Shown here piece after piece: positions 1 to 64,000 of a stretch of 64,000 nt of DNA; position 1 is the first letter of the stretch; the number at the start of each line of letters is the position of its first letter. The stretch comes from an uncultured Gemmatimonadota bacterium (lineage in GTDB: Bacteria > Gemmatimonadota > Gemmatimonadetes > Gemmatimonadales > Gemmatimonadaceae). Below the pieces are notes generated by a model. That model saw only the letters and a program-made list of their open reading frames with translations. It did not search any database and was not told the DNA's origin. Both the position numbers and the translations under genes were made by a program. The stretch spans positions 1 to 64,000 of the forward strand of contig CAIVZZ010000003.1 of assembly GCA_903910555.1 (NCBI GenBank), given 5' to 3'.

Positions 1-120
1 ACCTTCGCCTTGAACTCGGGGGCATGGTTCCGGCGGGATCGTTTCGACATCGGGGACTCCTCCAGTGGTGAGCAAACTTTCGCTCGGGGAGCCCGCTTGT
101 CCACCTATCTCAGCTGTTCA
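1..120 (-). mobile_element. End of an IS3-family-like insertion sequence (left part cut by window edge); 5' end of OrfA transposase on minus strand (ATG at 50)
   Basis: Reverse complement of 1-50 reads MSKRSRRNHAPEFKAKV.., typical of IS3-family OrfA N-termini ('RRNHSPAFKAKVAL'). Putative IS terminus TGAACAG.. at 120, exactly where the adjacent CDS is truncated. Confidence 0.7.
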
Positions 121-1344
121 GAAAACCGGGGCCACTTCTGTGCGGACTTGGGCCGACGTACCCATCGGTATGTGGGTCACTCCGCGTGTTGAAACGATCG
201 ATCCGTTTCTGACCGTGAACCCGCGAAGCTGCCGAAAAAGATCCGTGATTTTAAAAGGGTCCGCCTTCGCGATCATGTCCTCGTTGATGTACTGCCCTTG
301 GCCGTGTGCGCTGCGGTCGTCGAATTCGCGACTCCACAGCGGTGTCGCCTGGCGCTTCGCAATAATCCTGATCGAGTCCAGCGTCCTCGCGACTTCGATC
401 ATGTGGATCGTCGCGTGTTCAGTGTTCGCTGCATGAACGTCGACTTCATAACGACGTGGATAGAAGCCGAGCGCGGTTACCTCGATCGACTGTGTACCAA
501 GCGGCACGTCATTCAAGTGAAACGATCCATCGGGAGCACTGAGCACTTCGCTTGAAGCGCCAAACAGTCGAACGTGCGCGGCGCCGATCGGGCCCTCGGA
601 TCCGTCGCGCTGCACAGTGCCTGAGAGCGACGCCGTGCCCACTATTGTCGCGTCGAGGCGCAGCGTTTCAACGAGCACGCCGCTTGATGGGATCGTTGCG
701 TCAATTGCGCCGGTCGCTTCGCGATCGCCAAACTGCGCCTGCATGAGCATGCTGCGCATGACGGGCAACCCGCAGACTCTAAACGTTCCGTCCCGCCCGG
801 TGACGACCGATGCCACGAGCTCGCGCGGCTTTGCCTGAGCCGTGCGCCGGTCGACGTCGAAATCGCTCCACTTGAACACGACGCGCGCACCCGCGACGCC
901 ATGATCGGAGTGGACATCCTTCACGTATCCAGCAACGAGCCCGATCGTGCTGTCGTGTGCAGCGATCGGGCAGTACGCCGCTCGAATCGTCGCGCCCGAT
1001 GGCACAGCAAGATTCACCGTCGCGGAGTGATCGCGCACGAGATCAGTGCGCTTCGCGGGAACTCCGAGCCCGGTCGAGTCGAGCCACGGATCCTCGACCG
1101 TGAGCACATACGCGCCAGGCGCGAGCGATGCGATCGCATACTTGCCATGCGCGTCGGTCGTTGCGCTGTAATCGCGCGCTTCACCGCTCGCGCTCGGCGC
1201 GCTCTGCGAAACGACGACCGTCGCACCTGCCAGCGGTTTGTGGCGGCTGCTGTCGGTGACCGTGCCGTGCAGCGACGCCGTCGGCTCCTGCGCGATCGCA
1301 AAGGCAAATGGCGCGACGATCAGCGCCGAAAGCCGGATCAACAT
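118..1344 (-). pseudogene. Carboxypeptidase-regulatory-domain secreted protein, C-terminally truncated by the IS end
   Basis: Signal peptide (MLIRLSALIVAPFAFAIAQ), two CarboxypepD_reg-like modules; colinear with paralogue 1353-2753 but stops just before the conserved (L/V)DG..IWTK C-terminus. Confidence 0.7.
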
Positions 1345-1352
1345 TGCACGCC

Positions 1353-2753
1353 TCACTTGGTCCAGATGAGAATCACCCCGCACAGCCCGCTCTTGTACTG
1401 CACCGGTATCACAGCGCCGCTCGCGTAAATTTCGATTCCGTGAATCGCGTCAGGCGCGATGTCGTTCATCGTGCGATCCGAGTAGCCGCCATCTACGTAG
1501 AGCTTCGGCTTGCACGCGCGGTCGGTCGAAGGCCTTGATGGGTCGTTGCTCCCCAACGCCGTCACCCCGCGCGATGAATACACCGTGTCCATCATCACGT
1601 AGTACCCGCGCACTTGTTGCATGAGCTGCGCGGTCTCCAGCGGGGCCGCTTTCTCGATCATCGCTTCAGTGATGTATTGACCGCTGCCGTGCGCGCTGCG
1701 CTCGTCAAACTCGTGATGGCGCGCGAGCGACGTGCTTCGCGCGCTGCGAATCTTTACAGAATCGAGAACAGTCCCGGTCTCGACCATCCCGATCACGATC
1801 TTCTCGACCTGGCCCGACTTCAGTTCGATCGCGTACCGGCGCGGCGCGTACCCAAGCGCGGTCACTTCGATCGACTGCGTTCCGAGCGGTACGTCGATCA
1901 AATGGAATGAACCGTCCGACGCCGTCACGACCTCGCCGCTCGCGCCGACGAGATGCACGTGCGCGCCGGCAATCGTGAACTGCGCCGCCTCGTCGCGCAC
2001 CGCGCCATTCACCGCGACGGTGCCGCTCGCGTTTGGATCAAACCGAATCGTCTGTACCAACACGCCGCTCGCCGGCACGGTCGTCTCGATAATTCCGGTC
2101 GCTTTGTGATCGCCGTACTGCGCTTGAAGCGAGAGCGAGCGGAGTACCGGCACGCCGCACATGCGGAACATGCCGTCGCGGTCGGTGGTCGCTGCGGCAA
2201 CGCGGTCGCGCGACGTCGCCTGTGCCGTAAGGCGATCGACGTCGAAGTCACTCCATGCAAAAACGACGCGAATGCCCTCGACCGGCCGGTCGGTGTGCGC
2301 GTCTTTCACGTAGCCCGCCACCAATCCAACCGAACTGTCGGCTGCGGTGCTCGAGCAAAACACCGAGCGAATCGTCGCGCCGGAGGGAACGGCGAGATTC
2401 ACCGTCGCCGAATGCTCTTTTATTAGATCGGCTTTCTGGGGAGGTACGCCGAATCCCGTCGAGTCGAGCCAGGGGTGCTCGACGGTGACCATGTACACGC
2501 CGGGCGGCAGTGCGTTGATCGCGAACTTGCCGCGGGAGTCGGTCGTCGCGCTGTAGTCACGCACGTCACCGCCGCTATTGCTCGCCGCGCGCAACGCAAT
2601 AACTGTCGCGCCAACGAGCGGGCCGCGCCGAATGCTGTCCGTGACGGTGCCTTTGAGCGACGCACTCGCGTCCTGCGCCGCCGCTATCGACAGCGGCACG
2701 CTCAGTAGCAAACAGGTAATCAACGCGCGAAGTGCCGACCGACGAGTGACCAA
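1353..2753 (-). CDS. Secreted carboxypeptidase-regulatory-like protein with C-terminal TonB-plug-like domain (no barrel)
   Basis: Signal peptide; 'SLKGTVTDSIRRGPLVGATV' motif; C-term '..LYVDGGYSDRTMNDIAPDAIHGIEIYASGAVIPVQYKSGLCGVILIWTK'. Confidence 0.75.
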   Translation of the reverse strand: MVTRRSALRALITCLLLSVPLSIAAAQDASASLKGTVTDSIRRGPLVGATVIALRAASNSGGDVRDYSATTDSRGKFAINALPPGVYMVTVEHPWLDSTGFGVPPQKADLIKEHSATVNLAVPSGATIRSVFCSSTAADSSVGLVAGYVKDAHTDRPVEGIRVVFAWSDFDVDRLTAQATSRDRVAAATTDRDGMFRMCGVPVLRSLSLQAQYGDHKATGIIETTVPASGVLVQTIRFDPNASGTVAVNGAVRDEAAQFTIAGAHVHLVGASGEVVTASDGSFHLIDVPLGTQSIEVTALGYAPRRYAIELKSGQVEKIVIGMVETGTVLDSVKIRSARSTSLARHHEFDERSAHGSGQYITEAMIEKAAPLETAQLMQQVRGYYVMMDTVYSSRGVTALGSNDPSRPSTDRACKPKLYVDGGYSDRTMNDIAPDAIHGIEIYASGAVIPVQYKSGLCGVILIWTK

Positions 2754-2888
2754 AGCGCGATCTCGCGTGACTCAAGTACCGACACCGTCGAACACAATTC
2801 AGCCACCGCTGCGCCGCGGCTCTCATTGAGACTGGCCTACTTGGTCTGGCGGTGCAAGTCCTAAGCGATCGCGCGGTTCTTCGCGCGG

Positions 2889-5309
2889 CTAATCACTGCG
2901 CAATGCCACCAGCGCCTCGATCCGCGATGCGCGCCACGACGGCACAAGGCACGCGAGCGCGGCGACGATCGCGAATAGCACGGTCACGCCGCCAAACACC
3001 CGCGGATCGAGCGGCTGCACGTTGTACAGGAGCGAAGTCAGCGCGCGCGCGCCGGCCGCCGCAGCGACAAGTCCGACCACCAGCCCGATGGCGACGAGTC
3101 GCATGCCCTGCGTGAGAATCAATCTGATCACGTCAGTGCGCTCGGCGCCGAGCGCCATGCGAATACCGATCTCGCCGGTGCGCTGCGTGACGGCGTATGC
3201 GAGCACGCTGTACAGCCCGAGCGCGGAGAGGAAGAGCGCGATGATCGAGAACGCACCTGTGAGCCAGGCGGTGATGCGCTGGATGCCGAGCGACTGCATG
3301 AGCTGAGTATCGAGCGTCGCGAAGAACGAAACCGCCTGACTCTTGTCGACCGATGCGACCGCGGAGCGGAGCACAGCCTGAAGCGCATTCGGATCGCCGT
3401 TGGTAGACGCGGCGATAACCTGTCCCACGCCGCCCTGCTGGCGCAGCGCCTGATAGAGCATGTCCGGTGGCGGCGTGTTGAGACCGATCGATTTTACATC
3501 ACCGACGATTCCGACGATCTCGAGTTTCTGATCGGCGAGCTGCCCGCGGAGCAAGAACTGTCCGAGTGCTTTTCCGTCGGGGAAGAGCCGCTTGGCGAAC
3601 GACGCGTTGATGATGCACACCTGCGGCGCGCCGTCGATGTCGGTCGAGAGAAATCCGCGTCCCGAAAGGAGCGGAACGTGCAGCAGCGCGAAGAAATCCT
3701 CGCTGATCGTGTTGATATACGCGACCGGTCTGTCCGACAGTGGTGGAATCGGCTGGCCGAACACCGCGTACACTGCGCGGCCATTTCCGCCTGCGAGCGG
3801 CAGCGCGCCGGCCGTCGCCGCGATCTTCACTGCGGGATTCGCGCGCAGTCTATCAAGAACCAGATTGTAAAAATTCACCTGCTGGGTTTTCCCGGGATAT
3901 GTCGACGGCGGCGCGTTGAGGAAAACGCTCGCGATGCCGTGCGACGAGAATCCGGCGTCTGTCGACTGAAGTTTCATGAAACTCACGAGCAGCAAGCTCG
4001 ATCCTATCAACAGCATCACCGAGAGCGACACCTCGGCAACAATCAAGAATCCGCGGAACCGCGTCCCGCGCGCGCCGCCAACCGTGCCGCGCGAGCTGTC
4101 TTTCAGCACGTCGGCGAGGTTCACATTCGACGCCTGCATCGCCGGTACAAAGCCGATGACGAGCGATGACAGCACCGAGAGACCCACCGTGAAACTGAGC
4201 GTGGCGGCGTCGAGCGAAAACGTGGTCGTGGATTGCAGCTGGCTCGCGAACACCGACTGCACCCCCTTCAATGCGAAGAGCGCGAGCACCACGCCGAGCG
4301 ATGCGGCGAGCATGCAGAAGATCAGCGTCTCGAGCAGGAACTGGCGGATTAGATGCTTGCGCGTGGCACCGAGCGAGAGGCGCACGCCGATCTCTTTGTG
4401 GCGCGCGGAGAGTCGGCCGAGAAACAGGTTCGATACGTTCGCGCAGGCGATCAAAAGCACGAAGCCGACGGCGGTGAGGAGCAGAATGAAAGTGGGCCGC
4501 ACCGGACCGACCGCTTCCTCGACCCACGTTTTCAGCTCGTTTTCGTTGTTGCCGTCGATGCGCGCGGTGAACTCCTGCTGATAGCGCTTTGAAATCGCAC
4601 GGATTTCGGATTCGGCCTGTGCGAATGACACGCCCGGTTTGATGCGCGCGGTGACCTGCATGAATCCCGCGCCGCTTTCTCGTTGGGCTTCGGTGAGATA
4701 CGGCGGCGAAAATGGCCACGGCTGCAATGCTTGCACGATCGAGATCGGCGCGGGGACTCCGGGCGCGAGGATCCCGACGACCGTGGTACCAACGCCGTCG
4801 AGTTGGATCGTTTGGCCGACGAGGTCGTCACGCTTACCGAAACGCGTCGCCCAGACTTCATATGTAAGGATGCAGACGTGTGGGCCGTTCTCTTTGTCTT
4901 CGTCCGCGGTGAAGTTGCGGCCGCGCGCGAGCGTGAGGCCGAGCGTGGGGACGAAGCTTTGTGTCACGTCGAGCGTGGTGAGCTGTTCCGGATCGGCGCC
5001 GTCGCGTGTGAGGACTCGGGTGTTGAACGCCGATGCGGTGATCCCGCTGAAGACTGTTTGCTCCGTACTGAAGATCCGGTATTTCGGAACCGACATCACC
5101 GGCGCGACGACGTTGCGCGTTTTGTTGTTCGTCCAGATTCGGACGAGCCGGCCCGCGTCGGGAAGATTGATCGGGTTGAGCACGATCGTGTTGAACACGC
5201 TGAACAGCGCCGTGTTCGCGCCGATGCCGATTGCGATCGTGAGGATCGCGACGGCGGTGAAGCCCGGAGATTTGAAGAGGCTTCGGAAGGCGTACTTGAG
5301 TTCGGTCAT
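2889..5309 (-). CDS. ADOP-family ABC transporter permease (MacB_PCD + FtsX)
   Basis: MTELKYAFRSLFKSPGFTAVAILTIAIGIGANTALFSVFNTIVL..; C-term '..TGEIGIRMALGAERTDVIRLILTQGMRL'. Confidence 0.9.
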   Translation of the reverse strand: MTELKYAFRSLFKSPGFTAVAILTIAIGIGANTALFSVFNTIVLNPINLPDAGRLVRIWTNNKTRNVVAPVMSVPKYRIFSTEQTVFSGITASAFNTRVLTRDGADPEQLTTLDVTQSFVPTLGLTLARGRNFTADEDKENGPHVCILTYEVWATRFGKRDDLVGQTIQLDGVGTTVVGILAPGVPAPISIVQALQPWPFSPPYLTEAQRESGAGFMQVTARIKPGVSFAQAESEIRAISKRYQQEFTARIDGNNENELKTWVEEAVGPVRPTFILLLTAVGFVLLIACANVSNLFLGRLSARHKEIGVRLSLGATRKHLIRQFLLETLIFCMLAASLGVVLALFALKGVQSVFASQLQSTTTFSLDAATLSFTVGLSVLSSLVIGFVPAMQASNVNLADVLKDSSRGTVGGARGTRFRGFLIVAEVSLSVMLLIGSSLLLVSFMKLQSTDAGFSSHGIASVFLNAPPSTYPGKTQQVNFYNLVLDRLRANPAVKIAATAGALPLAGGNGRAVYAVFGQPIPPLSDRPVAYINTISEDFFALLHVPLLSGRGFLSTDIDGAPQVCIINASFAKRLFPDGKALGQFLLRGQLADQKLEIVGIVGDVKSIGLNTPPPDMLYQALRQQGGVGQVIAASTNGDPNALQAVLRSAVASVDKSQAVSFFATLDTQLMQSLGIQRITAWLTGAFSIIALFLSALGLYSVLAYAVTQRTGEIGIRMALGAERTDVIRLILTQGMRLVAIGLVVGLVAAAAGARALTSLLYNVQPLDPRVFGGVTVLFAIVAALACLVPSWRASRIEALVALRSD

Positions 5310-5422
5310 CGGCGCGGGAGAAGGGCGGGGAACGACCTGTGTCTTGCTCGTTCACATTAGTCGCCCGAAACCGGCCAAAGCGTTGCTTGCGTGTTGCAAC
5401 GACGCGGCGAGATAATGGATGT

Positions 5423-5692
5423 GTGGAGCGCTACTCATGGCAGGTTCCCGCTGACCCGGTTGCGGCAGCCGACGCCGAGCGATTGGCTGCGGCAGACGAC
5501 GAAGATCGCGCGATCCAAATGCGGAGTTTCGTCGCGCTCGCGTGGGTGGCGGTTTTCGCTGGCGGTTTTGTGTGGCTCGTCTCGGCGTATTTGACCGAGA
5601 TGCGGACGGTGGGTTGTACTGAGTTCGTCTCAGCGCCGGCTCATGCGCCGCCTCCGGGGAGCTGCAAGCGCGAGCGGAAGGCGTTTCGATGA
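5423..5692 (+). CDS. Possible small single-TM hypothetical protein
   Basis: ORF with one hydrophobic segment (FVALAWVAVFAGGFVWLVSAYL); GTG start guessed. Confidence 0.3.
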   Translation: MERYSWQVPADPVAAADAERLAAADDEDRAIQMRSFVALAWVAVFAGGFVWLVSAYLTEMRTVGCTEFVSAPAHAPPPGSCKRERKAFR

Positions 5693-5754
5693 CGGCCGGG
5701 ACGAGAACGGTGCCTCGGTAGTGAAAGGGACTCTGTGTGTCCTTGCCGGACGGC

Positions 5755-7185
5755 TCACTTAGTCCAGATCACTACTGATCCACAGCCGGTCGACGAAAAC
5801 CGGTCATATTGTGCGGGGACGGTACCGGGGCCGGCATACACCTCGATGCCACGAATCATTTCAGGGCGCACGATCGAGCTTAACTCTTCGAAGCGAGCCG
5901 GATCGGCAGGAGGTTGCATTCCCTTAAGATCGCCCATCTTCGTCACAACGAACTCCACACCATCAAGAAAAACGTTCGGAACGCAGCGGCCGCGCAGATA
6001 CGGTACCGGTGTACATCCCATTGCTGAACCTCTCGTCGCATTACACTCCACTCGAACGCTCCCGACGCCTCGGAGAATGTCGGGAATGTTCGAAAAATTA
6101 TGCCGACTGATTTGTTCTGCAGTCACATAGCTGCCTAAGCCGTGCGATCGCCGCGTCTCGAACCCGTCGTCCATCGAGGGGATCGACGGTGCTTTGCCCT
6201 TCACTGTATCCGCTGCGAGGATCGGCGCGCGTCCGATCATCCACAGCGTCGTATCACGAACGCTATTGGTAGCGAAGTCCATAGCCGCCGTCACCGGCAA
6301 GAGTCCGATGGACTTGGCCTCAATCGCGCGCGTGCCAGCTGCAATGCTCGGAATCCGAAATACGCCAGTGGCATCCGTGCGTGCCGTGTCCGTCGTACCA
6401 AAGACGCCGAGCACAGCATCGCGTACCGGTCGACGGTCTGTACCGATGACCATCCCGTGCAATGACGCGGTGCCGCGTGCAATCTCCGAATCGCCGGATG
6501 CGCGGCGACGCGCGGCGCTGTCGCGCATGCTAATCGAAAAATCCATGCGGCGAATCCGTGCGTCGTCCAATAGCAGCGGCATCGGCCCCGCGGTAAAGCC
6601 CGCGCGCTCAGATACCAATTCGAGCGGCACTTTCGTTGGCACGCCGCACAGCCGGTAGACGCCGCTGGCATTCGCGCTGGTCGCTGCACCCACTCGGTGT
6701 CCGACCGTCCGCACTCCGGACAGCGTGAACTCCGTCCAGTCCGTACTGATAGTGGCGCCCGGTAACAGCGTTTGGTCGTCGACATCACGAATGCGTCCGA
6801 TCAAGACGCCCGTGTCCGGCTCGCGCGGCCCCGGACACAGGCGTGAAAGCATCGTCGCCATGCTCGGCGTGAACAGGTTGACGGTGCTGCGACGTCGGCC
6901 ATCGACATCGACTCGCACGAGCGGCAACGCGACGTCGAGTGAATCGACCACGGCGTGGGTGAAACCAATCGTGTAGTGGCCGTCCGCTACGCTGTCGAAC
7001 CGAAACCGTCCGTGCGAATCCGTCGTGGCGTATCGAGACGTCTCGACGAGGACAACGGTTGCTGTCGCGAGCGGCGCGTGCGTGCTCAGCGAATCGTAGA
7101 CAGTCCCCGCGATGCTGCCCTGGGCGCCTGCTCGCGTCGCGCTGAGTGCGAGCGTACCAAACGCAATGATGCGAGCTATCGTCAC
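5755..7185 (-). CDS. Secreted carboxypeptidase-regulatory-like protein with plug-like C-terminus
   Basis: Signal peptide; 'GSIAGTVYDSLSTHAPLATATV'; C-term '..VFLDGVEF..IRGIEVYAGPGTVPAQYDRFSSTGCGSVVIWTK'. Confidence 0.75.
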   Translation of the reverse strand: MTIARIIAFGTLALSATRAGAQGSIAGTVYDSLSTHAPLATATVVLVETSRYATTDSHGRFRFDSVADGHYTIGFTHAVVDSLDVALPLVRVDVDGRRRSTVNLFTPSMATMLSRLCPGPREPDTGVLIGRIRDVDDQTLLPGATISTDWTEFTLSGVRTVGHRVGAATSANASGVYRLCGVPTKVPLELVSERAGFTAGPMPLLLDDARIRRMDFSISMRDSAARRRASGDSEIARGTASLHGMVIGTDRRPVRDAVLGVFGTTDTARTDATGVFRIPSIAAGTRAIEAKSIGLLPVTAAMDFATNSVRDTTLWMIGRAPILAADTVKGKAPSIPSMDDGFETRRSHGLGSYVTAEQISRHNFSNIPDILRGVGSVRVECNATRGSAMGCTPVPYLRGRCVPNVFLDGVEFVVTKMGDLKGMQPPADPARFEELSSIVRPEMIRGIEVYAGPGTVPAQYDRFSSTGCGSVVIWTK

Positions 7186-7311
7186 GTTGCCTCCGGCGGG
7201 TCACGCCACGCTCAGAGTCGAATAGTGCGGTGGACGAGCTCTTACGGCAACTGGCCTATTCCCGCACCAGAATGTGCGTGTGTCGTTCCCCGAACCCGAC
7301 GCCGAGTTCGC

Positions 7312-7773
7312 TCAGCCCACCTTCTTCATAAAACAGTGCTTCTGACCCACCTCAATCTCGGTCTTATCGAGCTTCGTATACCGCGCAATCTTCTCCGGAT
7401 ACTTCGAAAGCTCCGCGTGCTCAAACCCGCACGACACAAACAGCTCGTCTGAAAACGAAACCGCAAAGAGCTGCTCATACCCGCGCGACTTCGCGAGTTT
7501 CTCCAGCGCACCGATCAGCGCCTTTCCGTATCCAAGCCCCTGCGCATCCTGCGTCACCGCGAGCGAGACGAGCTCCACAATAGTCGGCGAGTATTCATCG
7601 AGCGCCGCACATGCAACCACGCCGCCATCTGCATCCCTGATCACGCGATAGTCCGCGAGATGCCCGTACGCGAACTCCTCGGTGCGCAGCAGCGTCAGCC
7701 CCTGCGCGGCGTAGCTATTGTTGAGCGCGACCAGCGCTTGAATATCAGTTTCGTTCGCTCGTGAGACTCGCAT
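7312..7773 (-). CDS. GNAT N-acetyltransferase (possibly ArgA-like)
   Basis: 'VSLAVTQDAQGLGYGKALIGALEKLAKSRGYEQLFAVS' acetyl-CoA loop; start set at MRVSRANE. Confidence 0.75.
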   Translation of the reverse strand: MRVSRANETDIQALVALNNSYAAQGLTLLRTEEFAYGHLADYRVIRDADGGVVACAALDEYSPTIVELVSLAVTQDAQGLGYGKALIGALEKLAKSRGYEQLFAVSFSDELFVSCGFEHAELSKYPEKIARYTKLDKTEIEVGQKHCFMKKVG

Positions 7774-7781
7774 GTTTTGTC

Positions 7782-9479
7782 TTAGCGCTCCACCGCTTCG
7801 AGTCGCGTCAGCGCGATCCGAATCGGCAATATCGTGGCCAATGTGCACAGCGCGAACGCCGTGCCGAATCCAAGTACCATCTCAAAAATATCAGGCTGAG
7901 ATCCGTACAGCCGTGATGATAAGAAACTGAACACCGGCCGCGCTTCCATGATCACCACTCCGGCAATGACCGCGACCGACGACATCATGAACAGCAATCC
8001 GCCGAAGCTGGTCGGGATCTGCGCGGCGTTCTCCGTTTCAAACTGGGGAAAGACCGTCCCAAAACCGATGGCCAATCCACTGATCGCAAAGGTCATCATC
8101 GCGATCGTGAATGTGCTTACAACGAACATGAAGCCGCTCACTTTCAGCAAATAGTCCGTCACGCCGACGATCGCGAGCGCGAGAATCAGCAGCGGCGCCG
8201 TTCCAACCCAGAACTTCGCCCATAACAAATCGCGCATCGACATCGGGCTCGATTTGAGCAGCCAGAGCGTTCGCCCCTCGAGTGAAACTCCGGGGAAAAT
8301 GAATCGCGCGGCAATCGACGCCAATACAAATCCCGCCAGCACGAGATTCAAGAATGGCACCACGTTCACCAACCATAACGTGATCCCTTCGCCCTTGAGC
8401 GGCAGGAACTTGATGTTGAACACGTACACAACCACCAGCACGGCGAGCAGAATCAGCTGCGACCACTGCGTGGTATCGCGAAAGAACACGCGAATCTCTT
8501 TCATGATCAGTTCCTGCTTCAGCACGCCGAGCGGACGAAGCACGCGCATGATCATCCGCGTGAGGATTCCGCTGCGCGCCCAGCGCTGCGCGCTTTCTTG
8601 CGCCTTGCTGAATCCGGTCACATAGAGCGCGCGGTGGAGCAGGGCACCAAGCACGACGAACGCCGCCGCGGTTGTCCAGAGCATGTACACCGCAAGCCAG
8701 TCCGGTTTCTCGGAGAGCAGCCCCATAATGCTGCGCTGTACCCATTCAGACGGGAGCAGTGGGGAAGTCGGCGTGCGGAGCACCGCGACGAAGTCTACCA
8801 GGGACTTGAATCCCTCCGGCCGCGCGAGCTGCTCGGGCCGCACGAGCCGCACGACCAGCACGACACCGGCCGCGGCCATGACGGCGACGACGCTCAGAAT
8901 ATCGCGCGTGCGCCGCGCCGGAAAAATATTCACGAGCAACAGCGTCGACGCGCTCCCGATGACAGCCGGTATCACGAGGAAGGGAATCATCACGGCCGTG
9001 GCGAACAGTCCAAACGCCCACCCGCCGCGATACACCCACCCGTACGCGGCGAAAACCGGAATCGACATCAGCGCCACCATCCAGCTCGACGCGATCACCG
9101 TTTCCAGAAGTTTCGCGCCGTACAACCGCAGCCAGTCCACCGGACCCGACACGAGCAAATCGAGGTTTCGCGCAAGAAAGAAACTCGACAGCGCCGTGAT
9201 CACGTTCGACAGCAGCAGGATCGAAAAAAAACTCACGAGCATTAGCCCGAGCAGCTTGCCCGAAAGCAACGGCCCGATTTCCGGAATCCCGCGGAAGTAA
9301 TACAGGAGTTTGTACAGCACGCTGTAAATCGCGGCCCAGAAAATCGCACCGATAATCGCGAGCAGCGTGATCCGCGCCCCGCGCCCCTTCTTGTCGCTCA
9401 CCGACCGCGCACGCGCCGTCAGCACCTTCGGCGTGAGAAGGTGCAGCAACCGCGGGTTCGGCAGCAGCTCTTCAGGCAT
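7782..9479 (-). CDS. ABC-2-type exporter permease, multi-TM
   Basis: Many hydrophobic segments; start overlaps the stop of the upstream ABC ATPase (ATGCCTGA). Confidence 0.75.
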   Translation of the reverse strand: MPEELLPNPRLLHLLTPKVLTARARSVSDKKGRGARITLLAIIGAIFWAAIYSVLYKLLYYFRGIPEIGPLLSGKLLGLMLVSFFSILLLSNVITALSSFFLARNLDLLVSGPVDWLRLYGAKLLETVIASSWMVALMSIPVFAAYGWVYRGGWAFGLFATAVMIPFLVIPAVIGSASTLLLVNIFPARRTRDILSVVAVMAAAGVVLVVRLVRPEQLARPEGFKSLVDFVAVLRTPTSPLLPSEWVQRSIMGLLSEKPDWLAVYMLWTTAAAFVVLGALLHRALYVTGFSKAQESAQRWARSGILTRMIMRVLRPLGVLKQELIMKEIRVFFRDTTQWSQLILLAVLVVVYVFNIKFLPLKGEGITLWLVNVVPFLNLVLAGFVLASIAARFIFPGVSLEGRTLWLLKSSPMSMRDLLWAKFWVGTAPLLILALAIVGVTDYLLKVSGFMFVVSTFTIAMMTFAISGLAIGFGTVFPQFETENAAQIPTSFGGLLFMMSSVAVIAGVVIMEARPVFSFLSSRLYGSQPDIFEMVLGFGTAFALCTLATILPIRIALTRLEAVER

Positions 9480-10227
9480 CCAGCACGTCAACCAGATCGC
9501 GTGCCGCCGTCTGCCCGGTCAGGCGCATGAAGATCTCCTCGAGCCCGCCCTTATTCTCCGCGCCAGCGCGCAGTTCATCCATCGTCCCGCATGCCGCGAT
9601 CTTTCCGCCCGCGATAATCGCGATGCGATCGCACAGCGCCTCGGCCGCATCAAGCGTGTGCGTGCTCATCAAAATCGTATGCCCGCGCCGCACATATTCC
9701 TTAAACAGCTCGCGCAGAATCTTGATCGATTTCGGATCGAGCCCCACATGCGGCTCGTCAACGACAATCACCTGCGGCCGGTGCACGAACGCCGACGACA
9801 CAATCAGCTTCTGCCGCATCCCTTGCGAGTAGCTCTCAACCAACTCATCGCGCCACTCCTCAAGATCGAACAGCGCCATCAACTCGCGCGCACGATGCTC
9901 GACCTCTTTCCCCTGCTCGCCATACAACCCCGCCACAAAGCGCAGAAACTCCGCGCCCGTCAGTTTCTCGTAAATGAAAGGGCGATCGGGAATGAACCCA
10001 AGCTTCGACTTCGCCGCGATCGGATCCTTGGCGATATCAATCCCCGCAATCTCCACGGTGCCGGCCGTCGGCTTCAATATTCCGGCGATCATACGCAGCG
10101 TCGTCGTCTTTCCCGCGCCGTTCGGCCCGACGAACCCAAAGAGTTCGCCCGCCGGCACATGCAGATCAATCGAGTTGACTGCCGTGAAAGTCCCGTACTT
10201 CTTGGTCAGCTTCGTCAGCCGGATCAC
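9472..10227 (-). CDS. ABC transporter ATP-binding protein
   Basis: VIRLTKLTKKYGTFTAVNSIDLHVPAGELFGFVGPNGAGKTTTLRM (Walker A), VIVVDEPHVGLDP (Walker B), H-loop MSTHTLDAAE; GTG start overlapping previous stop. Confidence 0.9.
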   Translation of the reverse strand: MIRLTKLTKKYGTFTAVNSIDLHVPAGELFGFVGPNGAGKTTTLRMIAGILKPTAGTVEIAGIDIAKDPIAAKSKLGFIPDRPFIYEKLTGAEFLRFVAGLYGEQGKEVEHRARELMALFDLEEWRDELVESYSQGMRQKLIVSSAFVHRPQVIVVDEPHVGLDPKSIKILRELFKEYVRRGHTILMSTHTLDAAEALCDRIAIIAGGKIAACGTMDELRAGAENKGGLEEIFMRLTGQTAARDLVDVLDA

Positions 10228-11816
10228 TTCGCCTCCAGCACTTTGATCTTGAGGTTGCCCATCAGCTGCAGCAGTTCCGACTGCCGCGATAGTCCACCGA
10301 GCACGAACCGCAGATGCGCGGCGTCGGCGGGGAACTCGCCAAAGGTCGGGTCGACTGCCACCCAATCGCCGAGCCACACTTCCGCCCAGGCGTTGTAATA
10401 GAACTTTCCGTTCACGTACAGCAGCCCTGTCGCAACACGCGCCGGAATTCCGAGCGAGCGCACCAACGCCACGTACAGCTGCGTGTGCTCGTTGCAGTCC
10501 CCCTTCATCGAATGCAGCACTGCCAGCGCATTCGGCACGCCGCCGGTCACGACTTTCGCGACCGAATCGGAAACCCACCCGTGCAGTTTCTGCGCGATTG
10601 CCTTTGGGGCGCGTTCGTCGCCAACAATCGCGAGCGCCTTGCGAATGATCTCGGGATTGTGAGCCTGCAACAGCGGCTCCTCAGCGAGTTCATGCTTGAA
10701 TTGCACGCGCATTTCCTTCGAGTGCATTTCCCGCCAGCCCGGCTGGTTAACACCGATGGTCGCGTTTTTTTCGCGCGTCACCTTCAGTGTGTCACCGCTG
10801 AAATGCTGCCGGCCGCCGTCGAGATCGTAGCCTTTGAGGTTCGATCCGCCGAGTTCCACCGTGAATGAGAGCAGCTTCGCGCGCCCGAACTTCGCGCCCG
10901 CCGCAATCGCGGTGCGCTCGAGAATATCTCCGGTTCCAGCATTCGACGCCGTCGCGCGATCACGCGCGATACGCCAATTCTCAAACGCCAGTTCGTACGC
11001 GGTGCGCCGCAGCGTGATCCCATCGGGCTGCGAGACCTGCACCATCCGCCCCTGCGCGTCAAGCCACCCCGCGAATCCATCTTTCGCTTCTGGAACGGTC
11101 GCGTGCCATGCGCGCACGGTATCGGTGAGCACGCTCACCCATTCTCCCTTGTCGTCGTCGTACTTCGCGCTGTCCACCAGCGTGAACAGCGACTCGGCGT
11201 CGATCTTGAATGTCGTCGCCGCGGTGTTCATCGTCGCGGGATCGAACGTCGGCAGCGCGTATGAGCGCCCGACTTTTGGTTTGTCGCCGAGCGCGATTGC
11301 GATCGGTATCACCGGCGGCAGCACAACGGGGCCGTGCACGCTCACGCGCTGACTGTCGGTGGCGGCAGGCCCGGTGTACTTGGCATAAACAACTGCTGAA
11401 TCGCCGTCTGCGCGGCCGCCCGTGCGAATCGATGGATTCCGCGAGTCGATCTGCGTTTCGAACGACTTGAGCGAAAGTCCGCGCGAAAGCTTCACCACGG
11501 ATCGCTTCGACGTTCTCTCCAGCGCGCCGCCAACGGGAAAATCCGCGACGAAATAATCGACGGCGTCGATCTCGGTCGGAAGCGTGTCGATCGTCGTCGA
11601 CGCAAAACCGATCACTTTGCCGCCCTGCTCAACAGAGAAGTACGTCGCGCTCGGACTCAGCCGCAGCGCGGCCTCGGCAAGTTTCTGGGGGTGCCCCTGA
11701 TAGAACTCGCGCCGCACGAGCATCGTCAGCCCGCCGCTCCACGCGCCAAGAATTGCAATCGCGGTGAGAAGTCTGAGCTGGCCGCGGCGCGCAAACTGCC
11801 TTGTTGAAGCGGGCAC
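10224..11816 (-). CDS. Transglutaminase-like domain protein, membrane anchored
   Basis: N-terminal TM; 'MKGDCNEHTQLYVALVRSLGIPARVATGLLYVNGKFYYNAWAEVWLGDWVAVDPT'. Confidence 0.8.
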   Translation of the reverse strand: MPASTRQFARRGQLRLLTAIAILGAWSGGLTMLVRREFYQGHPQKLAEAALRLSPSATYFSVEQGGKVIGFASTTIDTLPTEIDAVDYFVADFPVGGALERTSKRSVVKLSRGLSLKSFETQIDSRNPSIRTGGRADGDSAVVYAKYTGPAATDSQRVSVHGPVVLPPVIPIAIALGDKPKVGRSYALPTFDPATMNTAATTFKIDAESLFTLVDSAKYDDDKGEWVSVLTDTVRAWHATVPEAKDGFAGWLDAQGRMVQVSQPDGITLRRTAYELAFENWRIARDRATASNAGTGDILERTAIAAGAKFGRAKLLSFTVELGGSNLKGYDLDGGRQHFSGDTLKVTREKNATIGVNQPGWREMHSKEMRVQFKHELAEEPLLQAHNPEIIRKALAIVGDERAPKAIAQKLHGWVSDSVAKVVTGGVPNALAVLHSMKGDCNEHTQLYVALVRSLGIPARVATGLLYVNGKFYYNAWAEVWLGDWVAVDPTFGEFPADAAHLRFVLGGLSRQSELLQLMGNLKIKVLEAK

Positions 11817-11821
11817 TCGCT

Positions 11822-12793
11822 CTAGCCGCTCTGCGCGTCGCGCGCGCGCCGGTAGAATGCTGCGGCGTCAACGGGGCGGCCCATGCGATCGAGCACGATC
11901 CCAACGCCTTTGAGCGCGCGCCAGTTCTCCGGCTCCAACTCCGACGCGCGTTCATACGCCTGAAGCGCATCCTTCAGGCGATCGAGTTTGTTCAGTGCCT
12001 CGCCAAGATAAAAATGCGCCGGCCCCGATTGCGGGCTGAGCTTCGCGACGTGCTCCAGCGGCTCAACGGCGTCGCGCCATTTCGCACGGCGGCAGGCGAG
12101 AATCCCCTGCTGCAGCAACACTTCCGGATCGTCGCCGCGCAGTTTGGCCGCGCGCTTCAACTCGGCTTCTGCGTCATCATATCGCAAACGGTTCGAAAGT
12201 ATCGTCGCGCGCGCGCAGCGCAGCACGACGCCATCCGCACCGGCATCAATGGCACGCATGAGAATGCTCAGCGCGCCCTCGATGTTGCCGCGCTTGTCGA
12301 GTGCATTCGCGAGTGCAATCGCCGTTTTCACGTCGCCCGGGTGTGCCTCATGCACGCTTTTGAGTTCTGCGAGCGCGGGGAGCGGCGTTGGCGGCGCGAC
12401 ATTGCGCTGACTGATGGCCGGCGTGCGAAGTGAGCGCAGCGGTGGTGCGGGCGAAACGGGCACAGCATTCGACGGCGCCGCAGCCGACGTGCTCCGGAGC
12501 GCAGCGTTGAGCGTATTCTCGCGCGGGCGCGATGTGGCGGAGGTCCCCGGACTCGGCTGCGCCTGATCGACAAAAGTCGCACCGCCGCGCGACTCGGCAT
12601 CGTCGCTGATATCGAACGACCATTCGCCGCAGACGGGCGGCTCGCGAACGGCAGTTGCCGCATCGGCGTCGCTGTCGTCACCGTCGCGGCCCTTCTCGCC
12701 GACGGGGACAAGCGGCATTCCCTCGAACACGCCGAGCGGGAGCTGCTCGGGGTCGATCGGAGAAATACCGAGGGGTGGGGTACGATCCGTCAT
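11822..12793 (-). CDS. TPR-repeat protein
   Basis: C-terminal TPRs: 'GPAHFYLGEALNKLDRLKDALQAYERASELEPENWRALKGVGIVLDRMGRPVDAAAFYRRA'. Confidence 0.75.
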   Translation of the reverse strand: MTDRTPPLGISPIDPEQLPLGVFEGMPLVPVGEKGRDGDDSDADAATAVREPPVCGEWSFDISDDAESRGGATFVDQAQPSPGTSATSRPRENTLNAALRSTSAAAPSNAVPVSPAPPLRSLRTPAISQRNVAPPTPLPALAELKSVHEAHPGDVKTAIALANALDKRGNIEGALSILMRAIDAGADGVVLRCARATILSNRLRYDDAEAELKRAAKLRGDDPEVLLQQGILACRRAKWRDAVEPLEHVAKLSPQSGPAHFYLGEALNKLDRLKDALQAYERASELEPENWRALKGVGIVLDRMGRPVDAAAFYRRARDAQSG

Positions 12794-12895
12794 TGGTATT
12801 GAATCTATCGGGAGGCGGGGGCGGGCGGCCAACGGTGTATGCTATTACCCCGCCCGCTTGTTTCGGTGTGCCGTCCCCGTCAGTTTTATCAGGCT

Positions 12896-15727
<2,832 letters not shown>

Positions 15728-15735
15728 ATCCAGCG

Positions 15736-15763
15736 ACGCGGCGCGCGCGAGCGCGCGCCGCGT
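15736..15763. terminator. GC-rich perfect inverted repeat between convergent genes (bidirectional terminator candidate)
   Basis: ACGCGGCGCGCGC-GA-GCGCGCGCCGCGT, 13-bp arms, between uvrA and the RCC1 gene stops; no U-tract. Confidence 0.5.
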
Positions 15764-15767
15764 TGGA

Positions 15768-17396
<1,629 letters not shown>

Positions 17397-17462
17397 CGGC
17401 GCGCGGTATAGCTTTCAGATAACCGCTTTCCCGGCACCGTCGTCATTTAATACCGCAAATAT

Positions 17463-18131
17463 ATGGTTTCTCTTCTCGACATTATCGGACCCGTCATGGT
17501 CGGGCCGAGCAGCAGCCATACCGCCGGGGCATGTCGGCTCGGCCTGCTCGCGCGCTGCCTTGTTGGCGGCACGCCGGACAAGGCACGCCTCGAACTGCAC
17601 GGCTCTTTTGCGCGCACGGGCGAAGGACACGGTACCGATAAAGCGCTCGCCGCCGGACTCATGGGGTTTCGACCTGACGACGAGCGCATTCGCACGGCAC
17701 TCGAGATAGCGGAGCGCGAGGGACTTCAGTACCGATTCGAAAAGACGACGCTCGGCGAAGAGCTTCATCCGAACAGCGTTCGTCTGACGGTGGAGCGTGG
17801 CCAGCATTCGCACGTGATGGTCGGCTCGTCGCTCGGGGCCGGCCGGGTCTTTGTCACCGAGATCGACGGCTACCCCGTGGAGGTTCACGGCAATTCGCAC
17901 ACGATCGTGTTGCTGGCCGAAGATGTGAAAGGATCGATCGCGCGTATCGCGGCGATTCTCGCCGAGGATGACTGCAACATTGCGACGCTGAGGCTGACAC
18001 GAAAAGAGCGCGGCGGCGATGCGTTTATGGTGATCGAAGTCGATGAAGAGCCCGGCGAAAATGTCCGCGATGAAATTCGGAAGTTGAAGTGGGTGCGTTG
18101 GACGCATCGGCTCGACAAGGTCTCGGCATAG
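17463..18131 (+). CDS. sdaAB: L-serine ammonia-lyase, iron-sulfur-dependent, beta subunit
   Basis: 'SLLDIIGPVMVGPSSSHTAGACRLG' plus C-terminal ACT domain. Confidence 0.93.
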   Translation: MVSLLDIIGPVMVGPSSSHTAGACRLGLLARCLVGGTPDKARLELHGSFARTGEGHGTDKALAAGLMGFRPDDERIRTALEIAEREGLQYRFEKTTLGEELHPNSVRLTVERGQHSHVMVGSSLGAGRVFVTEIDGYPVEVHGNSHTIVLLAEDVKGSIARIAAILAEDDCNIATLRLTRKERGGDAFMVIEVDEEPGENVRDEIRKLKWVRWTHRLDKVSA

Positions 18132-18132
18132 A

Positions 18133-19017
18133 GTGTACTCGTCACTCGCTGCCGCAATCAGAGATGCTGAGTCGCAGGGAAAATCCCTCGGCGTCCTCGC
18201 GCTCGAAGTAGAATCCCGCGACCAAGCGCGCCCGGTCGCGGACATCCGCGCCGCACTCGGCCGCGCACTCGTGGTGATGCGCGGCGCAGTTGATCAGGGG
18301 ATGGTCGGCGATCTTCACTCGGCTAGCGGCCTCGTCGGCGGCGACGCCGCGAAGCTTCGGCACGGTCCGCCGGGCCCACTCGCTGGAACGCCGTTCCGCG
18401 ATGTTCTCGCGCGCGCGCTCGCCGTGCAAGAAGTGAATGCCGCGATGGGGGTGATTGTCGCCGCGCCAACCGCAGGTGGCGCAGGTGTTCTCCCCGCCGT
18501 GCTTACCGGCCTCGCCGCCGCGCGCGGAATTCCTGATGAGCAGATCATCACGGCACTCGCCACCGCCGGATTGATCGGTGCAGTCGTCGCCGAACGCGCA
18601 TCGCTTTCAGGAGCCGAGGGCGGCTGTCAGGCCGAGACCGGCGCTGCGGCGGGAATGGCCGCCGGCGCCGCGACCGAAATGCTCGGCGGATCACCCTCGC
18701 AAGTCGGCCACGCTGTCGCGCTCGCGCAGCAGGCCACACTTGGGCTGGTGTGCGATCCACTCGGCGGGCTCGTTGAGCTCCCGTGCGTTTTCCGAAATGC
18801 GACCGGCGCCGCAATTGCGCTCGCGGCAATCGAGATGGCACTCGCCGGAATCACATTCGCTATTCCCGCCGACGAAGTGATTGATGTAATGGGCGAGATC
18901 GGGCGCGAAATGGACGTGCGGTATCGGGAGACCGCGGGCGGCGGACTGGCCGCGACGCCAACGGGGAGGCGGCTGGCGAGAGAGAGAATGGTTCAGATCA
19001 AGCGATCCGGCGCATGA
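18133..19017 (+). CDS. sdaAA: L-serine ammonia-lyase, iron-sulfur-dependent, alpha subunit
   Basis: 'VIVAAPTAGGAGVLPAVL', 'GGCQAETGAAAGMAAGA', 'GLVCDPLGGLVELPC'. Confidence 0.93.
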   Translation: MYSSLAAAIRDAESQGKSLGVLALEVESRDQARPVADIRAALGRALVVMRGAVDQGMVGDLHSASGLVGGDAAKLRHGPPGPLAGTPFRDVLARALAVQEVNAAMGVIVAAPTAGGAGVLPAVLTGLAAARGIPDEQIITALATAGLIGAVVAERASLSGAEGGCQAETGAAAGMAAGAATEMLGGSPSQVGHAVALAQQATLGLVCDPLGGLVELPCVFRNATGAAIALAAIEMALAGITFAIPADEVIDVMGEIGREMDVRYRETAGGGLAATPTGRRLARERMVQIKRSGA

Positions 19018-19027
19018 GTTTCGGACA

Positions 19028-19068
19028 GACAACCTTGCTTAACCGACCAACAGAAAACAGTTAACTCG
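19028..19068 (+). repeat. Copy A of an intergenic repeat arm
   Basis: AACCTTGCTTAACCGACCAACAGAAAACAGTTAACTCG, 32/38 identical to copy B at 27991-28028. Confidence 0.55.
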
Positions 19069-19214
19069 TCGTACAGGTTGCCCTCGCATCGGCACCCTCG
19101 TCCCCTTTCTATATAGAAGGGAGCTCCCCGCTGGCGGTTTGTATGTGTCGGAGTGAAACTTCCGTGTGGCTCCAAACCGTATTGATCGCTGAAGCCCAAC
19201 TACCGAGAACTTCC

Positions 19215-19619
19215 ATGGTCACGCACGAAGACATTGTGAGCTTCCTGGACCGCCTTTCGGCGGACGGGGCGACACATTCAGAAGTGTCCGACGGAATCTG
19301 GAACGTCCGGCCCGCCGGCGCGCTCGATTTCGGCGTGGTGGTGCACTACTCGCCGCCGGTCGTTGTCCTGCGCATCAAGGTGATGGATCTTCCCGCCGCC
19401 GGCGCCCAGCGTTCGGCGCTGGAGCATCGCCTGCTCGAGCTCAATGGCAACGATCTGCTGCACGGTTCATACGGCATCCAGAAGAACGAAATCGTTCTGA
19501 CCGAGGCGCTCGAACTCGAGCATCTCGATTTTGAAGAATTCCTCTCCGCGTACGAAAGCATCACCCTGGCGCTCGCGTCGCACATTCGCGAACTGGCGTC
19601 GTTCCGCGAGGCTCGCTGA
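19215..19619 (+). CDS. YbjN-like / conserved hypothetical protein upstream of pspA
   Basis: MVTHEDIVSFLDRLSADGATHSEVSDGIWNVRP..; 2 nt from the pspA start. Confidence 0.6.
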   Translation: MVTHEDIVSFLDRLSADGATHSEVSDGIWNVRPAGALDFGVVVHYSPPVVVLRIKVMDLPAAGAQRSALEHRLLELNGNDLLHGSYGIQKNEIVLTEALELEHLDFEEFLSAYESITLALASHIRELASFREAR

Positions 19620-19621
19620 CG

Positions 19622-20383
19622 ATGGGCATCTTTGATCGCATCGCCACGCTGTTCAAGTCCAACATCAACGACCTGATCTCCAAGGCGGAGAATCCGGAGA
19701 AGATGCTGGACCAGATTTTGATCGACATGCGCAATCAGCTTGCGCAGGCCAAGCAGCAGGTGGCCAGCTCGATCGCCGACGAAAAGCGCCTGAAGGATCA
19801 GGCCGATGCCGAGTATAAATCGGCGCAGGACTGGGAGGCGAAGGCGATGCTCGCGGTGAAGGAAGGACGCGACGATCTGGCCAAGCAGGCGCTGCTGCGC
19901 CATACGGAGAGCCTGCAGCACGCCAACCAGCTCGAAGAGACCTGGAACGCGCAGCAGGCGACGGTTGAGAAACTGAAAAATTCACTGCGCGACCTCAACG
20001 ACAAAATCGAAGAGGCCAAGCGCAAGAAGAATCTGTTGCTCGCCCGTCAGCGTTCCGCGCAGGCGCAGCAGCGCATCGCGCAGACGATGTCGGGGATGTC
20101 GGAGAAAAGCGCGTTCGAGGCGTTCGCGCGAATGGAAGAAAAGATCGCGAACAACGAACGGCAGATCAAAGCGTCTGTTGAGATCGACGAAGAATTTTCG
20201 GGCGATCGTCTGCAGAGCGACTTCAAGAAGCTTGAGCGCGTGGCCGGTTCTGCGAGCGCCGATCAGCAGCTCACCGCGCTCAAGGAAAAGATGGGACTCC
20301 TTCCGCCGGGGAGCTCGGCACCCGCGCGCCAGCTCGGCGCGGGTGAAGAGACCGTCAACGCTGAGATTCGGGAGAAGAAGTAG
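19622..20383 (+). CDS. pspA: PspA/IM30 family protein
   Basis: MGIFDRIATLFKSNINDLISKAENPEKMLDQILIDMRNQLAQAKQQVASSIADEKRL.. Confidence 0.93.
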   Translation: MGIFDRIATLFKSNINDLISKAENPEKMLDQILIDMRNQLAQAKQQVASSIADEKRLKDQADAEYKSAQDWEAKAMLAVKEGRDDLAKQALLRHTESLQHANQLEETWNAQQATVEKLKNSLRDLNDKIEEAKRKKNLLLARQRSAQAQQRIAQTMSGMSEKSAFEAFARMEEKIANNERQIKASVEIDEEFSGDRLQSDFKKLERVAGSASADQQLTALKEKMGLLPPGSSAPARQLGAGEETVNAEIREKK

Positions 20384-20385
20384 CG

Positions 20386-21528
20386 TTGAATAGCGACATG
20401 GGCGCGGTTCGCCGCGTTCAGCTGCTGCCGGGGTTCACGGTGGTTTTACTCACCGTGCTCCTGCTCTGGCTCGCGAAGACCGTCGCCGACGTCCTGCTGT
20501 TCTTTTTTCTCGCGGTGCTCGTCGCGGTGTATCTCGACGCGCTCGCCGCATTTGTCGCCAAGCGAACGAAGACCGGTCCGCGCAGCGCGTTCGCGCTTGC
20601 CGTGGTCATCACGATCGCCGCGGTTGCGGGAATCGGTGCGCTGCTCGTGCCGCCGGTGGTCGAGCAAACGCACCAGCTCGTCGCGAGACTGCCGGAGTAT
20701 GCAGCGGCGTGGAAAGCGAGTCTCGCCGGTCTTGGCGAGCAGTTTCCGGCACTGAAGGCGCTCGTCACACCGGACAATCAAGCGCAAATCGTTTCCGGTG
20801 CGCTCGATCAAGCGCAGGGATTTCTTGGCGGACTCCTGCCGAAAGTCTTTAACATCGCGCACGGTTTTATCGACGTCGCGTCGATTCTCGTGATGGCGCT
20901 GTACCTGGCGCTGCACCCGGGCACGTATCGCGATTTTGTCGTGTCGATCACGCCACCCAAGCATCGCGAGGCGACGCGCGACGTGCTCGCCACACTCGGC
21001 GAGACGCTGCGCTCGTGGGTTCTCGCGCAGCTCTTCACGATGGCCGTGCTCGGTGCGCTCACCGCGATCGGGCTCAAACTGCTCAACGTTCCGTACTGGC
21101 TGACATTCGGATTGTTCAGCGGGCTCGCGGCGATCGTACCGTTCTTCGGCACGCTAATTTCAACCGTGGTGCCCGCGCTCTTTGTGCTCGGCGGCGCGGG
21201 CGGGCCGATTGGCGCGCTGTTCGTTCTCATGCTCGGCGTGGTCGTGCATTTGATCGAAGCGAATGTCGTCGCGCCGATCATCATGTCACGCGGGGTGCAC
21301 CTGCCGCCGGTCTTTTCGATTATGGCCGTGCTGATCGCCGGCACGCTGCTCGGGCCGCTTGGATTGCTGGTTGCGGTGCCGACGCTGTGCGTCGTCATGG
21401 TGCTCATCAGAAAAGTTCTCATTGAGCGCGTGTATGGCGATGTCAGCACCAATGAGGAGAAGCGCGAGGATGCTGAGCTCGCGCTCGCGCCGGCGAACTC
21501 CGCGCCCGGAGATTCCAGCAGCGCGTGA
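20386..21528 (+). CDS. AI-2E family transporter (PerM/YdiK type)
   Basis: Multi-TM; 'VGLKLLNVPYWLTFGLFSGLAAIVPFFGTLIS'-type motif, 'GVVVHLIEANVVAPIIMSRGVHLPPVFSIMAVLIAGTLLGPLGLLVAVP'. Confidence 0.88.
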   Translation: MNSDMGAVRRVQLLPGFTVVLLTVLLLWLAKTVADVLLFFFLAVLVAVYLDALAAFVAKRTKTGPRSAFALAVVITIAAVAGIGALLVPPVVEQTHQLVARLPEYAAAWKASLAGLGEQFPALKALVTPDNQAQIVSGALDQAQGFLGGLLPKVFNIAHGFIDVASILVMALYLALHPGTYRDFVVSITPPKHREATRDVLATLGETLRSWVLAQLFTMAVLGALTAIGLKLLNVPYWLTFGLFSGLAAIVPFFGTLISTVVPALFVLGGAGGPIGALFVLMLGVVVHLIEANVVAPIIMSRGVHLPPVFSIMAVLIAGTLLGPLGLLVAVPTLCVVMVLIRKVLIERVYGDVSTNEEKREDAELALAPANSAPGDSSSA

Positions 21529-21610
21529 TTTGAACGTGCGCGCGGGAATTCGGTAACGCGCGCGGTCTCATGGTGACACTTTTTGCGAGCCGCGGACGCA
21601 CTTTGCCGCC

Positions 21611-22333
21611 GTGCTCCATTTCGCGCTCGAACTCCGCAGCGTCACCAGACGCTATCGCGCCGGCGTCACCGGCTGCTCTGGCGAAATCATCGCGCTCGAT
21701 CGCGTGTCGCTCACCGTCGCGCCGGGCGAGTGCGTCGGTATCGCGGGCGCGCCAGGCTCCGGTAAAAGCACGCTGCTGCTGTGCGCCGCTGGAATTCTGC
21801 GACCGCACGAAGGCAGTGTGCACGCGGTTCCCGCGGCATTCGTCGCGCGCCGCGGCAGCAGTGAGGCGCAGCTCGGTTCGCACGCTGCGCTCACGCACGC
21901 GCTGCACGCCGCGCCGAAGCTGCTGTGTCTCGACGACCCGCTGGCCTTACTCGATGCCTCCGGTCGCGATCGCTACGTGTCGATCTTGCATGAGCTCCGG
22001 GGCGCGGGCGTCGCCGTACTCATCAGCGGGCGGAACGCAGAGACGATGGACAGCTGCACGTCGCGGTTGATCACGCTCGAGTCCGGGCGAATCTCCCGCG
22101 CTGTGCGGCGGCGGCGCACGCTGGAGCTCGAGGTCGGCATGCCGTCGTATGCGGCGATGGCGCTGGCGAATCGGATTCCAACCGTCCGCCGGCTTGGTCA
22201 GGCGCTCCGTGTCGCACTCGACGACATCACGGCCGAGGAAGTGCTCAGTGCGTGCCTCGCACTCGGCATTCGGGTGCACGGGTCGCGCGTCATTACAACC
22301 GGCGCGCCGGGGAGAGTCGCCGAGGCTGACTGA
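21611..22333 (+). CDS. Degenerate/shortened ABC-type ATP-binding protein
   Basis: Walker A GAPGSGKST, Walker B-like LLCLDDP, but no LSGGQ signature between them. Confidence 0.65.
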   Translation: MLHFALELRSVTRRYRAGVTGCSGEIIALDRVSLTVAPGECVGIAGAPGSGKSTLLLCAAGILRPHEGSVHAVPAAFVARRGSSEAQLGSHAALTHALHAAPKLLCLDDPLALLDASGRDRYVSILHELRGAGVAVLISGRNAETMDSCTSRLITLESGRISRAVRRRRTLELEVGMPSYAAMALANRIPTVRRLGQALRVALDDITAEEVLSACLALGIRVHGSRVITTGAPGRVAEAD

Positions 22334-22390
22334 CGGTGCGTTTGCGTGGTATCTTCGCACGAGTTCACACACGCCCTCACCAGCGCTCCG

Positions 22391-24739
22391 ATGGCCGACG
22401 TTCGCGACCAACTGCAGGCAGCGCTCGGGAGCGCGTTCACCATCGAGCGCGAGCTCCTGGGTGGCGCGATGAGCCGCGTGTTCGTCGCGACGGAGACTTC
22501 GCTGGGGCGCCGCGTGGCGATCAAAGTTTTGTCGCCGGAACTCGCGAACGCGATGAGCGCCGAACGTTTCCGGCGCGAAATCCAGATGGTCGCGCAGCTG
22601 CAGCATCCACACATCGTCCCGGTGTTCGCCGCCGGGGATGCCGACGGGCTGCTCTACTACACGATGCCGTTCGTAGAGGGCGAGACGCTTCGCGCGCGAT
22701 TGCTGCGCGACGGCAAGCTTCCGGTGGCGGAGGCGCTCTCACTTTTCATTGAGCTCGCGGACGCACTCGCCTACGCACATGGCCGCGGCGTCGTGCATCG
22801 CGACATCAAGCCTGAGAATGTTTTGCTCAGCGGGTCGAGCGGGCTGCACGCGACGCTTGCCGATTTCGGTGTCTCGCGCGCGCTCAGTGTGGCGACGGGC
22901 GCCGGGCGGCTCACGACGCAGGGTCTCGTACTCGGCACGCCCGCATATATGGCGCCCGAACAAATCGCCGGCGATTCAGGTGCCGACGAGCGCGCAGATA
23001 TTTACAGTCTCGGCCTGGTAGCGTACGAAATGCTCGGCGGTGGGTCGCCGTTCGAGGCGAAGTCACCGCAGGCACTGCTCGCGGCGCATGTCACCGTAGC
23101 GCCGCGTCCGCTCAATGCGCTGCGTGCCGACGTGCCGCCGGCACTCGGCGCGATTGTGATGCGGTGCCTGCAGAAAGATCCGGCGGACCGCCCGCAGTCG
23201 GCGGCCGATCTCGCCGCGCAGTTGCGCGCGGTGAGTTCCGGCGCGCACCCGGCACGCGTGCGCGCGACGCAGCAAAAGCGCGCGACGCTCGCGGTAATCC
23301 TCGTCACGTTTGTCGCGGCATTCTCCGCGGCGTACGCAGTCCGGCATCGCGCGCATCCGGGCGGGGCTGCGACGGCCTCCGCCTCGACTGCGTCGATATC
23401 GTCGATCGCAGTCACACCGCTCGTGAATGCCTCCGGAAACTCGGCCGATGATTATCTCGCCGACGGCATCACAGACGAGCTCAACTCGGCGCTCGGCAAA
23501 GCCGGGCTGAAGGTCATGTCGCGATCGTCAGCGTTCCGGTTCAGAGGGCGCAAGGATATCGACGACCGGCAGATTGGTGAAAGTCTCCATGTCGCGGCGG
23601 TGCTTGGCGGGACGATGTTTCGCGAAGGGAAAACGCTGCGGCTGACGGCGCATCTGACGAGAACCGCCGACGGCACGGAAATCTGGTCGGACAAGTTCGA
23701 CCGCCAGGCCAGCGGAATCTTTGCGATGCAGGACGACCTCACGCGCGAGATCGTTTCCAAGCTCAATGTCACGCTCAAAGGGAGCGCGCCAAGTCACGGC
23801 ACGGAGAACCTCGCCGCCTACGATTTGTATCTGCGCGGGCGCTACTTCTGGAATCAGCGGAGCAAGGCCGCGCTCGACTCGGCGATCAGAATTTTCAGCG
23901 AGGCCGTCGCGCTCGACTCAACCTACGCGCTCGCGTACTCCGGCCTCGCCGACAGCTGGACGCTGATGGGAACGTTCGGTTACGCGCCGGCGAAGGATGA
24001 ATTCCCCAAAGGCCGCGCCGCCGCCGAGCACGCGATTCGCCTCGACAGCACGCTCGCCGAACCGCACGTGTCGCTCGGCATGGTCGCGGAGTTCTACGAC
24101 TGGGATTGGGAGCGCGCACTGCGGGAGTTCGATCGTGCCGAGGCGCTGAATCCGAACTATGCGAGCACCTATCTGTTCCGCGGGTGGACCGTATCGCTCA
24201 CCGGCCATTACGCGGACGTGCTGCCTCTGTTCGAGCGCGCCAGGACGCTGGAACCGCTGTCGCTGACGATTAACGCCCGGGTCGGGACTATTCTGTTGAT
24301 TCTCGGCAGATATGACGATGCCGAGCGCCAACTGAAGGCCACGCTCGCGCTCGATTCGACCTTTGGCGTTGCCCGGATCGAGATGGCGAACTTGTACGCG
24401 ACAAAACGCAACTATGCGCGCGCTGTGCCGTTTCTTCCCGACATATCGCACGGGTTGGCGCTCGGATCCGCCTCGATTGCGGCATACGTGTACGGCCGCA
24501 CGGGGCGCCCCGATGAACTTCGTAAGCTCCTTGCCGATCTCACTGCCGCACGTGCGAAGCAGTATGTGCCGGCTGACGGATTCGTCGCTGCATACGCGCA
24601 GCTCGGGAATCTCGATGCCGCATTTGCCGAGCTTGAGCGCGCGGTGCAGGCGCGAGACTGGAGCGCGCTGATGATCGGGATGTATCCGGAATACGCGCCG
24701 CTTCGGGCGGACCCGCGCTATAAAAAAAATTCGGAGTGA
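22391..24739 (+). CDS. Serine/threonine protein kinase with TolB-N-like and TPR C-terminal region
   Basis: Kinase motifs VAIKVL, HRDIKPENVLL, DFGVSRA, GTPAYMAPEQ; then 'SIAVTPLVNASGNSADDYLADGITDELNSALGK' and TPRs. Confidence 0.93.
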   Translation: MADVRDQLQAALGSAFTIERELLGGAMSRVFVATETSLGRRVAIKVLSPELANAMSAERFRREIQMVAQLQHPHIVPVFAAGDADGLLYYTMPFVEGETLRARLLRDGKLPVAEALSLFIELADALAYAHGRGVVHRDIKPENVLLSGSSGLHATLADFGVSRALSVATGAGRLTTQGLVLGTPAYMAPEQIAGDSGADERADIYSLGLVAYEMLGGGSPFEAKSPQALLAAHVTVAPRPLNALRADVPPALGAIVMRCLQKDPADRPQSAADLAAQLRAVSSGAHPARVRATQQKRATLAVILVTFVAAFSAAYAVRHRAHPGGAATASASTASISSIAVTPLVNASGNSADDYLADGITDELNSALGKAGLKVMSRSSAFRFRGRKDIDDRQIGESLHVAAVLGGTMFREGKTLRLTAHLTRTADGTEIWSDKFDRQASGIFAMQDDLTREIVSKLNVTLKGSAPSHGTENLAAYDLYLRGRYFWNQRSKAALDSAIRIFSEAVALDSTYALAYSGLADSWTLMGTFGYAPAKDEFPKGRAAAEHAIRLDSTLAEPHVSLGMVAEFYDWDWERALREFDRAEALNPNYASTYLFRGWTVSLTGHYADVLPLFERARTLEPLSLTINARVGTILLILGRYDDAERQLKATLALDSTFGVARIEMANLYATKRNYARAVPFLPDISHGLALGSASIAAYVYGRTGRPDELRKLLADLTAARAKQYVPADGFVAAYAQLGNLDAAFAELERAVQARDWSALMIGMYPEYAPLRADPRYKKNSE

Positions 24740-24791
24740 GACGCACCTCGCGGGAGTGCCGTCCAGCCTTGTCCCGCCCTAAGTTTCACTC

Positions 24792-26201
24792 GTGCCCGAT
24801 TTCCTTCTCCATAACTCGCTGACGCGCGAGACCGAACCGTTCGCGCCAGCGGACGGCCGCACGGTGCGGCTATACACGTGCGGCCCGACGGTCTACAACG
24901 CCGCGCATCTCGGAAATTTCCGCACCTTCCTCTTTGAGGATCTGCTGCGGCGCGTGCTGCGCCTGCGCGGATGGGGCGTGGAGCAGGTGATGAACCTGAC
25001 CGACGTCGACGACAAAATCATCAAGCGTGCGACCGAGCAGGGAAAGACGATCCGGCAGCTGACCGATCCGGTTATTGAAGTCTTTCACGAGGATCGCGAG
25101 TTCTTGCGAATTCAGCGCGCCGAGCATTATCCGCGCGCGACGGATTTCATCAAGGAAATGATCGCGCTCGTAAAGCGGCTCGTGAAAAAGAAGGTCGCGT
25201 ACAAAGCGGATGATGGATCCGTCTACTTCGCGATCGATAAATTTCCGACGTACGGAAAACTCTCGCGGCTGGATACGCGCGAGCTGAAGACCGGCGCGCG
25301 CGTTGCGCAGGACGAATACGCGAAAGAGAACGCACAGGATTTCGCTCTCTGGAAAGCGGCGAAACCCGAGGATGAAGCGTGCGCCGCGGCGTGGGATTCA
25401 CCGTGGGGACGCGGCCGTCCCGGCTGGCATCTCGAGTGCTCGGCGATGGCGATGACGATCCTCGGCGAGACGATCGATCTGCATTGCGGCGGCGTCGATC
25501 TGATCTTTCCGCATCACGAAGATGAAATCGCGCAGAGCGAAGCCGCGACGGGAAAAACGTTTTCGCGTGTCTGGTGCCACGGCGAGTTTTTGCTGACTGA
25601 TGGATCGAAGATGGCGAAGCGTGTCGGCAACGTGAGCACGGTTTCGGATTTGCGCGCGAACGGCGTGAGTGCGGCGGCGCTGCGGCATTTCGTGTTCTCG
25701 ACGCATTATCGCAAGCAGCTGAATCTTTCGGGCGATGCGCTCGAGGCTTCGTCTGAAGCGGTCCGAAGGGTCGGCGATTTTGCGGACCGATTGGACCGCG
25801 AATCGGCGGGGACGCCGGCGCTGGCCGAGGCGGCGGAGACGCTTTTGATCGAGGCGACCGCGGCATTTTCAGACGATTTGAACGCGCCGCGGGCGATGGG
25901 GTCGCTGTTTGAGTTCATCACGGCGGCGAACCGTGAGTTTGATGCCCGGGGGACGTCGACGGAGGCGGTGGTTCGGGCACGGGAGGCGTTCAGGCAGGTG
26001 AACGCGGTACTGGATATTGTGCCGGACCGGGGGACTGAGGATGGCGAGCTGGCGGCGTGGGTTGAGGGGCAGCTGGCGGAGCGGGCGGCGGCGCGGCAGC
26101 GGCGGGATTTTGCGGCGGCGGATGCGGTGCGTAAAGGGTTGGAGGAGAAGGGGATAGCTATTGAGGATTCGGCTTCGGGGACTCGGTGGAAAAAACTGTG
26201 A
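24792..26201 (+). CDS. cysS: Cysteinyl-tRNA synthetase
   Basis: 'LYTCGPTVYNAAHLGNFRTFLFEDLLRR', 'GRPGWHLECSAMAM', 'DLIFPHHEDEIAQSEA', KMSKS variant 'KMAKRVGN'. Confidence 0.97.
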   Translation: MPDFLLHNSLTRETEPFAPADGRTVRLYTCGPTVYNAAHLGNFRTFLFEDLLRRVLRLRGWGVEQVMNLTDVDDKIIKRATEQGKTIRQLTDPVIEVFHEDREFLRIQRAEHYPRATDFIKEMIALVKRLVKKKVAYKADDGSVYFAIDKFPTYGKLSRLDTRELKTGARVAQDEYAKENAQDFALWKAAKPEDEACAAAWDSPWGRGRPGWHLECSAMAMTILGETIDLHCGGVDLIFPHHEDEIAQSEAATGKTFSRVWCHGEFLLTDGSKMAKRVGNVSTVSDLRANGVSAAALRHFVFSTHYRKQLNLSGDALEASSEAVRRVGDFADRLDRESAGTPALAEAAETLLIEATAAFSDDLNAPRAMGSLFEFITAANREFDARGTSTEAVVRAREAFRQVNAVLDIVPDRGTEDGELAAWVEGQLAERAAARQRRDFAAADAVRKGLEEKGIAIEDSASGTRWKKL

Positions 26202-26255
26202 GGGGTGAGGGGGAACATCGGTGAGGGGTGAGGGGGAAGGTCGGTGAGGGGTTGG
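26198..26255 (+). repeat. G-rich tandem repeats (GTGAGGGGTGAGGGGGAA..TCG), G-quadruplex potential
   Basis: Two near-identical copies plus a partial third, directly read. Confidence 0.7.
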
Positions 26256-26293
26256 TTTTTGGGATGGATGTGCGAGATTTTGGTGTTGGAATT

Positions 26294-26365
26294 GCCTGCT
26301 TAGCTCAGCGGTAGAGCACTCGATTTGTAATCGAGCGGTCGTCAGTTCAATCCTGACAGCAGGCT
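26294..26365 (+). tRNA. tRNA-Thr(TGT)
   Basis: Cloverleaf; acceptor GCCTGCT/AGCAGGC; anticodon loop TTTGTAA. Confidence 0.95.
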
Positions 26366-26578
26366 CTTGGAAATCAGGTGGCGCGACCCCAAACGCGCCG
26401 ATCGGGCCGCGCTCCGGCGGCCATTGACTAAGCCTTTGAGCCCGCCTATTTTACGAGGCTCGCGGAGAACTTTTCCAATTCCCTCCGCCAGCTTTGCTGT
26501 CCGCGGGAGTTTTCTGTCGTTTTCAGCGGGCGAATGGCGACTTGAGACTAGAACAGAAGTGGTCGTGAAGGATCGAGC

Positions 26579-26661
26579 GGTGGGGTACCCAAGTGGCCAA
26601 CGGGAGCAGACTGTAAATCTGCCGGCTCACGCCTTCGAAGGTTCGAATCCTTCCCCCACCA
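26579..26661 (+). tRNA. tRNA-Tyr(GTA)
   Basis: Acceptor GGTGGGG/CCCCACC; anticodon loop CTGTAAA; long variable arm. Confidence 0.95.
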
Positions 26662-26728
26662 TGACGCAGTGAGGGGTGAGGAGTGGGACGGGTGGGATTG
26701 CGTGAAGGGATAGAGGAGAGAGGGCAAC

Positions 26729-26801
26729 GCGGGAGTAGCTCAGCTGGTAGAGCGCAAGCCTTCCAAGCTTGATGTCGCGGGTTCGAGCCCCGTCTCCCGC
26801 T
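26729..26801 (+). tRNA. tRNA-Gly(TCC)
   Basis: Acceptor GCGGGAG/CTCCCGC; anticodon loop CTTCCAA. Confidence 0.95.
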
Positions 26802-26833
26802 CTGGTAGTGAGAACGTGCTGGGTTTCTAGAGT

Positions 26834-26906
26834 GCACGCATAGCTCAGTCGGTAGAGCACCCCCTTGGTAAGGGGGAGGTCATCGGTTCAATCCCGATTG
26901 CGTGCT
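26834..26906 (+). tRNA. tRNA-Thr(GGT)
   Basis: Acceptor GCACGCA/TGCGTGC; anticodon loop TTGGTAA. Confidence 0.95.
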
Positions 26907-26955
26907 TTTTTTGTACACGGCAGAAGGCAGACGACAGACGACAGGTTGAGGAACC

Positions 26956-27108
26956 ATGCCCCGCGAAAAAATCATTCTTGCGTGCAGCGACTGCAAGAAC
27001 AGGAACTATTTCACGACGAAGAACAAGCGCGTGCATCCCGAGCGCGTTGAGTGGAAGAAGTACTGCCCGCGCTGCGACAAGCACGTGCTCCACAAGGAGA
27101 CGAAGTAA
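26956..27108 (+). CDS. rpmG: 50S ribosomal protein L33 (zinc-binding form)
   Basis: [50 protein letters not shown]; below the ORF-track length cutoff; two CxxC. Confidence 0.95.
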
Positions 27109-27339
27109 GTGACCGACGTTCAGGTCAAGGAACCGTCGCTTCCGGAGCGGACCGTCGCGTTTTATCACGACGTGATGGCCGAAATGAAGAAGGTGACGTG
27201 GCCCGATTTTCCGCAGGTGAGGCAGCTCTCGATCAGCGTGATTCTTCTCTCGCTGTTCATCGGCGGCGTCATCGCGATCATGGACGTCATCCTGCAGCAG
27301 GTGCTCGTTCGTTGGATTCCGTCTCTGTTCGGAGGGTGA
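27109..27339 (+). CDS. secE: Preprotein translocase subunit SecE
   Basis: 'FYHDVMAEMKKVTWPDFPQVRQLSISVILLSLFIGG'; GTG start. Confidence 0.95.
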   Translation: MTDVQVKEPSLPERTVAFYHDVMAEMKKVTWPDFPQVRQLSISVILLSLFIGGVIAIMDVILQQVLVRWIPSLFGG

Positions 27340-27340
27340 G

Positions 27341-27883
27341 GTGACGCATCACTTTTACGCGGTCCAGACGACCTCTGGCCACGAGAACAAGGTGCGCAAC
27401 CTGATCCAGCGAAAAATCGACGCTGACACCACGCCGGCTGCCGAGCGCGTAATCCGCCAGGCACTCGTGCCGACGGAACAGGCGGTCGAGATCAAGAACG
27501 GCAAGAAGGTCACGGTGGAGCGGAAGGTGTATCCCGGCTACGTGCTCGTCGAAATGGTCATCGATCAAGAGACGCTGCACACGATCAACGGGATTCAGGG
27601 CGTGATCAAGTTCGTCGGAAAAGATCGCGACCCGCAGGCGCTGCGCCCGGATGAAGTCAATCGCCTGCTCGGCATCGCAGACGAGACGGTTGAAGAAGCA
27701 CCGAAAGAAGAGATTCCGTTCCTGGTTGGTCAGGCGGTGGCGATCACGGAAGGACCGTTCACGGATTTCAATGGGACGGTTGAGGACGTGATGGCGGATA
27801 AGGGGAAGGTTCGGGTTTCGGTCTCGCTGTTTGGCAGGCCGACTTCGGTTGAACTGGATTACTTGCAGCTGAAGGCGCATTAG
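27341..27883 (+). CDS. nusG: Transcription termination/antitermination protein NusG
   Basis: 'FYAVQTTSGHENKV', 'YPGYVLVEM', KOW 'GQAVAITEGPFTDFNGTVEDV'. Confidence 0.97.
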   Translation: MTHHFYAVQTTSGHENKVRNLIQRKIDADTTPAAERVIRQALVPTEQAVEIKNGKKVTVERKVYPGYVLVEMVIDQETLHTINGIQGVIKFVGKDRDPQALRPDEVNRLLGIADETVEEAPKEEIPFLVGQAVAITEGPFTDFNGTVEDVMADKGKVRVSVSLFGRPTSVELDYLQLKAH

Positions 27884-27907
27884 TTCTTCGCTGCTTTGCA
27901 GACGTGT

Positions 27908-28028
27908 ACTGTTTTTTGTTGGTCGGTGTTCTGTAAGAGAATTTGTCCGGGCCGTTGATCGTTTCGACGCGCTTCGATTTTAGGACGGAAAACCTTCGTT
28001 AACCGACGCACGGAAAACAGTTCACTCG
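27908..28028 (+). repeat. Copy B of intergenic inverted-repeat element (arms 27908-27930 and ~28001-28022)
   Basis: Left ACTGTTTTTTGTTGGTCGGTGTT; right AACCGACGCACGGAAAACAGTT (reverse complement ~80% match). Confidence 0.55.
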
Positions 28029-28061
28029 CGGTTTGTTTCTGTTTTTGTAGATGCCCTTGCG

Positions 28062-28128
28062 CGGGGCAGCCTAGTCAGGCGAGGAGCGCCCCGTCGGATA
28101 CCACTACGACGCTAAACACACCGTGGTA
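28062..28128 (+). promoter_or_regulatory. Structured 5' leader of rplK (two hairpins)
   Basis: CGGGGC..GCCCCG (28062-28067/28088-28093) enclosing GCCT-AGTC-AGGC; TACCAC..GTGGTA (28099-28104/28123-28128). Confidence 0.4.
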
Positions 28129-28198
28129 GTCAGCAACCAACATCCCGCAGAGTGCTTCGCGGCTGGTGAGTTGCTTCACGCACCCCAAGAGGAGCCAC

Positions 28199-28621
28199 AT
28201 GGCAAAGAAGGTCACGGGTTTCGTCAAACTGCAGATCCCTGCAGGAAAGGCGAATCCGGCCCCGCCGGTCGGTACAGCGCTCGGACCGCAGGGAATCAAC
28301 ATCATGATGTTCTGCAAAGAGTTCAACGCTCGGACGCAGGGCCAGGATACGATTCTCCCGGTTGAGATCACGATCTACGGCGACAAATCCTTCACCTTCA
28401 TCCTGAAGACACCGCCAGCCGCGGTGCTCATCAAGAAGGCTGTTGGAATTGAAAAGGGCTCGGGTCAGCCGAATCGCAACAAAGTTGGCAAGATCACCAA
28501 GGCACAGATCCGCACGATCGCGGAGCTGAAAATGCCCGATCTCAACTGCGAATCAATCGAGTCGGCAATGGCGATGGTCGCCGGTGCCGCACGATCGATG
28601 GGCGTGGAGGTCGCAGACTGA
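28199..28621 (+). CDS. rplK: 50S ribosomal protein L11
   Basis: [44 protein letters not shown]. Confidence 0.98.
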
Positions 28622-29310
28622 TGCGCACACACGGAAAGAAGTATCGCAAGGCCGTCGAAGGCCGCGAGATCTCCGCGGTCGTCCAGCCGAAGCAGGCGCT
28701 GGAGATCGTCAAGACCAAGGCGTATGCGAAGTTCGATGAAACTGTCGACGTCGCCGTCCGCCTCGGTGTCGATCCGCGCCACGCGGACCAGATCGTGCGC
28801 GGCACCGTCGTTCTCCCGGCTGGTTCGGGTACGACGGTTCGCGTGCTCGTCATCGCAGTCGGTGACAAGGCCAAGGAAGCCGAAGCCGCCGGCGCCGATT
28901 TCGTCGGCACCGAATATCTGGCCAAGGTCAAAGAAGGCTGGCTGGATTTCGATATCATGATCGCAACGCCGGACCAGATGGGACAGATCGGCGCACTCGG
29001 ACGCGTGCTCGGCCCCCGCGGGTTGATGCCGAATCCGAAGGCCGGAACCGTCACGTTTGACGTCGCGCGTGCTGTGAAAGAAACCAAAGCGGGCAAGATC
29101 GAGTTCCGCGTCGATAAAGGCGGCAACATTCACGCTGCTATCGGCAAGGTCTCGTTCGCGCTCGAATCGCTCGAACAGAACTTCCAGGCCCTGATGGACA
29201 CCATCGTCCGCTCGAAGCCGAGCGCGTCGAAGGGCGTGTATGTGAAGACGGTCGCCGTCTCCAGCACGATGGGCCCGGGCGTGCGTGTCGACACCACTCC
29301 CTACCGGTAA
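28621..29310 (+). CDS. rplA: 50S ribosomal protein L1
   Basis: '[27 protein letters not shown]', '[19 protein letters not shown]'. Confidence 0.98.
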
Positions 29311-29315
29311 GAGCG

Positions 29316-29840
29316 ATGAAACGAACCGATAAAGAGGAGCTCGTCCGCGGGCTCAAGAAGAAGATGGAGGGCGCTGACGCGCTCTACTACACCGACTTCA
29401 CCGGCCTGAGCGTGAAGAACATGACCGCACTGCGCCGCAGTTTCCGTAAGGCGGGCGTGGAATACGTGGTCATCAAGAACTCGCTCGCGTTGCGCGCGGT
29501 GAACGAGAGCGGTCTGCTCGCGCCGAAGCTCAAGGGACCGACCGGCGTCGTGATCGCGAAGGACGCGATCAGCGCTGCGAAGGCGCTGACCGACTTCGCC
29601 AAGAAGAACGAAGACCGGCCGTCCGTGAAGGGTGGACTGTACGAAGGCGCGGAGATCGATGCCGCGACCGTGAAAAAGCTCGCGCTGATGCCGACTCGTG
29701 ATGAGGCGCTCAGCATGTTCCTCGGATATCTCAACAGCGTGCTCTCCGGATTCGCGGGAGTACTCGACGCACGTAAGGTCCAACTCGAAGCCGCCGCACC
29801 GGCAGCCGACAACGCAACGGAGAACGTTTCAAATGGCTAA
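29316..29840 (+). CDS. rplJ: 50S ribosomal protein L10
   Basis: L10 motifs '[35 protein letters not shown]'; position rplA-rplL. Confidence 0.95.
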
Positions 29841-30222
29841 CGCAACGCTGAGCAAGGACGAAATCCTCGACGCGATCGGCAACATGTCGGTCCTCGAACT
29901 CGTCGACCTGATTGACACGTTCAAGACGAAGTTCAACGTCACCATCGCAGCAGTCGCAGCGGCTCCGGCCGGCGGCGCTGGTGCGGGCGGCGCAGCGGCA
30001 GCCGAAGAGCAGACCGAGTTCTCGGTTGTGCTCAAGGAAGCCGGCGGCAAGAAGATTCAGGTCATCAAGGTCGTCCGCGAGATCACGGGTCTTGGCCTGA
30101 AGGAAGCCAAGGACATGGTCGACGGCGCACCGCAGGTCGTGAAGGCCGGCGCAACGAAGGACGAAGCAGCCGCCATCAAGGCCAAGCTGGAAGAGCAGGG
30201 CGCAGTCGCCGAGATCAAGTAA
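29833..30222 (+). CDS. rplL: 50S ribosomal protein L7/L12
   Basis: [36 protein letters not shown]..; 8-nt overlap with rplJ (ATGGCTAA). Confidence 0.97.
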
Positions 30223-30237
30223 GAGCTGGTTTTTGCT

Positions 30238-30271
30238 GCCGGCGCGCGGAGGTTCGTCCTCACGCGCCGGC
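30238..30271 (+). terminator. rplL-rpoB intergenic hairpin (attenuator candidate)
   Basis: GCCGGCGCG(..TTCG loop..)CGCGCCGGC, 9-bp perfect basal stem with upper stem. Confidence 0.5.
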
Positions 30272-30418
30272 GGTAACACCACCTCTCACTTGGTCTCGTC
30301 AATGCCGTCATTCGCACCGCACCACAACTGAAGTCCCTTTCCGTCGGTTCCGCCGCGCGAAATTTCGCGCACGCGGGACGGGCGGTTTTCGCCTGTCATC
30401 GGGTGAGCCCAGGTTGAT

Positions 30419-34996
<4,578 letters not shown>

Positions 34997-35000
34997 ACAC

Positions 35001-39326
<4,326 letters not shown>

Positions 39327-39371
39327 CTGAAAGCTGCTGTACTGAAAGCTGCTGTTATGAGTTTTCGGTTA

Positions 39372-39533
39372 TGACAACAAAAGGTGTGCGTTAACGGTCG
39401 TTGGTTGGCCGGGTACTGAACTAACTGCGACGGGACAGGTCGGTGCGGTGAAGGAACCGCAAACGACCTGTCCCGTCGTCGTTAGTTCATTAATTCGTTA
39501 CCAACGACTGTTAACGCACACCTTTTGTTGTCA
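39372..39533 (+). repeat. 162-nt two-tier near-perfect inverted repeat (copy D-like element)
   Basis: Outer arms 39372-39405/39500-39533 (34 bp, one G-T); inner arms 39417-39442/39464-39489 (26 bp, one mismatch, one G-T); apical GCGGT-GAAGGA-ACCGC. Confidence 0.9.
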
Positions 39534-39622
39534 CACCTCACGACCGTCTACACGTCCTTTTGTTGTCAGTACCGGCAGCCGGTAACTCGCTTTTACTCGT
39601 GTCTGTCCTCACATTCCAGAGG

Positions 39623-40945
39623 ATGACCGAGCCCACCCGCGTAATCCCGAGAAAGGCCGTATTGAGCTGGATGCTCTACGATCTAGCCAACGTGATCTTC
39701 TCGATGGGCGTCATCTCGAGCTACTTCTCGTTTTTCGTCCACGATGAAGTAGGCGCCGCGAGAGCCGATTCCATGCTCGGCCGCATCAGCGCCATCTCGA
39801 TGGGCATCATGTTCCTCGGCTCGCCGCTCCTGGGCGCGATGACCGACCGCGCTCGCAAACGCATGCCCTTTTTGATCTGGGCTACGCTGATCTGCTGCGC
39901 GTGTACCGCGCTGATCGCCCGCGGTCCGTTCATGGTGAGCGCGCTGCTGTTCATCGTCGCGAACGGCGGCTATCAGGCCGGCGTGCAGTTCTACGATTCG
40001 CTGCTGCCCGAGGTGACGACCGAAGAGAATCGCGGCCGTATCAATGGAACTGCGGTTGGCCTCGGCTACATGGGCTCTTACATCGCGGTGGGTGTCGGTC
40101 TCTTGATGACGGTGAAGGGGCAGCCGTTTCCGTATACGACGTATTTCTTGTTCATTGCCGCCGCATTCATGCTGCTCGCGCTCCCGTGCTTTCTCTTTGT
40201 GGGAGAGCAGGGGAACCCCAATCCGCGTCCGATTTTCACCTGGGGCGCTGTGACGGAATCGCTGAAGCAGACCGTGCATACGCTGAAATCCGGAAACAAA
40301 TATCCGGGGCTGCTGAGATTTCTGCTGGGTCGCGCGTTTTATACCGACGCGATCAATACCGTCATTCTGTTCATGTCGATCTACACGGTGAACGTCGCGG
40401 TGTCGACGGGGCTCACCGAGCAGGACGGTAAACAGAAGGCACAGCTCGTTCTGCTCTCGGCCATCACCGCGGCGATTTTCGGCGGCATCATCTGGGGTGT
40501 TGTCGTCGATAAGCTCGGACCGAAGAAGACGCTGACGATCGTACTTTCCGGCTGGATCTGCACATTCATCCTCGCGTCGTTCGTTGGATTTCTCCATCTG
40601 CACATCGGCTGGCTTTTCGTGGTCGCCTGTTCGGCGGGAATTTGCCTTGGCGGAACGTGGGCGTCGGATAGACCGCTGATGCTCCGGCTCACGCCGCCGG
40701 ATCGCGTCGGTGAGTTCTACGGACTCTACGGAATGGTCGGCCGCTTTTCGGCGGTGACCGGCCCGTTGCTCTGGGGATTCACCACCTGGCTGACCGTGGA
40801 GCAGGGCCATATGCCCGAGGTCAAAGGTGAGGCGTTCGCGATTCTCTCGCTGTTGGGGATGATGCTGGTCGCGTTCGCGATTCTGAGGAGCGTCTCCGAC
40901 GAGCCGCGCGACTGGAAGGCGCTCGGCGCGATCGCGCAGAGCTGA
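39623..40945 (+). CDS. MFS transporter, UMF1/Atg22-like
   Basis: 'KAVLSWMLYDLANVIFSMGVISSYFSFFV', multi-TM, 'GTWASDRPLMLRLTPPDRVGEFYGLYGMVGRFSAVTGPLLWG'. Confidence 0.88.
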   Translation: MTEPTRVIPRKAVLSWMLYDLANVIFSMGVISSYFSFFVHDEVGAARADSMLGRISAISMGIMFLGSPLLGAMTDRARKRMPFLIWATLICCACTALIARGPFMVSALLFIVANGGYQAGVQFYDSLLPEVTTEENRGRINGTAVGLGYMGSYIAVGVGLLMTVKGQPFPYTTYFLFIAAAFMLLALPCFLFVGEQGNPNPRPIFTWGAVTESLKQTVHTLKSGNKYPGLLRFLLGRAFYTDAINTVILFMSIYTVNVAVSTGLTEQDGKQKAQLVLLSAITAAIFGGIIWGVVVDKLGPKKTLTIVLSGWICTFILASFVGFLHLHIGWLFVVACSAGICLGGTWASDRPLMLRLTPPDRVGEFYGLYGMVGRFSAVTGPLLWGFTTWLTVEQGHMPEVKGEAFAILSLLGMMLVAFAILRSVSDEPRDWKALGAIAQS

Positions 40946-40947
40946 CG

Positions 40948-42315
40948 ATGTCCGCGCCCAGCGGAACGGCGCAGCAGACAACACCGCGGTTCGACCGGTT
41001 CAAGTTCACAAAAAAGAGATTTATCGCGCCAGCGCTGCTGGCCGACGAGGCGGTCATCGCTGCGGTGCGCGAGCACGCGGCACTGCACGGACTGCCCGAA
41101 GCCACCGTCTGGCGCGCGGTGCGCAAATACATCGACGAGATCGTGCCCGCGTTCAATCCGCTGGCCTACGCGTGGATCGGAATCGCCGCCTCGCGCGCGC
41201 TGCTGAATCTGTTCTATCGTGTGAACGTCTCGTACATACGACGCGATAGTTTCGACGATCTGCCGCCCGACAGCATCGTCATCTATTTAATCAACCACCG
41301 CTCGAACGCGGACTATGTGTTTTCGGGGTATGCGCTCGCAGGGCAGGTCGCGATTTCGTATGCCGTGGGCGAGTGGGCTCGCGTCTTTCCTCTAGAATAT
41401 CTGTTCAAGAGTTTCGGATCGTATTTCATTCGCCGGCGGTTTCGCGAGCCGCTCTATCACACGGTGCTCGAGCGCTACGTGCAGCTCGTCACGCGCAACG
41501 GCGTAACGCAGGGGATTTTTCCCGAAGGCGGCCTGACACGCGATGGCAAACTTCGTCCGGCTAAAATTGGCCTGCTCGATTATGCGCTTGGCATAGCGCG
41601 CGAACCCGGGTTTGCGGAGCGGATGTATCTCGTGCCGGTCGGAATCAACTTCGATCGTGTGCTGGAGGACCGCTCGCTGTTGCGCGAACTCGGCGCGAGT
41701 GAAGGGAAGGGACGAACCGGACGGCTCACGCAGCTCAGCGAGGTGCTCGGCTACGCCGTGTGGAATACCGGACGCCTCCTCTCGCGCACATGGAAACGCT
41801 ACGGCGAGGCCGCGCTCGTTGTGGGTGAGCCGATCGCACTCGCGCCCTGGTTCAATTCATTGGAGAAATCCGGGCGCGGCCTGTTCGCGATGTCGCGTAC
41901 CGACCGGCTCGGCGTGATTCAAGCGCTCACCGATGACGTGATGGAGCGCGTCGGCGAAATCATTCCCGTGACGCCCGTTCCGCTCGTGTGCGCCGCGATC
42001 CAAACGTTCGACGCGGATTTCATCACGCGTGCGAGTCTTCTCGAGCGCATGCTCGAAGTGCGCGAATCACTGCTGGATCGCCATTGCCAGGTTCTCGATG
42101 CCACGGAGGAAATCGGCGATACACTCGATCGCGCGTACGAGTTGCTGCGCTTGCGCCGCGTCGCGCTGCGCGAGGGGGCGGGCTACTTCGTGCTCCCTCG
42201 CGGGCGCGAGCTGATCAGCTACTACGCCAACTCGATCGCCCACCTGCTCGGCGAGTTCGCATCCGCCGTGCGCGCGCGTGACGCGCTTCCGGTCCACGCA
42301 ATAATCGATTTCTAG
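40948..42315 (+). CDS. Glycerol-3-phosphate / lysophospholipid acyltransferase (PlsB-like)
   Basis: HxxxxD motif 'NHRSNADYVF', 'GSYFIRRRF', 'FPEGGLTRDGKLRPAKIG'. Confidence 0.85.
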   Translation: MSAPSGTAQQTTPRFDRFKFTKKRFIAPALLADEAVIAAVREHAALHGLPEATVWRAVRKYIDEIVPAFNPLAYAWIGIAASRALLNLFYRVNVSYIRRDSFDDLPPDSIVIYLINHRSNADYVFSGYALAGQVAISYAVGEWARVFPLEYLFKSFGSYFIRRRFREPLYHTVLERYVQLVTRNGVTQGIFPEGGLTRDGKLRPAKIGLLDYALGIAREPGFAERMYLVPVGINFDRVLEDRSLLRELGASEGKGRTGRLTQLSEVLGYAVWNTGRLLSRTWKRYGEAALVVGEPIALAPWFNSLEKSGRGLFAMSRTDRLGVIQALTDDVMERVGEIIPVTPVPLVCAAIQTFDADFITRASLLERMLEVRESLLDRHCQVLDATEEIGDTLDRAYELLRLRRVALREGAGYFVLPRGRELISYYANSIAHLLGEFASAVRARDALPVHAIIDF

Positions 42316-42328
42316 AATCGATTTCTAG
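42303..42328. repeat. 13-bp tandem duplication AATCGATTTCTAG x2 at the acyltransferase stop codon; also forms a hairpin
   Basis: Directly read; AATCGATT is self-complementary, so the two copies can pair with TCTAG loop. Confidence 0.7.
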
Positions 42329-42335
42329 CCGCCGC

Positions 42336-45023
42336 TCATTCCGCGTGCATGGCGATGAGCGGATCGACACGGGTCGCGCGGATCGCGGGTAATAAACTGG
42401 AGACCACCGCAGCGAGTCCCAGAAGTCCGATCGACGCGGCCAACGCGGCCGCATCGAATGGCGTAACGCCGTACAGCAGGGTGCGCAGCGCCTGCGCAGT
42501 TCCCGCGGCAAGCAGCGCGCCCGCCGCGAGTCCGGGGATCACTGCGCGCATGGCTGACGCGAGCACCAGACGGCGCACCTGCCCCGCGGTCGCACCGAGC
42601 GCGAGGCGCACACCGATCTCGCGCGTGCGCTGCGCCACCGCGTATGACACCACGGCGTAGATCCCGACCACCGCGAGCAGCAATGCAACGGCGGCGAACG
42701 CGCCGAGCACGAGCATCGTGAAGCGGCGGTCAGCGACCGACTGCGCGACGAGGTCGTTCATCGTGCTGATTTCCACCGGTACCTCGCGATCGATCGCGGC
42801 GACTTCGCGCCGGATCAGCGGTGCGATCACCGCTGCGGGCAGCGAAGATTTCACCACGTAGTTCGCGCGCCGCGACCGGTATGAAGGCCGCGTGCGATAG
42901 TCGAAGTAGTAGGTGGCGCGATACGGACCCGTGACGGTTTGCCCGCGAATGTCTCCGACAACGCCGACGATCGTATACCAGGGCTCAAGCGTTCCCGCGC
43001 GATCCATGCCCGACACTTTCAGCCGGCGTCCGATCGGATCCTCTCCGCCGGGATATTGCTCCTTCACCCATTGTTCGCTGACCAACACGCCGGGTGCGGT
43101 GAAACTTCCGTCCTCGTCACGCAGCGCGCGTCCTTTAATGACGGGAATTTCGAGAGAATTGAAAAAGTCTCCGCCGAGCACGCGATACACCGCGTATCCC
43201 GTCGACGCCCCGCCCGGAACTGCGGGCTTTCCTTCGACGATCATACCCCCGTTTGGATAATTTCCGGTGAGCGGAAGCATGTTCGTAAATCCAACCGACT
43301 GGATTCCGTTTGCATGACCGAGCCGGTCGAGCAGCTTCTGGTGGAACGCCGTGATCGTGCCGGACGAATCTACGTAGTTGATGCTCGGGAGCTCGAGCGC
43401 TACGGTGTAAACGTTCGTCGCGTCGAATCCCAGCCGCGTTTCCATGACATTCGCAAATGAGCGGATCAGCAGTGCGGATCCCGAGAGGAGAACAACCGCG
43501 AGCGCGATCTCCGCGCCGACGAGCACATTCCATGCGCGCATTCTCTTCGCCCCGGCGGTTCCACCGCGCGAGCCTTCGCGCATTGCGATTGCTGCGTTGC
43601 TGTCAGCGATGCGCAGCGCAGGGAGCAATCCAAACAACACAGCGGTGAGCCCGGCGACTGCGAGTGCAAATCCCTGAACCCAAAGGTCGACATGCACGCG
43701 CTCGACGTGCAGCGAAGGCGGTGCGAAGTAGCCCAGCACTTTCAACAGGAGTGCAGCCAGGGCGAGGCCGGCACCGCACCCGATCAGCGCAAGCAGCGCA
43801 CTTTCGGTGAACAGCTGCCGCACGAGCCTCGTGCGCGTCGCGCCGAGCGCGGATCGCACCGCGAACTCCGATGCGCGCGCTGTGCCGCGCGCCAGCATCG
43901 CGCTCGCCAGATTCACGCACGCGCCGAGCAGCAGCACTGCGGACGCAGCGAGCAGAAGATAGAGCGGCGTTTTAACCGACGCAGTCATCTGTGCCTGCAG
44001 CGGCGTGATCTCAGTGCCCGCGCCGGTGAAATCCGGTGCGTAGAGCGGCGCGAGTCGCGCGTAAATCCCCGCGGTCTCGCGCTCTGCGTCCGCGACAGAT
44101 ACGCCCTCGTGCAACTTGCCGATGACCTCCCAGTTGTGCGCCGTGCGACTCTGGGTTTGGCGTTCCCGTTCCATCACGAGGTAGATCTGGTTGGCGTTGG
44201 GGAAATCGAACCCGTTCGGGAGTACGCCGATCACGGACGTCGGTTTGTCGAGCATGATGTGCACGGTATCAAGCGATGCCGGTGCACCGAGGCGGTCGCG
44301 CCAGAATGCGTACGAGACCACCGCGACCGGATTCGCACCCAGCTGGCGTTCATCGTCTGTCGGCAGACGCCCGATCACGGGTTTCAGCGGGAAGACTTTG
44401 AAGAACCCGGCGCTGAAGGAGCCCGCGCTTACGCGAAGCGCCGCGCCGTTCGCGATGACCGTCGTAACCGCGGTGCCGTATGCGCCGAGTCCGTCGAATG
44501 AATGCGACTGCGCCTGAACGTCGAGGAAATTGAGCCACGGTACGGGTCCCGATCCGCCCGTTTTATGGTCAGCACTTTCGTAGCGCTCATAGACGGTGAC
44601 GATGCGGTCGGCGTTTTCATAGGACAACGGCTGCAGTATGACTCCGTTCACGATCGAAAAAACCGCGGCGTTAGCGCCGATGCCCAGCGCGAGCGTGAGA
44701 ATCGCCGACAGTGTGAATCCGGGATTTTTTCGCAGCACCCGCGCACCGATCTTCAGATCCTGCCAGAGTTCGCCAAGGCGATCCGCGCGCTGCCTGGTTG
44801 AACGGCGGCGCTGCTCGATTTCGCGGCACTCCGCTTCGACGGCCGCGCGATCGCCAAACGACGCACGCGCATTTGTCGTCGCCTGCTCGCGCGACATTCC
44901 GCGTGCAACGAGATCGTGGATTCGCTGCTGCAAGTGAAACTCGAGCTCGCCGCGCACGTCCTCGTTCACCGGACGGCCGCCGGAAAGCGGAAGTTCCTCG
45001 TCGTCACGCGGGCGGTCGCTCAT
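42336..45023 (-). CDS. ADOP-family ABC transporter permease
   Basis: 'DLKIGARVLRKNPGFTLSAILTLALGIGANAAVFSIVNGVIL'; N-terminal permease-prefix domain; C-term FtsX. Confidence 0.9.
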   Translation of the reverse strand: MSDRPRDDEELPLSGGRPVNEDVRGELEFHLQQRIHDLVARGMSREQATTNARASFGDRAAVEAECREIEQRRRSTRQRADRLGELWQDLKIGARVLRKNPGFTLSAILTLALGIGANAAVFSIVNGVILQPLSYENADRIVTVYERYESADHKTGGSGPVPWLNFLDVQAQSHSFDGLGAYGTAVTTVIANGAALRVSAGSFSAGFFKVFPLKPVIGRLPTDDERQLGANPVAVVSYAFWRDRLGAPASLDTVHIMLDKPTSVIGVLPNGFDFPNANQIYLVMERERQTQSRTAHNWEVIGKLHEGVSVADAERETAGIYARLAPLYAPDFTGAGTEITPLQAQMTASVKTPLYLLLAASAVLLLGACVNLASAMLARGTARASEFAVRSALGATRTRLVRQLFTESALLALIGCGAGLALAALLLKVLGYFAPPSLHVERVHVDLWVQGFALAVAGLTAVLFGLLPALRIADSNAAIAMREGSRGGTAGAKRMRAWNVLVGAEIALAVVLLSGSALLIRSFANVMETRLGFDATNVYTVALELPSINYVDSSGTITAFHQKLLDRLGHANGIQSVGFTNMLPLTGNYPNGGMIVEGKPAVPGGASTGYAVYRVLGGDFFNSLEIPVIKGRALRDEDGSFTAPGVLVSEQWVKEQYPGGEDPIGRRLKVSGMDRAGTLEPWYTIVGVVGDIRGQTVTGPYRATYYFDYRTRPSYRSRRANYVVKSSLPAAVIAPLIRREVAAIDREVPVEISTMNDLVAQSVADRRFTMLVLGAFAAVALLLAVVGIYAVVSYAVAQRTREIGVRLALGATAGQVRRLVLASAMRAVIPGLAAGALLAAGTAQALRTLLYGVTPFDAAALAASIGLLGLAAVVSSLLPAIRATRVDPLIAMHAE

Positions 45024-45355
45024 GAGATCGCCTCCTGCGGTTTCGTCTGGAGTACGCGTGTGAATGCGGTGACGTATTTTTCCCACGCGGCGAGCTCGCG
45101 ACGAAGCGCGCGGCGCCCGTCATCGGTGAGCGAATACACGCGCGCGTCGCGCCCCGTCTCAGTCGTTTTCCACTTGGCGGAAAGCCACCCCTTTGCTTCG
45201 AGCCGGCGCAGTGCGGGGTAGAGCGCGCCCTCTTCTATCGTAAGGTCGTCGCCCGACGTTTGTCCGATCCAGCGCGAGATCGCGTAGCCGTGCGCGGGCC
45301 CCCAGCTGAGGGTCTTGAGAATCAGGACGTCGAACGTTCCTTTGAAGAGATGCAT
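45020..45355 (-). CDS. PadR-family transcriptional regulator
   Basis: MHLFKGTFDVLILKTLSWGPAHGYAISRWIGQTSGDDLTIEEGALYPALRRLEAKGWLSAKW; overlaps ADOP start. Confidence 0.93.
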   Translation of the reverse strand: MHLFKGTFDVLILKTLSWGPAHGYAISRWIGQTSGDDLTIEEGALYPALRRLEAKGWLSAKWKTTETGRDARVYSLTDDGRRALRRELAAWEKYVTAFTRVLQTKPQEAIS

Positions 45356-45398
45356 CGCCGTCGCGGAGGAGGGAGCGCACAGTATGCCAAATAGACTC

Positions 45399-45419
45399 AT
45401 ACATAAGACACTCATGTAT
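45399..45419. promoter_or_regulatory. Putative PadR operator overlapping padR promoter
   Basis: ATACAT-N9-ATGTAT inverted repeat 44 bp upstream of padR; minus strand TTGCTA-N17-TATGAG overlaps it. Confidence 0.5.
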
Positions 45420-45469
45420 AGCAAATGGTTTAGCCCGGCCGCGAAGGATTCCGGCCGGGGCGCCGGCCA

Positions 45470-46993
45470 TTGCCCGGTCATGCGGCCTGTTCGTATAGTG
45501 AACAGCTGAACTTTCGTATCCGCTTGACCGGTGCGCTCACCGCGCTGCTGCTCGGCACCACCGCCGCAGCGCACGCGCAAACCGTCCGCGGCGTCGTCAT
45601 GCTTCCCGACAGCTCTCGGGCGGCTGGCGTGATCGTCGTCGCGCGCGATGCAAATGGCGCCACTGCGGCGCGCGCGCTGACCGGCGAAACGGGGAGCTAC
45701 GAACTGCGGCTCCCCGCCGCGGGCAACTACGCGCTGCTCGTGCTGCGAATCGGATTCCACCCGACGAGCGTCCCCGCATTTGATATCGGTGCGGGCGAAT
45801 CGAAAAATATCGCGATCGTGTTGCGCGGCGATGCGATTGTGCTCGAAGCCGTTTCAGTGCGCGGAAAAAGCGTGTGCCGCGTGCAGCAGGATTCCGGACA
45901 GGCCGTCGCACATCTATGGGAAGAGGCTCGCAAGGCGATCACCGCCACGCAGCTTTCGCCATCGGGCAGGAAGCAGACGGTGAGTTGGATCGTATACGAT
46001 CGGAACACAGATCTCGCCGGCAGAGATGCGGGCACGCAGTCCACGCGCAGCTACAGCGCCGAGGCTGTGAAAGCATTCGTCAGCCTCCCTCCCGACTCGC
46101 TCGCGAAGGTCGGTTATATGAGCGACGACGCGACGGGCACGATCTACCGCGCGCCGGACGCGGACGCGCTCCTCTCCGACCCGTTCGCGTCGCTGCATTG
46201 TTTTCGCGCCGAACCGCCGACGAAAGAAAGAAGCGACTGGGTTGGAATTGGTTTTTATCCCGCCAAGGATCGCGGCGAGATCGTCGACATACAGGGCACG
46301 CTCTGGCTCGATCAGAAAACGCTCGAACTTCGCGAGCTCGACTTCCGCTACACGAATCTTTCGGAAGACTTTGCGCATACGAAAGCCGGCGGCACGGTTG
46401 AGTTCATGCGGCTCTCCACCGGAAGCTGGCTTGTCAGCCGCTGGCAGCTGCGCATGCCGCGCGGATCACGGCAGCTCGTCCCGCACTATACGGCCAGCCT
46501 CGGCGCGCGCGATGAGTACAAAACGGTAGTCGAGGGACTGCAGCTCACCGGCGGTGAAGTGACCGCAGTGAACCGCGGCGCCGAAGTGCTCTTCAGCAGC
46601 GGCGGGTCCACGCACGATTTCACGCCCGCTCTTCTTGCAGAGGACGCGAAGCTCGCTGCGTCATGCAAAGCGGACTCTGCGCAAGGATTGCCGCTCGCAT
46701 TGCTGCGGGGCACGGCGTTCGAGGGCGAGCACATCGGTGTGGCCGGCGCGTCGATCCGCGTGACCTGGCGCGGCGAATTCAAGGCGGCCGGACAAAACAG
46801 CTTCACCTACACGAGCGAGCAGCGCAATCTGAAATCGGATGCCACGGGCAACTGGTATGTGTGCGGCATCCCGCGCGAGCGCATCATCACGGTGCGCGCG
46901 ACCGTTGGCACTCGTACATCCGCGCTGGTGACGGTTCGCATCCCGAGGGATCGTCCCTCGGCTGGAGTGGATGTCGAGGTGCCGCCGGCGTAG
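45470..46993 (+). CDS. Secreted carboxypeptidase-regulatory-like protein (start uncertain)
   Basis: Signal-like 'LTGALTALLLGTTAAAHAQ'; 'VRGVVMLPDSSRAAGVIVVARDANG'. Confidence 0.65.
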   Translation: MPGHAACSYSEQLNFRIRLTGALTALLLGTTAAAHAQTVRGVVMLPDSSRAAGVIVVARDANGATAARALTGETGSYELRLPAAGNYALLVLRIGFHPTSVPAFDIGAGESKNIAIVLRGDAIVLEAVSVRGKSVCRVQQDSGQAVAHLWEEARKAITATQLSPSGRKQTVSWIVYDRNTDLAGRDAGTQSTRSYSAEAVKAFVSLPPDSLAKVGYMSDDATGTIYRAPDADALLSDPFASLHCFRAEPPTKERSDWVGIGFYPAKDRGEIVDIQGTLWLDQKTLELRELDFRYTNLSEDFAHTKAGGTVEFMRLSTGSWLVSRWQLRMPRGSRQLVPHYTASLGARDEYKTVVEGLQLTGGEVTAVNRGAEVLFSSGGSTHDFTPALLAEDAKLAASCKADSAQGLPLALLRGTAFEGEHIGVAGASIRVTWRGEFKAAGQNSFTYTSEQRNLKSDATGNWYVCGIPRERIITVRATVGTRTSALVTVRIPRDRPSAGVDVEVPPA

Positions 46994-46996
46994 CGC

Positions 46997-48748
46997 ATGT
47001 TTGGACGCTCAGCCGTGACGCGGCGCAGGTTCTCGCTGTTGCCGGCCGTGCTCTTCGTGGTCGCCGCGCTCGCCGGTGTCACCGCGCTGGCGCGCGATGC
47101 CGCTGCGCAAAGTTTGACGGGAACGGTTCGCGATAGCGTGAGCCGCGCGAGCGTCCCGGGTGTAATCGTCATCCTCCTCGACTCCGCCGGCGGAACGGTC
47201 GCGCGCAATCTTGCCAACGAGCGTGGAGAGTATCGCGTGCTGATCGGCGCTGCTGCGCGAACCGTGCGCTTCGTGCGCATTGGATTCCAGCCGCGCGAGC
47301 TGGCGATTCCGCCTCACCGCGGCGCCGACGTGACGCTCGACGCAACGATGTTCGCGCTGCCAAACATGCTCCAGCCCGTGCGCGTGATCGCGAGCTCGCT
47401 CTGCGCCGGGCGGAAAGACAACGCATCTGCGATGGGGCTGTGGGAGCAGGTTCGCGCTGGATTGCTCGCGACGGTTGTGGCGCGTGAGTCGAATCCTGCA
47501 GTGCTGCACCGGCTCGGTTACGAGCGCGTGATGGATGGCAACAGCTCGCGCATCGAGATGATGCGCGTTCGCGCCGACTCCGCCGACACCACTGCGACGA
47601 CTTTCTTTGCGGCACATTCGGCCAAAGATCTTGTGCGTTACGGTTTCTCGACCGACAGCGGGAGCGCCGGAACGTTTTTCGGCCCCGATGCCGATGTGCT
47701 GCTCAATGACTATTTCGTGGGCGCGTATTGCTTCGATGTGTCGGGCGCGCCGCGTTCACGTCCCAATCAGGTGGGACTGCACTTTGCGCCGGCGGAGCAT
47801 CGCCGCGAGCGCATCGACATCGACGGTACACTGTGGATCGACACGCTTGCGCGCGCGCTGAAAGAAGTCGAGTTCAAATATGTCGGGATGTCGGTGGGCG
47901 CGATGCGATTCAGTCCGGGCGGCAGAATTTCATTTCGCGCGATGCCGAATGGTGTTGTGCTCATCGATCAATGGTCGCTGCGATTGGTGAGCGCGCGGCC
48001 GGATACCGTTCTGAATCCGAAAGGCGTGCTTGAATTCCGTAACTGGCTCTACGCTGACGAGACCGGCGGCGAGCTCGCGCGAGCGTCGTGGCGCGACGGC
48101 ACACATTGGAAGGCGCCGCTCGGCGCGCTGCGTGTTCAGGCGCAGAATCGAGATGGTACGCCGGCGTCAGGTGTCGTGATTGCACTCGCAGCGACGGACT
48201 ATTTCGGCATCACTGATGCGACCGGCGCTGTCGAGATCAAAGAGCTGGTGCCGGGGCCGTACGCAGTGCGCGTCGTCGACCCGCGTGTCGCGGCGCTTGG
48301 CATTGGACTATCGACGCCGCTGAAGTTCACGGCCACGCGCGATACGACCACCGTCGCGAAGCTCACGATTTCGACGGCGGAGCTGTTCGTCGCAGATCGT
48401 TGTGTGGCGTCGCACCAGGTGAAGACGGTGCCCCCGGGTGCATCGTTCGTGATTGGACGCGCGATCATGCCGGACGGGTCGGCCGTGGTCGGCGCCACGG
48501 TTTCGTTTGCGATTCGTCCAAAGGGCGGCAGCGACAACACGGCGCCGTGGCAGTGGATCAAGGAGGACGTGAAAACGGGTGACGACGGCATGTTCCAGGC
48601 CTGCTACGGCTGGACACCCCAGAGCGAAGTACTGATTCGCGTGCATCTCGGGGAGGGGCTCGTTGATATAGATGTAACCGAGCCGTTCGTCTCGGATCTT
48701 GTCGTTCTCAAGATTCCGGTCTTTCCCACGGCACGGTCGAATCCGTGA
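46997..48748 (+). CDS. Secreted carboxypeptidase-regulatory-like protein, tandem paralogue
   Basis: 'LTGTVRDSVSRASVPGVIVILLDSAGG'; domain order as in 45470-46993 plus extra C-terminal module. Confidence 0.7.
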   Translation: MFGRSAVTRRRFSLLPAVLFVVAALAGVTALARDAAAQSLTGTVRDSVSRASVPGVIVILLDSAGGTVARNLANERGEYRVLIGAAARTVRFVRIGFQPRELAIPPHRGADVTLDATMFALPNMLQPVRVIASSLCAGRKDNASAMGLWEQVRAGLLATVVARESNPAVLHRLGYERVMDGNSSRIEMMRVRADSADTTATTFFAAHSAKDLVRYGFSTDSGSAGTFFGPDADVLLNDYFVGAYCFDVSGAPRSRPNQVGLHFAPAEHRRERIDIDGTLWIDTLARALKEVEFKYVGMSVGAMRFSPGGRISFRAMPNGVVLIDQWSLRLVSARPDTVLNPKGVLEFRNWLYADETGGELARASWRDGTHWKAPLGALRVQAQNRDGTPASGVVIALAATDYFGITDATGAVEIKELVPGPYAVRVVDPRVAALGIGLSTPLKFTATRDTTTVAKLTISTAELFVADRCVASHQVKTVPPGASFVIGRAIMPDGSAVVGATVSFAIRPKGGSDNTAPWQWIKEDVKTGDDGMFQACYGWTPQSEVLIRVHLGEGLVDIDVTEPFVSDLVVLKIPVFPTARSNP

Positions 48749-48765
48749 TGTAGGGTTGTTGGAGG

Positions 48766-48794
48766 TTGACCAGAGGCACCTGCCCGGGTAGCTT
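48766..48794 (+). promoter_or_regulatory. Putative sigma-70-type promoter of rpsL-rpsG
   Basis: TTGACC-N17-TAGCTT, ~70 bp upstream of rpsL. Confidence 0.4.
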
Positions 48795-48863
48795 GTGAGA
48801 CTGTTCCGTGCCGCCCGCCGGGCGATCCACGTATGAAGCAGATGGACGAATACAGGGAAGTAG

Positions 48864-49250
48864 ATGCCGACGATTAACCAGCTCGTTCGTCAGAGCCGGC
48901 GCGACGTTGCCCGCAAGGACAAAGCGCCCGCTCTCAAGGCGAACCCGTTCAAGCGCGGTGTATGTACCCGCGTGTACACCACCACTCCAAAGAAGCCGAA
49001 CTCCGCGTTGCGTAAGGTCGCGCGCATTCGGCTCACGAACAGCTTCGAAGTCACCGCCTACATCCCGGGTGAAGGCCACAATCTGCAGGAGCACTCGATC
49101 GTGCTCATTCGCGGCGGCCGTGTGAAGGATCTTCCGGGTGTTCGCTACCACATCGTTCGCGGCAAGCTCGATGCATCCGGCGTCGCCGGGCGCAACAAGA
49201 GCCGCTCCAAGTACGGCACCAAGAAGCCCAAGAAGGGAGGCGCCAAGTGA
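48864..49250 (+). CDS. rpsL: 30S ribosomal protein S12
   Basis: [57 protein letters not shown]. Confidence 0.98.
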
Positions 49251-49717
49251 GCCGCCGTAAAAAGAGCGTAAAGCGCACGATTCTCGCCGATTCGCGCTAC
49301 GACAGCCAGACTGTCTCGAAGTTCATCAACGTCCTGATGTATCAGGGCAAGAAGTCGACGGCGGAGCGCATTTTCTACGCCGCGATGGATCTCGTCGAGG
49401 CGCGCACATCGCAGCCGGGCGTGAATGTGTTCAAGCAGGCGCTGACGAATCTCAAGCCGGTCGTCGAAGTGAAGAGCCGCCGAGTTGGTGGTGCGACGTA
49501 CCAGGTTCCAGTCGAAGTTCGTCCCGAGCGCCGCACGGCACTCGCGATGCGCTGGCTCATCGAGTATTCGCGTGAGCGCAACGAAAAGTCGATGAACGAA
49601 AAGCTTGCGGCCGAAGTGATCGCCGCGTCGAAGGGCGAGGGCAACGGCGTGAAGAAGAAGGAAGACACGCACCGCATGGCCGAGGCGAACAAGGCCTTTG
49701 CGCACTATCGCTGGTAG
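49247..49717 (+). CDS. rpsG: 30S ribosomal protein S7
   Basis: '[34 protein letters not shown]'; GTG start. Confidence 0.98.
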
Positions 49718-49739
49718 TCGCGCGATCAGCGCACCACGC

Positions 49740-51032
49740 GTGACGGACACGCGCCAGGGCGCGTTGGCAGCATACGGAACGCCTCGCCGAGTTTTCGGCG
49801 GGGCGTTCTGCGTTTTGCTTGCCTTTCTCTCCGGGCTGCCGGTGTTGAGAGCGAGTGCGCAGGACGCGACCGAAATCAACGTCGCTCGCAATGTGAAAAT
49901 CAGCATGCGCTCCGGCGGGCCGCTGCTCGCGCGAATTTTCCGGCCTGTGGGAACGACACTCCGGCCGGCGGTATTCTCTCTCGAGAACGACTCGACTGCA
50001 GCGCGTGAAGACAATGCGCGCGCGCTCGCTGCCGCTGGATACGCCGTGGTAATCGCCGCACCGCGCGCCGGTGACGACAAACATGTCGGCCGCGACGGTG
50101 CGGACGCGATCGAATGGATCAACGATCAGTCGTGGAGCGATCGGCGGATCGTCATGACCGGGACTGGCGAAGGTGCGAATGCCGCGTGGAACGCAGCGCG
50201 CGAGCATCCTCCGCATCTCGCTGCGATTCTCTCGAACGCCCCGGCGCGTCCGCTCGGCTGGACCGACACAGACGTGCGGCGTGTGGTGATTCCCGTGCTC
50301 TCGATTGCGGGATCAGCGAGCGACGCGCAGGGATTTGCAATCGACAGCCACACGCTGTACGTGCACGGGCAGCGTGAAGGAGCGACACCGAATGCGTTTC
50401 TCGTCATCGGCACGCTGAAGCAGCCGGAGCTCGATCTGTTGGAGCGGAGCTGTTTCGGCTGGGCTGTGGGGCGCGGCCCGCTGCCGCCGTTGCTGCGAAA
50501 GCGCGTGAATTATTTGGTGGTGAACGATGGGATCTGGCTCGGTGCGGATTCGCTCGAAGCGACCGGTGCGAAGCCGACGAGTTTTCCGCTGCACACAAAT
50601 GCGGGGCCGCGCGCGGCGCCGGGTGGATTCTTGGGCGAAGCGCCGCGCGATGAGGAGCCCGCGGATACGATCGCGCACGAGAAAGCGTATGAAACGCTGC
50701 TTGGTTCCGCGGTTCAGCTCGCCGGCCGGCCGACGGTTACCCTCTGGCTGAAGCACGAGGGCTCGAAACCGGTTCGCGAAGTTTCGCTGGCCGAAAAACT
50801 GGCAGACGGTACCCTCGTTCCACTCGGGGTGAGTTCAGGGGCATTGCATGCCGTCGATTCCACCGCCGCGCCCGGCAGTCCGGATCGATGGGATTTCGGC
50901 TCATTTCCGTGGATTGCGCGGCGGCTTGCGGCAGGGAGCAAGCTCGAGCTCACCATCGACGGCCCGCCGACGATTATTTACCACGATATCGAGCGCTATT
51001 CCCGGGTCATTCTCCCAGTGGTAAAGCCGTGA
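49740..51032 (+). CDS. Secreted CocE/NonD (X-Pro dipeptidyl-peptidase S15)-like alpha/beta-hydrolase, catalytic serine apparently absent
   Basis: Signal peptide 'FGGAFCVLLAFLSGLPVLRASA'; 'RPAVFSLENDSTAAREDNARALAAAGYAVVIAAPRAGDDK..DGADAIEWINDQSWSDRRIVMTGTGEGANAAWNAA'; jelly-roll-like C-term. Confidence 0.55.
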   Translation: MTDTRQGALAAYGTPRRVFGGAFCVLLAFLSGLPVLRASAQDATEINVARNVKISMRSGGPLLARIFRPVGTTLRPAVFSLENDSTAAREDNARALAAAGYAVVIAAPRAGDDKHVGRDGADAIEWINDQSWSDRRIVMTGTGEGANAAWNAAREHPPHLAAILSNAPARPLGWTDTDVRRVVIPVLSIAGSASDAQGFAIDSHTLYVHGQREGATPNAFLVIGTLKQPELDLLERSCFGWAVGRGPLPPLLRKRVNYLVVNDGIWLGADSLEATGAKPTSFPLHTNAGPRAAPGGFLGEAPRDEEPADTIAHEKAYETLLGSAVQLAGRPTVTLWLKHEGSKPVREVSLAEKLADGTLVPLGVSSGALHAVDSTAAPGSPDRWDFGSFPWIARRLAAGSKLELTIDGPPTIIYHDIERYSRVILPVVKP

Positions 51033-51043
51033 CCATCGCGCAT

Positions 51044-51154
51044 GAGTCTGAGGTCTAAGTCCTTTGTCTAACGTCTGAAAACCCGCAGTACGCAGTTCGC
51101 AGCTGTGAACCGACAACAGCGGGTTTTCAGACGCTAGACTGGAGACCTAGACTC
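51044..51154 (+). repeat. Long imperfect hairpin downstream of CocE-like gene, upstream of fusA promoter
   Basis: Arms GAGTCTGAGGTCT/AGACCTAGACTC and GTCTAACGTCTGAAAACCCGC/GCGGGTTTTCAGACGCTAGAC (20/21). Confidence 0.75.
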
Positions 51155-51177
51155 AAGAAAACAGCGCTTCCTGCCGG

Positions 51178-51205
51178 TTGACAAATGCGCCGCTCCGACT
51201 ATCTT
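51178..51205 (+). promoter_or_regulatory. Putative sigma-70-type promoter of fusA-tuf
   Basis: TTGACA-N16-TATCTT; implies ~390-nt leader before fusA. Confidence 0.55.
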
Positions 51206-51603
51206 CTTAAGGCTCTGGCCGAACTGTACTTAGATCGGTTCAGAGGCATCGCAAAACCCGGCTAGCTGCGAGCCGGTTCTTATGGGTCCGCCAACGTCGG
51301 TTTTAATAAACGCGACGCGCGGAGATTGTGGGATCAATCGACCGACAGCAGCCGTCTTGTACGGCCGCCGAGGCTCCCGAAAAGAAACGCAGGAAAATTC
51401 AACGTCAGGAGCTGTCAGCCTGACGCGCCGAGGGTCCCCAACCGCGCAGCAGTGGCGGCTGTACCCGGCGAGAGCGGATGGAAACCGGCTTCAGCGTTGC
51501 GCGAGCAATGCATGGAGCGCCTGGTCCAGCCGCGTTTTTGCTCCCATCAGTTCCGACTTTTGTTGCGAAGATTGCTCAAATACTGACGAGATAAAACCAG
51601 ACG

Positions 51604-53733
<2,130 letters not shown>

Positions 53734-53793
53734 GACCGAAGACCGAAAAGACTTTACCAACGCAGTTCCAACATTCTTTCGCAGGATTCAACA

Positions 53794-54996
53794 ATGGCCA
53801 AGGCAAAGTTCGAGCGCACCAAGCCGCACGTGAACGTCGGGACGATCGGTCACGTGGACCACGGCAAGACGACCCTCACGGCTGCACTTACCAAGGTGTC
53901 GGCGGACAAGGGCTATGGTACCAAATACATCTCCTATGACGAAGTCGCGAAGGCGTCTGCGTCACAGGGCCGTCGTGACCCGTCGAAGATCCTGACGATC
54001 GCGACTTCGCACGTCGAGTACGAGTCGAAGAACCGCCACTACGCGCACGTCGACTGCCCGGGACACGCAGACTACGTGAAGAACATGATCACGGGTGCCG
54101 CGCAGATGGACGGCGCGATCCTGGTCGTGAGCGCAGTCGACGGTCCGATGCCGCAGACGCGCGAGCACATCCTGCTGGCAAAGCAGGTCAACGTGCCGCG
54201 TATCGTGGTGTTCCTGAACAAGTGCGACCTCGTTGACGATCCCGAGCTCCTCGACCTGGTCGAGCTCGAAGTTCGTGAACTGCTCTCGAAGTACAACTTC
54301 GACGGCGACAATGCACCGGTCGTTCGCGGCGCAGCGATGCGCGCGATCGACGGCGAGCAGAAGTGGGTCGATCAGATCGACGCGCTGCTCGAGGCGCTCG
54401 ACACGTTCATTCCGGAGCCGGTTCGCGAAGTCGACAAGCCGTTCTCCATGCCGGTCGAAGACGTGTTCTCGATCACGGGCCGCGGCACGGTTGCCACGGG
54501 TCGTATCGATCGCGGCAAGATCAAGACGGGCGAGGAAATCGCGCTGATCGGTTTCGGTTCCGACAAGAAGGCGGTCGTCACCGGCGTCGAAATGTTCCGC
54601 AAGCTGCTGGATGACGGACAGGCCGGCGACAACGTCGGACTGCTGCTCCGCGGCCTCGACAAGAAGGACATCGAGCGCGGAATGGTGCTGGCGAAGCCGG
54701 GTTCGATGACGCCGCACACGAAGTTCGAAGCCGAAGTCTACGTCCTCACGAAGGACGAGGGCGGACGTCACACGCCGTTCTTCAAGGGCTATCGCCCGCA
54801 GTTCTACTTCCGCACGACAGACGTGACGGGTTCGATCGAGTTGCCGGCGGGCACGGAGATGGTGATGCCCGGTGACAACATCCAGATGGTCATCGAGCTC
54901 ATCAATCCGATCGCGATGGAAACGACGCTGCGCTTTGCGATCCGCGAGGGCGGACGCACGGTTGGCGCCGGCGTGGTAACGAAGATCCTGGCGTAA
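53794..54996 (+). CDS. tuf: Elongation factor Tu (divergent switch I)
   Basis: [35 protein letters not shown].. [31 protein letters not shown].. [11 protein letters not shown]. Confidence 0.96.
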
Positions 54997-55025
54997 TCGC
55001 TACTCGCCTTTCAAAGGAAGTTCAT

Positions 55026-55334
55026 ATGGCTGGCAGAATCCGAATCAGACTGAAGGCCTTCGATCACGCTGTGATCGATCAGGCCGCGGGTGACATCGTG
55101 CGCACCGCCGAGAAGACGGGCGCACAGGTGTCGGGCCCGATTCCGCTTCCGACGAAGACGCAGCGCTGGACGGTTCTCCGTTCGCCGCACGTCGACAAGA
55201 AGTCGCGGGAACAGTTCGAACTGAAGACGCACAAGCGCATGATCGACATCCTCGACACGCGCTCGCAGACGGTGGACGCGCTCACAAAGCTCGACCTCCC
55301 GGCTGGCGTGGACGTCGAAATCAAAGTGGAGTAG
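55026..55334 (+). CDS. rpsJ: 30S ribosomal protein S10
   Basis: '[21 protein letters not shown]', '[29 protein letters not shown]'. Confidence 0.98.
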
Positions 55335-55339
55335 GTGCG

Positions 55340-56023
55340 ATGATCGGCATCATCGGTAGGAAACTGGGCATGACCCAGATCTTCAATGCAGAGGGCCAGC
55401 AGATCCCGGTGACGGTGGTCGAGGCTGAGCCGAATCCAGTGACGAAAGTCATGTCCAAGGATTCGGCCGGATTCGATTCCGTCGAAATGGGGCTCGGTTC
55501 TCAGAAACTCGCGCGCGAATCCAAGAAGGGTGAGCGCACGCCACGTGGACGCCGCGCGACGAAGGCGGAAGTTGGCCATGCCGCAAAGGCCGGGCTCAAC
55601 GCTCCTCCGACAGTCCTGCGCGCGTTCCGCCTCGACGACGCTCCGGGCAAAAACCCGGAGATCCCGGCTTACAAAGTCGGCGATGTCATCACCGTCGGTG
55701 TTTTCGCCGTCGGCGACACGGTCAAGGTCACGGGCACGAGCAAGGGCCGCGGATTCCAGGGCGTCGTGAAGCGCTGGAACTTCGGCGGCGGACCGAACAC
55801 GCACGGCAACACGAAGCATCGCCGTCCGGGTTCGATCGGACCTGGCACGGACCCGTCGCGTGTTATCAAGGGAAAGAAGATGCCCGGCCATTTTGGAGCC
55901 GAGCGCTGCACCCAGACGCATCTCCGCGTGGAAAAGATCGACGCAGAGCGCAATCTGATTTACATCCGCGGTTCGGTTGCCGGTCCGAAGAATGGGATCG
56001 TGCTCGTCCGCAAGCAGGGATAA
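55340..56023 (+). CDS. rplC: 50S ribosomal protein L3
   Basis: [15 protein letters not shown].., '[20 protein letters not shown]'. Confidence 0.98.
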
Positions 56024-56026
56024 CTC

Positions 56027-56908
56027 ATGGCTGAAACCACAACGACAAACGTCGACGCGGCCGCGTACTCCGCGCAGGGAACTCCGCGTGATCGCGTAGC
56101 CCTGCCGGCGGAAACGTTCGACGGCACGGTGAATCTTCCCGTGATGCACCAGGCCGTGAAGGCCTTCCTTGCCAACCAGCGCCAGGGCAACGCGTCGACC
56201 AAGACGCGCGGCGAGGTGGTCGGTGGCAACCAGAAGCCGTGGAAGCAGAAGGGCACCGGCCGCGCGCGCCAGGGCTCGATCCGCGCGCCAAACTGGGTCG
56301 GCGGCGGCACCGTGTTCGGTCCGCGCCCGCGCAAATACACCGAAGTCGTGCCAAAGCAGATTCGTGCACTCGCTCGCAAGAGCGCGTTCAATGCACGTGC
56401 ACGCGAAGGCGCGCTCTTCGTGATCGACGCATTCGAATACGATGTGCCGAAGACCTCGAAGCTGCAGCAGCTGCTCGCGCGCCTCGAGCTCGCGCATCGC
56501 AAAGTGCTCATCCTCACGGACGGCGTGAAGCCGAACGTGTTTCTCTCCGGACGCAACCTGCCGCTCGCGCACGTGATGCCGTTCAGCGACGTCTCGACGT
56601 ACAACATCCTCTGGTCGGATGTCGTGCTCATCGAGTCGGCCGCACTCGGCGAGGCGATGGCACCGATGAAGGAAAAGGTTTTGTCGAAAGTGAAAGTGGT
56701 GCGGTATGTCGAGCGCTCGGCGAAAGCCGGAAGCGATGACGCCGAAGGCGTGAAGGCGCCAAAGGCGAAGGCCGCCAAGAAGACTGCAGCGAAAGCCGCG
56801 GCGAAAAAGGCGCCGGCCAAGAAAGCCGCTGCCAAGAAGCCGGCGGCGAAGGCTGCGGCCAAGAAAGCTCCGGCCAAGAAATCGGCCCCCAAGAAGAAGG
56901 GGAAGTAA
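56027..56908 (+). CDS. rplD: 50S ribosomal protein L4 with Lys/Ala/Pro-rich C-terminal tail
   Basis: '[41 protein letters not shown]'; tail '[34 protein letters not shown]'. Confidence 0.97.
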
Positions 56909-56911
56909 TCA

Positions 56912-57202
56912 ATGCCGACTCTTCTCCGTACCATCGTGCGGCCGATCGTCACCGAAAAATCTTCGGCGGCGTTTCAGGACCGCGGTGAATACACGTTCGA
57001 AGTGCACCCGGAAGCGAACAAGCAGTCGATCAAGCAGGCGATCGAGTCGCTGTTCGGTGTGCACGTCACCGGCGTCTGGACGTCGCAGCAGCGCGGGAAA
57101 CTGCGCCGCGTCGGCGGAAAGGCCGGGCTTCGTCCGCGCTGGAAAAAGGCAATCGTGAAGCTGAAGGCCGGCGACACGATCGAGATCTTCGAGGGCGCAT
57201 AA
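56912..57202 (+). CDS. rplW: 50S ribosomal protein L23
   Basis: '[46 protein letters not shown]'. Confidence 0.97.
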
Positions 57203-57203
57203 C

Positions 57204-58034
57204 ATGGGAATCCGTCAATTCAAACCCGTTACCAAGAGCTCGCGTTTCCGCTCGGTCTCGGATTTCGACGTCATCACACGCACGACGCCTGAGAAGTCGC
57301 TGCTCGAGCCGATCAAGAAGAGCGGCGGCCGCGACAATCATGGCCATATATCAATGCGCCGCATCGGCGGCGGTCACAAGCGTCAGTATCGCATCATCGA
57401 TTTCAAGCGCAACAAGTTCGGCATTGTCGGCACGGTGAAGGAGATCGAGTACGATCCGAACCGTACCGCACGCATCGCGCTCATTGAATATCCGGACGGC
57501 GAGAAGCGTTACGTGCTGCACTGCAAGGGACTCTCGCAGGGCGACTCGATCGTGTCCGGCCCGGGCTCCGATGTCCGCACGGGCAACGCGATGCCGCTGA
57601 AGGAAGTTCCGCTCGGCACCGACGTGCACAACGTCGAGCTCATTCCGGGGAAGGGCGGCCAGATCGCGCGCTCAGCCGGCACGAGTGTTCAGGTTGTCGC
57701 GAAAGAAGGCGACTACGTCACGCTGCGCATGCAGAGCACGGAAATGCGCATGGTGCATGGCAACTGCATGGCCACGATCGGTGTGGTTGGAAATGCGGAG
57801 CACGAACTGCTCAGCGCAGGCAAGGCAGGCGCATCGCGCTGGGCCGGCAAGCGTCCGAAGGTTCGCGGCGAAGTTATGAACCCGGTCGACCACCCGCACG
57901 GCGGACGCACACGCGGCGGACGCAACGTGGTGAGCCCCTGGGGCAAGAAGGAAGGCGTCAAGACGCGCGACAAGAAGAAAGCCTCGCAGCGGTTGTTGGT
58001 GCGCGGCCGGAAGCGCGGCAAAGCCACGCAGTAA
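57204..58034 (+). CDS. rplB: 50S ribosomal protein L2
   Basis: '[17 protein letters not shown]', '[22 protein letters not shown]', '[22 protein letters not shown]'-type motif. Confidence 0.98.
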
Positions 58035-58058
58035 CGCGATATCTAAGGACTCGAGACT

Positions 58059-58421
58059 ATGGCAAGAAGCATTCGAAAGGGGCCCTTCGTTCAGGACAGC
58101 CTGCTGAAGCGCGTGCAGGGACTGAACTCGAGGAGCGAGAAGAAGGTCGTAAAGACCTGGTCGCGCGCGAGCACCGTGCTTCCCGATTTTGTCGGGCACA
58201 CGTTCGCCGTGCACAACGGGAACAAGTTCATCCCGGTGTACGTGACCGAAAATATGGTCGGGCACAAGCTCGGCGAATTCGCACCGACGCGACTCTTCCG
58301 CGGTCACACCGCGGCGGGTGGCAAGGCTGCGCCGGCAGACGCAAAGGCGACGGACCAGAAGGCGCGCCCAGGCGCACCGGCTGCCGCCGCTGCGGCGCCT
58401 GCCGCCAAGGGAGGCAAGTAA
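58059..58421 (+). CDS. rpsS: 30S ribosomal protein S19 with Ala-rich C-terminal extension
   Basis: [83 protein letters not shown]. Confidence 0.97.
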
Positions 58422-58424
58422 GCC

Positions 58425-58784
58425 ATGTCTGAAGCCCGCGCGATACAGCGCACGGCGCGCCAGTCGCCTTACAAGATGCGGCTGGTGATCGACCAGGTGC
58501 GCGGCATGAACTGCAATGAGGCGCTCGCGCTCCTCAAGTTCTCCAAGAAGCACGCAGCGAAGCAGATCGAGAAGGTTCTCCGGAGCGCTATCGCGAACGC
58601 CGAGCAGGCGTCACGCAACTCCAACGAATCGATCGACGTCGACGCGCTGTTCGTGAAGAAGGCGATCGTGAACGAGGGACCGCCGCTCAAGCGTTTCATG
58701 CCGGCGGCGATGGGACGGGCGACACCAATCCGTAAACGTACCAGCCACATCGAGATCATCGTGGGCGAGAAGGAAGGTCGATAA
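58425..58784 (+). CDS. rplV: 50S ribosomal protein L22
   Basis: '[50 protein letters not shown]'. Confidence 0.97.
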
Positions 58785-59443
58785 TGGGACAGAAAACCAA
58801 TCCGATCGGTTTCCGCCTCGGCGTCTCGAAGCAGTGGCGCTCGAAGTGGTACGCCAAGCGCGATTTCCCGGCGCTGCTCAAGGAAGACGAGCTGCTCCGC
58901 AAATATTTGAAGGCACGCCTCGCGAGCGCGGCGATCGCCGACATCACGATCGAACGGAAGCCGGGGAAGGTCGTTGTGACCATCCACACGGGCCGTCCGG
59001 GCGTTGTGATCGGGAAGAAGGGCGCTGCGGTCGAGGAACTGAAGAATGAGCTCCAGCAGCTGAGCGGCAAGGAAGTCGGCATCAATGTCGAAGAGATCAA
59101 GCGCCCGGAAATCGAAGCGCAGCTCGTCGCCGACAACATTGCGGCGCAGCTGGCACAGCGTATCTCGTTCCGCCGCGCGATGAAGCGTGCGGTGCAGAGC
59201 GCGATGCGCATGGGCGCTGAAGGAATCAAAGTGAAGTGCGGCGGGCGCCTTGGTGGCGCTGAAATCGCGCGCGTTGAGGGCTACCACGAGGGTCGTGTGC
59301 CGCTTCATACGCTTCGCGCGAATATCGACTACGCGGTCAGCACCGCGAAGACCACCTTCGGCACCATCGGTGTGAAGGTTTGGATCTTCAAGGGTGAGAT
59401 CGTGGAAGATCGCCGTGGCAAGACGTACTCGACCGACGCGTAA
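58784..59443 (+). CDS. rpsC: 30S ribosomal protein S3
   Basis: [35 protein letters not shown].. KH domain. Confidence 0.98.
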
Positions 59444-59459
59444 GGGAGACGACTGACCA

Positions 59460-59882
59460 ATGCTCGCACCGAAGCGCGTCAAGTTTCGCAAAATGTTCAA
59501 GGGCCGCATGACCGGCATCGCCACGCGCGGCGCCGAAGTGTCGTTCGGAACGTATGGATTGCAGGCGCAGGAGCCGGGTTGGGTGACGGCGCGCCAGATC
59601 GAAGCCGCCCGTGTCGCGCTCACGCGCCACATCAAGCGCGGCGGCAAGGTCTGGATCCGCGTCTTTCCGGACAAGCCTGTAACGAAGAAGCCCGCGGAAA
59701 CCCGAATGGGAAAAGGCAAAGGCTCGCCAGAACTCTGGGTGGCCGTCGTGAAGCCGGGCCGCGTGATGTTCGAGATCGAAGGCGTCACCAAGGAGATCGC
59801 GCAGAAGGCGCTCGGTCTCGCGGCCGCAAAGCTCGGCATCAAATCGAAGTTCGTTGCCCGTGAGGAGGCGCACACCGAATGA
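59460..59882 (+). CDS. rplP: 50S ribosomal protein L16
   Basis: [51 protein letters not shown]. Confidence 0.98.
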
Positions 59883-60109
59883 TGAAGCCAGGACAGATTC
59901 GCGAGCTCTCGGTTGACGAGATGTCGGCTCGCATCGTGGAGCTCGAGGAGGAGCGTTTCCGCCTCAAGTTCCGCAGCGCGACGGAGACGTTGGAAGATCC
60001 GCTTCGCTTGCGGGTGATTCGCCGCGACATCGCGCGGATCAAGACTGTGTTGCTCGAGCAGAAGACCAAGCAGACCAAGGCCGGCGCAGTTCGCGCAGGT
60101 GGGAGATAG
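59879..60109 (+). CDS. rpmC: 50S ribosomal protein L29
   Basis: [60 protein letters not shown] overlap. Confidence 0.95.
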
Positions 60110-60111
60110 GT

Positions 60112-60396
60112 ATGGCGATGCAGAATGCAGAGGCGGGGACGCCGGATCGCAACAGTCGCAAGACGCGCACGGGAATCGTCGTGAGCGACAAGATGCAGAA
60201 GACGGTGGTCGTCGCGATCGAACGTCGCGTCGCGCATCCCGTTTACGGCAAGATGATCACGCGGACGAAGCGCCTGAAGGCGCACGACGAGGAGAACTCG
60301 GCGAAGACCGGTGACACCGTGCGCATCGTCGAAACCCGTCCGCTTTCGAAAGACAAGCGGTGGCGTGTGGTCGAAATCGTCGATCGCGCGCGCTAA
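60112..60396 (+). CDS. rpsQ: 30S ribosomal protein S17
   Basis: '[43 protein letters not shown]'. Confidence 0.97.
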
Positions 60397-60408
60397 GAGG
60401 ATAAGCCA

Positions 60409-60777
60409 ATGATCCAGCAGGAATCGATGGTCAAGGTGGCGGACAACTCGGGTGCTAAAACAGCACTCGTGATCCGCGTGCTTGGCGGAACGCGCCGGCG
60501 ATACGCCGGGCTCGGTGACATCGTCATCGTGGCCGTGAAGCACGCGCTTCCCAACGGACAGGTAAAGAAGTCGGACGTGGCGCGTGCCGTGGTGGTGCGC
60601 ACCGTGAAGGAAACGCGGCGCAAGGATGGCAGCTACATCCGGTTCGACGAGAACGCCGTCGTAATCATCAACGAAGATGGCGAGCCGAGGGCGACGCGTA
60701 TTTTCGGGCCGGTGGCTCGTGAACTGCGCGAGAAGAAGTACATGAAGATCGTCTCGCTCGCGCCGGAGGTTTTGTAA
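60409..60777 (+). CDS. rplN: 50S ribosomal protein L14
   Basis: [44 protein letters not shown]. Confidence 0.98.
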
Positions 60778-60778
60778 C

Positions 60779-61183
60779 ATGCGCATCCTGACGCACAGAA
60801 AGACACGCGGCAAGCGTAACCGTACGCGGCACGAGATCAACGCCGAGCGCGAGAAGCTTCACGTCGTGAAGGGCGACACCGTGCGCGTGGTGCGCGGCGA
60901 CGACAAGGGGAAGGAAGGGAAGATCATCCGCGTCCTCACGAAGACGGGCCGCGTGGTGATTGAAGGTGTGAACATCGTCAAGAAGCACCGCAAGGCGCGC
61001 CGTGCGGAAGAGCAGTCCGGGATCATCGAGATGCCGGCTCCGATGCACGCGTCCAACGTGATGTTGCTTGACCCGAAGTCTGGCGCGCCGACGCGCATTC
61101 GCGCGAAGATCGACGCCGACGGAACGAAGGAGCGCATCAGCCAAAAATCGGGCGACGCAATCGCGCGTCCCGGCAAGAGCTGA
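60779..61183 (+). CDS. rplX: 50S ribosomal protein L24 with N- and C-terminal extensions
   Basis: '[46 protein letters not shown]'. Confidence 0.96.
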
Positions 61184-61197
61184 GCGAGGACTGACAG

Positions 61198-61899
61198 ATG
61201 GCTACTACTGACGACAAAAAGAAAGAAGGCGGCGGCAAAAAGAAGACGGAAGGCGGCAGCAAGAAGCGCCAGGCCGCCGCGGCCGCACCGCCGAAGGAGC
61301 ACACGGGAGTCGGCCAGCCGGCACCCGAGCCGCGCCTTCGCAACTATTATGTGAAGACCGTGCGCGGAAATCTGGCCAAGCAGTTCGGCCTGAAGAACGT
61401 GCACGAGATTCCGAATCTCGAGAAGATCGTTCTCAACGTCGGCATGAGTGAGGCGATCAAGCAGCCCAAGGTTCTCGACGCGGTTGTCGAGGAGCTCGGC
61501 ATCATCACCGGTCAGCGGCCGACCAAGAAGAAGGCGAAGAAGTCGATCGCCAACTATGGTTTGCGGCAGGGACAGGAGATCGGTGTGGCTGTGACGCTCC
61601 GTGGCGCGCGGATGTGGGAGTTTGCCGACCGTTTCATTTCGACGGCGATCCCGCGCATTCGCGACTTCCGCGGGCTCTCGACGCGCGCGTTCGACGGACG
61701 CGGCAACTACAGCATGGGCGTCAAAGAACAGATGATCTTCCCGGAGATCAACTACGACCAAGTAGAACAGATCCACGGCATGGACATCACGTTCGTCACG
61801 ACGACGAACAAGGATGACCAGGCGTTCGCGCTGCTGCGCGAGTTGGGCATGCCGTTCCGTGGTGATGACAAGCCGATCGTTGTTCAGGCTGCGCAGTAA
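61198..61899 (+). CDS. rplE: 50S ribosomal protein L5 with Lys/Gly/Ala-rich N-terminal extension
   Basis: L5 core '[64 protein letters not shown]'. Confidence 0.97.
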
Positions 61900-61925
61900 A
61901 CGAATACCAAACTCACGAGACCCCG

Positions 61926-62231
61926 ATGGCGAAAAAGAGCAGCATCGAGAAGAACGAGCGCCGGAAGCGGATGACCGCGCAGTACGCGGCCAAGCGGAAG
62001 GCATTCAAGGTGGTCATGCACGATCCGAAGTCGACCGAGGCGCAGAAGCTCGCGGCGCAGGCCGGACTTCAGAAACTGCCGCGCAACTCGGCCAAAGAGC
62101 GCGTTCGTAATCGTTGCTCGATGACCGGCCGCGCACGTGGCTACGTCGCGACGTTTGGACTTTCGCGTATCGCATTCAGGGAAATGGCTCTTATGGGACT
62201 TATCCCCGGCGTACGAAAAGCATCTTGGTAG
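61926..62231 (+). CDS. rpsN: 30S ribosomal protein S14 (long, zinc-independent form)
   Basis: 101 aa, no CxxC pairs; '[52 protein letters not shown]'. Confidence 0.97.
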
Positions 62232-62258
62232 TGAAGGGAAGGGCGTAGGAAATGTTTC

Positions 62259-62318
62259 TTGTTGGCTGGTTAAGAAAGGTTAGTGGTTAAAACCAGTAAC
62301 GAATTAACCAACCAACAA
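62259..62318 (+). repeat. Copy C inverted-repeat element between rpsN and rpsH
   Basis: Outer arms TTGTTGGCTGGTTAA/TTAACCAACCAACAA (14/15); inner GTTAGTGGTT/AACCAGTAAC (9/10). Confidence 0.8.
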
Positions 62319-62405
62319 AAAAACAGAAACTCGCAGGTACAGCACTCTCACTTTCCAGAAGTCCGCCGCTAGAGCGGAAACCATGGGAAAAACCGGAAGC
62401 AATCC

Positions 62406-62807
62406 ATGAGTATGACCGACCCGATTGCCGACATGTTGACGCGGATCCGCAATGCGTGCGGATCGAAGCATCGCCGCGTTGATATGCCGTCATCGAAAAT
62501 GAAAATTGAAATCGCGCGCGTGCTGAAGTCCAACAACTTCATCACGGATTACAAGACTGTCGCGGCGGCCGATGGCCGTCCGCTGCTCCGCGTCGTACTC
62601 AAGTACGCGCAGGGTGGACAGCCGGTGATCCGCGAGTTGAAGCGCGTGTCGAGCCCCGGCCTCCGGAAGTACGTCGCGGTGACGGAAATCCCGCGCGTGC
62701 GCAACGGCCTCGGCGTCGCAATCCTCAGCACCTCAAAGGGGCTGATGACCGATCGCGAGGCACGCGCACAGCGTACCGGCGGCGAACTTCTCGCTCTCGT
62801 CTGGTAA
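62406..62807 (+). CDS. rpsH: 30S ribosomal protein S8
   Basis: MSMTDPIADMLTRIRNACGSKHRRVDMPSSKMKIEIARVL. Confidence 0.98.
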   Translation: MSMTDPIADMLTRIRNACGSKHRRVDMPSSKMKIEIARVLKSNNFITDYKTVAAADGRPLLRVVLKYAQGGQPVIRELKRVSSPGLRKYVAVTEIPRVRNGLGVAILSTSKGLMTDREARAQRTGGELLALVW

Positions 62808-62820
62808 GGAGACCGAGACT

Positions 62821-63360
62821 ATGTCACGTATTGGAAAGATTCCGATCCAGATCCCCGCGGGCGTCACAGTCACTGTGAGCGGCAGTTCCGTCACGGTGAA
62901 GGGACCCAAAGGTGAGCTCCATCGGAACATGCATGTCGATATCGGCGTTGCGGTCGACGGCGCGGTCGTCACCGTTTCGCGTCCGTCCGACGAACCGGTT
63001 CACAAGTCGCTTCACGGTCTCTCGCGTACGCTCGTCGCCAACATGGTCGAGGGCGTCACGAAGGGTTACTCGAAGCAGCTCGAGATCACGGGCGTCGGTT
63101 ACAAGGCGGAAGTGAAGCCTTACGGTCTGCAGCTCGCACTCGGTTTTTCGCATCAGATCGAGTACAAGGCACCGAAGGGGATCAAGCTGCTCGCACCGCA
63201 GCCGACACAGGTTGTGATCGAAGGCGCTGACAAGCAGGTCGTTGGACAGGTGGCCGCCGAGATTCGCTCGTTGCGTCCGCCCGAGCCGTACAAGGGCAAG
63301 GGAATTAAATACGCCGGCGAAGTGATTCGCAGAAAGGCCGGAAAGGCGGGAGGTAAGTAA
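62821..63360 (+). CDS. rplF: 50S ribosomal protein L6
   Basis: [33 protein letters not shown].., '[28 protein letters not shown]'. Confidence 0.98.
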
Positions 63361-63716
63361 TGCCGGGACAACGTGTACCCAAGACGCGCGATGGGCTGCG
63401 CACACGCCGTCACATTCGCGTTCGCGCGAAGGTGAAGGGAACGCTCGAGCGTCCGCGCCTCGTCGTCTTCCGTTCAGACAAGCACATCTACGCCCAGCTC
63501 GTGAACGACACCACACAGCGCACGATCGTGACGGTGACGGACAAGGGCTTTACGGGCAAGAAGAGCGAGAAGTCAGTCGAAGTTGGGAAGAAGATTGCCG
63601 AGAAGGCCAAGGCCGCCGGCATCAGCAAGGTCGTGTTCGACCGCGCTGGTTACCAGTATCACGGCCGCGTGAAAGCGGTGGCCGACGGAGCCCGCGAAGG
63701 CGGGCTGGAGTTCTAA
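63360..63716 (+). CDS. rplR: 50S ribosomal protein L18
   Basis: '[35 protein letters not shown]', '[28 protein letters not shown]'. Confidence 0.98.
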
Positions 63717-64000
63717 ATGGCAGAGAACGAGGGAACAACAGGCGAGCCGGCGGCAGCAGCGCCGTCCGAATCTGGTGAAGCGCCGCGTCAGGCGCCGCGC
63801 ACGGGCGGCAGCGCTCGCAGCGGTGGCGGCAGCGCGCGCAGCGGCGGCGGCCCGGGTGGCCGTGGTCGTGGCGGGCCGGGTGGTGGTCGCGGTGGTCCGG
63901 GCGGTGGACGTGGTGGCCCGGGCGGTGGTGGCGGACCAGGCGGCGGTGGTGGCGGTCGCGGACGCGGCGGCCCGGGCGGCGGTGCGCCTGGTGGTCGCGG
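63717..64000 (+). CDS. rpsE: Partial CDS in the rpsE (uS5) position; N-terminal RGG/Gly-rich extension only, open at window end
   Basis: ATG 1 nt after rplR stop; MAENEGTTGEPAAAAPSESGEAPRQAPRTGGSARSGGGSARSGGGPGGRGRGGPGGGRGGPGGGRGGPGG.. Identity from spc-operon order only; uS5 core not in window. Confidence 0.7.
   Translation, partial: MAENEGTTGEPAAAAPSESGEAPRQAPRTGGSARSGGGSARSGGGPGGRGRGGPGGGRGGPGGGRGGPGGGGGPGGGGGGRGRGGPGGGAPGGR

Follow-up and report, generated by a model that had tools for sequence, protein, structure and literature searches.

A long RGG-rich N-terminal tail on ribosomal protein uS5 in a family of Gemmatimonadota resembles the eukaryotic RPS2 tail in composition

Results

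A bacterial uS5 with an in-frame N-terminal extension

The window, which is the whole stretch of 64,000 nucleotides analysed here, ends inside rpsE, the gene for ribosomal protein uS5. The part of rpsE within the window (63717-64000, + strand) comprises 94 codons of an N-terminal extension. Directly 5' of it lies the uL18 gene rplR (63360-63716, +, from the ORF list), whose TAA stop codon (63714-63716) is followed immediately by the rpsE ATG, an arrangement common to 65 family members. A Shine-Dalgarno-like GGAG, read from the sequence at 63707-63710 (+), is located 7-10 nt before the ATG. The extension starts with a slightly acidic head rich in Ala, Glu, Pro and Ser (MAENEG...APR; 63717-63800, +), delimited from the translation and from the charge by thirds. 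The head is followed by a GGSARSGGG tandem motif (TGGSARSGGGSARSGGG; 63801-63851, +) and then by an RGG/PGGG repeat region (63852-64000, +) that was located by translation and repeat analysis, includes RGG-X4-RGG-X4-RGG and continues to about residue 107.

In the host genome the frame remains open beyond 64000 without a stop, forming one ORF of 283 aa (C3:63717-64568). Profile searches found an intact uS5 core, with PF00333 at residues 117-180 and PF03719 at residues 192-262, and the bacterial model TIGR01021 (rpsE_bact) matched residues 115-265 with 207 bits against a cutoff of 164. The eukaryotic/archaeal uS5 model TIGR01020 reached 83 bits, below its cutoff of 181.65; its alignment begins at model position 49 and query residue 116, and leaves the tail unaligned. 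This rpsE is the single uS5 copy in the host genome and sits in the spc operon order uL6-uL18-uS5-uL30-uL15 (uL30 and uL15 were recognised by inspecting the ORFs that follow), and the AlphaFold model of the core resembles solved bacterial uS5 structures with E values down to 1e-20. These results show that the ORF at 63717 is a normal bacterial uS5 fused in frame to an N-terminal tail of about 114 residues. The initial annotation had read the ORF from exactly this start and had expected the S5 core in frame past the window, as was found; the two observations that it had named against itself, an ORF ending before the S5 core and an internal start codon, were both absent.

A scan of the tail found no in-frame ATG, GTG or TTG between Met1 and the core. 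Among the 65 family members in which the end of uL18 was identified, 64 have the uS5 start within -4 to +4 nt of the uL18 stop, and all 65 have a Shine-Dalgarno core upstream of rpsE. The absent in-frame starts, together with the conserved uL18 junction and Shine-Dalgarno core, rule out an internal start or misannotation, and translation from the ATG at 63717 is the only reasonable reading. Short-read assembly is fragile in the repeat, and several relatives' contigs break inside it, which would favour a start-codon or assembly artefact with the true uS5 start internal. The tail is, however, also present in the single-contig genomes G019, G038, G073 and G128, and with the evidence on the start codon this makes such an artefact barely conceivable. 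Many draft contigs of relatives begin or end inside the rpsE repeat, for example G032:C92, G202:C58, G378:C216, G170:C2, G126:C36, G195:C281, G212:C12, G104:C8 and G217:C68. The rpsE tail is a recurrent assembly break, and this probably accounts for some of the 35 genomes of the phylum that have no PF00333 match.

Composition and predicted disorder of the tail

Residues 1-117 contain 55 Gly, 14 Arg, 13 Pro and 10 Ala, and no Lys, Phe, Tyr or Trp. Compared with equal use of the GC-rich codon boxes, these Gly, Ala, Pro and Arg counts gave a chi-square p of 7e-13, and the composition of the tail is therefore not due to chance. The tail carries all of its Arg without a single Lys, whereas the core has 11 of each, and its net charge in the source organism is modest, about +5. 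From the acidic head the order runs through the GGSARSGGG tandem and the RGG-PGGG repeat field to a mixed-charge junction and the core, and the repeat field contains the tri-RGG spacing (RGG X0-4 RGG X0-4 RGG) in the form RGGPGGGRGGPGGGRGG. Such spacing is typical of RNA-binding and condensate-forming proteins. AlphaFold pLDDT stayed mostly under 50 over residues 1-112, whereas most of the core exceeded 75, so the extension of about 114 residues is predicted to be intrinsically disordered.

At the DNA level the tail consists in part of tandem repeats with periods of 21 and 27 nt. Of the 68 family tails, 35 contain the peptide motif SARSG, against a shuffle expectation of about 0.05. Of the five occurrences of the DNA pattern encoding GRGGPGG in the 3.2-Mb genome, four are in rpsE and the fifth is an isolated motif within an M20-peptidase-like ORF. 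The same pattern was found in all 41 family genomes, where the clusters listed were mostly at rpsE and the matches elsewhere were scattered and single.

Other ribosomal proteins in the window also carry low-complexity tails. In uL4 (rplD, 56027-56908, +), which has a below-cutoff match to the NCBIfam L4 'sunset domain variant' model, residues ~209-293 form a histone-H1-like C-terminal tail of ~85 residues, rich in Lys, Ala and Pro, with AAKKAPAKK repeats. Residues 1-45 of uL5 (rplE, 61198-61899, +) are a Lys/Gly/Ala-rich N-terminal extension of ~45 residues, and uS19 (58059-58421) ends in an Ala/Lys/Gly-rich C-terminal tail. Ribosomal proteins of the source organism may commonly bear low-complexity tails, which carry Arg alone on uS5 and are rich in Lys on the other proteins. 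Between rpsN and rpsH, genes separated by a long gap in the spc operon, there is a strong AT-rich hairpin (62258-62325, +; TTGTTGGCTGGTTAA...TTAACCAACCAACAA; fold z -3.7), which is single-copy in the genome, has no Rfam match and is possibly a processing or regulatory site.

Distribution and evolutionary origin

We sampled 134 complete rpsE genes of the phylum for their uS5 starts and scored a tail as at least 40 aa with at least 25% Gly and at least three RG. All 68 genes from the family of the organism (f1), including 13 from its genus, had a long RGG tail; these tails span 74-136 aa, a range whose longest arrays are possibly miscounted since the relatives are mostly drafts with several contigs broken in the repeat. 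Tails were also scored in 9 of 20 genes of f2, a family of the same order, in 4 of 5 genes of f6 and in 1 of 22 genes of f5. No gene of f3, f4, f7, f9 or the sister class f11 had one, the f11 tails being 11-25 aa long.

A tree was built from uL18 and the uS5 core with the tail columns excluded, by a quick search over about 290 columns. The organism's own family formed a single starred clade (99) and f6 a separate starred clade (97). The tail label requires at least ten changes on this tree, a count that does not separate gains from losses. On these sequence comparisons we regard the tail as derived within the phylum and recurrent, reappearing in at least one distant family. In other bacterial phyla, sampled through PDB chains only, uS5 tails are short except in actinobacterial ribosomes. 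Separate short-to-medium RGG tails on uS5 were observed in L144 and L145 (family f6) and in L193-L195 (Actinomycetota), for example MAAAGGRGGRGGRGRGREEERSPYEEKV, which suggests repeated gains across bacteria.

Selection acts on the peptide

Pooled over 13 close pairs, pN/pS was 0.13 for the tail against 0.08 for the core. In gapped pairs the ratio is underestimated, as the aligner seeks the highest identity it can reach in the repeats; the gap-free pairs L041/L042, L060/L074 and L076/L077 together showed 38 synonymous and 2 nonsynonymous changes. GC content at codon positions 1, 2 and 3 was 0.90, 0.87 and 0.58 in the tail and 0.66, 0.49 and 0.69 in the core. The high GC of the first two positions in the tail reflects the need of the protein for Gly, Arg and Pro, and the third-position GC below that of the core rules out GC drift as the origin of the tail. 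Tail length shifts rapidly and in frame between close relatives (123/116, 104/101 and 93/86 aa). Of the slippage that had been proposed for the repeat, only in-frame changes in repeat length are visible, while purifying selection conserves the residues.

A GG-rich repeat near the 5' end of a gene could also point to the nucleic acid as the conserved element, whether as mRNA structure, G-quadruplex or translation ramp, with the peptide as a by-product. One of ten tails (L062) was indeed more structured than its synonymous shuffles, with a z of -3.1. In the other nine there was no excess of mRNA structure (z -0.65 to +2.0, with 0.19 for the organism's own tail), and Arg (CGN) and Pro (CCN) codons that interrupt the G-tracts recur throughout. 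With the shuffles mostly devoid of signal, mRNA structure or G-quadruplexes as the selected entity were rejected, and the broader nucleic-acid explanation is very improbable. Low pN/pS, the GC content by codon position, the general lack of excess RNA structure and the in-frame length changes therefore point to selection on peptide composition. Selection appears to see this composition and a rough length rather than the nucleic acid or a precise order of residues.

Comparison with eukaryotic and actinobacterial uS5

The initial annotation had likened the tail to that of eukaryotic RPS2, and the likeness holds in composition: both are Gly/Arg-rich, Lys-poor and disordered, with RGG runs at the same terminus of the same ribosomal protein. 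Residues 1-57 of human RPS2, whose identity was checked against PDB chains, are 44% Gly and 19% Arg; Gly is about 44% and Arg 12-19% in the two tails, and both have GGPGGPGG and RGG/RG runs following a short acidic MA(D/E) start. The gemmatimonad tail, however, belongs to a uS5 whose core is of bacterial type. It has no homology to the RPS2 tail and twice its length, and its RGG motifs are spaced by PGGG where RPS2 has a pure RG run. These comparisons support a compositional likeness and a convergent rather than homologous tail. The convergence suggested for this DNA is borne out: the uS5 that bears the tail is of bacterial type, the sister class has no such tail, and the origin of the tail lies within the phylum. 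A 2023 review described an RG-rich extension as unique to eukaryotic uS5 (PMC10216425), which is not strictly true if judged by these sequences, as bacterial uS5 also has RG-rich tails.

Actinomycetota uS5 proteins have R/G-rich N-terminal extensions of 28-73 aa, some with true RGG (MAAAGGRGGRGGRGRGREEE...). These extensions show that, among bacteria, RG-rich uS5 tails are not peculiar to this organism. We found no described bacterial RGG uS5 in the literature beyond the actinobacterial structures, and no structural or biochemical work on a gemmatimonad ribosome. The N-terminal extension of M. smegmatis uS5 enters the mRNA entry channel (PMC6133939), and in C. acnes a globular density attributed to the uS5 extension plugs the 30S mRNA entrance (PMC10085706). 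The actinobacterial and gemmatimonad tails are alike in being R/G-rich N-terminal parts of a bacterial uS5, the former placed by cryo-EM at the mRNA entry channel. They differ in phylum and in length, and the actinobacterial tails are richer in D/E and N/Q and have no PGGG tandem array, whereas the gemmatimonad tail is far richer in Gly, RGG and PGGG. With eukaryotic RGG-box RNA-binding proteins the gemmatimonad tail shares the RGG-X4-RGG-X4-RGG spacing, disorder and a cationic charge from Arg alone, but it is almost without aromatics (Phe 0-0.2% in the family), bacterial and part of a core ribosomal protein.

Arginine methylation, which in the RPS2-type tail is the work of PRMT3/PRMT1, was addressed through candidate partner enzymes. 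A PRMT_C profile search found matches in only 5 of 61 family genomes, and the match in the organism's own genome was weak (30.3 bits), its double-E loop reading SD where SE is canonical. No convincing PRMT partner emerged from this search, and a conserved one was rejected on the low count and the non-canonical loop of the weak match. The ORF concerned, a PRMT_C-like methyltransferase found in a minority of the family (G000:C11:17163-17495; L207:1012-2025), adjoins an HprK-like ORF, and from their sequences the two look like a peptide-modification cluster. PDCD2_C, a domain sought as a sign of the dedicated RPS2 chaperone PDCD2/Tsr4, was matched in none of 151 genomes, in a search that had no working positive control. 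That the tail is conserved although no conserved PRMT is obvious suggests that its root function may be contact with RNA and not methylation.

Discussion

In the 30S subunit, uS5 lies at the mRNA entrance together with uS3 and uS4. Binding of RNA by RGG regions is weak and multivalent. By analogy, the convergent RGG tail may bind RNA, either mRNA or rRNA, where mRNA enters the 30S subunit, a reading to which we give an even chance. Judging from the position of uS5 and from the actinobacterial extensions, the tail would project from the entrance; those extensions are shorter and D/E-richer, so that this location is carried over to the gemmatimonad tail by analogy. Through its Arg and Gly residues the tail would touch both the incoming mRNA and the 16S rRNA close by, in many weak contacts, and would act as a flexible RNA tether or chaperone in mRNA loading, helping to capture or hold the mRNA. 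On ribosomes that are idle it might also block the channel. Composition and rough length rather than an exact sequence would matter for such a tail, which fits the rapid in-frame changes in its length. As related families have no tail, it is not essential to bacterial translation.

Two other explanations were weighed against RNA binding at the entrance. The tail could be a tolerated low-complexity expansion, in which a solvent-exposed end grew by repeat slippage, the gene being GC-rich, and selection does no more than keep it soluble, disordered and in frame. The rapid length changes, the tandem repeats of 21 and 27 nt and the tails on further ribosomal proteins of the source organism agree with this. 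Fixation in 68 of 68 family genes with no loss, the pN/pS of 0.13, Arg without Lys and recurrence in unrelated lineages argue against it, as does the third-position GC below the core's, which speaks against an origin by GC drift, and we consider a tolerated expansion doubtful. A tail serving mainly 30S assembly or ribosome storage, through RNA chaperoning or condensation and by binding rRNA or joining ribosomes in clusters or hibernation, would equally draw on the RGG composition, the predicted disorder and the tri-RGG spacing, and uS5 has been implicated in fidelity and biogenesis (reference cited in PMC6133939). Known bacterial uS5 extensions nevertheless point toward the mRNA entrance, and a main role in assembly or storage seems rather unlikely.

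Taken further, RNA binding at the entrance raises the tentative possibility of a family-wide specialised mRNA entrance, in which the convergent, eukaryote-like RGG tail would be a built-in RNA chaperone or condensation arm controlling both the choice of mRNA loaded on the 30S and the clustering of ribosomes. If this were true, an RG tail on uS5 would be a recurrent solution, reached independently in eukaryotes, Gemmatimonadota and Actinomycetota. An independent, longer tail on a bacterial ribosome, fixed in one family and with tail-less relatives in the same phylum, offers a natural comparison for the eukaryotic RG tail and is relevant to the ways in which bacteria alter the site of mRNA entry.
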